A DNA stretch of 64,000 nt from Sporopachydermia quercuum (Eukaryota > Ascomycota > Sporopachydermiomycetes > Sporopachydermiales > Sporopachydermiaceae). The stretch is from the NCBI GenBank assembly GCA_001599295.1, contig BCGN01000004.1, positions 1,241,676-1,305,675 on the forward strand, read 5' to 3'. The notes under the pieces are model-generated. The model saw only the letters and a program-made list of their open reading frames with translations, was not told where the DNA came from and searched no databases. Shown here piece by piece: positions 1-64,000 of this stretch. Positions within the stretch are counted from its first letter, which is position 1. Every line of letters starts with the position of its first letter. The translations under genes and the position numbers were made by a program.

Positions 1-132
1 CTCATTCTTCTCTTTCTAATTAATAAGAAAAGGAAGGAGAAGAAGGAAAAAGAGTAAGAATTCTAATACAATTCTTCAATTTTTCTTAAAATTCATTTTA
101 TTTTACTGAATGATGTATGATCAGACAGCAAC
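1..132 (+). repeat. Palindromic tRNA-associated repeat, copy 1 (cut by window edge)
   Basis: This 132-nt stretch matches 60006..60137 at about 97% (four clear differences plus one N). It holds the centre of the palindrome, with TTCTCTTTCTAATTAATAAG, and the complete right arm; the left arm lies outside the window. The right arm ends at CAGACA followed by GCAAC, 10 nt before the 5' end of tRNA-Ile. No open reading frame is present. It is probably a non-autonomous foldback or MITE-like element, or an inverted pair of solo-LTR fragments. Confidence 0.85.
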
Positions 133-142
133 ATTAACAAGC

Positions 143-216
143 GGTCTCTTGGCCCAGTTGGTTAAGGCACCGTGCTAATAACGCGGGGATCAGCGGTTCG
201 ATCCCGCTAGAGACCA
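143..216 (+). tRNA. tRNA-Ile (anticodon AAT)
   Basis: A 74-nt cloverleaf. The acceptor GGTCTCT pairs with AGAGACC, the anticodon stem CCGTG/CGCGG encloses the loop CTAATAA (anticodon AAT), and the T arm carries GGTTCGATCC. There is no intron. A T-rich run beginning near 225 serves as the Pol III terminator. The palindromic repeat ends 10 nt upstream. Confidence 0.97.
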
Positions 217-923
217 TATCATTTAATTTTTTTCTTTTTCTTGTTGTGATTCATTCGATTTGGCTTGAAATGTAAGAAGAAATGGAAGAAATGGAAGAAA
301 TTCCTAGAAATACGAAGATATAAACATTTATGGTTGCANTGAAGGTTATGAGATGTCCAGGGTTGTTTGTTCGAGGAACAAAGGTACCAAAGAGATTGAA
401 TATGCTTACAGCAGTTCACTTATTTGATGATTAGCTATTAATTAGAAACTATGCTTGTAATCTAGTTGAAAATTCATATTTATTCCTTTTTTTTTATAGG
501 TAAACACCTGTTATTGCTGATAAATTTTATATGGCATTATTGACCCATTGACGATTAGTTTGTAATACACCATCTATCTTTTGACCAAAATAAGAAGCAA
601 ACCACGTTCTTCTATTAATATTTGATTCTAAGAAAATCAATACGTAATCCTACAAAAGTGATAGTAACATAGATATTGAAGCGTCGAATATTTTTATACA
701 TTCGTAACTACATAATCATAAGAACACACTAAGATGACTCTTCCAGTGATTGTTCCAATGATTTCAGTGCAGTCGGTAGGTAAAATGAAAGAGGGAACCA
801 AAACAAAAACAAACCAACGGATCATTTTAAACTATCATAAATAACCTTCTAGGTTTACAAGAGTACCTGTCGATTATTGATAGATAACATGACAATGAAT
901 TAGTAATAACTTGGTTAACTCCT
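217..923. other. Intergenic, tRNA-Ile to ATP3 3' end
   Basis: It holds the tRNA terminator T-run and the ATP3 3' flank. No gene is called. A minus-strand segment at 527..649 (40 open codons ending in TAA, directly behind a TAG that could be a splice acceptor) looks coding but has no convincing partner exon or start. Confidence 0.5.
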
Positions 924-2216
924 TTATTGTAAGGAAGAAGCACCAGTAATGATATCGACTAATTCGTTGGTGATAACGGCTTGACGAGTTCTGTTGTATA
1001 AAATGGAGTACTTAGAAATCATATCACCAGCGTTTTTGGAAGCATTGTCCATAGCATTTCTTCTGGCAGAAATTTCAGAAGCATGTCCTTCGGCCATGGC
1101 AGAATAAATGGAGTTTGTCAAGGAGTAATCTGACAATTGACTGTTGATGCTGTCTTCCTTGGATTCATCAATTTCGAAAACGTTGATGTTGCTTGATGCA
1201 GAAATTTGTTCTTCGGTGAAAACTGGGGCAGTTGTTGGTTCGAAAGAAACACCAGAAATGAACTTATTATAGAAAATCTCAACGGAGTCGTACTTAGAAT
1301 CTAATCCATTGATCTTATCAGAAATAAGGGCGGCTTCGTAGAATGTAGGAGCTTCCTTACCAACGCCGGAGATTCCAAGAACTAAATTGTCGGGATGAGT
1401 TCTAGATAACTGAGCCTTAACCTTTTCACCAACAGCAACGACATCGGCAGTAGGAACCTCAGCTAGTCTCCTTCTGGCAGCCTTACTGACTTGAGAGTGA
1501 ATAGAACCGCAAAGACCCTTGTCAGAAGAGATAACAATGATCAGAGTTTTTGGTTCAGTTCCTTCTGCAGCAGCGGCAGCAGCAGTTTCTGCCTTTTCGT
1601 AAAATTCCTTGTCTGCAGCTGAATACACTCTTGAGACACTCATAGCCTTTTGAGCCTTACCTAACTTAGTGGAAGCAACAATCTTCATAGTGTTGGTAAT
1701 CTTCTCAATGTTCTTGATAGACTTTAGTCTAGTCTCAATTTCTCTGAGAGTGGCATATGTTCTAATCGATATGTTAGTATATTACTTGTTGTATTAAGTA
1801 GCATATGCTGAATTAATAATCCTCAATTGTAGAGTATCCACTTTATAGATGATCAATCAACTGTATCGTAGCACCTTCGTCCATTGATTCCCGTCCCATT
1901 GTGCCGTGCAACTTAAGTAAATCATCGGTAGCAGTATTACTTTATAGCGCTAATCTATTGTTGATTCGACTACATTGTTCATCCCCAGTAGCAATTGCAC
2001 CATCAGTCCCCATCTTAATCTCAATCCCAATCCCCATCGCAATTTATATCGATTAATTTCTCCCAATTATCATCAAATATCGTGAAATATTAATTATCAT
2101 AGTTCTCATATCATCTATATATACTGGTCCACCACTTCTATGTGTGCATCATTAACTTACCTCACTGATGCCTGGGCGGCACCACAGGCGGATTTCAATC
2201 CAGTACGAGCAAACAT
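924..2216 (-). CDS. ATP3: Mitochondrial F1-ATP synthase gamma subunit, one intron
   Basis: The gamma subunit is the central rotary stalk of mitochondrial F1F0-ATPase, coupling proton flow to ATP synthesis. The CDS is complement(join(924..1761,2161..2216)), 297 aa. Exon 1 (56 nt) encodes a mitochondrial targeting start, MFARTGLKSACGAAQASV. The 399-nt intron has donor GTAAGT, a perfect TACTAAC branch site (1773..1779 on the minus strand) and a TAG acceptor only 11 nt further. Exon 2 continues RTYATLREIETRLKSI, then KNIEKITNTMKIVAST, both typical of the family. The C terminus AVITNELVDIITGASSLQ, which packs inside the alpha3beta3 ring, is intact. The long open frame alone would begin at an internal Met and miss about 43 residues, including the N-terminal helix. 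Length equals the usual fungal protein. Confidence 0.97.
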
Positions 2217-2851
2217 TTTGAACTTCTAACCGAAAAATCAAAACAACACAAGTTCAATATCGAGAAATGTATCGTCCTGTCTCAAAAACACGTCAATTAG
2301 CAAACTCCAAATGTGTATTATTTGTTCATGTATGCCTTCCACCTATTGAAAAAGGGGAAGAACTACCAAGAATTGTCGACAAACATTTCCGGCCGTATAG
2401 AATCTACAGAAATAAGTGTGAATGGGTGTAGGAACAGCTACCCCCTGTTCTTAGTTTGTGATGGGCTTAATATGTGATAGATTTCACTTGTTACCCGGAA
2501 AATAGGGTCTGGCTTTCGAATACTGTTGTGCTGATAATGCCAAAGCGGATTCTGCATATAGGTGTTAGGAATAATATAACGGTGATATTTGAAGGGTCTA
2601 TTGGGAATTGAGTTACTTTTTAAAGGGTCTCATTCTGGAAATGCGACGAGGCAAACCATAGAATATAGCGACTACATTGACAAGAAGAGATCATAAGAGA
2701 TAATATTGATAATGCTTATAGCAGTAACATCCACAAGAGCTGAAACATAGATATGAAGTTTTACTATCTTTGAGTTTTATTTTGTTATGAAACGAGAAGG
2801 AAGCTAACGAGTTTGAAAAACCATTGACCCATGGTGATTATTTAATTACTC
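2217..2851. other. Intergenic, ATP3 5' flank and GCV1 3' flank
   Basis: This is the promoter side of ATP3 and the terminator side of GCV1. I see no gene, repeat or clear regulatory palindrome. Confidence 0.5.
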
Positions 2852-4069
2852 TTATCGGTAGTAGTTGGGGGTGACAAAAGGGAGTTTGGTCACTTCACCA
2901 GGTCTCTTCTTTCCTCGGACTTCAATATTTACTGCAGTACCTGTTTTTCTGTACTTCTTATCAACATATCCCATTGCAATGTTCTTACCAAGAGTAGGGG
3001 AAAATGAACCCGATGTGACTTCACCAATGAGAGTTTCACCATCCTCGGAGAAGATTTTAGCATTTTCCCTAGCAGCAGGTCCAGTAGCGAAAAGACCCAC
3101 TCTTGCTTTAGTAACTAAAGATTTATCATTCAAGATTTTCAAAATGGTATCAGAACCGTTGAACGTAGCAGTTTCTGGTGTTCTTCGGTTTTTGCCGATA
3201 ACCCAAGTTAGACCAGCTTCAATTGGATTGATTTCTTCAGATAATTCATGTCCATAAAGACACATACCTGCTTCCAAACGTAAGGAGTCTCTGGCAGCTA
3301 GTCCAATTGGTTTCACATAACCAGAACTATCTCCTAATAATTCTTTGGCAAAATCAACAGCTTCGGGACCTGGAATAGCGATTTCTACTCCATCTTCACC
3401 TGTGTAGCCACCTCTTGAAACGTGATACTTTTCTTTCTGACCAGCAAAATCAATGAAATCAACATGCCCAAACTTCAGATCTTTCAAGTTGTAATTTGTG
3501 TATTTTTGTAAAACGTTTACAGCTTCGGGACCTTGTAGAGCCAATAATGAACCTGATAATAGATCATGCTTGACATCCTCCTTGCCCTCAAATGCGCTCA
3601 ATTGAGCAGCGATGAATGCCAAATCTTTCTCTCTGCAACCAGCATTTGTTACTACATAAAAATCAGTGTCAGAGTGTTTAGCGATAATCGTGTCATCAAC
3701 AATTCCAGCTGATTTATTCAAAATGACTGAAAGTGTAGATGCATTCTTAGGCAATGTGACCAAATCAGCTGGTGTGAAACTCTGCAGAAATTCAAGAGCT
3801 TTCGGGCCAGAAAACTTATGTTGCAACATATGAGAAACATCAAATAAGCCTGCTTTGGTTCGGGTCCAATTGTGTGATTCAATATGGGTTTGATCTTTGT
3901 ATAAAACTGGCATCTCGTATCCTGCATAAGGCACCATTTTACCACCTAGCTCTATATGTAGGTCATAAAGTGCTGTTTTAGCTAATGGTCCATTGCTATT
4001 AAATCTCTTCAAACAAGAAAATCTGGAAGCCCCAGTATTCAACAGTCTTGCTGCTTTGTTCTGAAACAT
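2852..4069 (-). CDS. GCV1: Glycine cleavage T protein (aminomethyltransferase)
   Basis: The T protein of the mitochondrial glycine decarboxylase complex transfers the aminomethyl carbon to tetrahydrofolate, releasing ammonia and methylene-THF. The 405-aa protein begins with a basic, Ser/Asn-rich mitochondrial presequence (about residues 1-28), then LYDLHIELGGKMVPYAGYEM and the GLFDVSHM segment of the GcvT fold. The folate-binding N-terminal domain is followed by the C-terminal barrel, with VGLFATGPAAREN and VTSGSFSPTLGKNIAMGYV. Length and order are normal for yeast Gcv1. A Gcn4-like core (GAGTCA, 4381..4386) lies about 310 bp upstream, in keeping with amino-acid control, but a single core proves nothing. 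No intron is needed. Confidence 0.97.
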   Translation of the reverse strand: MFQNKAARLLNTGASRFSCLKRFNSNGPLAKTALYDLHIELGGKMVPYAGYEMPVLYKDQTHIESHNWTRTKAGLFDVSHMLQHKFSGPKALEFLQSFTPADLVTLPKNASTLSVILNKSAGIVDDTIIAKHSDTDFYVVTNAGCREKDLAFIAAQLSAFEGKEDVKHDLLSGSLLALQGPEAVNVLQKYTNYNLKDLKFGHVDFIDFAGQKEKYHVSRGGYTGEDGVEIAIPGPEAVDFAKELLGDSSGYVKPIGLAARDSLRLEAGMCLYGHELSEEINPIEAGLTWVIGKNRRTPETATFNGSDTILKILNDKSLVTKARVGLFATGPAARENAKIFSEDGETLIGEVTSGSFSPTLGKNIAMGYVDKKYRKTGTAVNIEVRGKKRPGEVTKLPFVTPNYYR

Positions 4070-4915
4070 CTTTCTATATCGTAATTTGAAGTACCCTCCT
4101 ACAATTGACTATTATGTATCTTATTCTTATCTTGTACTACTTGATTTTGGTGTTCTAAGATTACTGTGATAAGGTTCCCTCCCAGAAATATCTTATTCTG
4201 TTTCTCCTAAGTTTTACTTGAGCTTCAACAATTGTAAAAAAAATAATACTCGATATCAGATTGTTGACAACCACTTACTTTTTATATTTATTTCTCATCT
4301 CCAATTTGTCCATGTTGCTTAGTTAATGTAGGTTGTAACTATTTACTTTTTCTGACCCGGAGTCTGAACTCTCCTCCACCGAGTCACATTACCTCTTCTT
4401 GTCTTGATACCCTTGGGTGTCTTTAGCTACATGTGAATAATAGTTGATTTATGAAGTCCCTACAAAATGACACATGGACAGTACTCGATAAGAGTTACAT
4501 ATCATTCTGCTGCATGATTCAAAAGCAAAGAGATGATACCGGGATATTCAAAAGAGAAAGTGGTTATTCAACTACAAGATGCTTTTACCCTTACATCTTT
4601 GCAAGTTATAAGAGTAAATCGAAATCGAATAGTTGTGACAAAAATAAACTCTAAGTTAAAATTAAGGTTTAACTTTGTTGCACTCACGCATATAAACCAA
4701 ACGTTAATCAGATCCTNGGGAATATCAACTTCGTTCTGCTAACTGATTTTACAAGTAGATTTTCTCTATCATTTGAGATTGACACCAAGCATAAAAACTG
4801 AAATGTAAACTGTTATTACTGCTATTATCATTACTATTATTATACAGAAAAGTGATTACACACAAACTCATATTGATGCAAAATCGTTATTGCTTTTTGG
4901 TGGATCTGAGATCGA
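4070..4915. other. Intergenic, GCV1 5' flank and ENG1 3' flank
   Basis: It holds the GCV1 promoter, with the Gcn4-type core TGACTC on the minus strand at 4381..4386, and the ENG1 3' region. Short open frames near 4451..4742 overlap each other and show no family features. Confidence 0.5.
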
Positions 4916-7768
4916 TTAGCTTGAACCGCTAACTCCTCCAGAGAAGGCTAAAGCCCAAGTTCTACTCATACCATCATCTAGCCATTTATCCTGGAATCCT
5001 TCTTGAGCGAAGAAATTGTAAGAAGAGACCGGATCAAATAATGCTTGATTCAATTTGAGAATACCTGTCCAACCGCTATCAACATTTGATAATATTGGTT
5101 CAATACTATCAGTCCATTCTTGACTAACAAAATCAGGGCTTCTGATATTTGAACTGACAGGTGTAATAGGTAACATATGAATACCATGAATGTATTCTTC
5201 ATTTGTTCCAAAGTATGTGGTGTGATCAATTTTGTTATCAAATAGAATGCCAGATACTCTGTTGACAGTAATTTCACTCGGTTGAATTGTATTTCCATCG
5301 GAGTATAGAAAGTAAAGGTTAAGACTTCTTTTCATAATAGAAATCATTAAATCACCTCTATATTCCATCGACTTATCACCAATTACTTTACCCCATAATT
5401 TCATACCGTAAGCAAAGTTATAATCTTCAGATGTTGATTCTTCATCTTTACCGTCTGCACTTTCAAATAAACCTTTAGCCCAGGAATGTCCAGCAAACCA
5501 GTCAAACGATCTAGAAACAGGGAAGTAAGTGTCAGCAGTTGAAGGATTGGCAACATCTCTTATTAAAGAATTTACCCAATCGGCATTTTCAACTGCCCAG
5601 GTTCCGTCCCCATACTTTTGATCAACATAACCAACTATGGCTGCTGCGTGAATGAAATAACCGTAATGAAAATGATGATCATTATAATAAGGAGAACCAA
5701 AATCTTCTAAACCATTTCCTGGCTGGCCAGCAGACGAAGTGACACCCTTGAACAGTGTGTCATAAATCAAAGGAAATTGTTGATTGTTGGAAGTGAACTG
5801 AGCGAAAGCTTTTTTCAGTTCGTCTAAAGTATTCTTAGTTACGTCCTCATCCTTAATGATATCACTTAAAACCAAAAGAATATAAGCATATTTGTCAAGC
5901 ATCTTTCCAGAAAAGTATGTGGAGGATAAAAGAACACTTGAAGGGATATCAACTGAAAGCTCTTTATTGGCTACTTCAGCTAAAAGACTCAATGCATCTC
6001 CATCATAAGTAAGAACCGATCCTAACTGTTGACTCCAAGGTAAAAATTGAATATCAGTGTTCAGAGTTTCAGTCATTTCTAAGACATTTGCAAGATATCC
6101 TGTCATAACTCCTTTGGTGGTTGAATCTAATTTTAATCCAGTATAACCAGAAGAAGTTTTTGATGTTAATGAAGATACGTGATGAGGCAATGCGTACACC
6201 AGAATCTTTCCAGAAGAACTCGAACCGACGATATTATAATTGATAGCATATGTTGCAACAGAACTATCAGAGACAGAGCCAGAGAGGGAAGCAGATGTGG
6301 GATAAGCTCCTGCTGCACTATCAATAGCAGAAGTTGAAACAGATGAGTCAGTTGGAGTAGCAGCAATTTGAATTATCAGTCCCTCAATATTTTCGGAGCC
6401 TTGAAGCTCAAATGCATCTTGAGATTCCAATACAAATTTTTGCTGGCTTGGGACAGTTACATAAATAAGCCATGTTGATCCATCGAATAGCTCTGCTTCA
6501 TACTTTTGCATGTTTCCCTCCGATGTTTGCGCAACAACTGAGTTGAAACCAACTTTACTTTTGATTGTGGGAACCAAGTCACCATGATAAACAACAGTTA
6601 CCAATCCCATTCCTTGAGCAATAGGACATTCAATGTAGTCGTTTGAATTTATTGATAGTTTTGCATTTACTGAGAATTGTTGTAAATTACTCAAGGATAA
6701 CTCAACGTTAGAACTATCAAAATCAGTAGCGGAGAAAATAAACGAGCTGACGCCAATAGGTTTGAAGTAATATTCAGTGTTTCCGCTTTCTGTTGTACCT
6801 CCAAACACGGCTTGAGAAGATGTCATATGAGAAACAGCGAGTCCATAATTATCAGACTTATCCCACCAGAGGTTATAAGGATAAGCAAAAGCTGTTTGAG
6901 TTTGACTTCCCAAAAACATATTGGCGTAGAATTTATTTGTTTCAATAGGATTACCATCATTTTGAACTGAACCTGTTAACACAAAGTTCAAGTCTTCTCT
7001 AGGGAAAACACTTGGTGGTGCATCAACAGAAATAGGTTCAAATAAAGAACCTGAGAAGTTGTCAACTGGTTTTGGATCTGATACGACCCCTGTTGGTGAT
7101 ACTATCACAACTGAAGACGACGTGACTTCTTTTTCAATGGAAGAAACTATTTCTGAAGATGTTGCTATTGTAATGAAAGTAGAAGAGGTTTCTGTCCATT
7201 GAGAACTATAGGTCTTTGTAGTAGACTCAGAAACAAATGTGAAGACAGAAGTACTTGTTGCGGTAGTTTGGGTTGGAATAACTGAACTTAACACTGAGGT
7301 AGAGGTAACTGCTTCAGACGTTGTAAAAACTTCTGTTGCTGTTGAAGTGGATTCAGAACGTTTAGGATCTAATTCCACATCTGAAACAAGGGTAATTCCT
7401 TCAGAAATGGTGCTGGTTTCTAAAGAAGTTTCCAACTCTTTTGATAGCGTAGGTAAATCAGTGATCAATGGCTGTTCTGTAATTATACTATCAATTGTTG
7501 AAATTAATGTACCGGAGTAAATGGTCTCAGGTATCGATGTTGCTTCATATATTGTGGAGTTTTCACCAAACTCCACTGTAGTTGATAGTTTAGTAACATA
7601 AATAGTTGATTTTGGCTCTTCAGCTGTAACTGTAACATATGTCAACGGCAGTAGACTAGTTATTATGTTCAGTTCAGTTTCCCATTCAACTTGTAAAGCT
7701 GATTGGGCCATGGAACAGTAATAACCAAGAAAGGCTATTAGAAGAAATAGTTTACTTTCATTCGTCAT
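4916..7768 (-). CDS. ENG1: Secreted endo-1,3-beta-glucanase, GH81 (Eng1/Dse4-like)
   Basis: This enzyme cuts internal 1,3-beta-glucan links; in S. cerevisiae it acts from the daughter side to dissolve the septum. The protein is 950 aa. A signal peptide covers about residues 1-23 (hydrophobic core LFLLIAFLGYYCSMA), followed by a Ser/Thr-rich linker to about residue 225 that is likely O-mannosylated. The GH81 domain fills the rest, from FPREDLNFVLTGSVQNDG to the C terminus. The hallmark ESTSEDYNFAYG gives Glu777 and Glu781, matching the family's catalytic acidic pair; FNDHHFHYGYF-type and WFAGHSW segments are also seen. It is shorter than Dse4 (about 1117 aa), mainly in the linker. A TATA-like TATTTATATA reads on the minus strand at 7838..7847, about 70 bp upstream. 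The vacuolar/cytosolic paralogue Acf2 lacks a signal peptide, so Eng1 is preferred. Confidence 0.93.
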   Translation of the reverse strand: MTNESKLFLLIAFLGYYCSMAQSALQVEWETELNIITSLLPLTYVTVTAEEPKSTIYVTKLSTTVEFGENSTIYEATSIPETIYSGTLISTIDSIITEQPLITDLPTLSKELETSLETSTISEGITLVSDVELDPKRSESTSTATEVFTTSEAVTSTSVLSSVIPTQTTATSTSVFTFVSESTTKTYSSQWTETSSTFITIATSSEIVSSIEKEVTSSSVVIVSPTGVVSDPKPVDNFSGSLFEPISVDAPPSVFPREDLNFVLTGSVQNDGNPIETNKFYANMFLGSQTQTAFAYPYNLWWDKSDNYGLAVSHMTSSQAVFGGTTESGNTEYYFKPIGVSSFIFSATDFDSSNVELSLSNLQQFSVNAKLSINSNDYIECPIAQGMGLVTVVYHGDLVPTIKSKVGFNSVVAQTSEGNMQKYEAELFDGSTWLIYVTVPSQQKFVLESQDAFELQGSENIEGLIIQIAATPTDSSVSTSAIDSAAGAYPTSASLSGSVSDSSVATYAINYNIVGSSSSGKILVYALPHHVSSLTSKTSSGYTGLKLDSTTKGVMTGYLANVLEMTETLNTDIQFLPWSQQLGSVLTYDGDALSLLAEVANKELSVDIPSSVLLSSTYFSGKMLDKYAYILLVLSDIIKDEDVTKNTLDELKKAFAQFTSNNQQFPLIYDTLFKGVTSSAGQPGNGLEDFGSPYYNDHHFHYGYFIHAAAIVGYVDQKYGDGTWAVENADWVNSLIRDVANPSTADTYFPVSRSFDWFAGHSWAKGLFESADGKDEESTSEDYNFAYGMKLWGKVIGDKSMEYRGDLMISIMKRSLNLYFLYSDGNTIQPSEITVNRVSGILFDNKIDHTTYFGTNEEYIHGIHMLPITPVSSNIRSPDFVSQEWTDSIEPILSNVDSGWTGILKLNQALFDPVSSYNFFAQEGFQDKWLDDGMSRTWALAFSGGVSGSS

Positions 7769-8717
7769 AACTTCAAATGATGTGTGCTGAGATATGAACT
7801 TAGTGTTGCTACTCTATATGAAGTTTTGATGATGAGGTATATAAATAACTGAATAATTAACCTGCGTTTGTTTGAGTAAGAGACTCTGAAATTAACGGGT
7901 TGTTTGATAGAAGGAAAGATTTTAGTTGGCTGTGAATGAAAGAATGACTTAAGTTAGAAATGTAACTACGACTTTTAATTTTGGTTTAATATATCTAAGT
8001 AGTATGGTATATGCGACAGTTAGATGTAAAAAAAGAACTGTTGTTCATAAGGTGGTGGTTGTTCCATTATATACTAGACATATCGGAATTTACTACGTCC
8101 AACTGAAGATAGCTGTCAGGTGAACAAAATGGAATAAACAATCAGCTATTAAATAAAATGCTCTGAAAAGGACAAACTTGGTAATAATCGTTTAATAGGT
8201 GTACCTTTATAGCTGACAATGGCTTGATGTTCACTCAGTGGATGGCAGATTTAACCATTAAGGGCTTTTGACATACTAAATAATTTACGTTTGACTAATG
8301 ACATCCCAAAATGGTAACGAAACTAGCCATTTTACCAATTTTTATGCAATTTATAGTGACATCTTACTAATAAGGAAGGTGAATAGTTTATGGACTCCCA
8401 AATATGGAAGCAAATTATTTAAGGTTTGAATAGTAAAATTCCTAGTTGAGTAATATAATCGATGGAGGCTTGTCGTTTATTCTGAAAACCGTTAAACTTT
8501 CTTACATTAAAGATTACTTCTATACTCATTTGATTTTGACAGATCGCATGGAAGAAAGAAGAGAACTAACTATATGTACTATGATTGTAGACATTCAAAT
8601 GGTTGATAGGTTTGAGGTTTAACAGATTATAAATTGGTTTAGTTCATCAATAGCGTAAAGACAAATTTGGAATCTAGATATGATTTAAGCTAGCNAATGA
8701 ATCAATCGATATCAATG

Positions 8718-8787
8718 TACCACTCAGTCTAACAAANGATCTTCATAAACTAACGGATAATACTAATGATGATCTTACTGAGTGGTA
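8718..8787. repeat. 11-bp inverted repeat, 48-nt spacer
   Basis: TACCACTCAGT (8718..8728) faces its perfect complement ACTGAGTGGTA (8777..8787). The AT-rich spacer contains one N; another N lies 23 nt upstream. It could be a small hairpin or the relic of a short inverted-repeat element. Confidence 0.7.
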
Positions 8788-9639
8788 AAATAAAGTCCAT
8801 TTCCCTGTAATTAATTACCAAAGATCTCTTGATAAATCTTTACCTGAATAAGTCTCCCTAGACTAATTTTTTGCCATTTTCAGTTGCTGCAAAGTTCTAA
8901 CCAATACTTTGTTTACCGTTTCAATTAATTTATGCTTGAAGAATACATTTCATAAATCACGCTAGGTATTGTCAGTCTATATTCTAATTAGATGCTTGGT
9001 TCCCTCCTTAAGAATATGTATAAGAACTATGCATTACAACAAGAAGTCCTACTACCAGATTCTATTCTTCAAACAAAGCACTATCAGTTGCTATCCGAAC
9101 AACCCAAGAACTAACGTTCTAGCTTCAACATAGAGAAACTAGTGGCACCACTAGACAATCATTATACAACACAGTTATCGCGAATAGTCATTCTCAGCTG
9201 CTGTTAGTATTGGAACGCATAAACTTAATGCAATCCATAACAATAAAAATCCCAATAAGATGTTCTACAGATCACAAACTCTTCTTTGTTTCAGTATAGT
9301 CAATCCTTCGAGATCTACCTCGTCCCCTTGAACTAAGCTTATTTTAAAGGTTGATTAAATCTGATTCATAGCGAGACACTGGGTTAAAGTTCTTATATGC
9401 AGGGTGTGCAGAATCAGGAAAAACTTAATCTATTTAAAGCTATTGGATTTAAACAAACAACCGTTTCAACCTGGAATAGGATCTTCTTGGCTTAGGAAAT
9501 CATTTTTCTAATTATAAGTAATTATCAGTTGGGAGTGTCTAAGGACGAGAGGCGAAGCCGATAAGATTTAGAGACTACAATTACTCCATGATTTAACAAC
9601 AGAATCAATTGTATGAATATTGAGACTGGGCTATTTTCT

Positions 9640-9648
9640 TATAAAAAG
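9640..9648 (+). promoter_or_regulatory. TATA box of the Tip1-like gene
   Basis: TATAAAAAG lies 130 bp upstream of the ATG at 9778, the right place and strand for a TATA-driven cell-wall gene. Confidence 0.5.
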
Positions 9649-9777
9649 CTTGAATTTTCCTAACTATCGGCATTTTACTTCAGACCTCTTCTCATCAAAT
9701 AAATTTGGCGATCTTAATGCAAATCAATGGCACACTGATCTAATGAAAAGGACATCAGATACAACACGGACTTCAAA

Positions 9778-10269
9778 ATGAATTTGATTGATACAGTTCT
9801 CAGACTAACTATTTTTTTTCTCACCTTTACTGGTGTGAAGTCAGATACAGTGGCACCTGAAGAATTGTCTTTCGTTGGTGAGCTGTACTCCGATATCCAA
9901 TCAAGAGGATTGGATGAGTATATTTCATACATGTCAGCTCACACAATAGCTACACCTCTTGACCTGGTTTTATATCTGAACTCTGTGTTAAATGAATATG
10001 ATTCTGATGTCACAGAGATAACTGAATATTTGGCTACAGCTACTGATGTTCCTATTGATCGAATATACTCTTTTGGTGGAAATTTTCCATGGTTGGAAGC
10101 ACAAATTACTTCTATATCAAATGAGGTAGCCAGAGAGACATCACCATCTTCTGCTGAGAATACAAACTCTGCTGTTAGATTTAGCGATTCAGGGGACAAT
10201 CTGATGGTATATTTGCTTCCTGTCGTGATTATATTGACTTTAACTCTTAACTCGGTTGCTTTGTGGTGA
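9778..10269 (+). CDS. Small GPI-anchored Srp1/Tip1-like cell-wall protein
   Basis: A 163-aa predicted surface protein. A signal peptide spans about residues 1-22 (core LTIFFLTFTGVKS). The mature part starts FVGELYSDIQSRGLDEYISY, then PLDLVLYLNSVLNEYDSDV and NFPWLEAQITSISNEVA. This order (helix with EYI, short acidic stretch, P-W, helix) resembles the Srp1/Tip1/Pau domain of yeast mannoproteins. A short Ser-rich linker leads to a probable GPI attachment site near SGDN (about residues 138-141) and a hydrophobic tail ending SVALW. It lacks the long Ser/Thr-rich stalk and the PIR repeat of larger relatives, so it would sit close to the membrane. The start is the first ATG after a TATA box at 9640. 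The family call is by pattern only; a lineage-specific GPI protein is the alternative. Confidence 0.7.
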   Translation: MNLIDTVLRLTIFFLTFTGVKSDTVAPEELSFVGELYSDIQSRGLDEYISYMSAHTIATPLDLVLYLNSVLNEYDSDVTEITEYLATATDVPIDRIYSFGGNFPWLEAQITSISNEVARETSPSSAENTNSAVRFSDSGDNLMVYLLPVVIILTLTLNSVALW

Positions 10270-10331
10270 AGTATAGAGTCTTAAAGTCTTCTAATATTAT
10301 ATTGATTGTGTAAAGCTGATCATCAAATGAT

Positions 10332-11360
10332 CTAATGATCAAATGATTTTATTACCGATTCAAGCTTTTCCACATAGCTCATGAATTGTTCATCCTCCAG
10401 CTTTGAGATAATCCACTGTTTTTCTGCTTCAGAGTCCAGCGGATTGTCTATTGGTACTTCAGAACTGTTTTTTCCTGCTCCTGTAGCCCATAATTTCTTT
10501 GGTAAAGAGATTGAAGTATATGAATCTGATTTTTTTCTTTTATTCGAANTTTCCGTAGGAACCGCCTTATCAGCTTGATCACCGCTAGTGTCAGTTACGA
10601 ATGAATTAGATATCACAAACTGATTGCCAACAAGTCCTAAGTTTTGATTCATATGGAGTGTACTCTGGGAATTGATACTCTGCGGTTGAGAGATAGAATT
10701 AGTATTCGCTTTAGCCATTTGAACGTTTGCTAGTTTCGACATGAAACCAAATTGGGAGAAAGTAGAAACGGCCAGATCAAATTCATCTCTTTCTTTAAAT
10801 TTGAACTGACATCGATTCATCTATATTGAACCTGTTAGAAATTTACCAAAAAGACTGTATATACAGGTACAGCAAAAAAAGTTTTTCTATACCATTATTT
10901 CTCCATCTTTTTCAATCAGGTATTTAAGTCCAATAGAAGGCCATCCAAAGATAACTAAAACAGGTAGACTGAACTGATCACTTCTCTCCGAAAACTGCTT
11001 AAATGCCTTCTGAATTTCAATCAAGCACTACAACTGATGTTAATAACAATATTCATTATGTGAATATCGACACAGGCGTCAAGACAGTGTTCAAACCAAT
11101 TTTCTATCTTGATAGTTGATCTGCAAATTAGGCGTGGAATTTGAGTTTGAATAAGCATTGTTCTCTGTATCATCTTGCTTGCTATCTACAAAAATCAGTC
11201 TTAGATTGTTCTTGTACGGGCAATGAATCCATTTATTTTGTTTCCCTTTAGCTTTCTCTTCATTTTTAGCAGTATCCTCAGAATTGAATAGCAATCCGTG
11301 TGGCGACGGAACCATATCTCTTAGATATGAGTACTTTTCAATCTTTACCTCTACATTCAT
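10332..11360 (-). CDS. REC114: Meiotic double-strand-break protein Rec114, three exons
   Basis: Rec114 works with Mei4 and Mer2 to activate Spo11 breaks on meiotic chromosome axes. My model is complement(join(10332..10820,10893..11027,11097..11360)), 295 aa, all junctions in phase 0. Exon 1 carries KIEKYSYLRDM and KWIHCPYKNNLRLIFVDSK, the first strands of the Rec114 PH-like domain. Exon 2 adds LPVLVIFGWPSIGLKYLIEK. Exon 3 continues MNRCQFKFKERDEFDLAVST, comparable with the LLFG, FRVQF and EEALERC elements of animal REC114. After a disordered Ser/Asn-rich middle, the C terminus ends KLEDEQFMSYVEKLESVIKS, matching the short Mei4-binding helix of Rec114/Rec7. Intron 1 (69 nt) has branch ATTAAC and a TAG acceptor but a poor donor, GTTTGA. 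Intron 2 (72 nt) has branch CTAAC, acceptor TAG and donor GTATAG. An alternative first donor, GTAGAT (intron 11028..11189), would also keep frame. The exon 1 end is therefore uncertain. Confidence 0.8.
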
Positions 11361-12275
11361 ACTGTTATTGATCTCAGTTCATCTGCTTAATCCCACTCCA
11401 ATTATTACTAGAGCTTTGAATCTCAATTGACATGCTCCACTTTTCCATCAGCCTACTTCTTTGTAATAATACTCATAGTCTCCGTACTCTCACGACTTGT
11501 CTACTAATATAACTCATCGCTCAAGAACTCCTCAGATAAATAAAAACATCATCCCCCTTCTCTCAATTAAACTTCTGCTCACACTCCACAAAATTGCACA
11601 GACTTGTCGATTAATGTTTGTGGTATATTCCCCCAATTAAGGTTAAACGTTACATTCATATCATAAACCTTAACCTTATAAAACGATAGAATTGCAATTG
11701 TATTCACCATCTTGCACAATTTTTAATACAAACCAAGCTCTTAATACAGAATACATATTTGAAGTGAGTGAAAAATTTACAAAATAAACAAATAAGATAT
11801 ACAAAAAGGTAAGGTAGGTAATTTATTGTTTAGAAGTTAAAGAATTAGAAATGGATATTCAAGTTAGCCACACTGAGAAGAATATATGTATATAATGACA
11901 TTTGCAATTCATCTAACTGCATTAACGTCACGTCTCGTCTCGTAAATGTACCGTCCCATGAGCGATATATCTTGTCCCTTTCTATCGCTAAACAGGATGC
12001 GATGATAAGGAAAACACTGCAAATTGCGCAAGCGCCAAAAGTAAGAAGAAATGACTTCCATCATGTCAAATGGCGTTCTGCTTACAAATATAACGATGGG
12101 TATTGTAAATCTAAATGAACAACAAGAAGAGATTATAGTTTGAAAAGAGAAGTTCCATAAATAATGAACTTATGACTTAATTAGTTGGTTTCATGATTAT
12201 ATATATAGACATATGGGACCCTACTTAACTTTTGTTTAACTTGACTCTGGTGACATACCAAGTATATCAAATGAC
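11361..12275. other. Divergent intergenic region, REC114 / MUP1
   Basis: Contains an alternating TA run (12198..12208) about 70 bp upstream of MUP1 and a GTCACGTC box (11927..11934) that partly resembles a Cbf1 site. A start codon at 12271 opens a two-codon upstream frame (ATG ACA TGA) that overlaps the MUP1 ATG. No gene was seen. Confidence 0.5.
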
Positions 12276-14090
12276 ATGAGTGATCTAAATACTCTCACAG
12301 TCAATGATCAAGGGGATCAACTCAATAGTGATACATCAGAATTTGAAGGCACATCCAACAAGCTCGANAATCCATTCTCTGACCAAACAGAGATAATAAA
12401 CGGTGAGAATAATTTAGAACAGAGAAACACTACCGATGATATTGCTATGATAACAATGGGACACAGAGATAGTTTTAAAACTCCTTATGGACAAGATGAC
12501 GAAGGATCTGAACGTTCATGGCTCTTAGACAGAGAAAATAGTGATAATGATCTTTCATCGATAGATAATAAAGATGACGACTTGATACAAGGAGTAAAAG
12601 AACGCGATCGTAATAGAAGAATGTCGATGTTGAATATGGAAGAGATTCCCCAAGGTAGACATCTAGGCTTATTTTCAACTGTTATAATTTTCATATCAAG
12701 AATCGTTGGATCAGGAATTTTTGCAACCCCGGGAGGTATCTTCAAAGATGTAGCAGGTTCACCAGTATTATTTTTTCTTGCGTGGTTTATTGCTATGGCT
12801 TTATCATTTGCAGGATTGTATGTGTTTCTAGAACTAGGTTCACTTTTACCCCGAAGCGGAGGTAAGAAAGTATTTCTGGAATTCATTTATTATAAACCGA
12901 AAATGCTCATGAGTGTTATCTTTTGTTTTTACAGTGTTATGTTTGGTTTCTCTGTTTCAAACTCAATCGTCTTTGGTGAATATTTAATGCATGCAATTGG
13001 CTTACAAACTAATGAAAGGGTTGCAAGGTTTATTGGTTTTCTTCTTGTTATATTCTCAACATTTCTACATGGTTCAACAATTAGAGGTGGCGTTTTAGTT
13101 CAAAACTTCCTTGGTAGCATCAAGCTTTTTTTACTATGCATTATGGCTATATCTGGTATTTACGCTCTAGTGTTTCCAACTTCTATCACGGGTGTAACAA
13201 GTCAACTTTCGGTTAAGTCCTTTTTCAGCGTTCCCAATCCTGTCAGTGTTTCAATGTTTGGTACTGCTGTTATTAAAGCCATATATGCTTGTACTGGCTG
13301 GGATAGTGTTCATACTGTTCAAAGCGAGATAAAGAATCCTGTGAGGACATTGAAAATCGCTGGGCCGTTATCTCTAGTTGTAGTTTTCCTGAACTACATA
13401 TTTATCAATTTGGCTTACCTAGTTGTGATTCCTCACGACGAGATGTTGAACGGAGGTCAAATGGTTGGAACAATTCTATTTAAACGCCTTTTTGGTGATT
13501 TCTTAGGGGAAAAACTGCTAACATCATCTGTTGCTATCAGTGCTGCTGGTAACGTTTTAGCAGTTGCTTATTCTGTGTCAAGAATGAATCAGGAAGTATT
13601 CAGAGAAGGTGTTTTCCCATTCTCTACAGTGTTAGCGACCAATTATCCATTTGGTGCCCCTTTGGCTGCACTATTAGTTCACTTACTACTCAGTGCCTCG
13701 ATTTTGCTGTTACCACCACAAGGCAATTTATATGATACAATCATTAGTATTGAAGGATTTGCTGGTCAATTCTTCATGATTCTATTATCATTAGGTGTAT
13801 TTATACTGCGTTCAAGACATCCTGAATTAAGAGCACCAATAAGAGGTTGGAGAATTGCTAACTGGTTACTTTTCTTCACATCAGTGGTAATTTGTCTAAC
13901 TCCATTCACNCCAGGGGGAAATCCTAGTCATGCTCTATTTGCATTTGCATTTTTATTTATAGGGTCAACTTTTTGGGTATTTAAATTTAGAATTTTACCA
14001 TACTTTGGTAAATATATTTTGGCAGAAACAGAGGTTCAATTATATGATGGGTTAACGGTCAAAAAATGGGTAAAGGTTTATAAATCATAG
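12276..14090 (+). CDS. MUP1: Methionine permease, Mup1-type (APC superfamily)
   Basis: This is a plasma-membrane high-affinity methionine/cysteine transporter of the LAT-like branch of the APC superfamily. The 604-aa protein has a long acidic cytosolic N terminus (about residues 1-127) and then about 12 membrane segments. The segment RHLGLFSTVIIFISRIVGSG with GSGIFATPGG is the unwound TM1 motif of the family, and FLELGSLLPRSGGKKVFLE marks the TM3 region shared with Mup1 and Mup3. Substrate-contact segments AIYACTGWDSVHTVQSEIKN and SAAGNVLAVAYSVSRMNQEV are present. In yeast the N-terminal tail carries the lysines used for Art1/Rsp5 endocytosis; here it is longer and Asp/Asn-rich. Two single N bases give ambiguous residues. 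Mup3, a lower-affinity paralogue, cannot be excluded. Confidence 0.9.
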   Translation: MSDLNTLTVNDQGDQLNSDTSEFEGTSNKLXNPFSDQTEIINGENNLEQRNTTDDIAMITMGHRDSFKTPYGQDDEGSERSWLLDRENSDNDLSSIDNKDDDLIQGVKERDRNRRMSMLNMEEIPQGRHLGLFSTVIIFISRIVGSGIFATPGGIFKDVAGSPVLFFLAWFIAMALSFAGLYVFLELGSLLPRSGGKKVFLEFIYYKPKMLMSVIFCFYSVMFGFSVSNSIVFGEYLMHAIGLQTNERVARFIGFLLVIFSTFLHGSTIRGGVLVQNFLGSIKLFLLCIMAISGIYALVFPTSITGVTSQLSVKSFFSVPNPVSVSMFGTAVIKAIYACTGWDSVHTVQSEIKNPVRTLKIAGPLSLVVVFLNYIFINLAYLVVIPHDEMLNGGQMVGTILFKRLFGDFLGEKLLTSSVAISAAGNVLAVAYSVSRMNQEVFREGVFPFSTVLATNYPFGAPLAALLVHLLLSASILLLPPQGNLYDTIISIEGFAGQFFMILLSLGVFILRSRHPELRAPIRGWRIANWLLFFTSVVICLTPFXPGGNPSHALFAFAFLFIGSTFWVFKFRILPYFGKYILAETEVQLYDGLTVKKWVKVYKS

Positions 14091-14729
14091 TGTTATAAAT
14101 AGATCAATTTTATTAGGATAATTATTAAGCAATATGTATATAATGTAATAACAGTAGTGTGATGATAGATTAAGCATAATACCTACTAATAATACTATTA
14201 CAAAATACGATTTCAATATGATTTAACATGGCATTCTACTACCAGCAGCTAGATTCTAGATTCTGTTATTTTAGCAGCCAATTGTAGCACCAATATAACT
14301 CTCACTTCTAATCCTGCTATCCCATTTGATAGTCTAGTTAGCTATTTTCCTATCCTGCTTCAACTCTTCAGCATATACAACAGCAGCATCAACCACATTG
14401 ACGACAATAGAAATGATCTTTAAAAGATTAAGGATCTATTCAGCTTTGANAAAAGAAGAAAGCAACAGAGCAACAAGTTGAGAGGAGACTTACAATGCTA
14501 CATTTTCAATTGGACATAGTAACCTGGCAGCAACAGCAATGACAACAATAGTACTGTTCCTCAAAAATTGGTAATAATTGCTTCACCATAAGACAAGCAA
14601 TATAACATCCCAGACCTGGTTCTCTTCTTACGTGNAAATGCGATCGATGTTTAAACTAGTAAATTTTATTATTTTTTAGAACCCTCATATTAATCTTTCC
14701 TTGTTTCTTGCTTTCCTTTGATTTCCCTT
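14091..14729. other. Convergent intergenic region, MUP1 / YBT1
   Basis: This is the shared 3' region of two converging genes. Both strands hold short open stretches rich in CAA/CAG-type triplets, and a GTAAGT occurs on the minus strand at about 14486..14491. I could not join them into a phase-consistent gene. Confidence 0.45.
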
Positions 14730-17700
14730 TCAATATTGGGATTTACCTAGAACAAATGCCTCTTTTGCAATATCTAATAAAGAATCAAATTCCCCACTAT
14801 CAACACACATCCCTCTGAATAAAGAGCTCTCATCTGACATCAATTTATACGGATGATCATATTCAACAACTTCACCGGCGTCCATAACCAGAATCTTATC
14901 ATAATCTGCAATCGATCTCAATCTATGAGCTATTGTAAGAATAGTACTATCTTTGAATTCATTTCTAATGGTTTTCTGAATCCTAGCGTCTGTTTCGTAA
15001 TCAATTGAAGCGGTAGCTTCATCTAATAATATAATCTTCGGTGCTTTGAGTAATGATCTTGCTAAACACATCAACTGACATTGCCCTTGAGATAAGTTTC
15101 CTCCTCCTTCAGAAACAGGATTCGTTAGATCTAGAAATTGATTCTCATTATCACTACTATAATTATTACTAGTACTATCCTTTGACTCCTTCGACTCACT
15201 TGACTTGTTTGATTCATTGGAACCAGATGACCCAACTACTGCGCTACTACTCTCTGCCACGGTATCAGTCTCAGAAGCTTCAGGAATCAAATGAACTCTT
15301 CTTAATGCTTCAAATATTTGGTCATCCATGAAATCATTAAAAGGATCTAAATTTGACCTTATAGTTCCTTCAAATAACGTTGGATCCTGGGGAATAATTG
15401 ATAACCCTCTTCTTAAATCTTTAACACCAATACTTGCAATGTCAACACCATCAATGACAATGCTACCAGTGTCAAAATTCAGGAATCTAAACAAGGCAGT
15501 AATAATTGTTGATTTACCAGCTCCTGTCCTACCGACGATTCCAATATTGCTTGACGGTTCCACATGGAAACTGACGTTCTTGATAACTAAAGGATTCTCA
15601 GGGGCATACCGCAATGATAAATCGGTCACGGTTATTTCACCTTTATCTGGCCAATTCGCTGGGGGTCGATTCGTTTCGATAACACCTGGTGGTTCTTGCT
15701 CAACATTCAAATACTCTCTTACTCTTTCAACAGAGTTCATCCCCATTTCTAAAACCGCGTATAGTCTTACAACCCATAAGGCATTCTCACTGAATGTTAA
15801 TGCATATGAGATTGATAACCCCGCTAAACCAGCGTCAAGCCTGTTAACATTTAATAGAACGAACGCTGCTGAGAAAAATGAAATCAACGCTCCTGTACTA
15901 TCAGCTCTGAAGCCTAACCAACGATTGGCAACCCATAAATAGAAAAATGGCCGATTATTAGCATCTATACGTTCCATATTCTCACGAATGAATCTCCGTT
16001 CATCTCCATAAGCTCTAATAGTGGAAACACCAACTAATGTCTCAGAAAAGTGTTGATGAATAGGAGACTTCGTCACTGAGTCCAACCGTTTCAGTTCTCT
16101 TGAATTAGCAAGATAGAAAGATGCAACAAAATAGTACAATGCTCCAATGAACACAGCAACAAGTAGAAACCCAGGAGTGATAAAAGTAACCAAAATTAAC
16201 GTAGAGATACAACCCAACACACAGTATAATGTAGCTTCAGCATATGGAGCCAATTCTTGATCAACTGACTCAATATCTTTTGAAAACCTGTTTATAATTC
16301 TTCCTGCTGGTGTGGAATCAAAAAACCGTACTCTAGCATGAACCACACTACGAAGAAGATTCTCAAATATTATTCTAGAGGCTCTGATACCACCAACAAA
16401 CGTTAATAATGATCTAATACTTGCTAAACAGGCATATACCAAACCAATGACACCATAAAGAACAAGGTAAAACACAGTAGAATGGCCTGAAAGCTTTTGG
16501 AAGAAAGAATCATAGCTAGTAGTTACATAATTGACGGTACTAGTAATAACAGCAATTGACGCAGATGTTATTGTGGATTTGATAATAGATAAATGAATAG
16601 GAAGAGGATTCTTTGCTTGAGTTTCACTATCAGCAGCCCATTCACGAACCCACCATGATTGAAAAATATTAGTTAGAATAACAACACCAAAGAGTCCCAA
16701 CAGCATTAACCAAAAAGTAATTGAACCAAAACTTCGTATGTAATCAGAATAAACAGCAAGATCAACTGCACCTTCGGATTTATGCTCATCTTCAACTAGT
16801 TTGCCCAACGCTTGTTTGGCATCAACAGTATCAGAATCTTCATCAACAGGATTCTCTTGGTCTTTGACGTTGGATAATCTTCTCAACCGTTTAGCAAGTT
16901 TATTAGGATTTAAAACATGTGAATTCTCCTCATTGGCCATACTTTGAAGATTGACAAATGAAGATGTAACTGATGATAAAACACTGGTTGCGATACTTTC
17001 ATCATTTCCTAAAGCTCCGAGCTCATACACTTCTTCTGGCGTCCCTTGAGCTTTAACATGACCATTAGCCATAATGATGATATGCTGAGCTTTTTGAATC
17101 GTTAGCATGATATTATGAGATACTAGTATGCAAGTTCTACCTTCCATTAAAGGTCCGGTAATACAATTGTCATAAATCCATAGAGAAGTGTGAGAATCAA
17201 CGGCCGATAAACAATCATCAAGTAATAGATGTCTTGAGGAAGAGTATAACGCTCTAGCTAGAGATATTCTCTGTTTTTGACCCCCTGATAATGCGATACC
17301 TTTTTCTCCAATTTCTGTTTGGTCTCCTGCTTCAAGAATCTCTAAATCTCTTTCTAATCCACAGGCTGAGATGACCTCATAGTATCTATCTTCATCGAGT
17401 GGAGAGGAAAAAGTTATATTATTTCTAACGGTATCATTAAGTAGCCACGCTTGCTGTGAACAATATGCAACTGTTTCTGCCAACCCTGTTTCATTGTCAA
17501 TAGCTACGTCTTCTCTCGCTTCGATACCTGGAAGGAAAACATTACCAGAAACATGTTTCATTTCCCCTAATAGTGCCATCAACAAGGATGTTTTTCCTGA
17601 TCCTGTGGGTCCATAAATCACATTGAGTTGCCCAGTCTTGAATTCAATGTTCAAATCATACAATCTGAAGTCAGTTGAATGATTTCCCCATGTGAACGTC

Positions 17701-20035
17701 GCATTATTTTCAAATCCAATGTATGGAGAACTAGGACCTCTTGGTGTAACTAATTGATGGAATTTATTTGACTCCTCTTGATTTAGAAAGTCTTCAATTC
17801 TATCTAATGACACCTTGGATTGAACAACACTACTGAGCATATCAGCTAATTGATCCAGAGGAATTCTCAGGAGATTAAATAATGATAATGCAGTAAAAGC
17901 TACAGGGGTAGTTAATGTTTCACCAGCAACTAGAATATAAAATCCAAAGGAACACAATGTAACTAATGAAGGAGTGACAACCCATATAAATGTGGAGATA
18001 ACCCAAGCATAACTTCTTTTCTTGATCGCATTCATTTCGTCATTTCTGATTTTCATAACGTTCTCTTGGAATTTTTCCTCCCAAGCAAAGTACTTGATTA
18101 TTCGAATGCTTTGAAGGATTTCATTGATCTTCTGGATCCTTTTATCTGTATGTTTCATTAATTCCTTCTGAATAACTCCGAATATGTTATTCACATAATA
18201 ATTCAAAGGAAAGACAATAGCGAAAACCGTTGCTCCAAATAGTGCACTCCAGCCTATTAGTCGGTATAATAGATATATTGCAATTATTGTCATTAGAATA
18301 CCAGAAACAAAGAAATGTAGATATGCACATAATTCTGATACCTTAAACGAATCAACTGACATCAGATTAATAATAGCACCAATATTCTTTGAAGATGTAA
18401 GATCATCAGAAGTAGGAGTAGAATCAGAACTCGAACTGGAGCTAGCTGATTCATCTTTCTTATCTTTCTTATCTTTCTTATCTTTCTTATCAACAGCCTT
18501 AATTTTATCATTTTTACCGTCAGTTGTTTCTTTAGTTGATTCATCTTCACTTTCTGATTTCTCTGATACAGTAACTTTCCGCTTGAGTGCTTTAGTATAA
18601 ATCTCACTGATCAAAATAGCTCTCATTTGAACACATATTCGACGACCAATGAAAAGAGCCAATCCATTTGTCAATGTATCCAAAACACTTAAGCCTAACA
18701 TACACATAACATAAAACCAAGCAAGGCTTTTCATTTCCGGCTTAGGGTCTTCAACATATTCTAGGACCTTTTTCATGATAAGAGAAGGGCAGAAAATAAG
18801 ACAGGCTTCAATTCCGGCCCATAAGAATTGCAGTAGAATCTTCTGCTTGAAATATGATAATAATTTGATAGTGAATCTTGCCTTTGATTTGAATCTTCTC
18901 CAATTATCTAACACAACAAATGAATAATCTGCTTCTCTTAAATCCCATACATCTGATTCTTCTAATGCTTGTTTATAACCTTTAATCAGTAAAGATGTTA
19001 TCCATTCATACGTAACTAATGATAATAAAGGTGTGATGGGTTCGGGAGAAGGAATCAATTTAGAGTTGCTATCATCAATTATAATTCGTGCCGGTTCATC
19101 AGACACTTTAGCTGTGTAGTTGAGAATAGTTAATATAGAAATGACAATGAAACTTGAGATATAGAAAAAATGGGACTCCACAGTTGTATGGTTGAAATAT
19201 GCTGATCGAAAATTCAACATAGCAGGAACCCATAAAACACTGTAGATAATTGTAGAATGTCTCCATAGGTGGGGTAATGGGAAAAGTTTTCTTTTAGAGA
19301 AAGCATTGATAACCCTCATCGAAACCAGAGCTAATAGATACAACCAGAAACCGATATTAATCAAAGGAGTTGAATATGACTGTTCCCATTCAGAATTTAA
19401 AGATGAATCAAAAACAGTAATAGCCCATGAAGCAGTTTGATACAAAACTAATAGTAATTCTAGACAGATCCTGAGTTTACCCATAGCGGAAACGTAAATG
19501 ATATCAACATGATGTTTCATGCTAGAGCTTGGTGATAACAAAGCTTTCATAATATCAAACCTACTATCAATTATATCATCAACAGTAGGATTTTCATTTT
19601 TTGTTGTTATTCCTGAGTGAGATCCATAATTATTGCTGCCGTTACCATTACTATTGCCATAACTATTACTACTGCTATTGTTGAGTAAAGTATCTGATGA
19701 TAGTAAAGGAGCATTCTCATCTATAGGGAACTCTGAACCATTCTCAGGAAGTAAATCTTCGTCAATGGTTTCACCGTTAAGAAGTTTTTTCTTCACCTTC
19801 AAAAATTGTACCGGAGATTTTTGATGATATTTGCTTGTTGAATAAAGAAGCAATAAAATTGATACTGTGAATATAGCTAACGGTATTTGAGTTTCTAACA
19901 GTCTATAGTAATGTTAGTTAGATATGCTACCATTTGGTGTACATATAATGAAAATGGCTGATTATGCCATACTTACCTATGCCTTCCACAGGCTGTAAAA
20001 TCATCAATTGACCAAATCTTACAGTTATCAATCAT
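14730..20035 (-). CDS. YBT1: Vacuolar ABC transporter, ABCC/MRP family (Ybt1-like), one intron
   Basis: This is an ATP-driven vacuolar exporter of the multidrug-resistance-associated type; S. cerevisiae Ybt1 moves bile acids and modulates vacuolar Ca2+. CDS complement(join(14730..19902,19977..20035)), 1743 aa. Exon 1 (59 nt) encodes MIDNCKIWSIDDFTACGRH. The 74-nt intron has GTAAGT, TAACTAAC and TAG. TMD0 is followed by two TMD-NBD halves. NBD1 Walker A (GPTGSGKT) begins near residue 784, with signature LSGGQKQR and LLLDDCLSAVDS. The Asp in place of the catalytic Glu is normal for ABCC NBD1. NBD2 Walker A (GRTGAGKST) begins near 1477, with signature LSQGQCQ and LLDEATASID. Lys-Asp repeats lie in the loop encoded around 18450..18490. 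The LSQGQ form suits Ybt1/Vmr1 rather than Ycf1 (LSVGQ). Vmr1 is the main alternative. Confidence 0.9.
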
Positions 20036-21722
20036 TATAGAGACATGTGTGTGTATGTAATTCTACTACAACCGATAAATCAATTGCTGATTTAATGTAC
20101 AGAAATTAACTACCGGTGAATGCCTCGATAGTAATGATAATACTAACAACAATAATAACAATAGTTTAGTTTTTCACCAATCAATCAATCTTCTAGTTGT
20201 ATTCTATTCTAATGTTTAAATTAACTTTCATTTGAATATTTCTTGCGAAATTATTTGCTGCTGTAACGAATACTGACTAACTACGGCTCTCCCTTTAGTA
20301 CTGATCTGGGTATAATTTATTCATCAACGAACCTAATCCTTTCTAAGCCTAAAGGGTGGATTATTATATTGACCTGGCAAAATAACCCTCTGCAAACAAA
20401 TAACAATAACTCTCAACCTGAATTCTCAGTAGAATATAATAGAATTATGACTAGAAAGAGAAAAGAACTGATGAACTACACCCTCTCTCGCTTGGTTGCT
20501 CTTGAAAAGGTCTGAAATGAGGCAAAAACAGAAAAAACGTTCCTATGAGGAAAAGTTAGGTACATAAGGCCTGCATGCTATCGCAGTGATAATATAGTGA
20601 GTCACCTGAAGAAGAAGGAGAGTGATATGAAGTGTTCGCAACTTGACATTTTTGTATAGTCGGAAATAAGTAGTTTAGATATGTTTTTGAAAAGACTATA
20701 TTTAAGAATAATAGTAGTATGGTTTATTTTTCATGACTATGTTTCAGAATGATGTTCGAAGATTTGCCCCTTGTAAGAGACAGTAATAAACAATAAACAC
20801 TACATATGTGTTTTGTACCCTTTCCTGTGCTAACTATGCAGGGTAATGTATTCATACTTAAAGTTCACATGTCATTATTGCTTAAGGTTACCATGAAAAG
20901 AACTTACAATAGTTCTATAGCAATTAACAGATACTAGTGAGAAAGTACATTACTGAATAGTATACAGTGAATAAACTTTTCACCAGTAAGATTTTTTTTG
21001 AATAGAGAATTTAAATATAAATACTGTAACAATATTCTGAGAAGTTGTTAAGCTGTTCTAAACCCATTAATAAACAGAATATCTCCAGCCAGGAGCCAAG
21101 AATTTACCAATCGTAGAATATGTTTCTTAATGAGGAAACATATTTCACATAACTCACAGAAGGAGAATAAAGCCCAGGAAGCGTACGAAGTGAATGGAAA
21201 ACGCGATCTTGAGAAGCGGAGAATATTTAAATTCGAATAAGAACGAGGGACTGGAAGGCTCAAAGTTGGCAAATGGCTCTCTGTGATGTACCAAGATCAT
21301 GTTCTTGCAAATCTTTATCAGTTGAGCTTCTTAGAGGTAAAGAGAGATTGAATGTGAGAGTCCGCCTCGCGAACTGTCAAACACAACTACGAAGCTATAG
21401 AAAAGCATTGGCTCCTTCTTTTAGTATTGTAGGAGGCTTCTAGCTTAAAGTATTTTTATATCTGTATTCAAGGTCTATTTATTCAATCATATATCGTTTA
21501 GTGCCATTCTTATGTTGCTCGTAAAGTGAATACTTCTCTTGACAATGTGGGGTTGCATTGTTCACGTGATAAGTTCCAAGTTTGTTCCTGCATGTACCTG
21601 CGTCATTATGCATGAACTATGAACTACTAAACGGTACTTACAATCAATTAACCATATGTATATCCATTGAAATATCTATTTACCCATTAATATATAACCA
21701 TTGATAATTACTATTTATAATA
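20036..21722. other. 1.7-kb intergenic region, YBT1 5' flank
   Basis: Upstream of YBT1 and downstream of the exchanger gene. A perfect E-box palindrome TCACGTGA (21562..21569) is present, 1.5 kb from YBT1. I see no supported gene; a TGATGA...CTGA pattern near 20465..20515 was weighed as a box C/D RNA and not accepted. Confidence 0.45.
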
Positions 21723-24353
21723 CTAAGTAACAATTTCCCTTATAAGGTTAATTACTGTCCCCGTAGCCCAAAATCCCACAGTAGCAATTCCTATTTGCTT
21801 ACTCATAACCCATCCATTCATAGGAACAGAAACCAATAAGAATACTAATATAACAACAAGAGTAATTCCTGAAATTATCAAACTAACAGATAAATCTAGA
21901 TGATACGAGAAATCACCTAATGAAAGATCTCGTGATAATAATACAACTGTACCACTGAATCCTATACCAACTAAAATATTCAGCATAGGTCCACCGAAAC
22001 AAGCACTTAAAGCCATCATAGGGTACCCCATTTTTGCTACAGTAATATCTGCTACAAGATCACCAAGAGAATTACCAAGGGCAAACACCGTAAGACCCAG
22101 TATAGCATCTGATATACCTGAGATAACTCCAATAGCTTTTAGTATACCAACGACTTCATTAGCGATAGCAGAAATCCATGTGATACTAACGAAGAAACCC
22201 CAGAAACATAGAATAGAATTCAAAGTGCTTTTCACTTTCTCTCCTTTGAGAACTGTACTGATTAACACTGTAGTTCCTGTTAACATTATTGATACAGATA
22301 GTGCTATTATCATAGGCTTAAGTAAAGGAATATCAAAGAATAAAAAGAAACACACCAATAAAGGTCCTAGAAATGATTGCAGCCAGATCAACCAATATCC
22401 AGGTTTTAAATCTTCTACTGGTTCCTCATCTTCTTCAGTAAGTAATAGTGCACCACCCTTAGAGTTGTTGATAATATTTATATTACCAACCGGTACACTT
22501 GTAGTTAGCAGGAATACAAAAGGGGCACTGACTAATCGGGAAACCTTATCAACAATAGAACTGTGATTGAAATTAACCATAGTTGGGAAAAGTATGTGAT
22601 ACCATTTTACACTTCTTGGGTCAATAGTAGCTGCCATTTCAATTTGAGCTAATTGATCATTAATTTCATTTTGGTCGCCTTGTTTAGAGTATTTCTGCTT
22701 CCATTTCTTCCACAACTTCTTAACTCTGTTGTGATCATTCTCTGTCGCTGTTGGTACCTCTTCCAAATCGGTTAAATTAGTTGTCGAGCCTGTTGCTTCA
22801 CTCGGAACAACAGTATCACTAACTAGTCCTGAGTCAAGCGATATTATAGAAGCATCATCTGTCGCGTTGTGGAAATCATCAAATACATTCAAATTATCTT
22901 CTCCTGGTATTTCATCAAGCTTTATCATATATTTTCCTGCACCCTGATTTTGTTCTAAACCTTGTAATACATTTCTAAACTCCAAAGCCCCTAATAAAGA
23001 TGGTCTAATGTTCTTTCTAGATGTTTGATCAGTGTTTAAAGACATTCCTCTGGTCAATAACCAATAAGCATTTTCTTCGTTCGAATTTCCATTCTCAGTA
23101 TTGTCTTCAGCATTAACGCTTTCTATATCTCTTGTACCTCTGAGAAGTTCATTGTGTTCCTGGTCAGCAAATTCAGTATCTAACCCACTTAAATCAATTC
23201 TTTGTGATAGAATATCGTTCTGATTATCAACAATCTCTTCGTCAGGATCAATTTCTCTTTCGTGACCTTCTTCTACATAGAAACTTCTTGCTTTGGCATC
23301 AACTAAATACTGACGTCTTCTTCTGGTTCCGATGACTTGCCATCCAACAACAAATACAACGTAAAATGCATAAAATAACAACATTAATGAACATTTCCAA
23401 AATGTAAGGCTTCCAGTACCAATGGAAATTAATACCACAACGATTGCAGCCAAAAAGAAGGAAACATCCCGCACAAATGATTTCCTTGCTACTTTAAAAG
23501 GAGAGATAATACTCATTGAACCAGCAACGACACCTGATATAAATGCTGCTGCTCCTAATAGTTCACCTATTGCCAATGAACCACTACCAATTTTCATAGC
23601 GGCAAAAGTACTAAAAACATCAGGTGAACCATTTCCAAACGCAAGAAATGTCACACCAGCTAAACTTTCAGACATTCCCATCATAACGGATATGCAGTTC
23701 AGGTTGGGACATAAAAAATCTGACGCTGCCAATCCCAAAGTTAAGAAGAGAACTCCTAAGAAAAATATCATAAAACAAGTGACAAACCCTTTTGTTGCAC
23801 CATTACCGCAATAATACATTTCAAGGTAATTGAAAAACCCAATATGTTCATCATCACAGTACTCTTTCACAAATCTGCACATATCTGGTGCTGAATGAAC
23901 TTCTTCACACGTTAATTCATCGTCTGGCTCAGGTAAGTCGGGATCATCGTCACTATCATTATCCTGGCGTTTGGTTATAGTTTGAACAGTCGGTTTGAAA
24001 ACATTGGCACTCAAAAGGTCCAGGGAACTAGTTAATTCACTCTCAACGCTGTAGTTATTTTCGATAACAACTAATGTAACATCTTGATACGTAGTATAAG
24101 AAAGTTTAAGCAGAAATAATGCTAACAAGCTGCCACTAAGAGCTAATAGAATCTTTCTTCGAAGTGAAAACAACCTTATGATTTTCTGTCTGGTATCACT
24201 CAATTTCAGGTCACTACCATTCAAACATCTATTGTTAACTTCTCTTGATTTGATTGCTACCTCTTTTATTCTTTGTTGATTAGTATCACCTTCTTGTGAT
24301 TTAGCCAATTCATCATAATAGTCTCCAGAGACTAAATGAATCATATTAGTCAT
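21723..24353 (-). CDS. Cation/Ca2+ exchanger, NCX superfamily (YDL206W-like)
   Basis: This is a membrane antiporter of the Na+/Ca2+ exchanger superfamily. It is nearest to the YDL206W/NCLX group (CCX-type) by overall layout; substrate and membrane are not proven, but vacuolar or ER is likely. The 876-aa protein has an early membrane anchor (about residues 66-84) and a lumenal Cys-containing segment with TCEEVHSAPDMC and YCDDEH. The alpha-1 repeat is at about 222-278 (SLAGVTFLAFGNGSPDVFS). A long acidic cytosolic loop runs from about 340 to 600. The alpha-2 repeat is near 745-800 (LTVFALGNSLGDLVADITVA, with GGPMLNILVG). The GNGSPDV and GNSLGDL pairs hold the ion-binding acidic residues. Ecm27 is a second yeast member, but the Cys-rich lumenal segment favours the YDL206W type. 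Confidence 0.88.
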   Translation of the reverse strand: MTNMIHLVSGDYYDELAKSQEGDTNQQRIKEVAIKSREVNNRCLNGSDLKLSDTRQKIIRLFSLRRKILLALSGSLLALFLLKLSYTTYQDVTLVVIENNYSVESELTSSLDLLSANVFKPTVQTITKRQDNDSDDDPDLPEPDDELTCEEVHSAPDMCRFVKEYCDDEHIGFFNYLEMYYCGNGATKGFVTCFMIFFLGVLFLTLGLAASDFLCPNLNCISVMMGMSESLAGVTFLAFGNGSPDVFSTFAAMKIGSGSLAIGELLGAAAFISGVVAGSMSIISPFKVARKSFVRDVSFFLAAIVVVLISIGTGSLTFWKCSLMLLFYAFYVVFVVGWQVIGTRRRRQYLVDAKARSFYVEEGHEREIDPDEEIVDNQNDILSQRIDLSGLDTEFADQEHNELLRGTRDIESVNAEDNTENGNSNEENAYWLLTRGMSLNTDQTSRKNIRPSLLGALEFRNVLQGLEQNQGAGKYMIKLDEIPGEDNLNVFDDFHNATDDASIISLDSGLVSDTVVPSEATGSTTNLTDLEEVPTATENDHNRVKKLWKKWKQKYSKQGDQNEINDQLAQIEMAATIDPRSVKWYHILFPTMVNFNHSSIVDKVSRLVSAPFVFLLTTSVPVGNINIINNSKGGALLLTEEDEEPVEDLKPGYWLIWLQSFLGPLLVCFFLFFDIPLLKPMIIALSVSIMLTGTTVLISTVLKGEKVKSTLNSILCFWGFFVSITWISAIANEVVGILKAIGVISGISDAILGLTVFALGNSLGDLVADITVAKMGYPMMALSACFGGPMLNILVGIGFSGTVVLLSRDLSLGDFSYHLDLSVSLIISGITLVVILVFLLVSVPMNGWVMSKQIGIATVGFWATGTVINLIREIVT

Positions 24354-25566
24354 TTTGTTCCTGCTTTTAAGTATATCATCTAGAAACCATTTTAACCGTA
24401 TAAAGCTACCAAATTGGTTGATCTTAATATGAATATAGCAGATTAAATGTTTGGCTTTAATGTCACTTTTTGTAGATAGAAAACGAACAATGATAATGAA
24501 AAGGCTGGCAAATTATAGAGGAGTTTGATAGTTGACCCTGAAACAACGCCAGAATCGTGAAAATAATGAAATGTACTGATTGCAGGACACTGCATAAATT
24601 ATACATAGGTATTATTGAAGGACAGAAAGGGTCACTAGTAGAGTTAATGGAAAGGAAATTCAAAGAAAATGCGAATGACAACTGAAATAAAACCAAAAAT
24701 TAACAAATTCGCGCCAAAATTTATGAGTTTTATATGCTTTATAACAAAGCCGCTGAACTCAGTTACTAATGGTTATATTCTAGCAGAGTATGGAACAAGA
24801 CATACTATGTGTTTGCTTATTCAACCTAATGCATAATTATGCATAGTAAGAGATTTTAGGAAGTCCGTCGGATATAAACTTCGGATTGACTGATCGGTGT
24901 TACTTGATAAAGAATAGAAATACAGAAGAATTAAAGAATTCAATTCAATCATCTAGATATCTATAAATTATTCTATACTAGAAAACGGACCACTTATTCT
25001 AATTATTATAGACCATCAGCTAGCATCAATTGATAATACATATGGTCTTATAGAATTAATGACTGTTAAATCAGTCATTGAGTTAGCAGCAAATAACTTA
25101 TGCACTTACATTTAGATCTCCATTAGTATTGAGCAAATAACTTAGAGAAATGCAGTTGAAAACATTTATTAAAATAGTAATTAGAGTACGGCATTGCCAA
25201 TTGAAAATAGGAAACATTAATATACAGACATGCTTTAAATGAAATAAACTAAGACCAAAAGATAGTTCAATCGATAAAAAGATCAAACCTCTAGATTGAA
25301 AAACCCAAACATGTCACCAGAATCCCATGATATTATCCAAATAAAAGTGACTAAAAGCAATAAAGATAACCTGTTGGAAATGAAGAAAAAAGGAAATGTG
25401 AAAGTTTTGAAAAAATTAATAGAAATCTATGCATTAAACCAACTGACATAATTGAAAAACCTCTGTTGAAAATGTTAATTAACTATGTCTAGCGTTCAAC
25501 ACATTCAATGCTGGTATATCATGTGATATAATATATACAATTTTCACACGCAATCTAGAATATGAT
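24354..25566. other. Intergenic, exchanger 5' flank and ADO1 3' flank
   Basis: AT-rich region between two same-strand genes. I see no gene, RNA or notable repeat. Confidence 0.45.
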
Positions 25567-26848
25567 TTAGGCGGAATAAGTTTTCTTGGGGAAGGGGAAT
25601 GAAGGACCAACCTCTTGAACAGACAAAGCAGCTAACCATTGACCTTGAGCAACTGATTCCTTAAGAGACTTGCCGGAAACAAGGCCAGCCAAAAAACCAC
25701 CAGCAAAAGCATCACCAGCACCATTGGTATCGACAATCTTTGAATCGGCGACAGGAACAACTGGGTAGCTTTCAACAATATACTCAGAAGAATCTTGACT
25801 TGACTTTGTAACAACAACGGTTGGTTCTAATCCATGTGTGAAAATAACAGCTCTAGGTCTAGAAGTGTTGACCTTTGGTAAATCAACAATTTTCTTGGCA
25901 ATTTCAACCAAATCTTCGGACTTGATATCATGAGCTTCAGCATAAGCAGCAGCTTCAGTTTCATTACCAATAAGAATATCCCAGTAAGGAGCAGATGCAT
26001 CCATAGGCTCCTTGAAGAATTGGCATAAGAAGGGAGCACTAAGGTTCATAATGAATGGCTTATTAGTGCTAGCAGCATGTTCAGCAAGGGCTTGAATAGC
26101 AGGAGGACAAACAGTTAAGTGGAAACCTCCAACATAGAAAAACTTTGCATTTTCAACAAATTGCCAGCTACTTTCCTTCTTCAAATGTTCAAGCTTGTAA
26201 TGATTGGCAGCAGCCAAATCAGTAGCCAATGATCTATTATGTCCAGTGATTAAAGCGGCACACTTACCAGTTGGATAATCTTCTTGAACCATATATTCAC
26301 TTCTGACACCGTATTCTTCGTTGGCTTTTCTTAAAGTATCAGCATATTTATCGTTACCAACAGATCCAAAGTAAACAACTGATTTTTCGGGCAAACTATA
26401 AGCGGCACCTCTAGCAGCATTCTGAGCAGCACCACCAGCAATCAAAACAGTTCCTGGCTTAGAAAAAACTTCATCAAAAATTGGCATGTGCTTTTCCTCA
26501 ACGAGAATAGCATCGTTCGCCTTTAAATCATATTTTTCAAGATAAGAAGGTTCACTGTTGAATTTGTTAATATTACTGTATATTAGCAAAACACTACACA
26601 AGATTTCAATTGCAATTATCATGACTCCATCGAATATGAACATTTCCCAACGTAATAATTCAAAAAAGTTCTTTCTCACTTACACATTAGCTTGAAGATC
26701 TAGAATATAATGTTAGTAGCTTGATCGTTCAAAAATTAGTATATTGTACAACTTCATTCATCAAGTACGTTGGTTGGTAACAACCTCTTACGTTGGATTT
26801 TGACTTACCAAGCAATGGGTTTCCTAAACACAATAAAGGATAAGACAT
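25567..26848 (-). CDS. ADO1: Adenosine kinase with a 16-nt internal exon
   Basis: Adenosine kinase phosphorylates adenosine to AMP, recycling the adenosine made by S-adenosylhomocysteine hydrolysis. CDS complement(join(25567..26554,26684..26699,26809..26848)), 347 aa. Exon 1 (40 nt) encodes MSYPLLCLGNPLL. Exon 2 is only 16 nt and supplies DLQANV across both junctions. Exon 3 begins EPSYLEKYDLKANDAIL. The spliced N terminus lines up without a gap to yeast Ado1 (GNPLLDFQADVTAEYLAKY), which fixes both junctions. Intron 1 (109 nt) has GTAAGT, TACTAAC and TAG; intron 2 (129 nt) has GTAAGT, TATTAAC and CAG. PfkB features follow: IAGGAAQNAARGAAY, YFGSVGND and the anion-hole/catalytic DTNGAGDAFAGG near the C terminus. 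A second in-frame acceptor 21 nt upstream in intron 2 (TACAG) would insert seven residues. Reading straight from exon 1 to exon 3 breaks the frame. Confidence 0.96.
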
Positions 26849-27773
26849 TTTGTAAACACAGAGAAGCTGAAAATACGAAATCAATTATTAGGATATGAGA
26901 TCTTAATTAGTCGTAGATTGTACGTCAGTTAACAGTTAATCTCCATACAATTAGCAGGAAAGTTCTTAAACATTGTGAATGAACACGAAGAGAAAAGTAA
27001 CAATGAATTAAATTTTCATCCGAAAGCAACCAAATGCACGTGTAAGAGGAGACGTAGTCTAACAGAGAAAATGATCGATTATGTGATATGAAAACGATTA
27101 AAACCCAAGACAAGGTTATGTTATGTCTTGTCGGATATGTCAAGTCAGAAGAACAACGAGGGCGAAGTCGCTATACAGTAAGGAGGTCGCAGATTGGAGA
27201 CTCTTAAATAGGGAACTAACGTTCTGATCTATTTGATCATTATAAATCTTCTATAAATTCACTATAAATCTATTATAAGTCCATCTATTGAGTATCATAT
27301 ATATGTAATTTCTGTACTCTAGATTTTGAATCAAATGCACATTATTTATCCACGATTCCCCACTACACGTTCCAACGACATACTGTTTGTCTCATGTCTT
27401 GTCTCGTATATGCAAACCCTATAAACAAAAGGAGACAAACCAGCTTGAATTGAATCAATTCTTGATCCCAAGGTATATCTTGATCCTATTCAAACAACTG
27501 TGGTTCTACAGTGCACTGAACAAAAGAGGTCGAACAACATTCTTCAATTAATTCATAGCTTTTCATTGCTAACTATTCATGAATTAGAGAGCTTGAGTTG
27601 TTGTTGAACCACATTGTTGCTGAGATCGACTATATATCGTCACTGAAAGCACCACTGCTGTGTCAATTGACAGGTGCACTTGATGAGGTCTATTTATTAA
27701 GTAAAGTAGGCACAGTGCAAATAAACTTTTAGAGGAAATAAGAAAAGTCAGTTACAGTATCAATTGGATCGAA
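26849..27773. other. Divergent intergenic region, ADO1 / TLC gene
   Basis: This is a shared promoter region. It holds AACTGTGG (27496..27503), the core of a Met31/Met32 site, which would suit ADO1's place in the methyl cycle; this is inference from one motif. Nothing else was seen. Confidence 0.45.
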
Positions 27774-28619
27774 ATGGCAATCCCAGATCTTTATAATGAT
27801 CCTTTACAATGGCTGAGGCCGTTTCCTGAAAATCCTAGCACCCTGGTTGAGGCCCATTGGCATGAGATCATCTTATCAGCTATATTCTACCAACTGATAT
27901 TCAAGGTATCAGGGATTATTTCTCCGTACCTTTTCCCAAATGTTTATCCAAAGCTAAGCAAAGCAGATCAAAAGAATTTTGATATTCACAATGTGTCAAT
28001 GATCCAATGTATCATTAATCTTTCTATTATCGTCCCCTTATTTGGCGATAAGGTACTAGCTTTGAATCACGTTGAAGCAAGCACTCCATATAGTACCATG
28101 GTCGGTGCTGTTGCCTGTGGTTATTTTGTTTGGGATATATATGTTTGTCTGGCCTATTATGACATATTTGGATTNGGATTCTTAGTCCATGGTGTTGTAA
28201 GCGCTTCAGTCTTTTCGCAGACCTTTAGGCCTTATTTACAGTATTGGATTCCAGGATTCTTGTTATTTGAAGGTTCTACACCATTTGTTAATTTTAATTG
28301 GTATGCAAGCAAAGTCCCTGGCGCTGTATTCTCTGAAAAGTTTGTAGTTATCAATGGTTTATTGTTGATGATCTCTTTTTTCCTCATTAGAATTGTTTGG
28401 GGATGGTACGCCATGTATTGGGTTTTTCATGACATTCTTGAACACTTAGATGCTGCTCCAGCTTACATACCCATTCTAATTGTTGGATCCAATTTTTTGC
28501 TAGACACTCTAAATGTTTACTGGTTTCATAAAATGGTTAGAATTGCTATTAAGAAAACTAGGAAGGCAAAGCCTGCATCTGCTTCCGCATCTGGTGGTTC
28601 TGAAAAGAAGACAAACTAA
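27774..28619 (+). CDS. TLC-domain membrane protein (YPR114W-like)
   Basis: A multi-span protein of the TRAM-LAG-CLN8 family, whose members sit in ER or Golgi membranes and handle or sense lipids; ceramide synthase (Lag1) is the best-known enzyme. At 281 aa it fits the small YPR114W/TMEM56 type rather than Lag1. About six or seven hydrophobic segments are visible, the first at residues 31-53. The TLC core runs from SKADQKNFDIHNVSMIQCII to about 250, with ACGYFVWDIYVCLAYYDIFG in place of the catalytic HHxxT region of ceramide synthases, so ceramide synthesis is not supported. The C terminus is a Lys/Ser-rich cytosolic tail. One N falls in a third codon position at 28174. The start ATG follows an A-rich leader. 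The biochemical role is unknown. Confidence 0.85.
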   Translation: MAIPDLYNDPLQWLRPFPENPSTLVEAHWHEIILSAIFYQLIFKVSGIISPYLFPNVYPKLSKADQKNFDIHNVSMIQCIINLSIIVPLFGDKVLALNHVEASTPYSTMVGAVACGYFVWDIYVCLAYYDIFGXGFLVHGVVSASVFSQTFRPYLQYWIPGFLLFEGSTPFVNFNWYASKVPGAVFSEKFVVINGLLLMISFFLIRIVWGWYAMYWVFHDILEHLDAAPAYIPILIVGSNFLLDTLNVYWFHKMVRIAIKKTRKAKPASASASGGSEKKTN

Positions 28620-29466
28620 AACCATCCTTCATAGTCCCCTTTCATCAGCATTAATGATTCATTTAGTATTTTATTATCTTTTCTATCGAGGCAAGATAAT
28701 AGAATTTACAATTATGACAAGTCATCTCATGACATTTTGTGTCGTTTTGAGAGTTACCATATACTCTACATCAATTAAGCATTCTTAAATCTCGGTTCTG
28801 AACCATCATTTAAGTCGTCACTTCTAAAACTCACTTCCATACAATCTGCTTCAAAATTTCAACTATTTGCTGTCAGAGATGTACCTTATTTCATTTATAT
28901 CGCGTTGGCGTTCATTCATTTATTGTTATCATAGATTAGTACTAAATTCCACTACATTATATCATACCTTTGTGGTGCATGATATGACATTCATTCGACT
29001 ATATATCAAGTGCAAAAGTTTTATAAATATAAACAAGTCAAATAAACACAATAAATCCAGCACATTCAGATCCTATTCCACCTTCATGTTTCACCGTACG
29101 ATCATATCAATTATAAAAATAGTGAATTCATCACACAAATGATGAAATACTCACTTTTCCAAATTTTACTCTATATTCTACTTCCTACCACAAAATAGAA
29201 TTTGGTTCTTTGTGGAGAATTTCGGAATAACCTCAGATTACGATATCGGAAACAGTATCTCCACATTATATAGTTTCCGAAATTCAGAGCTCCTCATTTT
29301 CCAACTCGACATATTTTGAAACTCTCCATACATCAGGCTTTCCTCCTCGCAATTAATCATTAAGTAACTATCATTTTTATTAAACCTTTCAGAGAAGAGA
29401 ATTGAGACGATCAATTGATATTTACTCTACGTTAGAAATCATTTGGTTGATATAGTTTATTCAAGA
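28620..29466. other. Intergenic, TLC 3' flank and STE24 5' flank
   Basis: AT-rich tandem-gene spacer. The short open frames in it start at non-ATG codons and show no family features. I see no RNA gene or strong repeat. Confidence 0.45.
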
Positions 29467-30994
29467 ATGTCGATTCTTAAGGTATGTCAAGGTCTTGTAA
29501 TGACAGGTGTCGTCATGCCGATGTTCGTCTGATGATTGTGATCATGGGTACCATACTATACAATAACAACTACAACTGTGATTCACTAGAAGCATTCATT
29601 GACAGATAAACAGATTTTTCCAATAAAATGACCAACATCGCTAACATTTCTTCTCACTGATATAGACCCTTGCAGGGTTATTGGACAAACCGTCAATTAA
29701 CTGGAAACTGGTTATTTTTGGTTTCACATCTTTCAAGTTCTTATTTGAAGGATACTTAACATTCAGGCAATACCAAGTGTTGAAGCGAAAAGAACCCTTA
29801 CCTGAACTGAAAGATATTGTAGATAAGGAAACCTTTGATAACTCTCAATCTTATGGTAGAAGTAAAGCTATATTCTCCATTATCTCTAGTGTTTACAGTT
29901 TCGCTCAGTTCGTTCCTATGATTTATTTCAACGTTAATCCATGGTTATGGAATATTTCTGGAAATGTTTTGAACAGTACTGCCGTTAAACTGTTACCATT
30001 CTTAGGAACGGGAGAGATATCTCAATCAATTGTTTTTATGTTCTTGACTAATGTATTTAGCACTATTACTGCACTACCATTGGAAGCTTATAGAACCTTT
30101 GTTTTAGAAGAAAAATTCGGATTCAACAAACAAACACCAAAATTATTCGTTGTTGATAACATCAAATCGTTTATTCTCACTAACGCCATTGGAAGTCCTT
30201 TATTAGCTGCTTTTTTGAAGATTATTAACTATTTTGGTGAATCTTTCTTTTATTATGTCTGGTTATTCATGTTTGTTTTCCAGATCGCTGCTATTACTTT
30301 GTATCCCCTTTTGATTCAACCGCTGTTCAATAAGCTCACTCCTTTGGAAGAAGGTGAACTGAAAACATCCATTGAGCAACTTGCAGTTAGAAACAAGTTT
30401 CCCTTGACTAAGCTTTACGTTATTGATGGATCCAAAAGATCATCTCACTCGAATGCTTATTTCTATGGTACCCCTTGGAGTAAACACATTGTTATTTATG
30501 ACACTTTGATAGAACAATCATCAGTTCAAGAGGTAACTGCTGTGTTAGGACATGAAATCGGGCATTGGGCTTTAAGTCATACTACTAAAATGCTTTTGAT
30601 TACTCAAGTACATTTGTTTGGTATTTTCGTATTATTTTCTGGTTTTATTAATAATGCATCATTATACCAATCTTTTGGTTTTGCTCCTGGTGTTAGACCT
30701 GTCCTGGTTGGTTTCTCATTATTTTCAGATATTTTGCAACCAGTTGAAACTGTTCTTTCTTATGCTATGAACGTCTTATCAAGAAAGTTTGAATACGAAG
30801 CTGATGAGTATGCTGTAAAGCAAGGATATACTAATGAGTTGAAAGAAAGTCTAATTAAGTTACATGTCAAGAATTTATCATCTATGCATGTGGATCCTTA
30901 TTATTCAAGTTATCATTACTCTCATCCTACTTTACCTGAGAGATTGCATGCTATTGATGAGAAGGAGAGTTTGTTAGAAAAGAAGACAGAATAG
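29467..30994 (+). CDS. STE24: CAAX prenyl protease Ste24, five-codon first exon
   Basis: Ste24 is an ER/inner-nuclear-membrane zinc metalloprotease that trims farnesylated CAAX proteins, including a-factor, and clears clogged translocons. CDS join(29467..29481,29666..30994), 447 aa. Exon 1 encodes only MSILK. The 184-nt intron has donor GTATGT, a GCTAAC branch at 29640..29645 and TATAG acceptor. Exon 2 starts TLAGLLDKPSINWKLVIFGF, aligning with yeast MFDLKTILDHPNIPWKLIISGF. The M48 zinc motif HEIGH is at residues 301-305, and the third ligand Glu lies in FEYEADEYAVKQGY. Also seen are FVLEEKFGFNKQTP, IDGSKRSSHSNAYFYG and the C-terminal YSSYHYSHPTLPERL. About seven membrane segments form the usual chamber. 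Confidence 0.97.
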
Positions 30995-31108
30995 AGTCCT
31001 CTATTCTTTAATTTCTATTTTTACAGCTATCTATAATATGAATTAGTTATAGCTATCAAACTGTTAACTAGTCCTCTATTAAGTTACTTATATGTCTGTT
31101 TATGTGAT

Positions 31109-32179
31109 TTATGATATTCTCGCTCGTTGTAATGCTGTTGTTACATCATACTTATTGAACAAAGGCATATAATTCTCCATTCTCAGATTCCCTAGTAAGT
31201 CGAATAAAAGTAAACGCTCATTGAATAAATGTAAGCCTCCAAATGATTCTATCATTGATTGAATCTCAATCGGATTCAACTCGGATTTATGCTCCCCTGT
31301 CATACACAACCGTTTATTATTCCCCAGTACTAAGTCTATAGGTATATCTTTGGAATATATCTCATGGATATTATTGATCATTGAATTGTCATATTTTCCA
31401 AGTATCGATTTCAATGACTTAGAGTCTTGAGCAATGAAGCTCTGTAATACTTGTTCAAGAGCCGCTCTATAAATTTTATGGGAGTATGGGCTATTACTTG
31501 AACTAATTGAAGATATAGTATTGGTTGACTTGATTATGTTGCTTCTTAAGGAGTCTTCAGTTAAAACTGTAGGTTTTACGTATAAATCCATGGAAACAAA
31601 ATCTCTCATGGCTTCTTGTTTCTGTTGTGATAATTCTGGTTTGGCTTTGAATACTGCTGACAGAGCATTGTTCAATTCATTTATAAGTAAACTATCAGAA
31701 GTTGCATGCATTTGTTTGTCTGGCTCACTCTTAACATGATTTGACATATCTCGGCTGTCGGATATAGATTTTCTACTATTTGTGCAGGACATTCTTGCTT
31801 TAAGATCAATCATAGACAACATATTAGAATTCTGAGACGCTTCAATCAGTTTTGAGATTTTATCTCCTTCTTGTTGTATATGAGTAGACAATACATGATC
31901 ATCGATCGTCTTAGTATGATTCAAACAAGTATCATGATATTCTTTGAATTGGGTGCTGAGATATCTGATAAATTCATCAAGAAATAGTGATCTTTTAGTG
32001 TGGTATCTGGCAATTGATTCTTTCCTCAGTCTATAAGTTTTCTGCGCATTTCTTACTTGAGCTCTTCTTTTCTCGCTGGGGCCATCATCAGTAGAGTTCA
32101 GTCTTGGGCGGCCCGGTTTTTGTTTGGGTTTCTCACCAATGTTTGGATAACTAGTTTCCATGTTGAATAGAGAAGGCAT
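31109..32179 (-). CDS. bZIP transcription factor (fungal, GRPRLN type), paralogue 1
   Basis: A 356-aa predicted nuclear regulator. I start it at the ATG at 32179 (MPSLFNMETSYPNIGEK) because the in-frame sequence upstream of it, to 32341, is hydrophobic and unlike its paralogue. Residues 23-28 are GRPRLN, an AT-hook-like core. The basic region follows at about 37-53 (EKRRAQVRNAQKTYRLRKE), with the NxxxTYRxRK arrangement of fungal bZIPs close to the Yap group (NxxAQRxFRxRK). A long helix with heptad-spaced hydrophobics comes next (about 55-90). The C terminus (GGLHLFNERLLLFDLLGNLR) matches the end of the gene at 34367, so the two are paralogues. No Yap-type cysteine-rich domain is visible. Targets are unknown. 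Confidence 0.8.
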   Translation of the reverse strand: MPSLFNMETSYPNIGEKPKQKPGRPRLNSTDDGPSEKRRAQVRNAQKTYRLRKESIARYHTKRSLFLDEFIRYLSTQFKEYHDTCLNHTKTIDDHVLSTHIQQEGDKISKLIEASQNSNMLSMIDLKARMSCTNSRKSISDSRDMSNHVKSEPDKQMHATSDSLLINELNNALSAVFKAKPELSQQKQEAMRDFVSMDLYVKPTVLTEDSLRSNIIKSTNTISSISSSNSPYSHKIYRAALEQVLQSFIAQDSKSLKSILGKYDNSMINNIHEIYSKDIPIDLVLGNNKRLCMTGEHKSELNPIEIQSMIESFGGLHLFNERLLLFDLLGNLRMENYMPLFNKYDVTTALQRARIS

Positions 32180-34366
32180 GATAATCTTGTCAGGAAAGCA
32201 GAGAGAAGCAATTATCAGCTTAACAAGAAGACCAGTGAGATGAACAAAGTGAAGGAAATCTACTATCTTCCTTAATTGGTAGACTACTGTGGTGTAAGAA
32301 TATTTTTGCCAAATGTGAGTAAATGAAAGAAAAGAAGGCAATTGTTCACTGCCTTCCTATATTGATATTATAACAATTAAATGTAGAACTAAATTTTATA
32401 ATACTGAGTGCTTCAGAAAGTGCTGTTTGTTGAAAGGATGATAGATTACCGAACGATCAATGTTCACTCACATATTTGGCTAAGTAGACCTCTGTTNTCT
32501 TGAAACAATATTGATCTACGCGAAAACTATCAAGATTATATACAGCTTTGAGCTAGAAGAATCTCAAAGACTTATCTATAAATTATGAATATCTAAATCA
32601 ATGAATACCGGCTGAATGACCTTGTTTTCTTGAACTACTCTTTCAAATGTTCATACAATTTCTTGTGCTCATCTTCGGAGGTTACTATTTAAGTTTACAT
32701 GATGAGATGTATTATAATAACTTTAATTAAAGTGTATCAACTTTTTCAGTTATGTATGGGATAGAAAATAGAAGATATTATCTGAATACAGTGGAAAATA
32801 ACGATGAGTAAAAGAATATAACATTTCAACGCTTTGTTTTATATAACCAACAGCATTTCATTTTTGAGAAACAAAAGCGATTCTTACTAATCTCGTTGTA
32901 TTTACTTGACATATGCGATTATCTGTATAAGGGATATAATCCAACTTAAGATTTAACTTCATAACGTTAAATTTTAACCCAACTTTAATTTTCTTCCGCT
33001 TGCCCCAGAAAACATTTGATTCTATCGAAACCAACTCTCATAAAATACTCTGAAACTTACCATTATATTGAAAACAAGGAATATTAACCAGTTTTAAATA
33101 AATACTCTCTCTTAATAATATGAAAAATTATAAGTTTATAAGTTTTCAATATCTACAAAATAAGTGCAATCCTGTTCTCGGTACTGCAATCTATCACATC
33201 CATTGATGCATAAATTCCACTAGTATTCTTCAATCCACCATTTTCAATACTTCGTTTACTCTTTAGTTAAATGACTTCCTATATCTGTTCTGAGTATATG
33301 AAAACTCTCCGTTTTATTATTTCGAATTGGCACATTTCCGAAGATTGCTTATCCGTTTCTCTATATTATACCGAATTCTTTTCTTCTCACTACACATCAC
33401 ACTAATTAAGAACCTCCATCCCTTTCACCTGTTCTTTCCCCTCAAATCGAGACGTGGAGTTTAGCTCTTACCTTGAATTGAAATTACACTCCGTGTTACC
33501 AATAGTTTGCTGGATTTCAAATAGAAATCAAATATGGAATGCTATTTGATATGAATTATTCAAGATTAACTTATTGAACAAATAAACATATATGTATATT
33601 TTATTCTTGCGGTCGTTATTATTTCTTGTGGGTAATGTATTNTCGGGAGGTATAGTTATTTCCTTTGTCTCCCTAACGTTCATGTCAGTTTCATGTCTCC
33701 ATTTAGACTAAAGTTCACGGAAAGGACATGCAGTGTCATGCAACACTTTGACCACGACAAAATCCGCCGTGTCTTCGATAGAAAATATGACATCAAACTA
33801 CACAGCAATGACGGGGTTCTCGGTCCGATGAGATCCTTTAATCAGTAGTTATAATTGGAATTGACTACGACCCTTCAAACTGGATATTTGGGTTTATTTA
33901 TTCTACCGTAAAATAATTTTTATCTTTGTTGGCGAATTTGTGGATTTAGTCTTTTACATGGTTCACTATTGAACTGACTTAACCGCTCACAGTTGTCCGT
34001 CTGTCCCTGTTCCTACTGACTTCAATGTTCATGATACAAGAATTATCGGTATATTAGTTGATGTTTTCTTATAGCTTTATGAACCAGAATTGGTCATCAC
34101 ACAGACATTATACAGTTGAATATATACTTGATTTCTACCATCTAATAATAATATATACTTGAATGATATGATATATCTTGCGCTCTAAAATAAGTTTCTA
34201 TATACAAAGGCTGATTTTTCTTTCTGCTTCCCCGTCTTATTCTTGCACCCACTTTGAAAATGATATCAAGAGTTTTAGAATCATATCTGACTCTCTCAAT
34301 ACATTTTCCTTCTTTTTCTTTCCGCTACTCTCTTCATAACATTAANGAATTCGTTTACTTCCATCT
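32180..34366. other. 2.2-kb region between the two bZIP genes
   Basis: A long AT-rich upstream region of paralogue 1 with many short homopolymers. I see no supported gene, tRNA or strong repeat. Its length suits an extensively regulated transcription-factor gene, which is inference. Confidence 0.45.
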
Positions 34367-36703
34367 TCAGAGCTTAATTTTAACAGAATCCAAAAACGAA
34401 CTAACCCATTGAGTATTAACTCTAGGTAAACCTCCAACGACTCTCATATTAGCAATTAAAGCAGAAATCAAGGCATCAACATTAAACAACTCTAGTCCTC
34501 CTAAATCGTTGATCCGCTTCTCCAGATTGATCAGACTTGTCCAACCAGGAAATTCATTATCATCTTCAATTTTGCCCAACCATTGAGATCCTGCGACTGA
34601 GATTGGTAACTTTAAAACGTTCTGTATCTTTGGAATGAAAAAATCCGCGTCAAACTTCGGGGGGAATACTATATCTAATTGTTTTGTATTTCCTTGAATA
34701 AACAGTTCCAAGGTTGCTTTAGCTGCCAAACGGAATACTCTCTCTGCAAAAGACCATTGACAAAATACTGGCGTAGGAGGTAAATCAGATAATAACTCCA
34801 TCGTAGTACAAACTAATTCTGAGTGAGAACAAGTATTAGGCTCAACAATAGAAGTAATACATTTCACAACAGGAACTCCAACCAAATACTTTGGTGTATT
34901 GGGTGCTTCATTCTTTATTGTTTCAATAGAATAAGCTGCTGTAGAGTTGGTAGCAAAACCTGATGTGCATGAAGGATGGAAATTAAAGGTTCTGAAAGGC
35001 NAGTTTGTCAGTTGGTTCCATATTGTAGGATGAATATGAATACCTCCATCTGATCTAGATAAAGACTTCGGATTTGGAAAAGTGTTGAAGTAATGGTTGT
35101 CAGGTCCTGCAGATGACGCTGGTGAAATTAGTTGTTCATATTGTTGATGTTTGTTTTCATTTGGCAAATAGGATTGATTGTCTTCACTATTACCATCAAT
35201 GCCACTACTTTTCCCACTAGCTAGATCTTGAGGAATAGAGCATGATGCGATAGCTCTTGCGTGAGCACTAACTTTTTCAGTCATTTCATCACTATAAGAA
35301 GTGTCGGTTAATTTCTCAAGTACACGCCCTTGATCTTGAACGTTATTTCTTATGGGATGATTACTTTGGTTGTTAATAGTAATGAAATTAGTAGTATTAT
35401 TGCTATGGCCTTCAGTAGTAGAGTCTGGTGGTGAGCTCCAAGAAGGTATTGGTTGTCCCCCTGTTTGAAAATGTGATTGATGTTGATTTGCCATTGGGTC
35501 TTGAGAATGAACCATAGTCATTGGAGTGCTATTGACTCTTGAAAATACCGACAAGTCCACCTGTTGCGCTAACTGATTGATATTATCACTTGAAGAACTA
35601 TACCACGTATGACTTAGTGTTGATAGAACATTGTTGTCAATAGGAGAGTCAGGGGTATAACTAGCACTTCGCACCAAGCCATTTTGAATGCTGTTGTTGA
35701 TAGCAGAGCTCATATGTCTTGAGGTTGGAGTAGGGGTCCACCAATAGCCACCTTTACCGTCTTCCTCAGACGATGAAATAGTGCCTGTTGCGTTATTATC
35801 GTTACTTTGCTGTTGATGCTGGCTGATTGCCTGTAAATGGAGATGATGCTGCAACATNTGTGATTGAAGTAGTGATGATTGTTCACGATGTTGAAATTGT
35901 GCTTGATGTGGTTGTTGATGCAAATTAGTTAGCGATTGATTTTGAGACTGATGGTAANTAGTGCTACCACGAGGACATGCATAACTAGCAATACCAACGT
36001 TATTTCTATCGCTGGCATTACCATTAGCCACACCTTCCATTCGGATTGATTCGGAAGGCTGTAAATTCGTCTCTATCTCATTTGATAACGTTGTATCATT
36101 CGTAGGAAGTTTGCCATCGATTTCTTTAGCCTCTAATGCATATTGAAGCTCAAATTCATTCAAACTTTGGTAAGGTCCAACTTGTAGAAAATCTTGACTT
36201 CTTTTGATATGCAAACCGATCTTGTTTCCTAACCTACTGAATAATTGCATTACTTCAGTATTATTCTCCTTTACTGCTATTCCAACGCTTGTTTCATAGA
36301 ATTCAGAGAATAGGGTTTCGATATCATCGATTGTTGCCATGAGATATCTGGTCCTTTTGCGATAATACTCGGTTGCTGATTCTTTCTTCATACGATACGT
36401 TCTTTGAGCATTTCTTATCTGTTCTCGTCGTTTCTCGGAATGCTTATTATCTGACTCGTTCAAGCGAGGCCTGCCATATTTCCTTCGTTTGGATGATGAA
36501 ACTGTCTCACTCAAACTATCTCTACCGCCATTATTTGAATTCGATTTTCTCAAAATTGAATCCACGCTTGGCGATTCAGTTCTATTTGTTGATGTTACTG
36601 ATTTCTTAATTCCTATTTCATTTTCAACCTCTTGTGATGAACGCGCTGAGTCACTGAACGAAGATGGCGTATCCGATGGCGGCGCCATTTCGAATTTTAA
36701 CAT
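34367..36703 (-). CDS. bZIP transcription factor (fungal, GRPRLN type), paralogue 2
   Basis: A 778-aa predicted regulator sharing its layout with the gene downstream: GRPRLN (residues 77-82), basic region EKRREQIRNAQRTYRMKKE, then a coiled-coil-like helix (about 115-145) with FSEFYETSVG. The middle (about 200-560) is disordered, rich in Gln, His, Asn and Ser (HQSQNQSLTNLHQQPHQAQ), typical of activation or condensate-forming regions. The C-terminal domain contains CTTMELLSDLPPTPVFCQW and ends with GGLELFNVDALISALIANMR, homologous to the end of paralogue 1. Three ambiguous residues come from single N bases. A Met at residue 6 is an alternative start. It differs from paralogue 1 chiefly by this long insertion. 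Confidence 0.82.
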   Translation of the reverse strand: MLKFEMAPPSDTPSSFSDSARSSQEVENEIGIKKSVTSTNRTESPSVDSILRKSNSNNGGRDSLSETVSSSKRRKYGRPRLNESDNKHSEKRREQIRNAQRTYRMKKESATEYYRKRTRYLMATIDDIETLFSEFYETSVGIAVKENNTEVMQLFSRLGNKIGLHIKRSQDFLQVGPYQSLNEFELQYALEAKEIDGKLPTNDTTLSNEIETNLQPSESIRMEGVANGNASDRNNVGIASYACPRGSTXYHQSQNQSLTNLHQQPHQAQFQHREQSSLLQSXMLQHHLHLQAISQHQQQSNDNNATGTISSSEEDGKGGYWWTPTPTSRHMSSAINNSIQNGLVRSASYTPDSPIDNNVLSTLSHTWYSSSSDNINQLAQQVDLSVFSRVNSTPMTMVHSQDPMANQHQSHFQTGGQPIPSWSSPPDSTTEGHSNNTTNFITINNQSNHPIRNNVQDQGRVLEKLTDTSYSDEMTEKVSAHARAIASCSIPQDLASGKSSGIDGNSEDNQSYLPNENKHQQYEQLISPASSAGPDNHYFNTFPNPKSLSRSDGGIHIHPTIWNQLTNXPFRTFNFHPSCTSGFATNSTAAYSIETIKNEAPNTPKYLVGVPVVKCITSIVEPNTCSHSELVCTTMELLSDLPPTPVFCQWSFAERVFRLAAKATLELFIQGNTKQLDIVFPPKFDADFFIPKIQNVLKLPISVAGSQWLGKIEDDNEFPGWTSLINLEKRINDLGGLELFNVDALISALIANMRVVGGLPRVNTQWVSSFLDSVKIKL

Positions 36704-39544
36704 TTACTACTGGCGTTGCTACTACAGAGACCAATTCACGGTATCTCATAAAATTATTCTAATTAGCATTCCTACCTCTTATCAAGAATTAATTAATACT
36801 TGATGTTGAAAACTGTGGATGCTCTATGACGCTGTATTGTAGGCTTCAATAAAGACAATAACAACGAGTTTTTGAATGAGTAATATTATATAAATCACTC
36901 CTGAAAATCAATAATATAAAAACTTCTTCTGTTCAAATATACCAGTTTATTACTTCCAAAACCATTAATTTATTCTTACTTCTATCATTTGCTAATAAAA
37001 TAAAAGAAATTCGTTTTCCTCCATTCATTTAAAACCAAACATTTCATATGCATTAGGCTGAGTATATCAGATGGGTTAACACACACAATATTGAAACAAT
37101 AGGAAATTAAAGGTGCGAATGACAAACAAGGCCAAGATTTGCCAGATGGGTACAGAATTGTAGTGCGAGGTTGATTACAGAAAAAAAATGGTAATAAAGT
37201 TAGAATAAATCTCAGCTAGCTGAGGATAAGCTTTCTGAGTTTAATGGTACTTCACCAGTTTTCAGGAGAAAATATTCTTCAGGATATCTCATAGGAAAGG
37301 AAAATGATTTATTAACTTGACTCAATGAATTATTGAGGATTAGGAGAGAGAGAAAATGAGTATGTAAATTGCTTTATAGCACAGAAGTTTTGAGGAGATT
37401 TGAATAGCACGAAAATGGTGAAGATAGATACTTAATTAGAAAAATAGATTGTGTGTTGGTTTAAGGATGGCACTNGGAGCAGGACGGTGGAGAGCGAACA
37501 AAATTATCATTGGTACCTTGCTCGGAGTATATTTTTGATATCAATAAGGTACTGTTAAAGAATGAAATGAGTTATTAAAGTAGTAAAATAGAAGGTTGTT
37601 CAAATCAAGACTTGAAGAGTTCCTAATAGAGTAGACAGGAATTAACTAATAATCGGAAATCTTATCCTCGGAACAACTTTTTGGCGACAAATCAAACGGC
37701 GGTATCTAATGTCAAATGGGGGTTTCCATTCGATTCCTTTTGATCAAACTAAGGTGATGGTAGTTTAATTTCAATTAGGCTTTGCCACCTCAAACTTAGA
37801 CAGTTTGGATTGCTGATTTTTTTGGGCAAATCCATTTTTGAAAGATGGCATTTGGATTACTTCTATTATTTCGAAGATGATAATCGAAAATTGTAATTTC
37901 AACTAACTATAGAAATATGAGATCTTGTCAAACTTCGTAAAGAAAAGGAGAACGATGAATTAAATCCAAATCAGGTAGGTCAAATGACATTAACTGTAAG
38001 GTCTAATTAAATATCTTCTATTTCATGACCCTCGATTAAATAAATTCACTTAAGAATGACAGAGCTTTCACAGTAGCATTGAGAAGTCCGATATTCGCGA
38101 GAAACCTCGGGCTGATTTTAGAGATAGCACAGTGCATTGAATCAATATTCACTTTCAACCTAGCTAATGAATGAATAATTTTGTTCCTATTATTATTTTG
38201 GTAATATTTCAATGATTAAATAAATAATGACTGGTAGTTTATTTTTGGGAGTATTCAAAGATACATTGATAATGAAAGATCGCTGAATTGAACTGGATAA
38301 GGTTCTAACCGTTGAAACTTAGTGAGGCTTCATTTTTGTTTAAGGGAAAACAAAATAATTTCAGATGGCAGAGATAAAATTCTAAGCCAAAGCTTGAAAA
38401 CTTTCTTTAACTCTAAAAATTGGATATGCGCACAGTTATTTGATCTTGCACGTTGACAAAAAGCTTAGCATGTTTGTTATGAAACTTATAGTAGAAAGAA
38501 CATCAAAGGAAATGATGAAACGAAACACAAACTATAAGGTGATATGAGAACTGTCGAAACAAACTGTTATTTTTCATTATCCTATTACTTTACGTTAAGG
38601 TTCAAACTAGAGTTATTGCTGTAATCTTATTTGGTACTGTAAATTGAATTATAACTGAGTGTGTAGGTAATAGATAAATTATCTTTGTTGAGTGAATGAC
38701 CCATTTCAGGACATCTTTAGATATATCTTACTTACTGAATATAAGGGAATAATTCAACCATAGTTCCCAAAATTTTTCGTAGTTCTACATAAGCTATATC
38801 TCCTTTCAATGAACAGATCTTCGAGTGTGCTTCTCCAAACTAAAACCTATGACCTAACTTTGTTAGGTTTCTCTTCACCATTCTTCGTCATTACCTCAAA
38901 CCCTATTTCATTGCTCTTCTCAATACTCAACACATCTCATTACTACAATGTAGTTACTAAAGGTATCAAAGACGAAACAATGAGACAGGCATTCAATCTT
39001 AGAAGATTTAAATAATAGAATAATAAAGGCTGGCTCATATATCAAATTCTCATAGACTGCTTTATACGCTAAGATCACCAATAATCATGAACTCATTGAA
39101 CTTCAGTAACTTCCTTCTCACATTATGTCTCCCTTCATGCACCTCTGATGTCCATTCCGGGTAACTTTACTTTCCTTCAGTTTGTGATTTTGGTACATTT
39201 GTAGATGATTAACCAAATACAAACAAATTGATAACAATGGATTACTACGTTAATGTATCAATTGGTGTATAATTATTCATCGTTGATAACCTATAAGTCT
39301 TATTGCAATCAGGGGGTTCTTGGTGGAGTTTTTTTATTACAGGAGATTCAGCTACTTTTTGGATGTATCATTGAAGTCAGAAAGTCTATTAGGATATCCA
39401 AGTAAGTAGCTTGGACTTGAATAGTGCCATAGAAAAAGTCAATGTGTCATCCACAGTTAGAAGTAATATAAATCAAGAAAACTATTCATTTTAATTCAGT
39501 TGATTGATAGTATAAAGTAAGATTTTTGGATCTGGATTGTCAAG
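36704..39544. other. 2.8-kb divergent region, bZIP paralogue 2 / SPT7
   Basis: The longest non-coding stretch here. It is AT-rich with one N. An open frame at 38809..39015 (68 aa) shows no domain or composition supporting a gene. Most of the length probably belongs to the bZIP promoter and leader. Confidence 0.45.
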
Positions 39545-42500
39545 ATGGTTGGCTCTTCAAGGTTGTCTCACGATATCACATCGTCTCTTCTGCAGCAGAA
39601 TATTGATAGTAAGGGTATCGGTCATGGAAGAACGAATCGTCTAGGTAAAATCAAACATGTGGACTTAAATCATGTATTGAACCCTTCTACAGATCTTTTA
39701 AATGTTTGGAGTGATAGTGATTACGAGAAGCTTTTTTCTTTAGCTACAGCAATTTTACAGAAAGAGTTATGGCGGCCTTACTTGTCAATGCAAGAATTCG
39801 AAATATTCAAACTAATAATTACTCTGAATGATTATCAATTATGGGAACAACTGTTAGATGGTCAATTGGATTTTGTTTTCTATAAGAAATCGAAGAAGAA
39901 AACAAATAAGCATGCCAGCTCAGAACTAAGTCGGGGGTATTCTATGGGTCATGACAGTTCTATAGATTTGAATGGTGATCACAATACCGGCACTAATGGG
40001 GTGGGTGGTTTGCCTACTGAGTCAGATATTGATTCAACTCGTTCTGCTACTCCCGGTATTCCTGATGCTGATATTGGAACAATATCGGGACTTCATTTAG
40101 ATGGAAAAGAGTCACTAATGAAAACTTTGAATTTGTATGCTGATCCTATTTCATTGTCTTTCAAGCTAAGATACATGTTATATGAAAAATCATTAGATAT
40201 AATGTACCTAGGTTTATTACATGATCGTAATTTAGATCTTTTGGCGAAAGAAAAGGGTCTATATGCTTTTAATGATCATTCTACTTTTAAGATTGCTGGA
40301 GACAATGACGATGAAGAAGATATAAGGGAACAAAGCTTGATAGATTATGACATATTGCTAAAAGTACACAAGTTTGCCAATGGCAGAGCTGAGAAAGGAG
40401 GTATCATTAAAATCAAAGNTGGAAACCATTCAACTGATGGCTCTAGGGTTTCGATAAGCAGTGGAATGAAAGAAATGTCAGCTTCAGTTCCAGTGATTGA
40501 ACAGACAAGGGATGAAGAAGATGATTATGATTTCGATCAAGAAGGTTCCAATGAAGAGAATAGCAAAGATGACCCTTTAAATACACCTACAAAGACAACT
40601 GGTACAAAAGTAGGATCGGAGAACATTTTACATGCTAATAATAATCTCAACTCATCAAGTAAAGAAGAAGATATGCAAACTGGAACGACCCCTCCTGATT
40701 CGGAACGGAAAGAGGAATTTCCTGAAGAAGAAGGAGTTTTTACCAGTGACGAGAATGGTAAAACATATCTAAAAGTAAAAATACGTAATCCGACAACCAC
40801 AGAAATTAAAAAGCATGAGGATAGTGTAAAACGAACTTTGGGAAGTGTTTTCCATGGTTATGAATACGATAAAGAAAGTATACTTAAACGCAAGCAACTT
40901 GAAGAATCCGATCGACAAATGGATAATGAATCTGAAGATATGAAACTAGGTTCAATTAATTTGGGAGCGGCCAATCTTAGTTTAAAACATTTACTTTCTT
41001 CTATAGAGGAGAAACGGGAAACGCTGGGTATGACTGATACAGAATTAAAAAATCTGATATTAGATGTTCGAAAGAATAGATCGAAATGGGCAAGCGATGA
41101 AAGAGTGGGCCAAGAGGAATTATATGAAGCAGCAGAAAAAGTAGTATTGGAATTAAGAGGGTATACTGAGCATTCCACAGCATTTTTGAATAAAGTGAGT
41201 AAACGTGATGCGCCAAACTACTTTAATGTTATTAAGCATCCAATGGATTTGAACACAGTGATGAAGAAATTGAAGTCTTTCCAATACAAAAGCAAAAAGG
41301 AGTTTGTTGATGATGTAATGCTTATATGGCAAAACTGCCTCACTTATAACTCAGATCCAAAGCATTTTCTAAGAGCCCACGCCATAGCTATGCAAAAGAA
41401 AACATTGACTTTAATTCCACTAATACCTGATATCGTTGTTCGTGATAAATCAGATATGGCTAATGATTTAGGAACACCAGCTCCAGATGAGAAAGAAGAA
41501 GTAAATGAAGAACAGGCAAGCAAACATTCTATTTTTGGAATGAGAGGCACATCAAGGAAAGGTGAAGGACATAAAAGTAAAAAGAGGAAACAGGAAGCTG
41601 ATGACTCATCTCAAACTAACAGTTCTGAATCCAATGAGGCTAAAAATAGTGATACAAGAGAAACCTCTACTGCACGTTTAGAATCGCCGGAAGCTAATGA
41701 CACATCACAAGCTAATCCTCTAGATGAAACTGAAGAAGAAAGAGAGGGTGCAGAGAAAGATTTGTATGTTCAAACATGGAAGAACCTTACGGGTAAAGCA
41801 AGAGCAACTTTGAGTATTGCAAGAGGAGAGCTGTTCAAAGAAAATCGTATTCATTCTGATTCTAAAGCTATTTTCACATCTCCTGAAAAACTCAAAGAAC
41901 TGCAACTCGAAGAGAACCCAAAAAATATGGAGTTTGTTTTCACCAATTTGGACGAAATGGGTGTAAATCAGCCTTCCAGCGTACTTTCATTTAATCGAAG
42001 AAGAACAGATCTGAATAGTAATGGAACTAATAAGAGAAGTCGTACAACTTTACTAGATTCCATTAAATCATCTGAAGAGAATGGATCTAATGATTCCTTG
42101 ATGATAGAATATGAAGGTGGACCTGGAGTTCCAGCGGTTGAATTTTTAGGTAAAGATCCTAATCATGATGATGATTCCATGATCACTGGGTTTATGGCAG
42201 AAGGGGGAGGCAACAAAAGATCAGGATTTGCCGCACCTGTGAAAGGATTGAATGTAAAATTAAATGAGAATATACACGAGATTCAACAGATACGTAAGAT
42301 CTGTCATAAGATTTGGGTTTTAAGACAAATGCAGACACAAGCATTTATTCATCAAAATCAATTGACTGCTTATGAACCAGAGAAGCTGGAGGATACAGAT
42401 ATTGATTTGGAATCAAAGTTACCTAATCGTGATGTGTTCAATGATCAGGTTGCCAGAGTTGCTATGACAAGGGTGACCTCTAAACTGGCAATGCATAAAG

Positions 42501-43462
42501 GATTTGAGTCAACTGCTCCTTTTGTCTTGAATGCATTATCAGATATAGCATGTGATTATATGGCAAAGCTTGGTAGGAGTATGCAGATCCAGTTAGAAGG
42601 TCAAGGAGCTCATCGTATATTGGGAAACAAATTATCCTTGGAAAAAATACTTATGCTTACTTTATCAGAATGTGGTATATCAGGGCCTGATGCTTTAGAC
42701 ATTTATGTTGAAGAAGAGATCTTAAGGTTTGGATCTAAATTGCAAGAACACAGGAAGAAACTTTCTTCCTTTTTGGCCGATTTATTAAGACCAGGCTTCC
42801 AGCTATATACTGATAGTGCATTTTCTGATAATAGTGAACAGTTTATGACGGGTGACTTTTCTGATGAATTGGGTGAAGATTTCTTTGGCTTCAAAGAATT
42901 GGGTTTAGACAAAGAGTTTAATTTGCTCACAAGCTCTGTTCCATTACATTTACTACATTCTAGAATGACTAACTCATTCAACTTTTTCCAGGGAAATAAC
43001 AGAGGTTCAAACAAACATAAGGCTGATGAGCTATCTGAATATCCTAAGTTAGATCGCAGCATTGCTGAGAAACAAATTGAACTTATAAAACCATTTCTAC
43101 TTCATAGAGTTGAAGTTTATAACAATCAGTCGAAGTATGCTAATTCGATGAACAATGCTATAGCAAATATGGGACCCGGAAATGCACCTAAAGTGTTGGC
43201 TTATAGTGATGTTTGGGCATTGGATGATGACGATCTTTCAATCAAACAACGAAACCAACGGCCAAAGCTACCACCTACTGGTAAGATTTTGGGAGTGAAG
43301 CGGAAACTAATTTCGAAAGGGTTTTTCTTGCCTGAACCTGAACCCAAACCTGAACCCAAACCTGAACCCGAGTCTAATTTTGATTCATCATCTGTATCTA
43401 TTGAGTCAAGTAGTCTAGATGTTCCCTCAATATCGATATTGGTGAAGACTGAAGTTGTATGA
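39545..43462 (+). CDS. SPT7: SAGA subunit Spt7 with bromodomain
   Basis: Spt7 is a core scaffold of the SAGA co-activator: it pairs by a histone fold with Taf10, and its bromodomain can bind acetyl-lysine. The protein is 1305 aa, close to yeast Spt7 (1332). The N-terminal part contains LATAILQKELWRPYLSMQEF and long acidic tracts. The bromodomain spans about residues 525-630, with YFNVIKHPMDLNTVMKKLKS and IWQNCLTYNSDPKHFLR; the Asn in CLTYNS is the acetyl-lysine contact. The histone-fold region lies at about 965-1065 (VLNALSDIACDYMAKLGR, then LEKILMLTLSECGISGPDAL). The C-terminal tail has a short Pro-Glu-Pro-Lys repeat (43338..43370), within the region lost from the SLIK form in S. cerevisiae. 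One N (40419) makes one residue ambiguous. Confidence 0.96.
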   Translation: MVGSSRLSHDITSSLLQQNIDSKGIGHGRTNRLGKIKHVDLNHVLNPSTDLLNVWSDSDYEKLFSLATAILQKELWRPYLSMQEFEIFKLIITLNDYQLWEQLLDGQLDFVFYKKSKKKTNKHASSELSRGYSMGHDSSIDLNGDHNTGTNGVGGLPTESDIDSTRSATPGIPDADIGTISGLHLDGKESLMKTLNLYADPISLSFKLRYMLYEKSLDIMYLGLLHDRNLDLLAKEKGLYAFNDHSTFKIAGDNDDEEDIREQSLIDYDILLKVHKFANGRAEKGGIIKIKXGNHSTDGSRVSISSGMKEMSASVPVIEQTRDEEDDYDFDQEGSNEENSKDDPLNTPTKTTGTKVGSENILHANNNLNSSSKEEDMQTGTTPPDSERKEEFPEEEGVFTSDENGKTYLKVKIRNPTTTEIKKHEDSVKRTLGSVFHGYEYDKESILKRKQLEESDRQMDNESEDMKLGSINLGAANLSLKHLLSSIEEKRETLGMTDTELKNLILDVRKNRSKWASDERVGQEELYEAAEKVVLELRGYTEHSTAFLNKVSKRDAPNYFNVIKHPMDLNTVMKKLKSFQYKSKKEFVDDVMLIWQNCLTYNSDPKHFLRAHAIAMQKKTLTLIPLIPDIVVRDKSDMANDLGTPAPDEKEEVNEEQASKHSIFGMRGTSRKGEGHKSKKRKQEADDSSQTNSSESNEAKNSDTRETSTARLESPEANDTSQANPLDETEEEREGAEKDLYVQTWKNLTGKARATLSIARGELFKENRIHSDSKAIFTSPEKLKELQLEENPKNMEFVFTNLDEMGVNQPSSVLSFNRRRTDLNSNGTNKRSRTTLLDSIKSSEENGSNDSLMIEYEGGPGVPAVEFLGKDPNHDDDSMITGFMAEGGGNKRSGFAAPVKGLNVKLNENIHEIQQIRKICHKIWVLRQMQTQAFIHQNQLTAYEPEKLEDTDIDLESKLPNRDVFNDQVARVAMTRVTSKLAMHKGFESTAPFVLNALSDIACDYMAKLGRSMQIQLEGQGAHRILGNKLSLEKILMLTLSECGISGPDALDIYVEEEILRFGSKLQEHRKKLSSFLADLLRPGFQLYTDSAFSDNSEQFMTGDFSDELGEDFFGFKELGLDKEFNLLTSSVPLHLLHSRMTNSFNFFQGNNRGSNKHKADELSEYPKLDRSIAEKQIELIKPFLLHRVEVYNNQSKYANSMNNAIANMGPGNAPKVLAYSDVWALDDDDLSIKQRNQRPKLPPTGKILGVKRKLISKGFFLPEPEPKPEPKPEPESNFDSSSVSIESSSLDVPSISILVKTEVV

Positions 43463-43685
43463 ACTTAGTGCTTAACTTCTAAACACTCACATTGTATCAA
43501 TAACGTGTATAATTTTCAATCTGTAATGATATTTTTCATAATATTCGACTATCAGAGTCAATGTATTACTGATTGTAGTTCCATTTAATCATTTCAAATA
43601 CAATGATAAATTAGAAAAACTAAAAAGTTACAGAGATATTATGAATATAGATATGGAAACTAATCTGTTTGTTCCCACACAACAA

Positions 43686-43757
43686 GCCGTTGTAGTATAG
43701 TGGTTAGTACACTTCGTTGTGGCCGAAGAAACCTCAGTTCGATTCTGGGCAACGGCA
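43686..43757 (+). tRNA. tRNA-His (anticodon GTG)
   Basis: A 72-nt cloverleaf with acceptor GCCGTTG/CAACGGC, loop TTGTGGC (anticodon GTG) and T arm AGTTCGATTC. As usual for tRNA-His, the extra G at -1 is not encoded (the base before is A). A T-run from about 43766 (with one N beside it) is the terminator. It lies 220 bp after SPT7. No palindromic repeat is attached, unlike the other three tRNAs. Confidence 0.96.
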
Positions 43758-44879
43758 TCAAAAANTTTTTTAAGACATATTTTTGTTATTTTTTCTTATT
43801 ATCCAAGTAATGCATACTAATTCAAACAACTATATTGTCAACGATATGTAATGTTTTAGTTTCTGTGATATGACGAAACAGAATGATTTTCTCTTGCAGG
43901 ATGACTGAGAATTATATGTTGTATAGAACAGGTGTCTTCTGGTCAATCTTACTCTTGAACGAAATGAATCGAAATCAAAGAAATCAAGCTACAAATTACC
44001 GTCAATAGTACTTTTTATTTAGATCACGCAAGAATTATATACTCTCATTTAATCTATGTTTACTGTTTTACTGTTCTCAATCATGCTTCATATAGAGTTT
44101 GATCATATAGTTTGATGAACTTCCTTTGGTAGTCTCATATGTCATTTAATGACTCCCTTTCACTACCTCATTGATCCGAAGAAATTTGCAATAGTTACAT
44201 AGGATGATTTAACGAACCGTAAAAAGTATGAATATTCTTTCATTGAGCTATTGAACTTTCTTAATTTCATCCGAAATGGAGGTTTCTTCATGAATATTTC
44301 AATTTCCAACAACCCTTCTTAAGATGAATATCTGCATATGGAATAGAAATTCTATCATTGATTCCTCGGAATGAATTAATTTACATGTAAAATTCGTTGC
44401 CTGCATATGTCCCGCATAAACCTTGAAGCCTAAGTGAAATACTCGCAAAACTATTTTGAGAGACGAAGCTGTTTGAGTATTGAAGCAACATTCTTATATA
44501 CCACAAGAGTTTATAAAACAATTAGAGCACTTACCTAATTGTCCGAAAAACTTTTCTGATATTGGCATTCAGTGCCTACCAGATATTCTCTATTCTTTTC
44601 ATGTAGTCGTTAGTTCTATGATGCTCTCGAACAATCTTATATTTTGTTTCCGTACACTTTCTAAACTGCTTGAGTGAGCTCAAACGTTAAAGCACACCAC
44701 ACCATCCAAAGTTAGGAGAGTCTATCATCGACTAAAGAAAAGGAAAAGGAATAATATCATAAATCAGTTAAAAGCAAGTAATAATTGAAGAAAACAGGGT
44801 CTATGGTAAACGCTTTTTATTGTAGACACTCAGAAAATAAAATACACTTTCAGTACGCATATCATTCGTTGCAGTTAGT

Positions 44880-44919
44880 TTCTTTCCACGGCGTTACNTA
44901 NGTAACGCCGTGGAAAGAA
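44880..44919. repeat. 40-bp near-perfect palindrome
   Basis: The 18-nt arm TTCTTTCCACGGCGTTAC is followed by nTAn and then its exact complement. The arms are richer in G+C than their AT-rich surroundings, and both bases flanking the central TA are N. It may be an operator for a dimeric factor, a cruciform-forming site or the scar of an inverted duplication. Confidence 0.85.
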
Positions 44920-44970
44920 TGTCTGATCTATTTCCACCTTTCAAGCTCAATTCAAACCAATAATCTTGAT

Positions 44971-44998
44971 TAAAACCGTACCATTTAATACGGTTTTA
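44971..44998. repeat. 10-bp inverted repeat, 8-nt loop
   Basis: TAAAACCGTA, loop CCATTTAA, TACGGTTTTA: a perfect stem 51 bp after the larger palindrome. Its sequence is unrelated to that one. Confidence 0.8.
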
Positions 44999-45551
44999 CA
45001 AGTATAGATCTTTATATCTTTTCAAGTCAACTCAACAATAAAATTCCATTTCAAGGAAACAGGCAAGTAGTGAAATCATTGCATATATTTAACGTATCAC
45101 AGTATCTCGATCATCATCTGTACATGATGACATCCTCTTGGTATATATGCAGCTTTATGTATCACTTCTCATATTGCTGGATTTGACTTGTACTTTTTCT
45201 TGGGATAGTTAATGAAAGTGCTCTCAATCGCACTTTGTTCCTCATCAGAGATTAGTATATGCTACTATAATACATAAGTTTTTCTTGGAATTTACTTTTC
45301 AATAGCAAAAAAAGAAATAAACATTGTCAACTTTACTGTCGTTACATTAATATAAGTTGAGAAATTAGTGCAGCATAGTAGGTTGTTGTTAGAATAGTTA
45401 CGATAGTCACCACAAACGAACAAGCGGTTGCTGGTAAAATTATAGTTCAGCGAACTGTGAATCTTTGGAAATAGCAAAATAAATACTTCAAAGCCAGCTA
45501 TCTAGTTGCTGATATGAAAGGTTTATTGGATTAATTGATCAATTGAAGAAA

Positions 45552-47231
45552 ATGAAAGGCTCTGTGTATGGATTGTTAAGTTTGGCACTGCTATCATCTA
45601 TAGGAGGTGTTAGAGCAGTACCAGATTTGAGGAAATTAGGTCAAGTGGTCTTCGGCAATGTTAGAGGTGCTATCAATGATCTTAAAGGAAAGCCGTCAGA
45701 TTTATTCAATGAATTATCCAGTCAAATAAGTGTCTCTGAGCATGAATCTGAAAAACAGGAAACCGCAGAAAGTTATGAGGATTTTCTGAATTCTCTAGAA
45801 GACGATATCGATGACCTTGGTTATTTGACGCCATGGGAGCAAGCCAGAGAGCGAGAAACGAAAGCAGCAGAAGAATTATATGACGACGTTTCAATTGCCC
45901 ATTATTCAACAAAAGATCCAGCAGACTGGCCAATAGATTTAACACAGTACGAAAATGATTTTGTCGTTAGATTTCATACCACTGATAGAGAAGATCGAGA
46001 GATACTAAAGATTGCAGCAAATGAGCTGAGCCTTTCAATTTGGGGCTCCTCTAAAACTTTTGTTGATATTCAAATGAATGAAGACACTATGGCAACACTA
46101 CTAGAAAGTCTTCAAGGAAGAAGATTGACAATTCCAGGTGAAGGTCATTCAATGTTAATTGAAGATTTGGCCCAAGCTATTTACGAAACATACCCTCAAG
46201 AAGATGTCTCTGTACTAGATTTTGATTTCCTTGTAAAAAGACATGAAGATGGAACATTAGATGCTGCCTCTTTTCATAATTACACCAAAACTGTGTTTTT
46301 CAAGAGTTTTCAAACTTTTACGAATTTATGGAAATGGTTGGATGGTCTTCATGAATTATATCCGCAACTAGTTACTGTTAATTATGTTGGCGAGACTTAT
46401 GAAGGACGAGGTCAACGTATTTTTGAAATTAGTGAGGGTGACGATGCCAATGCACATAAGAAGAAACAAGTATTAATCACAGCTGGCTTGCATGCCAGAG
46501 AATGGATTTCATCTTCAACAGCTTGTTACTCAATCTATAGATTAGTCACTGAGTATGGTGTTAAAAAAGGTGCAACAGAATTTTTAAAACACCTGAACTT
46601 TGGTTATATTCCTGTTGGCAATCCTGATGGGTATGAATTCTCATGGAACACTAATAGATTATGGAGAAAGAATAGACAAGCAACTCTTGCTAAAGAATGT
46701 TTTGGTATTGATATTGATCATTCGTTTGGTTATAAATGGACACATTCGGATGATTTACCTTGTGGAGAAGATTATTCGGGTGAATATCCTTATGCTGCTC
46801 GTGAAGCCTATAATTGGGCAAAGGCTTTGAATTCATCAGCAATTTACGAGTTTGATGCTTATTTGGATTTGCACTCTTACTCTCAGGAGATTCTTTATCC
46901 ATATGCTTACTCTTGCGAGGAAGAACCAAAAGATTTAGAGAATCTGGAAGAATTAGGATATGGATTAGCCAAGGCTATCAGATTGTCATCCGGGAAGAAA
47001 TTCAGCGTTTTATCTGCTTGCGAAGATAGGGATTTATTTGGAAGTATTAGTGGTGGTAGTGCTTTGGATTTTATGTATCATGAAAAAGCAAGATTTGCCT
47101 TCCAAGTTAAACTACGAGATACTGGAAATCATGGATTCCTTTTACCTCCTAAGTTTATTATTCCTGTTGGAAAAGAAATTTATGCTTCTTTGAAGTATTT
47201 CTGTAAGTTTTTGATAGAGCCTCGCGTATAG
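45552..47231 (+). CDS. ECM14: Ecm14, inactive M14 carboxypeptidase-like protein
   Basis: Secreted or vacuolar protein of the A/B-type metallocarboxypeptidase family; yeast Ecm14 affects the cell wall and is regarded as a pseudoenzyme. The true start is the ATG at 45552; the frame runs three codons further 5' without an ATG. The protein is 559 aa. A signal peptide covers 1-22 (VYGLLSLALLSSIGGVRA), an inhibitory propeptide about 120-220, and the M14 domain about 250-555. The zinc ligands are kept: His314 and Glu317 (GLHAREWISSS) and His441 (YLDLHSYSQE). At the position of the general-base Glu of active carboxypeptidases (ELRDTG) there is Lys520 (FQVKLRDTGNHGFLLPP), the substitution known in Ecm14, and the usual Tyr is His. 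It should bind zinc but not cleave by the normal mechanism. Confidence 0.95.
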   Translation: MKGSVYGLLSLALLSSIGGVRAVPDLRKLGQVVFGNVRGAINDLKGKPSDLFNELSSQISVSEHESEKQETAESYEDFLNSLEDDIDDLGYLTPWEQARERETKAAEELYDDVSIAHYSTKDPADWPIDLTQYENDFVVRFHTTDREDREILKIAANELSLSIWGSSKTFVDIQMNEDTMATLLESLQGRRLTIPGEGHSMLIEDLAQAIYETYPQEDVSVLDFDFLVKRHEDGTLDAASFHNYTKTVFFKSFQTFTNLWKWLDGLHELYPQLVTVNYVGETYEGRGQRIFEISEGDDANAHKKKQVLITAGLHAREWISSSTACYSIYRLVTEYGVKKGATEFLKHLNFGYIPVGNPDGYEFSWNTNRLWRKNRQATLAKECFGIDIDHSFGYKWTHSDDLPCGEDYSGEYPYAAREAYNWAKALNSSAIYEFDAYLDLHSYSQEILYPYAYSCEEEPKDLENLEELGYGLAKAIRLSSGKKFSVLSACEDRDLFGSISGGSALDFMYHEKARFAFQVKLRDTGNHGFLLPPKFIIPVGKEIYASLKYFCKFLIEPRV

Positions 47232-47918
47232 ATTTTATTCTCTGTCTATCTATACTCATTCCTAATGATTAATGGTTTGTTCTATTCCTCTTGTATGTGT
47301 CCTTGAAATGAATTGTAGCGCATATAATTAAAAATAATTTATTCTCTAGTTTAATATAAGGGAAATGTCTATAATATTCCCATAAGCCAATTGAGAGGTG
47401 AAATAGTAATTAAACCATAGAAATGCGGCATCAAATCATTCATTGTAAGCTCTATTGCTAAGAAAAGAACAGAGCGGCCAACGCTAAAATATTCAAATCT
47501 ATCTCGTTCTTTCTTCAAATAATTGTAAGTTAACAACTTTATATACTTGCTACAGTTCAATATTCCTCTTGCTCTTCCTCTTGCTCTTCCTCTTGCTCTT
47601 CCTTTTCATAGTGTTCATTTATTCCTTTCGTAATATTCACTTATCATCGCTTCCCATTCTAGACCCCATACTATCACCTGTCCCATTTCGCGTCCCACTT
47701 AACTTTGTCATACAAATATTCATGTGATAAAAGTAAAACTATCAGCTAATCAATCCCTGTTCTCCCTTATCATTGCCACAAAGAAAAGAAAGAAATTATT
47801 ACTTTTATGTTCATATTGAATGTTCATACATAATCCTAATTGTGCTTATGTTAGAGAATTGATTGCAAACAGTGCACAGTTCTATTGAGTTATAAAGTTT
47901 TCTTTACTAGTGTCGAAA
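47232..47918. other. Intergenic, ECM14 / I9 inhibitor gene
   Basis: Contains a 12-bp tandem repeat (47565..47600). A minus-strand 63-codon frame at 47369..47560 begins at a plausible ATG but has no recognisable features. The I9 gene promoter must also lie here. Confidence 0.45.
47565..47600. repeat. 12-bp minisatellite, three perfect units
   Basis: Three identical copies of CCTCTTGCTCTT, followed by a decayed unit. It lies in non-coding sequence, though on the minus strand it reads Glu-Glu-Gln-Glu in one short frame. Confidence 0.85.
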
Positions 47919-48691
47919 ATGAGATTCTATGCATGTTTATTATGTATGATGGGGTGGGCTATTGCTCATGTGATGGGTAAGTGATGATATAAAGGACGAG
48001 AGCAATATTAGGTGTGGATCGATAGCTGATAGGTATAGAAACTGGTTTATGTAGGAAATTCATAATGGTTTACTAACGGAATTATATCTGAAAGGTGCCA
48101 AATATATTGTTATGTTTAACGATGATTCAGCAATAGCAAAGAGGTAAGTGAATGGTGATACATTTGGTTTTCTCTGCATTTGATTGTGGTTGTAGGTTGA
48201 AGATCATTAGTTCGGTCATTATGGCCATTTACTAACAATCTTATCTTTACAGTAGTCTTCCAGTTGCTATTATGGCTATGGAGAGAATAGGGGGAAAAGT
48301 TGGTCATGTTTATGAAACATCATTCTTGTAAGTCATGTCATTGTTTATAAAGACAGTTCATTGTGAAGGAAATACGTGAAATGAGTCCGTTTGGTGTCAG
48401 TATAAAGGAAGGAGGTTTCTCAATATCGAAGAGAGTTGTATTCTAACCAGGCAATAATCTAGTGGATTTTCAGTTGAAGCCCCTGAGCGAATTATAAAAC
48501 TTTTTGAACTTGAAGCGCAAGGTAGATTAGCTCCGTTTACCATATCACTGGATGAACCAGTTGGTAAGTATCTGTTGAATTCAATTGGCAATGGCAATAT
48601 TGGTTTCATTCCATATAGGCTATAGAAGCTATTTCCTTTTAGAGATAATCATCTAACGTTTCTTTCTTTAGGTACTTTCAAGAATGATTGA
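47919..48691 (+). CDS. Secretory I9-type proteinase B inhibitor-like protein, five exons
   Basis: The product resembles the I9 inhibitor/propeptide fold of yeast Pbi2 and its secreted relative YHR138C; Pbi2 inhibits vacuolar protease B and aids vacuole fusion. CDS join(47919..47976,48095..48143,48253..48327,48463..48563,48672..48691), 303 nt, 100 aa. Exon 1 encodes just a signal peptide, MRFYACLLCMMGWAIAHVM. Exons 2-5 give AKYIVMFNDDSAIAKS, MERIGGKVGHVYETSFFGF, SVEAPERIIKLFELEAQG and a tail ending EPVGTFKND. The GGKV-H-Y-GFSV core matches GGSIVHEFDIIKGYTI of Pbi2. All four donors are GTAAGT; branch sites are TACTAAC (twice), TTCTAAC and ATCTAAC; acceptors are AAG, CAG, TAG and TAG. Introns are 118, 109, 135 and 108 nt. 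Retention of intron 4 would read 21 further codons to a stop. It follows ECM14, another vacuolar or secretory protein. Confidence 0.9.
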
Positions 48692-48896
48692 CTATTTGAA
48701 CGACCATTGTCAAATAAACTAGAGATGAAGAAACCAAAAACTNAATGATGGTAAATTCATAATCAAATATAAATACATAAATACGGAATTAATGGCTTGA
48801 GCATTATGAGCAGGATTTAAAGGGTATAACAGTTAATGATAAGTTTTCTTAATATTTCATAAATCTATCTAGTACACATAGTAGAAACCAAATGCC

Positions 48897-49455
48897 CTAT
48901 TTCTCTAAATTGATCGAATCACCAAACTTTGAATATAGAATACTTTTGAGCTCATCCATTCTTCCTTTTATGGAGTCAATCACTTCTTGTTCTGATTCAA
49001 TTCGTTGATCTATTGCTTCTAAATCTTTCTCTATCNTTTCTTCAACATCTTCTTTTGATAGAAAGATAAACGACTCGCCAATCTTATATTGGACTTCCTC
49101 GTCATCAACCAACGCAATTTCCATCGTCACATCCTCTAAGTATTCCTTCTCAACTTCCAAGTTCTTGACAGATTCTTCAAGTCCTGTGATTTTAGAGAAT
49201 AGTTTTGAAAATTCATTGATGTTCTTTTGGTCTTCCCATAGCACGTCTATCTGGGCTTCTTCATTTTTTGATAACTAAATTTAAAGCAAATTCCACGTTA
49301 GAAAGGTAGGTTCAGGTATGTTCCAATATACAGAAATTTCTCCAAACAGGCAATCAATAATGATGAGTTGTTATTCTAGTTCATAAAATTGAATCCAATC
49401 CCCCTTTTCCTGAATTGAAGTATTTAATACACATCATTTAACATACCATCTGCAT
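48897..49455 (-). CDS. GIM3: Prefoldin subunit 4 (Gim3), nine-nt first exon
   Basis: A beta-type subunit of the hexameric prefoldin chaperone, which hands nascent actin and tubulin to the CCT chaperonin. CDS complement(join(48897..49274,49447..49455)), 128 aa (yeast Gim3 is 129). Exon 1 is ATG CAG ATG only. The 172-nt intron has GTATGT, TTCTAAC and TTTAG. Exon 2 begins LSKNEEAQIDVLWEDQKNIN, aligning with VTFEDQQKINEFSKL. The family pattern is complete: EKEYLEDVTMEIALVDDEEV, QYKIGESFIFL and the C-terminal coiled coil ending LKSILYSKFGDSINLEK. One N at 49036 gives one ambiguous residue. Without the intron no ATG precedes the conserved start. Confidence 0.94.
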
Positions 49456-50158
49456 TTTGTCTTAGATCAGGTACTAACAGCTACTGAAACCCCAAGCAAA
49501 TTAGATACAATTAAGCTTGCAATATAATCTAATCTATAACAATAGAAAAAAAGGATACGTCAATTAGTTTTTTTTTGTTCTAGCTTATTCGAGAAAACAT
49601 CAATCAAAATAAGTAGATAGATGCCTATTTCTGGGAGTCAGAACATTTGGTGGAGAAGCCTTCGTATCTCACCTTGTAGAGATTCGAAACACCGGTGTGA
49701 TTGATTGATTTGTATATGGAGTTATTCTCATAATATATATCTATGAAGATGCATACATAGGTATTACCCCATTTCTATTCTCTTTCACTTTCTCGGGAAA
49801 ACACATAAAAATATATTACTATAGGTGCTATAGAATACAATATTAATTGGCTTCATTAATTCCATATATTCTTTTCTTCCCTTAGCTTTCCACATTCTCA
49901 TAAACTTCATATTCAAACAGAAGTACAATGAAAAAAGATGAAAAGCGAAGAAAGTTAAGAGAAGCACCAAACATTAAATTGATTAGAAAAAGGAATGTTT
50001 GCCCAATTCAAGAATAGAAACGTATTTACTAATACTAGTAGAATAAAACAGAAGGCTGTTGAGGAATAACATTATACTGATAGATGCACTAATAAGTCTC
50101 TTAATGTATGCTTGACGTTTTTGGTGTAATGCCTGATTACTGGTAAGACAAGAGAATA
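49456..50158. other. Divergent intergenic region, GIM3 / TilS-like gene
   Basis: AT-rich shared promoter region. I see no gene, RNA or strong repeat. Confidence 0.45.
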
Positions 50159-51622
50159 ATGAAACAAACAAAATGGTTAGCCAAAAGTTCTACTACCGAT
50201 AGATTCAAGCAATTAGTTTATCAATCGTTTCCTCATAATGAAAGCATACCCAAAAGAGTTGCTATTGCTGTAAGCGGTGGTGTTGATTCCATGGCATTGG
50301 CCTTCCTATGTACTCGTTCTAAACTATTTGACATTGTAGCAATAACGGTTGACCATAAAGTACGGGAAGAAAGTAGTCAGGAAGCAAAAAGCATACAGAA
50401 TGAATTGAAAAGGATAGGTATAACGAATCACGTTATATCCACGCTGGATTGGAATGGTGAAAGCTATGATGTGCCAAATTTTGAAAGTATAGCGAGAGAG
50501 AAAAGATACAAAGCTATCTTTAAAGAATGCGTTTCAAATAATGTGAACCATTTACTGGTAGGGCACAACCTTGATGACCAAATAGAAACAATGATAATGC
50601 GACTGAACAAAGGAAGTACACTGTTTGGGTTAGTTGGAATGTCGAGTTATAGTATGTTTCCATTTCAGTTTAGGCCAGACTATCGAATAAAAATGGTAAG
50701 ACCTTTATTGCCGATACTGAAAAGCGAATTGATAGACATCTGTGAAGAGAATAATGTAAAATGGTTTGAGGATAGAACAAATCAGGATATTTTAATGACA
50801 GAGCGAAATGCAATTCGGTTCATGCTGAATCCAGAGAATAGTGATCTACTTCCACCAGTGATGAATAAATCATCGTTGATTCGTATTCATAGAAGTATTG
50901 TAAATAAAGTGAACAAATGGAATAAAAAATGCGAACAGATAACGAAGGAGCTGCAGAAAACTAAACAAGTCACTTTGAACGAAAAGTTTGGAACATTCGA
51001 ATGCTTTTTACCCAACTCTATCCTTGAAGATACTGGATTGTTAGTGTTATCTCGTTTTTTGTTTTATCAAGTGAGTAGAATCTCTCCTCTGGTTTCCTAT
51101 CCACATAAATTTTCGACTCTAGTCAGGCTTGTTGATAGAGCNGCTCATAATAGCACATCTTCAGAAGAACAGGCTACAGCACTAGGACTTTCATGGTCAT
51201 TTGAGAAAACAGGCCAAGGTATCCAAATCACAGCTAGGAGACAACAATTAAGTAAATTCAAGCTTTATGATTATCCCATTGTTTCAATAGAGGGCCCAAA
51301 AGCTGGGTGGGGTTCAGATTGGGTCCTCTGGGACAACAGATATTGGTTCAAAATCAGTTTTGATAGAGATTTGATATCACGTATCTCCATTGAGATGTAT
51401 AATCCTCACGTACATAAGAAGCAACTATCAGCGAGAATCAAAGCACTAAAACTCAGACTGAAAGATATTCAAGGATGCCCGATTGCAATGATACATTACA
51501 GAAATGGCAAAAAAAAAGCCTTTTTTTCCACAGACTCTACGGACCACAATGAGAAACAATCAGCTAGTCATAAATCATTCAAAATCCAATGGGTGCTAAA
51601 ACCCAGTATATATATTATATAG
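50159..51622 (+). CDS. TilS-like PP-loop protein, tRNA(Ile)-lysidine synthase family
   Basis: A PP-loop ATPase of the TilS/MesJ family. Bacterial and organellar members convert C34 of tRNA-Ile(CAU) to lysidine so that it reads AUA. The 487-aa protein has the ATP-binding SGGVDS motif at residues 39-44 (RVAIAVSGGVDSMALAFL), then VAITVDHKVREESSQEA, FESIAREKRYKAIF, LLVGHNLDDQIETMIMRLNK and VRPLLPILKSELIDICEEN followed by WFEDRTNQD and NAIRFML. These are the TilS order, including the DDQxET signature and the RN-R motif, and not that of Ncs6 or TtcA. The C-terminal half (about 250-487) is divergent and fungal. Mitochondrial action is likely, though the N terminus is only weakly presequence-like. 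Its stop lies 5 nt from that of AAR2 on the other strand. Confidence 0.82.
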   Translation: MKQTKWLAKSSTTDRFKQLVYQSFPHNESIPKRVAIAVSGGVDSMALAFLCTRSKLFDIVAITVDHKVREESSQEAKSIQNELKRIGITNHVISTLDWNGESYDVPNFESIAREKRYKAIFKECVSNNVNHLLVGHNLDDQIETMIMRLNKGSTLFGLVGMSSYSMFPFQFRPDYRIKMVRPLLPILKSELIDICEENNVKWFEDRTNQDILMTERNAIRFMLNPENSDLLPPVMNKSSLIRIHRSIVNKVNKWNKKCEQITKELQKTKQVTLNEKFGTFECFLPNSILEDTGLLVLSRFLFYQVSRISPLVSYPHKFSTLVRLVDRXAHNSTSSEEQATALGLSWSFEKTGQGIQITARRQQLSKFKLYDYPIVSIEGPKAGWGSDWVLWDNRYWFKISFDRDLISRISIEMYNPHVHKKQLSARIKALKLRLKDIQGCPIAMIHYRNGKKKAFFSTDSTDHNEKQSASHKSFKIQWVLKPSIYII

Positions 51623-51627
51623 CGATA

Positions 51628-52833
51628 CTAAATATCTACAATAACTGGAGCATATTCCCCTGTTTCCAGATCTTCATCATTATCATCATCATTATCAACG
51701 TCAAAATCATTACCTAACTCGTCAAATTGTAATTGCCGTGCATCTTTTTGAATGTTTATTCCCAGGTTTCGTTTGACGGAAATCGAAAGGTCTATTAAGC
51801 CCTGATATAGGTTAGAAATGAATTTGTTTTCTGCATTGTTCTGAGCTAACGATGAAACAGTGAAATACAAATGACTTAAAAACTTGCCAATTAACCTTGT
51901 GTCGAACAGTTCTTCAATGTACTCTTCTGGTATATGTTCAATTTGAAGGCAGATTGTATTTAGAAATAAATCGTAGAAAGATTGAACGTCTTTTCTATCA
52001 GATAACAGGAGATCCTCTACTTTACATATCAACTCTAATATTCTTGTCCATTGAACACACGATGAATAGTTGGCAAATATTATACCCAAGAAAAAACATA
52101 ATTGCATCTCCCCTAGCAGCAGTTTATAATTATTATTTCTTTTTGATGCAATCAATGAGTTTAAGTACCATGATTTATCAATCGAATCTTTAGTAATGGT
52201 TCCTGGAGACTTAGGGTTAAAAGATTTATTAATATCTATTGTAAGAAAGGTCATTTCTTCTTTACTTTGATCCACCAATGATTTTATCAGCTCATCATCA
52301 TTGAACTTTGTACTTTGTTTCAAACTTCGTGCTTTAGCTGAATCATGCAAGACTTTTAGTAATATTTCATTTTCTTGTTTGGACGTGCTTGTTGATGATA
52401 TCAGAAACTGGGAACTGGGAAATATCCAATTTAGAAGTGTTTCATTTATACAGTGAGCCATTTGTTTCCAAGTCTTATATTCCATTGGGACAGGAGATTC
52501 TTTTGGATAAGCAACCATATATGAATAGTAGTCTCCTAATCTTGAGCATTCAGCTGAAACGTTTAATTCTCCAATTTGACTATCAATAAGCATTTCCTCT
52601 TTGCTTTTATCCCATTTCATAATAATCACCTGATGACTATGAGCAATAAATACAAGCCCAGTACGTATAGCATCCTCTGTATTTGGCGACCAGTGAACCA
52701 CATGGAATCCCTCTGGTATTAATTTAACACCTTTGAATAATTCATTAGAATTGAAGAATGAAAAGTCAATTCCCACTGAGTACCCGTGTGGTACGTCAAG
52801 CATTACTACTGTACAATCAGGTGGGACACTCAT
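51628..52833 (-). CDS. AAR2: U5 snRNP assembly factor Aar2
   Basis: Aar2 holds Prp8 in a cytoplasmic U5 precursor, blocking Brr2 until phosphorylation releases it in the nucleus. The protein is 401 aa (yeast Aar2 is 355). The N-terminal beta domain shows VVMLDVPHGYSVGIDFSFF and FKGVKLIPEGFHVVHWS, the diagnostic family opening. Residues about 205-365 form the helical domain, with ELIKSLVDQSKEEMTFLTID and LLLGEMQLCFFLGIIFANYS (compare the LLGELQFAFVCFLIG-type helix of Aar2). The acidic C terminus (DVDNDDDNDEDLETGEY) is a likely disordered tail. It converges on the TilS-like gene with a 5-nt gap, so each transcript must run into the other gene. Divergent from ILS1. Confidence 0.92.
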   Translation of the reverse strand: MSVPPDCTVVMLDVPHGYSVGIDFSFFNSNELFKGVKLIPEGFHVVHWSPNTEDAIRTGLVFIAHSHQVIIMKWDKSKEEMLIDSQIGELNVSAECSRLGDYYSYMVAYPKESPVPMEYKTWKQMAHCINETLLNWIFPSSQFLISSTSTSKQENEILLKVLHDSAKARSLKQSTKFNDDELIKSLVDQSKEEMTFLTIDINKSFNPKSPGTITKDSIDKSWYLNSLIASKRNNNYKLLLGEMQLCFFLGIIFANYSSCVQWTRILELICKVEDLLLSDRKDVQSFYDLFLNTICLQIEHIPEEYIEELFDTRLIGKFLSHLYFTVSSLAQNNAENKFISNLYQGLIDLSISVKRNLGINIQKDARQLQFDELGNDFDVDNDDDNDEDLETGEYAPVIVDI

Positions 52834-53562
52834 ATTGGACGAAATGAATGATCCACCACTTTCTGATCAAGTCTCTTATCTACTTTATCCTAACCAGCAT
52901 ATTTCAAAGCCCTCAGTCTAATCAGACCAAATACCACATTTTATCAGTCTACCACATTTAGCTCAGTAATCCTTTCAATTCCAACGTGTACTTCCGTAGT
53001 ATTTAAAACAAGTCTTTAACTATCAAATCAACTCTGCAACCTCAGAAACGAACAATAGCCACCATCTCTTCGCATAAGCTCATTAAGAACATTTGTGATG
53101 CTCTCTTAAGTTATATTAGCATAGTGTCTCCTCTCAGCAAAAACACACCATCACTACATCTCACTCCAGTACAGTCTTAGAGTTAGTGTTACCCGGATAA
53201 GGCTTTCAGAAGGCTTTTTGACAATCTTGAAAAAATGTACTCAATGACTCTTTTGATAGGCAACGATTGTAATTCGATCAAGCTATCAGATCAACAGTTG
53301 GAAGTAAGCATTTCTACTCTATATTTGATACCTCAACTTACCAGTTTCTGTATTATGGAATGAGATCTACTAAAGCCTCTGAAAGAAGCTTGATAGTTGT
53401 AGATAATTTTTGCTCTAAGACTATAAGCATAACTGAATTAGGCTGAAAACTGTTTAATCAGGTTTAATAATATTAAAGTAGTTAGGAGCTAATAGAAATT
53501 GGTATTGGATAATTGTACTTGTTTGATTATTAAATAAATATTTCTTACCAACGAACGACAAA
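52834..53562. other. Divergent intergenic region, AAR2 / ILS1
   Basis: This is a shared promoter. A 42-codon frame at 53235..53363 (MYSMTLLIGNDCNSIKLSDQ...) could be an upstream frame in a long ILS1 leader; it has no recognisable domain. Confidence 0.4.
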
Positions 53563-56500
53563 ATGTCTTCAATTAGTTTCCCAAAAGAAGAGGAACAAGT
53601 GTTGGCACTATGGGAGGAATTGAATGCATTCCAACGTCAATTGGAATTGACCAAGGATATGCCTAGATTCACATTCTATGATGGTCCTCCATTCGCTACA
53701 GGAACTCCTCATTACGGTCATATTTTGGCCTCCACTATTAAGGATATTGTTCCTAGATATGCTACAATGACTGGTCATTACGTTGAGAGAAGATTTGGTT
53801 GGGATACTCATGGATTGCCTGTCGAACACGAAATTGACAAGAAATTGGGTATCAGTGGTAAGGAAGATGTGATGGCAATGGGTATTGACAAGTATAATGA
53901 AGAATGTAGATCTATCGTTATGAGATACGCCGCAGAATGGAGAACAACTATTGGCCGACTTGGTCGTTGGATTGATTTCGATAATGATTATAAAACTTTG
54001 TATCCAACTTTTATGGAATCTGTATGGTGGGTGTTCAAGCAATTGTTTGTCAAGGACATGGTCTATAGAGGATATCGTGTTATGCCTTACTCAACTGGTT
54101 GTACTACTCCTTTAAGCAACTTTGAAGCTCAGCAAAATTACAAGTTATCACTGGATCCTGCTATCACTGTGGCCTTCCCACTTGTTAATGATCCCAAGAC
54201 TAAGCTACTTGCTTGGACTACCACTCCTTGGACACTTCCAAGTAATATAGCATTATGCGTTCATCCTGATTTCGAGTATATCAAGATCTTAGACGAGAAG
54301 ACTGGTGATAATTACATTTTATTGGAAAAACTTTTGACAACCATTTATAAGAATCCAAAGAAGGAAAAATTTCAAATTGTGGAAAGAATCAAAGGTAAGG
54401 ATATGGATGGTTGGAAATACGTCCCACTATTTGATTATTTTGTCGACGAATTCAAAGAACATGGTTTCAGGGTTTATGCTGACACTTTTGTTGATGATGA
54501 AAGTGGTACCGGTATTGTTCATCAAGCTCCTGCTTTTGGTGAAATCGATTGGAATGCAGCAACAGAAGCAGGTGTTATCAATGATAGAAGACCTCCTCCT
54601 AATCCCGTTGATGATAACGGTAAATTCACTTCTGAAGTAACAGATTACGCTGGAATTTATGTCAAGGATGCTGACAAAAAGATTATCAAAGATATCAAAG
54701 AAAAGGGAAGATTAGTTCAACAAGCTCAAATCAGCCATAGTTACCCTTTCTGTTGGAGATCTGATACCCCTTTATTGTACAGAGCTGTTCCCGCTTGGTT
54801 TGTCAGAGTCAAAGAGATTATTCCTGATATGTTGAGTGCTGTCGATGACACAAGATGGGTTCCCTCTAACATCAAAGAAAAGAGATTTGCTAATTGGATT
54901 TCTCAAGCTAGAGATTGGAACATCAGTAGAAACAGATATTGGGGTACTCCGTTACCTTTATGGGTTAGCGATGATTTAAAAGAAGTTGTTTGTATTGGAT
55001 CTATTCAAGAATTAGAAGAATTATCTGGTGTCAAGAACATCACTGATATACATAGAGATAGTATTGATGGTATCACCATTCCTTCTAAACAAGGGAAAGG
55101 TGTCTTAAAAAGAGTAGAAGAAGTATTTGATTGTTGGTTTGAATCTGGTAGTATGCCTTATGCTTCTCAGCACTATCCTTTCGAGAATAAGGAAGTTTTC
55201 GAAAAATCTTTTCCAGCTAACTTCATTTCTGAAGGTTTAGATCAAACTAGAGGTTGGTTTTACACTTTAACGGTTTTGGGCACTCATTTATTCAAGAAGT
55301 CTCCTTTCCAGAATTGCATAGTTAGTGGTATTGTTCTCGCTTCTGATGGTAAGAAGATGTCAAAGAGATTAAAGAATTATCCTGATCCAGGTATTGTAGT
55401 GAACAAGTATGGTGCTGATGCTCTCAGACTTTATCTCATCAATTCACCCGTTTTAAGAGCAGAAACTTTGAAATTCAAAGAAGAAGGCGTTAAAGAAGTT
55501 GTATCAAAGGTATTACTTCCATGGTGGAATTCATACATGTTTTTGGAGGGTCAAATTGCTTTGATTAAAAAACTAGAAAACATTGATTTCAAGTATGATG
55601 AAAGCTTAAGAAGCCAAAATGTAATGGATAAATGGATTCTCGCCAGCTTGCAAACTCTAGTTGCCTTTATTCACTCTGAAATGAATGAATATAGACTTTA
55701 TACTGTTGTTCCAAGATTATTGAGCTTGATTGATGATCTAACGAACTGGTACATCAGATTTAACAGAAAGAGATTAAAGTGCGAAAACGGTTCTGAGGAT
55801 GCTATCAAGGCTTTGAATACTTTAACTGAAGCTTTGTTTACTATGGTCAGGGCTATGGCTCCATTTACACCATTCCTAGCAGAGACGATTTATCAACGAT
55901 TACGTCCTTTATTTGCGGAAGGATCTATTCAAGGTACCGACTTGTCATCAGTTCATTTCTTACCTTATCCTGATGCGAAAGCTGATCTTTACGATGATAA
56001 GATTGAAACTGCTGTCAAGCGAATGCAATCTGTTATTGAGTTAGGAAGAGCTATTAGAGAAAAGAAGACCATTGGTTTGAAGACACCTTTGAAGAGTCTA
56101 GTTATTCTTCACCCAGATGCTGATTACTTGAAGGATATCGAAGAACTTAAAAATTATGTTATTGAAGAATTAAATATTCGTGATTTGATCCTTACCAGTG
56201 ATGAGAAGAAGTATGGTGTTATATACAAAGCTAACGCCGACTGGCCTGTACTAGGCAAGAAACTTAAGAAGGATATAGTTAAGGTTAAGAATGCCTTACC
56301 AAATCTTTCATCTGAAGAAGTTGAGGAATTCATGAAAACGGGAAAGATTGTTGTCAATGGAATTGAATTAGTTGAAGGTGATTTAACTGTTACAAGAGCT
56401 CTTTCTGAATCAGAAACCGAATCAGGTCATGAAGTCAACACTGATAATGATGTATTGATCATTCTTGATACCAAGATTTATGATGAGATGAAGACAGAAA

Positions 56501-56841
56501 GTTTTGCAAGAGAAATCATCAACAGAGTTCAAAAGTTAAGAAAGAAGGTTGGTCTTCAAGCTACAGATGATGTACATGTTCAATACTCAGTTGTTCAAGA
56601 AGATAAGAATGTTGGATCTGTTGATAATATCGTTGAAGAACACGAGGGCTTATTGGTAAAGACTTTCCGCAGGAAACTGGGGCAAATTGGTGAAAAGCTT
56701 ACAGAAGCTCACGAATCTTTGTGGAAGACTGTTGCTCATGAAAAAGCTCAAATCAATGATGCCATCATCGAATTTAAATTGTTAAAGATTGCTTCTCACA
56801 AGAGTGATGAAGAAACTAAACCTTCTTCTGAAGACGAATAA
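53563..56841 (+). CDS. ILS1: Cytosolic isoleucyl-tRNA synthetase
   Basis: This class I synthetase charges tRNA-Ile for cytosolic translation. The protein is 1092 aa. The HIGH motif is HYGH (residues 50-53, in GTPHYGHILA), and KMSKR is at 598-602 (DGKKMSKRLKNYPDPG). The CP1 editing domain contains AWTTTPWTLPSN and DDESGTGIVHQAPAFG, with the Asp and Thr-rich pockets needed for hydrolysis of Val-tRNA. GLDQTRGWFYTL and the anticodon-binding helical domain (NWYIRFNRKRLK) follow. The eukaryotic C-terminal extension is full length. Codon use is the strongest in the window (GGT, GCT, AAG, TTG), fitting a highly expressed gene. There is no mitochondrial presequence. It is unspliced. Confidence 0.98.
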   Translation: MSSISFPKEEEQVLALWEELNAFQRQLELTKDMPRFTFYDGPPFATGTPHYGHILASTIKDIVPRYATMTGHYVERRFGWDTHGLPVEHEIDKKLGISGKEDVMAMGIDKYNEECRSIVMRYAAEWRTTIGRLGRWIDFDNDYKTLYPTFMESVWWVFKQLFVKDMVYRGYRVMPYSTGCTTPLSNFEAQQNYKLSLDPAITVAFPLVNDPKTKLLAWTTTPWTLPSNIALCVHPDFEYIKILDEKTGDNYILLEKLLTTIYKNPKKEKFQIVERIKGKDMDGWKYVPLFDYFVDEFKEHGFRVYADTFVDDESGTGIVHQAPAFGEIDWNAATEAGVINDRRPPPNPVDDNGKFTSEVTDYAGIYVKDADKKIIKDIKEKGRLVQQAQISHSYPFCWRSDTPLLYRAVPAWFVRVKEIIPDMLSAVDDTRWVPSNIKEKRFANWISQARDWNISRNRYWGTPLPLWVSDDLKEVVCIGSIQELEELSGVKNITDIHRDSIDGITIPSKQGKGVLKRVEEVFDCWFESGSMPYASQHYPFENKEVFEKSFPANFISEGLDQTRGWFYTLTVLGTHLFKKSPFQNCIVSGIVLASDGKKMSKRLKNYPDPGIVVNKYGADALRLYLINSPVLRAETLKFKEEGVKEVVSKVLLPWWNSYMFLEGQIALIKKLENIDFKYDESLRSQNVMDKWILASLQTLVAFIHSEMNEYRLYTVVPRLLSLIDDLTNWYIRFNRKRLKCENGSEDAIKALNTLTEALFTMVRAMAPFTPFLAETIYQRLRPLFAEGSIQGTDLSSVHFLPYPDAKADLYDDKIETAVKRMQSVIELGRAIREKKTIGLKTPLKSLVILHPDADYLKDIEELKNYVIEELNIRDLILTSDEKKYGVIYKANADWPVLGKKLKKDIVKVKNALPNLSSEEVEEFMKTGKIVVNGIELVEGDLTVTRALSESETESGHEVNTDNDVLIILDTKIYDEMKTESFAREIINRVQKLRKKVGLQATDDVHVQYSVVQEDKNVGSVDNIVEEHEGLLVKTFRRKLGQIGEKLTEAHESLWKTVAHEKAQINDAIIEFKLLKIASHKSDEETKPSSEDE

Positions 56842-57152
56842 TTTTTTGAGCAAATCATATAATTTAAACTTCGTATTGTAGAAATAAATATAAATATATA
56901 TTGGCAGTTATGCTTTATGTAGAGAGCAAGGGTAGTGTTTGTATCCAACTAGCTGAATACACTTTGGCGGAAACATCCTTTTGCTATAATGCATGTACGA
57001 GATACAAAATTGCCGCTTATATATTTACAAGTTTTATTAAACGTCATATCTCTTGATTCCATTAATTCCAAATATGTATAACTTGACTAAAAGCCTTGCC
57101 ATTCCAAATGGTCAAATACTAAGAATATTAACTTTCTCTCCATTTCAACCAT
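56842..57152. other. Convergent spacer, ILS1 / NDUFAF8-like gene
   Basis: A 311-bp shared 3' region. Nothing further was seen. Confidence 0.45.
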
Positions 57153-57422
57153 TTACCATTTCCTTCCCAAGTTGTTTTCCACACATTGCTTGAACACTAT
57201 AAATTCAGCAGCACAAGTGTCTTTGGTCACAGTAGCGTAGGTGGCTAGTATACATTTGCCATACATTGATGCCTAATGATTTCGTTAGAGCAATATGCTC
57301 AGGACACATCACTTGTAATTTATCTTTCTCATCACCGCAACATAACATACCTCAACTGAACACTTACCAGCAGCAGCGAAAAACTTTCTAGCCGGACGAT
57401 TAGCTAACTTATTCTGTTTCAT
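57153..57422 (-). CDS. Twin-CX9C protein resembling complex I assembly factor NDUFAF8
   Basis: A small intermembrane-space-type protein; human NDUFAF8 stabilises NDUFAF5 during complex I assembly. CDS complement(join(57153..57272,57351..57422)), 63 aa. Exon 1 encodes MKQNKLANRPARKFFAAAG then KCSVE; exon 2 encodes ASMYGKC, the loop, and DTCAAEFIVFKQCVENNLG, ending RKW. Two CX9C pairs result: C-SVEASMYGK-C and C-AAEFIVFKQ-C. The pattern CxxEAxxYGxC ... KDxCAxEFxxxxxC is that of NDUFAF8 and not of Cmc1, Cox19 or Mrp10. The 78-nt intron has GTATGT, CTCTAAC and TTAG. A GTAAGT inside exon 1 (57361..57366 on the opposite strand) could act as a decoy donor. The junction falls inside the first CX9C pair, so splicing is required for the fold. 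Confidence 0.85.
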
Positions 57423-58989
57423 TCTTAATCACTAGCAACAAAAAAGAGTCGCTCAATAACAAAACGTATATATACAAATCTTCGATGCACATGTGTAGAT
57501 TTTGTTCAAGGTATCATGGTACCACATGGTACCATTTACTTTCTTTTCTTTGAAGAAGTCATAGGATTGTATTGTTGTTGAAATTATTTGTCTCATAAGA
57601 GGTGGTCCCTATCTGATAAACACATGACTTGAATCTGTAATTTCATGCACGTGATTATTGATATGAGCATCGATATCGGCAGATAACAGATAGAAATGTT
57701 TACCGATAAACTAAAATGATAAGGAAATGAAGTGTTCATAATTAGGATGAATGGCACTAACAAGATTAAATGAGGTATCAACGTAACATCTGGGAATGAT
57801 TTCTCAGCTCCCTAAAAAATTAGAAGCTGAAAAAAAGAAATGAAGCAGTTCGTTTAACTGAATAATGCTTCGTACTGGACGAGTTAGCGATGAATATATG
57901 ATTAATTAAATAACAATTAACAGTGGATAGATGCAATTCCCGAAACCGGAATTGTACTTTAATTGCTTTTATTGAAGCATATCCATTGGTTTTGAATAGG
58001 AAAAGAAAATATGACTCATTAATAGTAGTTTGAAAAGAAACCCAATTATCTTTCAGTCAATATGTGTATACCAGATGATAGGAATTTTGTAATTCTAAAA
58101 GTGAGAATCGCGCAATATGGCAGAATGCTTCCTACTATTTAATTTCAGTGACTAATGTAGAAGGCTTTTGAAACACATCTACCAGAAACAAGGAAACAAA
58201 AAGCAGCATGTGAATAGCTCTATAAGATGGATTGATCAGGAACCAAATTTATTAGTATTGATATCCGCAATTTGGTTTCCTTGAAGATTCTTTCCCCTTT
58301 TTCCTTCATTCTGAATTATAGAGCGAGTTGTATCGTACCTCTCCCCGTTATTAAGATGGTGGGTGATATTAATCGAATCTAACCCCCGTGATAAGAGACG
58401 CCCAAAGGTTACAGCGTCACCAACAGCTATTGACCTTATTAGTTATTCATTCCTATCGTTGTTCATATTATTATGATTGAAAAAATTTATAAATGTAGAT
58501 AAGTATCAGAGTAAACCATAATAAAAATTCTTGTACTTTTATTTTTTGTATTTCATAAGTTGTACTCTATTATTTCTGTTGATACAACAACAAGCAATTA
58601 TTATTATTGGTGCGTCAGTTGTGGCGCTTTCTGGGGGTATTCTAGTGATAGATAAGGTTGTTTACTGCTCTTATCAGGCAATTTGCCCATCTATTCTCTT
58701 TTCTTTCTTCTTAGTGATAAGTATGGGGTTAACATAGTGGTAAACAAAGAATTAAATTATTGATAACATTGGAACGCGAAGACATGAAATAAGCTCTTGA
58801 ATAGATTAGGTAACTTGGTTTTGACTCTTTTTTACTTGTTAACTGGTTGAATCTCTTGAAGTAAGACTCAGTTATTCGCTGTCACTCTCGTCTTGTACCT
58901 AAATTGTACACGTTTGTTGGTTTAAACAGTCTAGAAAGAATTTCCACAAAATTTAAAGATATTGAATATCTTCACAATAGAGAATAAGG
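57423..58989. other. Divergent intergenic region, NDUFAF8-like / ATG8
   Basis: A 1.6-kb stretch with a 9-bp inverted repeat (57516..57535) and an E-box GCACGTGA (57647..57654). A frame at 58531..58737 lacks an ATG at its start and is mostly hydrophobic. No gene called. Confidence 0.45.
57516..57535. repeat. 9-bp inverted repeat (two KpnI-type palindromes)
   Basis: ATGGTACCA, CA, TGGTACCAT. Each arm itself contains the palindrome GGTACC, so the site can be read as two adjacent palindromes or one 20-bp hairpin. It lies about 95 bp upstream of the NDUFAF8-like ATG. Confidence 0.75.
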
Positions 58990-59512
58990 ATGGGTAGATT
59001 TCAATTTAAAGACGAGATTCCATTTGGTATGTTCCTTTTCCTCTTCTGTTAAATTGTATCAACGATTACGATTGAATGAATACTAACACGAAAATGGTAC
59101 TAGAGAAGAGAAAAGCAGAAGCTCAAACGATTTTGAGTAGACACGAGAATCGCATACCAGTAAGTTTTGTGTACTTTCAAGACATTTTTTCATTCAGTGA
59201 TTCAAATACTAATAATAATGATTTGTTAAGGTTATCTGTGAACGTGTTGAGAATTCCGATATTCCAGAAATTGATAAGAAGAAGTACCTCGTACCAGGAG
59301 ATTTAACTATTGGTCAATTTGTTTATGTTATCAGAAAAAGGATCAATATCTCATCTGAGAAAGCTTTATTTATATTTATCGATGATCTACTGCCTCCAAC
59401 TGCTGCCTTAATGAGTTCCATTTACAAAGAGCATAAAGATGAGGATGGCTTTCTATACGTCTTTTATGCAGGGGAGAATACATTTGGCAAGGTTTGTGCA
59501 GAGATTAGTTAA
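58990..59512 (+). CDS. ATG8: Ubiquitin-like autophagy protein Atg8, two introns
   Basis: Atg8 is conjugated to phosphatidylethanolamine and drives autophagosome growth and cargo capture. CDS join(58990..59026,59104..59159,59231..59512), 124 aa. Exon 1: [12 protein letters not shown]. Exon 2: [19 protein letters not shown]. Exon 3 begins [20 protein letters not shown] and includes [14 protein letters not shown], the hydrophobic pockets for AIM motifs, and [20 protein letters not shown]. Intron 1 (77 nt): GTATGT, TACTAAC, TAG. Intron 2 (71 nt): GTAAGT, TACTAAT, AAG. The sequence ends GENTFG then KVCAEIS, so Atg4 must remove eight residues after the conserved Gly; yeast Atg8 has one (Arg). The CTG in LPPTA sits at an invariant Leu. 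Confidence 0.97.
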
Positions 59513-59826
59513 TCTGTGAGATCAATCTTTTCATGGCTTTTTTCTATTTACTTTGTCACGTAACAACATTTGGTTCGTGAGAGTTACACTTTTTCTTTTC
59601 TCTTTATGTCATATTTAAATCGGGTCTGAACTTCTATGTGTTATCAGATCAATATATAGTATCGTTTGGCTCAACATATATTGATTCTGTTCTATAAGGT
59701 TTTTCCTTTGAGATACTGCGAGTAAACTATACAAAAAAAATATAATACGAAAGAACTCTGATGATGAGATAAATTAATAATATAGCAATAAAAATAATGG
59801 AAGAGTAGGCAAACAANAAAATGATT
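59513..59826. other. Spacer, ATG8 to tRNA-Val
   Basis: A 314-bp AT-rich 3' flank of ATG8 with A-tracts and one N, holding the T-run terminator of the minus-strand tRNA-Val. Nothing else seen. Confidence 0.45.
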
Positions 59827-59900
59827 TGATTCGACCCAGGATCGAACTGGGGACGTTCTGCGTGTTAAGCAGATGCCATGACCAACTAGACCATCGAACC
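59827..59900 (-). tRNA. tRNA-Val (anticodon AAC)
   Basis: A 74-nt cloverleaf on the minus strand. The acceptor GGTTCGA pairs with TCGAATC (one G-T), the stem TCTGC/GCAGA encloses TTAACAC (anticodon AAC), and the T arm has AGTTCGATCC. Downstream is TTTT-N-TT, the likely terminator. The hairpin repeat begins 12 nt upstream of its 5' end. Confidence 0.96.
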
Positions 59901-59912
59901 AACTTTGAAGAT

Positions 59913-60137
59913 GTTACTGTCTGGTCATATATCATTCAGTAAAATAAAATGAAGTTTAAGAAAAATTGAAGAATTGTATCAGAATTCTTACTCTTTTTCC
60001 TTCTTCTCATTCTTCTCTTTCTAATTAATAAGAAGAAGAAGGAGAAGAAGGAAAAAGAGTAAGAATTCTGATACAATTCTTCAATTTTTCTTAAAATTCA
60101 TTTTATTTTACTGAATGATGTATGATCAGACAGTNAC
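59913..60137. repeat. 225-bp near-perfect hairpin repeat between two divergent tRNA genes, copy 2
   Basis: Left arm GTTACTGTCTGGTCATATAT... and right arm ...GATGTATGATCAGACAGTnAC are complementary over about 105 bp with only about four mismatches. The centre is TCTTTCTAATTAATAAG. The body runs TG (59918) to CA (60132), bounded by GTTAC on the left and GTnAC on the right. Nothing is encoded. A second copy starts the window. Both lie just upstream of tRNA genes (12 nt from tRNA-Val, 21 nt from tRNA-Thr). Candidates are a foldback or MITE-type element, or two inverted solo-LTR pieces of an element that targets Pol III genes. The 97% match between copies suggests recent spread or conversion. Confidence 0.9.
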
Positions 60138-60158
60138 AAATAGTAACAAATAGTTAAT

Positions 60159-60231
60159 GCCTTGATGGCCAAGTTGGTAAGGCGTAACACTAGTAATGTT
60201 AAGATCGTCGGTTCGACTCCGGCTCGAGGCA
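60159..60231 (+). tRNA. tRNA-Thr (anticodon AGT)
   Basis: A 73-nt cloverleaf: acceptor GCCTTGA/TCGAGGC (one T-G), stem TAACA/TGTTA, loop CTAGTAA (anticodon AGT), T arm GGTTCGACTC. It is followed by a T6 terminator near 60246, beside an N. Divergent from tRNA-Val across the hairpin repeat. Confidence 0.95.
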
Positions 60232-61089
60232 ATTTGTTTCCCCNCTTTTTTACTACTATTTATTTTTCTCGATCTGAATAGATGGTTGATGTTTGACCCT
60301 CAATCATTATTTGAGAATCGCCTGTCCTTATCTAGGCTATTCAATATTATTGTCGTATCGCCCCTCTGCTGCTACTTATGTTTCTTCTGGTGAGTGCAGA
60401 AGGTTATCTATTACCTGATACTTGAGGTATGGTCTCTTATCTCACGTGGTTTACTTACCTATCATTTGTCGTCAACGGTGATAAAGAAGTAGTTGGCGAA
60501 CAGAGCAAAAATAACAATATTATAACACAGTAATTTTTTAATTCTAGCAACTTTACAGATTTAATCAATAATACTTGGCCATTCATCTTTTTATACATAC
60601 TTTTGAGCTCATATTTATTGCTCAACCACGGTCTTCTTCTTTCCCAACTGTCATTCTGCTGGGTAAGCATTACTTGATGACGTACTCAGTTATAATAACT
60701 TAAACTTCAGTACAAAAAGGGAATCTTGTGAAGCAACAACTTATCAGTTTCATTGTGAGGTAAGCCTGTCTTTTCATACCTGTAAACAATTAGGAGGCAA
60801 TTGATTGGTATTGAACCATTGAACGTTTACAATATATATGTGCACCATTAAGTTGAGCATGAGAACAAGAAAGTGCTTCGCTCTATTTAACGGTATTTGT
60901 TAACGAAGCTTTGCATACNTACAAGTCNTAAGGGTACACCCTGATTTCTTATAATCTATATTCTCACTCAGAGGTTACTGATTCTTTGACAAGATAAGAG
61001 CGATATCCGTTCAAAAGTAATACAAAATATAGAAACAAATCATCTACTGTTTGGCAATTATTTTGATACAAGAAAAGAGCAAAAATAAG
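60232..61089. other. Intergenic, tRNA-Thr / NPC2
   Basis: NPC2 upstream region with an E-box-like TCACGTGG (60442..60449). Open frames at 60196..60393 and 60455..60670 are unsupported; the first overlaps the tRNA. Three N bases occur. Confidence 0.45.
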
Positions 61090-61680
61090 ATGAAACTTGG
61101 AAGCATCATAATTGGCACCTTAGCGTTGTCTGGTGCAACAATAGGATTCCCCGGGGTAGATACTGAAGTTCAAGCCATTCATCAGGTACAAAATTTCATT
61201 GGAGGTATCGTCAGTTCAATCAATAATGCGTTTAAACCTTCAACTTCAACTTTTGTATCGATTTCTGATACTCCAATCCCTGGTGGATCTCCAGTTGCAC
61301 TGTGTGACGAATCAGCAGCTCAATTAATTGATATTGAATCTGTGATGATCAAACCAAATCCTCCTGAAAGGGGTCAAAATTTAACAATTGCTGCTTCGGG
61401 GCTGCTGAAGAAAACTATCGTAAAAGGTGCTTATGTTGATGTCCATGTCAGTTTTGGTCTAATTAAACTTTTGACTCAAACATTTGATCTCTGTGAAGAA
61501 GTTGAAAACATTGATATGAAGTGTCCTATTGAGAAAGGTTATATGACTTTACTCAAACAAGTTCAATTACCAGAAGAAATCCCGCCAGGAAAGTATACTG
61601 TGGTGGCTCAAGCCTACACTGTTGATGATGAGCTTTTAACTTGTATTTCGGCTACAGTTGAATTTCCTGTGCCTAATTGA
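61090..61680 (+). CDS. NPC2: Sterol-transfer protein Npc2 (ML domain)
   Basis: Npc2 carries sterols in the vacuole lumen and hands them to Ncr1 at the membrane. I start at the ATG at 61090 (MKLGSIIIGTLALSGATIGF), which gives a proper signal peptide; the frame extends 13 codons upstream without an ATG. The protein is 196 aa. A spacer (about 22-60) precedes the ML domain (about 68-195): IPGGSPVALCDESAAQLIDI, VMIKPNPPERGQNLTIAASG, KGAYVDVHVSFGLIKLLTQT, DLCEEVENID with MKCPIEKG, and LPEEIPPGKYTVVAQAYTVD. The disulfide cysteines and the N-glycosylation site NLT are as in yeast Npc2 (173 aa); the extra length is N-terminal. Confidence 0.96.
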   Translation: MKLGSIIIGTLALSGATIGFPGVDTEVQAIHQVQNFIGGIVSSINNAFKPSTSTFVSISDTPIPGGSPVALCDESAAQLIDIESVMIKPNPPERGQNLTIAASGLLKKTIVKGAYVDVHVSFGLIKLLTQTFDLCEEVENIDMKCPIEKGYMTLLKQVQLPEEIPPGKYTVVAQAYTVDDELLTCISATVEFPVPN

Positions 61681-62025
61681 AAACAAACAAAAGGAGGCAG
61701 TTATTTTATCATATTCTCTCAACTTTTTTTCTCCAATGAATTAACCTTACTTGAAAGCAAATTTTTGCATTACTATATGATAGTTACTTAATAAACGAAT
61801 ATAAATAATTCATTCAGTATTAAAATGTACTCAAGTAGTAATACAAGAATACACGCTGGTTCAAAATAATAATTGAGCCTTTTAATTATATACAGCACAT
61901 TAATTTCTTACAATCCAATTCCATTCGACCATTACCATCACCATCACAATTACCATCACTATTATCTGATTACCCTTTTTACGGAAAAGCAGCCAGTCAT
62001 AAGAGCCAATCCTTCATTGAACTAA
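61681..62025. other. Convergent spacer, NPC2 / FTH1
   Basis: A 345-bp shared 3' region. It holds a short degenerate (ACCATC)n tract near 61927..61958. Nothing else seen. Confidence 0.5.
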
Positions 62026-63435
62026 TTAGGTTACAAGAGGGGTGCCGCTGGTTTGACTTTCAGTAGAAGGTCTTGCCTCTGAACCAAATGCAGTAGATGT
62101 TCCATACCTTGTTGTTGTTGAACTCTTTTTACGTCTAGCAAGCTGTGTAAGGTATTTCAGGGCTTCTTCATTCCTTTTCTCCCTCTTTGCTATTCTCTTC
62201 TGTTGTAATGCCAAAGGGACGAAAGGTAACCTGTTGTATTTCTCTTCATACCATAAATTGTAAATAACAGCTATCACAACATACCAGTAGATATTATAAG
62301 AAATAACAGAACCATAGGTTGCAGAATTTTGCCATCCAAGGATGGCATTGAAAATCATCCAACCTCCATCTATTTCACCATTACAACAGTTTACATGCCA
62401 TACACTTTTCGATATGTCGTAACTACCAGGCCCAGATCCAACCTCTGACAAATCTTGTCCAACTGCANTGATGTACTGCTGTAATTCAAAAAACCAGACT
62501 CCTTTAGAGAATAAACCTGCAGCAACAAGATATAAGAAACAAGTAGATATAATCAAAAACGTCTTTAGAGAAAGATTGTTTCCTCCTTTGTACATCAAAA
62601 AGCCAACACCAGCACCGACAGATAAGCCAGCAAGAATAGCTAACGGGAATGCAGATACAGGTTGGTTGACACCAATACCTCCAATAAATACTACGGCTTC
62701 TAGTCCTTCTCTCAAAGTAGTGACAAAAGGAAGTAAAGCCATAGCATACTTTTCAGTAAACAATTTGACATAGTGTTTCCATTTCTTTTTTCGTCTTGTT
62801 GCAACAGACGCAACAGTTCCAACTCTTGTAAACCCTCCTCTATGGAAATCTTCATTGGCAAATAATGACTTTGCCAGTTTCACTTTCCATTTATTTTGAA
62901 GCTTATTAACTCTCAATAGAGCCAATCCCATAACCGATATAACTAAAGATGAGACAATAGAGAAAACTGCTTCCCAATACCTTTCTGTTGCTGCATATAA
63001 ATCAGTATGAATAGTATAAAAGACGAAGATGAAAAACCCACCGACTATCATACAGATAAATAATCCTCCAAATGCTCCGACCCAAATTTGATTTCTCAGA
63101 GTTTTATAAATATTAGCTGAAGTAATAGCAATTCTTTCACTATCTGAATCTACCTCATTACTCTGCTCAATAACATCTGATAAGGGAACATTTGTAGAAC
63201 TAATTCTCCGTAATTCATTATCGTCATCAGCATCAGCATCAGCATCACCTGACAGCAATGCTTGATTGCTCGTATCATTGTTTGCTTGTTGATCTTCACG
63301 GGCCTTTTTCAGACTCTCTGGGCTCAACTCTTGCTTCAGATATGATAACAATACTGATATGATGATTGCTGATTCTAAGGTTTCTCTTAGAATGATGAAG
63401 AAAATTTCTACTGAGAAATAGTCTTCTGCAACCAT
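62026..63435 (-). CDS. FTH1: High-affinity iron permease, Fth1-type (vacuolar)
   Basis: An iron permease that works with a multicopper oxidase; Fth1 pairs with Fet5 to export iron from the vacuole, and Ftr1 with Fet3 at the cell surface. Start ATG at 63435 (MVAEDYFSVEIFFIILRETL); three upstream in-frame codons lack an ATG. The protein is 469 aa with seven membrane spans. The two iron-binding motifs are RETLE (17-21) and REGLE (242-246, TTLREGLEAVVFIGGIG). A long acidic loop after TM1 contains an Asp-Ala repeat from GCATCA codons. The C-terminal GPGSYDISKSVWHVNCCNGE, DGGWMIFNAILGWQNSATYG and EEKYNRLPFVPL follow Fth1 more closely than Ftr1, and length agrees (465 against 404). No oxidase gene is adjacent in view. 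One N at 62467 gives one ambiguous residue. Confidence 0.9.
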   Translation of the reverse strand: MVAEDYFSVEIFFIILRETLESAIIISVLLSYLKQELSPESLKKAREDQQANNDTSNQALLSGDADADADDDNELRRISSTNVPLSDVIEQSNEVDSDSERIAITSANIYKTLRNQIWVGAFGGLFICMIVGGFFIFVFYTIHTDLYAATERYWEAVFSIVSSLVISVMGLALLRVNKLQNKWKVKLAKSLFANEDFHRGGFTRVGTVASVATRRKKKWKHYVKLFTEKYAMALLPFVTTLREGLEAVVFIGGIGVNQPVSAFPLAILAGLSVGAGVGFLMYKGGNNLSLKTFLIISTCFLYLVAAGLFSKGVWFFELQQYIXAVGQDLSEVGSGPGSYDISKSVWHVNCCNGEIDGGWMIFNAILGWQNSATYGSVISYNIYWYVVIAVIYNLWYEEKYNRLPFVPLALQQKRIAKREKRNEEALKYLTQLARRKKSSTTTRYGTSTAFGSEARPSTESQTSGTPLVT

Positions 63436-64000
63436 TTTGTCCAACCTTCGTTCCTCTCAAAAAAACAGCAAACTGCGATTAACACCAACTTACTGATTTT
63501 CACAAGCAAGGTGTCACCCCAATTCTTACTTTCTTCAATTTCAAACCCAAATGCTCTGCCTCGTTGTAATAATATCTTATCTTTATTGAAGAAGCTATCA
63601 AAATAGTGCGATCAATTTGTTAAATGGGTGCTGTATGGTTCTGATAGAGATTCAGATTACTTGTTCATCAAATGGTCGTTCGATGGTATACCAATGCTAT
63701 GCTTCATGAAATATAGAAAAATACTCGAAATAGGCAGGTNTTAATGGTAAATCAAGTAAATCAGCGAATAAGAGGCAAACTAATCATCTATCAAACGAAA
63801 TGTTTCGGCATTTATATCCTTCGTGAGCCACGATTATGAATTAGAAGAAAGTGTCCCAGAACCCCTTTTCATTCTCATTTATTTTTTCTTTTCACCTTGC
63901 CTTGAATGCTCATGGTATAATAGTAAATAAGGTTCAACCATAAATGAGAAAAATGCATAAACGTTAAAGCTAAAACTAATTAGACTGAAGAGATGAAGTG
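63436..64000. other. FTH1 upstream region, to window end
   Basis: A 565-bp AT-rich 5' flank with one N. I see no gene and no clear iron-responsive site. Confidence 0.4.

Follow-up and report, generated by a model that had tools for sequence, protein, structure and literature searches.

The 227-bp inverted repeat that separates a tRNA-Val from a tRNA-Thr gene in Sporopachydermia quercuum most probably represents two copies of an LTR-like repeat, of which the ends facing the tRNA genes have been kept; these copies would have arrived in two separate tRNA-targeted insertions and would afterwards have been fused by a central deletion. It is likely a functionless remnant left by the ordinary activity of retrotransposons, and its predicted present role is none beyond that of upstream DNA for both tRNA genes. 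A hairpin of such striking size can arise without any function, as one-way targeting to two outward-facing tRNA genes and one deletion would be sufficient to produce it. The palindrome itself is rather ordinary; greater interest attaches to the apparent one-way integration, and the repeat family is more useful than the palindrome.

A long inverted repeat between two divergent tRNA genes

An initial annotation of the analyzed window, i.e., the whole stretch of 64,000 nucleotides to which coordinates without a contig or locus name refer, had placed a giant hairpin at 59913–60137, between two tRNA genes facing away from each other. This hairpin is real and extends one base further on each side (59912–60138, 227 bp). 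Its arms (59912–60016 and 60034–60138) comprise 105 nt each, as had been stated, lie 17 nt apart and are 95% complementary. Instead of about four mismatches about five were found, one of them being an N at 60135. Over their innermost 54 bp the two arms match without exception. Its location between divergent tRNA genes was borne out as well:

59826–59901, minus strand: tRNA-Val (AAC), found by ARAGORN, 5′ end toward the palindrome
60017–60033, no strand: loop of 17 nt between the 105-nt arms
60159–60231, plus strand: tRNA-Thr (AGT), Rfam tRNA match (60158–60232 in ARAGORN), 5′ end toward the palindrome

When the 64-kb window was scanned for ungapped palindromes, the inverted repeat at 59912–60138 reached a score of 86, with the runner-up scoring 17, and it is far beyond chance. 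Folding of one strand (59916–60134) as RNA yielded −148.2 kcal/mol, compared to −40.5 ± 4.0 kcal/mol for 200 dinucleotide shuffles (z = −26.7), and folding as DNA yielded −101.2, compared to −20.7 in shuffles (z = −26.0), which agrees with the earlier expectation of one long stem. The same holds for the statement that the sequence encodes nothing, as open reading frames overlapping the palindrome have at most 53 codons' worth of amino acids (≤53 aa) and none of them is sizeable. A search of the window with Rfam at gathering scores matched three tRNAs only (His, Thr, and Ile), assigning the palindrome to no known RNA family. The tRNA-Val gene at 59826–59901 was not listed by the Rfam tRNA model, even at E-values up to 1; its identification is based on ARAGORN and on the 74–75 bases that it shares with four other genomic loci.

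Composition of the palindrome

Each arm corresponds to that part of a dispersed repeat of about 268 bp which lies next to the tRNA gene; the repeat is called LTR here for brevity, and its features are described in the following section. The two halves and their immediate surroundings are as follows:

59902–59911, no strand: Val-side spacer of 10 bp from tRNA-Val to the first LTR terminus, read from the sequence
59912–60008, plus strand: left half, LTR positions 1–97 (TGTTACTGTCTG...), toward tRNA-Val, 94/97 identical to the Leu2 LTR copy
60005–60008, no strand: junction TCTC, 4-bp microhomology present in both LTR fragments
60005–60138, minus strand: right half, LTR positions 1–134 reversed, toward tRNA-Thr, 133/134 identical to the Leu2 LTR copy
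60133–60152, no strand: tandem duplication of 10 bp, GTNACAAATA GTAACAAATA, at the right LTR terminus, read from the sequence

Both halves have the orientation relative to their own tRNA gene that is typical of the LTR family, and on either side the arms cease to be complementary precisely at LTR position 1. In the centre, LTR position 97 is joined directly to the inverted LTR position 134. As both fragments share the TCTC at this point, the join reads as a microhomology deletion. The sole position at which the right half is not identical to the Leu2 LTR copy is an N, and the left half differs from this copy at positions 13, 19, and 43. The T at position 19 of the left half is also present in nine other copies, which fits with separate insertions of both halves. 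Gene conversion or a local inverted duplication may be behind the identity of the two arms over their inner 54 bp. The Thr-side spacer comprises 20 bp and thereby lies outside the 9–14 bp observed for 24 other copies (see below), which counts against two insertions unless the 10-bp tandem duplication at 60133–60152 is discounted; this duplication accounts for the excess and leaves 10 bp.

A different route to the same structure would start from a single LTR beside one of the two tRNA genes, which would have been copied in inverted form up to the other tRNA gene when a template switch of the foldback type occurred at the GAGA/TCTC tract. The identical inner 54 bp, the short microhomology at the putative switch point and the unusual length of the Thr spacer would all agree with such an event, and foldback priming at breaks has been proposed as a route to inverted duplications (excerpt of PMC10622511). 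However, a template switch should have copied flanking DNA past the LTR terminus, where the complementarity stops on both sides, and the copied end would have come to lie 10 bp from the second tRNA gene only by chance. We therefore regard this route as unlikely. An assembly artefact, in which two ordinary facing LTRs were wrongly collapsed across their middles, could also have generated the palindrome, and N runs do occur inside or beside other LTR copies of this assembly. Yet, no N run is present at the junction, where the fragments have only 4 bp in common. As an overlap of 4 bp is too short for assemblers to make a false overlap join, an error of this kind is very improbable.

An LTR-like repeat family

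The 16.4-Mb genome was searched in two rounds, using first the palindrome and then one full relative as the query; the copy counts obtained in this way are lower bounds. The repeat was found at at least 38 distinct places (39 matches minus one duplicate, which was the LTR at tRNA-Ile of the window), two of which flank one N run and may be one element. Besides the palindrome, the window contains the following copy:

1–133, minus strand: another LTR copy, positions 1–133, located 9 bp upstream of tRNA-Ile (143–216), the rest running into N just outside the window

Near-complete copies, with a length of 255–271 bp, were found 22 times. Most of these begin with TG (20/22), and often with TGTTAC (15/22), while 21 of the 22 end with ACA. 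At least four of five flanking bases match in ten of the 22 near-complete copies and all five in seven of them, whereas a control with mispaired flanks exhibited a match of at least four of five bases in 4.8%. The other 12 have fewer than four matching bases at their exact ends, with some of them matching after a slide of one or two bases. Two more diverged full-span copies (C2:1058806 and C4:620261), which were kept outside the 22, have no clear duplication; if they are included, the ratio becomes 10/24. Judged from its sequence, the repeat shows the features of a solo LTR, namely TG...CA termini, a near-constant length and a short target-site duplication, and it is probably the LTR of a retrotransposon.

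Two CACGTG motifs are present in 21 of the 22 near-complete copies, and the distal part of the LTR contains a TATATATA run, likewise in 21 of 22. CACGTG is the kind of site that is bound by Cbf1/Pho4-type factors. In one full copy (L030) the two CACGTG motifs occupy LTR positions 218–235, outside the part kept in the palindrome. Neither the CACGTG nor the TATA motifs of the LTR are found in the palindrome.

A search of the genome for retrotransposon proteins revealed no rve integrase and one RVT_1 match, which looks like telomerase. Internal gag-pol sequence of the LTR element was not found among the letters of the assembly, so that its identity as an LTR retrotransposon is based on the features of the LTR. 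One LTR copy gives way to ~5.8 kb of N, which end 10 bp before a tRNA-Pro gene. We infer that a full-length element, hidden by the N and oriented in the same way, would fit with this stretch. Two RVT_2 matches (copia-type reverse transcriptase), one of them with two internal stops, are located on contig C9 at ~836–841 kb; both lie away from any listed copy of the LTR.

The simplest idea of the initial annotation was that the palindrome is a mobile foldback element that reads the Pol III machinery. The first half of this idea stood, as the DNA does resemble that of a mobile element and belongs to a family tied to tRNA genes. The foldback half did not. A mobile palindromic foldback or MITE-like unit which integrates beside tRNA genes, such as a palindromic cDNA formed as a by-product during reverse transcription, would explain mobile-element-like DNA at this site and also the same LTR terminus at both outer ends. 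Nevertheless, 59912–60138 is the only palindromic place among the 38 found in the (lower-bound) copy search, all others being one-way units of ~268 bp or fragments, and no target duplication could be found around the palindrome as a unit (GAAGA and AATAG, 1/5 positions matching). A lack of further palindromic copies had been named in the initial annotation, together with fixation in all relatives, as speaking against its idea, and the first of these two points applies as far as the copy search reaches. The missing duplication is weak evidence when taken alone, as 12 of the 22 near-complete copies also show fewer than four of five matches at their exact ends. Copy search and flanks together led us to discard the foldback element, which we consider extremely improbable. 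No support was found for the second option of the initial annotation, a spacer or boundary element dedicated to the tRNA genes.

The bases GTTAC (59913–59917) and GTNAC (60133–60137) were also considered as a 5-bp duplication around a TGTCTG...CAGACA element. This reading was dropped, as these bases are the LTR termini themselves (TGTTAC and its reverse complement GTAACA), with TGTTAC being the beginning of 15 of the 22 near-complete copies.

Position and orientation at tRNA genes

At 24 of the 38 places the copy is the one nearest to a tRNA gene and starts 9–14 bp upstream of it (median 11 bp), with spacers being 9–18 bp if measured from the first aligned base and 9–14 bp after extrapolation of five copies, aligned from position 3, 5 or 8, to LTR position 1. 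The remaining 14 places comprise the two palindrome halves (10 and 20 bp), nine copies behind another copy, one copy separated from a tRNA-Ala gene by 260 bp, and two copies beside N runs. Assuming 300 tRNA genes, the chance of a random site to lie in such a 20-bp slot is ~0.0004. The copies are thus not scattered without tRNA association, in agreement with the link to tRNA genes suspected at the outset, and the family is located 0–20 bp upstream of Pol III genes, as are Ty3-like tRNA-targeted elements. The tRNA-Val (AAC) gene has 74–75 identical bases at four other genomic loci; within these loci of ~3 kb each no LTR match is present.

The TGTTAC end points toward the tRNA gene in all 24 tRNA-nearest copies, an orientation which was read from old, mostly solo copies. 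Including both palindrome halves, this corresponds to a single insertion orientation relative to the tRNA gene, as in Tj1 of Schizosaccharomyces japonicus. From the sequence of motifs on the strand leading toward the tRNA (CACGTG-CACGTG-TATA), the direction of the LTR is predicted to be the same as in Tj1 as well. The fixed orientation may reflect selection against the other orientation, rather than integration. There is, in our view, an even chance that the host carries an orientation-locked, tRNA-targeted LTR element as a second case beside Tj1, and that this lock turns divergent tRNA pairs into a palindrome factory, with outward-facing insertions giving an unstable inverted repeat whose centre is trimmed to a tolerated hairpin. 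If the orientation of the 24 copies does reflect integration, the family would be a second natural example, in a budding yeast, for studying how an integrase complex on Pol III factors assigns the cDNA ends. A search with isoleucyl-tRNA synthetase pointed to a host that is probably a member of the Saccharomycotina, as the 120 matches listed (of 7,995 scored) showed 55–73% identity, came mostly from budding yeasts where they were named, and included no close relative.

Proposed origin of the palindrome

Two separate insertions are indicated by ends that coincide exactly with the LTR terminus, by the family orientation of each half, by the 10-bp spacer on the Val side (the excess on the Thr side being the duplication) and by the absence of a target duplication at the level of the unit. 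In this process the Pol III initiation complex would have guided an integrase, which would have placed the same element end toward the tRNA at each insertion. At a divergent tRNA pair the fixed orientation would then have set two LTRs tail-to-tail. An inverted repeat of this length would lack stability; its centre may have suffered a break or slippage that was then repaired at the TCTC microhomology. The resulting deletion would have removed the distal parts of both LTRs, including the CACGTG and TATA motifs, and left the 227-bp quasi-palindrome.

Individual steps of this process have parallels. Inverted Ty pairs with spacers of 25–100 bp are recombination hotspots in S. cerevisiae (excerpt of PMC3616911), and slippage or hairpin nicking leads to deletions inside the stems or loops of palindromes (excerpt of PMC4319165). 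An account of a palindrome that stems from a pair of tRNA-targeted LTRs between divergent tRNA genes was not among the titles and abstract openings in the partial listings that were consulted, and no literature on Ty3 LTRs at divergent tRNA genes was found. The orientation rule predicts palindromes of this kind at any close divergent tRNA pair in the genome, and the tRNA loci of this genome could serve as a test ground for the decay of inverted LTR pairs.

An unlikely source of small RNAs

A stem of ~105 bp raises the idea that the palindrome is kept by selection as a source of hairpin RNA for a Dicer/Argonaute silencing of the retroelement. Palindromic loci give rise to much siRNA in Naumovozyma castellii (excerpt of PMC7528652), and these siRNA loci resemble the palindrome in being inverted repeats able to give a hairpin transcript. 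At a loose Rfam threshold, matches to numerous unrelated families of microRNA precursors were obtained on either strand of the stem, all of them below their cut-offs (best match MIR7504, 76.5 bits with a gathering cut-off of 83). While this could be counted in favor of such a source, we read it as a generic hairpin likeness. The genome also encodes an RNase III with double-stranded-RNA-binding domains (621 aa, L060:808–2673, plus strand, open frame). This is the make-up of Dcr1, the Dicer of budding yeasts. However, a single Piwi (Argonaute) match was obtained in the genome (L059:1486–3870, minus strand, contig C4), and its reading frame, although open elsewhere, is interrupted by three stop codons (TGA, TGA, and TAG). 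Based on this sequence the Argonaute gene appears to be broken, unlike in N. castellii, so that the intact Argonaute which a hairpin siRNA locus needs was not found. Moreover, neither of the LTR motifs TATA and CACGTG is present in the palindrome. An RNAi role of the palindrome is unlikely, and its maintenance by selection for this purpose has next to no probability.

Comparison with known elements

The LTR family can be compared with elements known to target tRNA genes. Ty3 of S. cerevisiae (with its sigma LTRs) generates a 5-bp target duplication, and the present family resembles it in this respect as well as in its location just upstream of tRNA genes, which in the case of Ty3 is known to be 0–20 bp (excerpt of PMC7175516). 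Unlike the family described here, Ty3 is able to insert in both orientations, and DGLT-A of Dictyostelium also inserts in either orientation (excerpt of PMC5911963); moreover, a Ty3-type integrase or reverse transcriptase was not found in the genome search. Closer in orientation is Tj1, which inserts 5–11 bp upstream of the mature tRNA 5′ end in one fixed orientation, called "unique" by its authors (excerpt of PMC4600332). Tj1 and the present family, which is known from its LTRs alone, share the close position upstream of tRNA genes and the fixed orientation, but Tj1 is an element of a fission yeast. Regarding fixed-orientation integration of retrotransposons at tRNA genes, the literature search yielded the Tj1 paper only, and no orientation rule was seen in the excerpts of PMC10085805, PMC6053246, and PMC13148404. 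The inverted Ty pairs HS3/HS4 are likewise two retroelements inverted around a short spacer and capable of forming a hairpin (excerpt of PMC3616911). They consist of full 6-kb elements, whereas the structure described here consists of two truncated LTRs fused into a 227-bp palindrome.

At the locus of a tRNA-Leu (AAG) gene (C11:268861–270194), five LTR copies lie head-to-tail upstream of the gene, separated by spacers of 7, 3, 3, and 3 bp. Within this array the identity to one reference copy decreases from 97.8% to 91.6% with growing distance from the tRNA.
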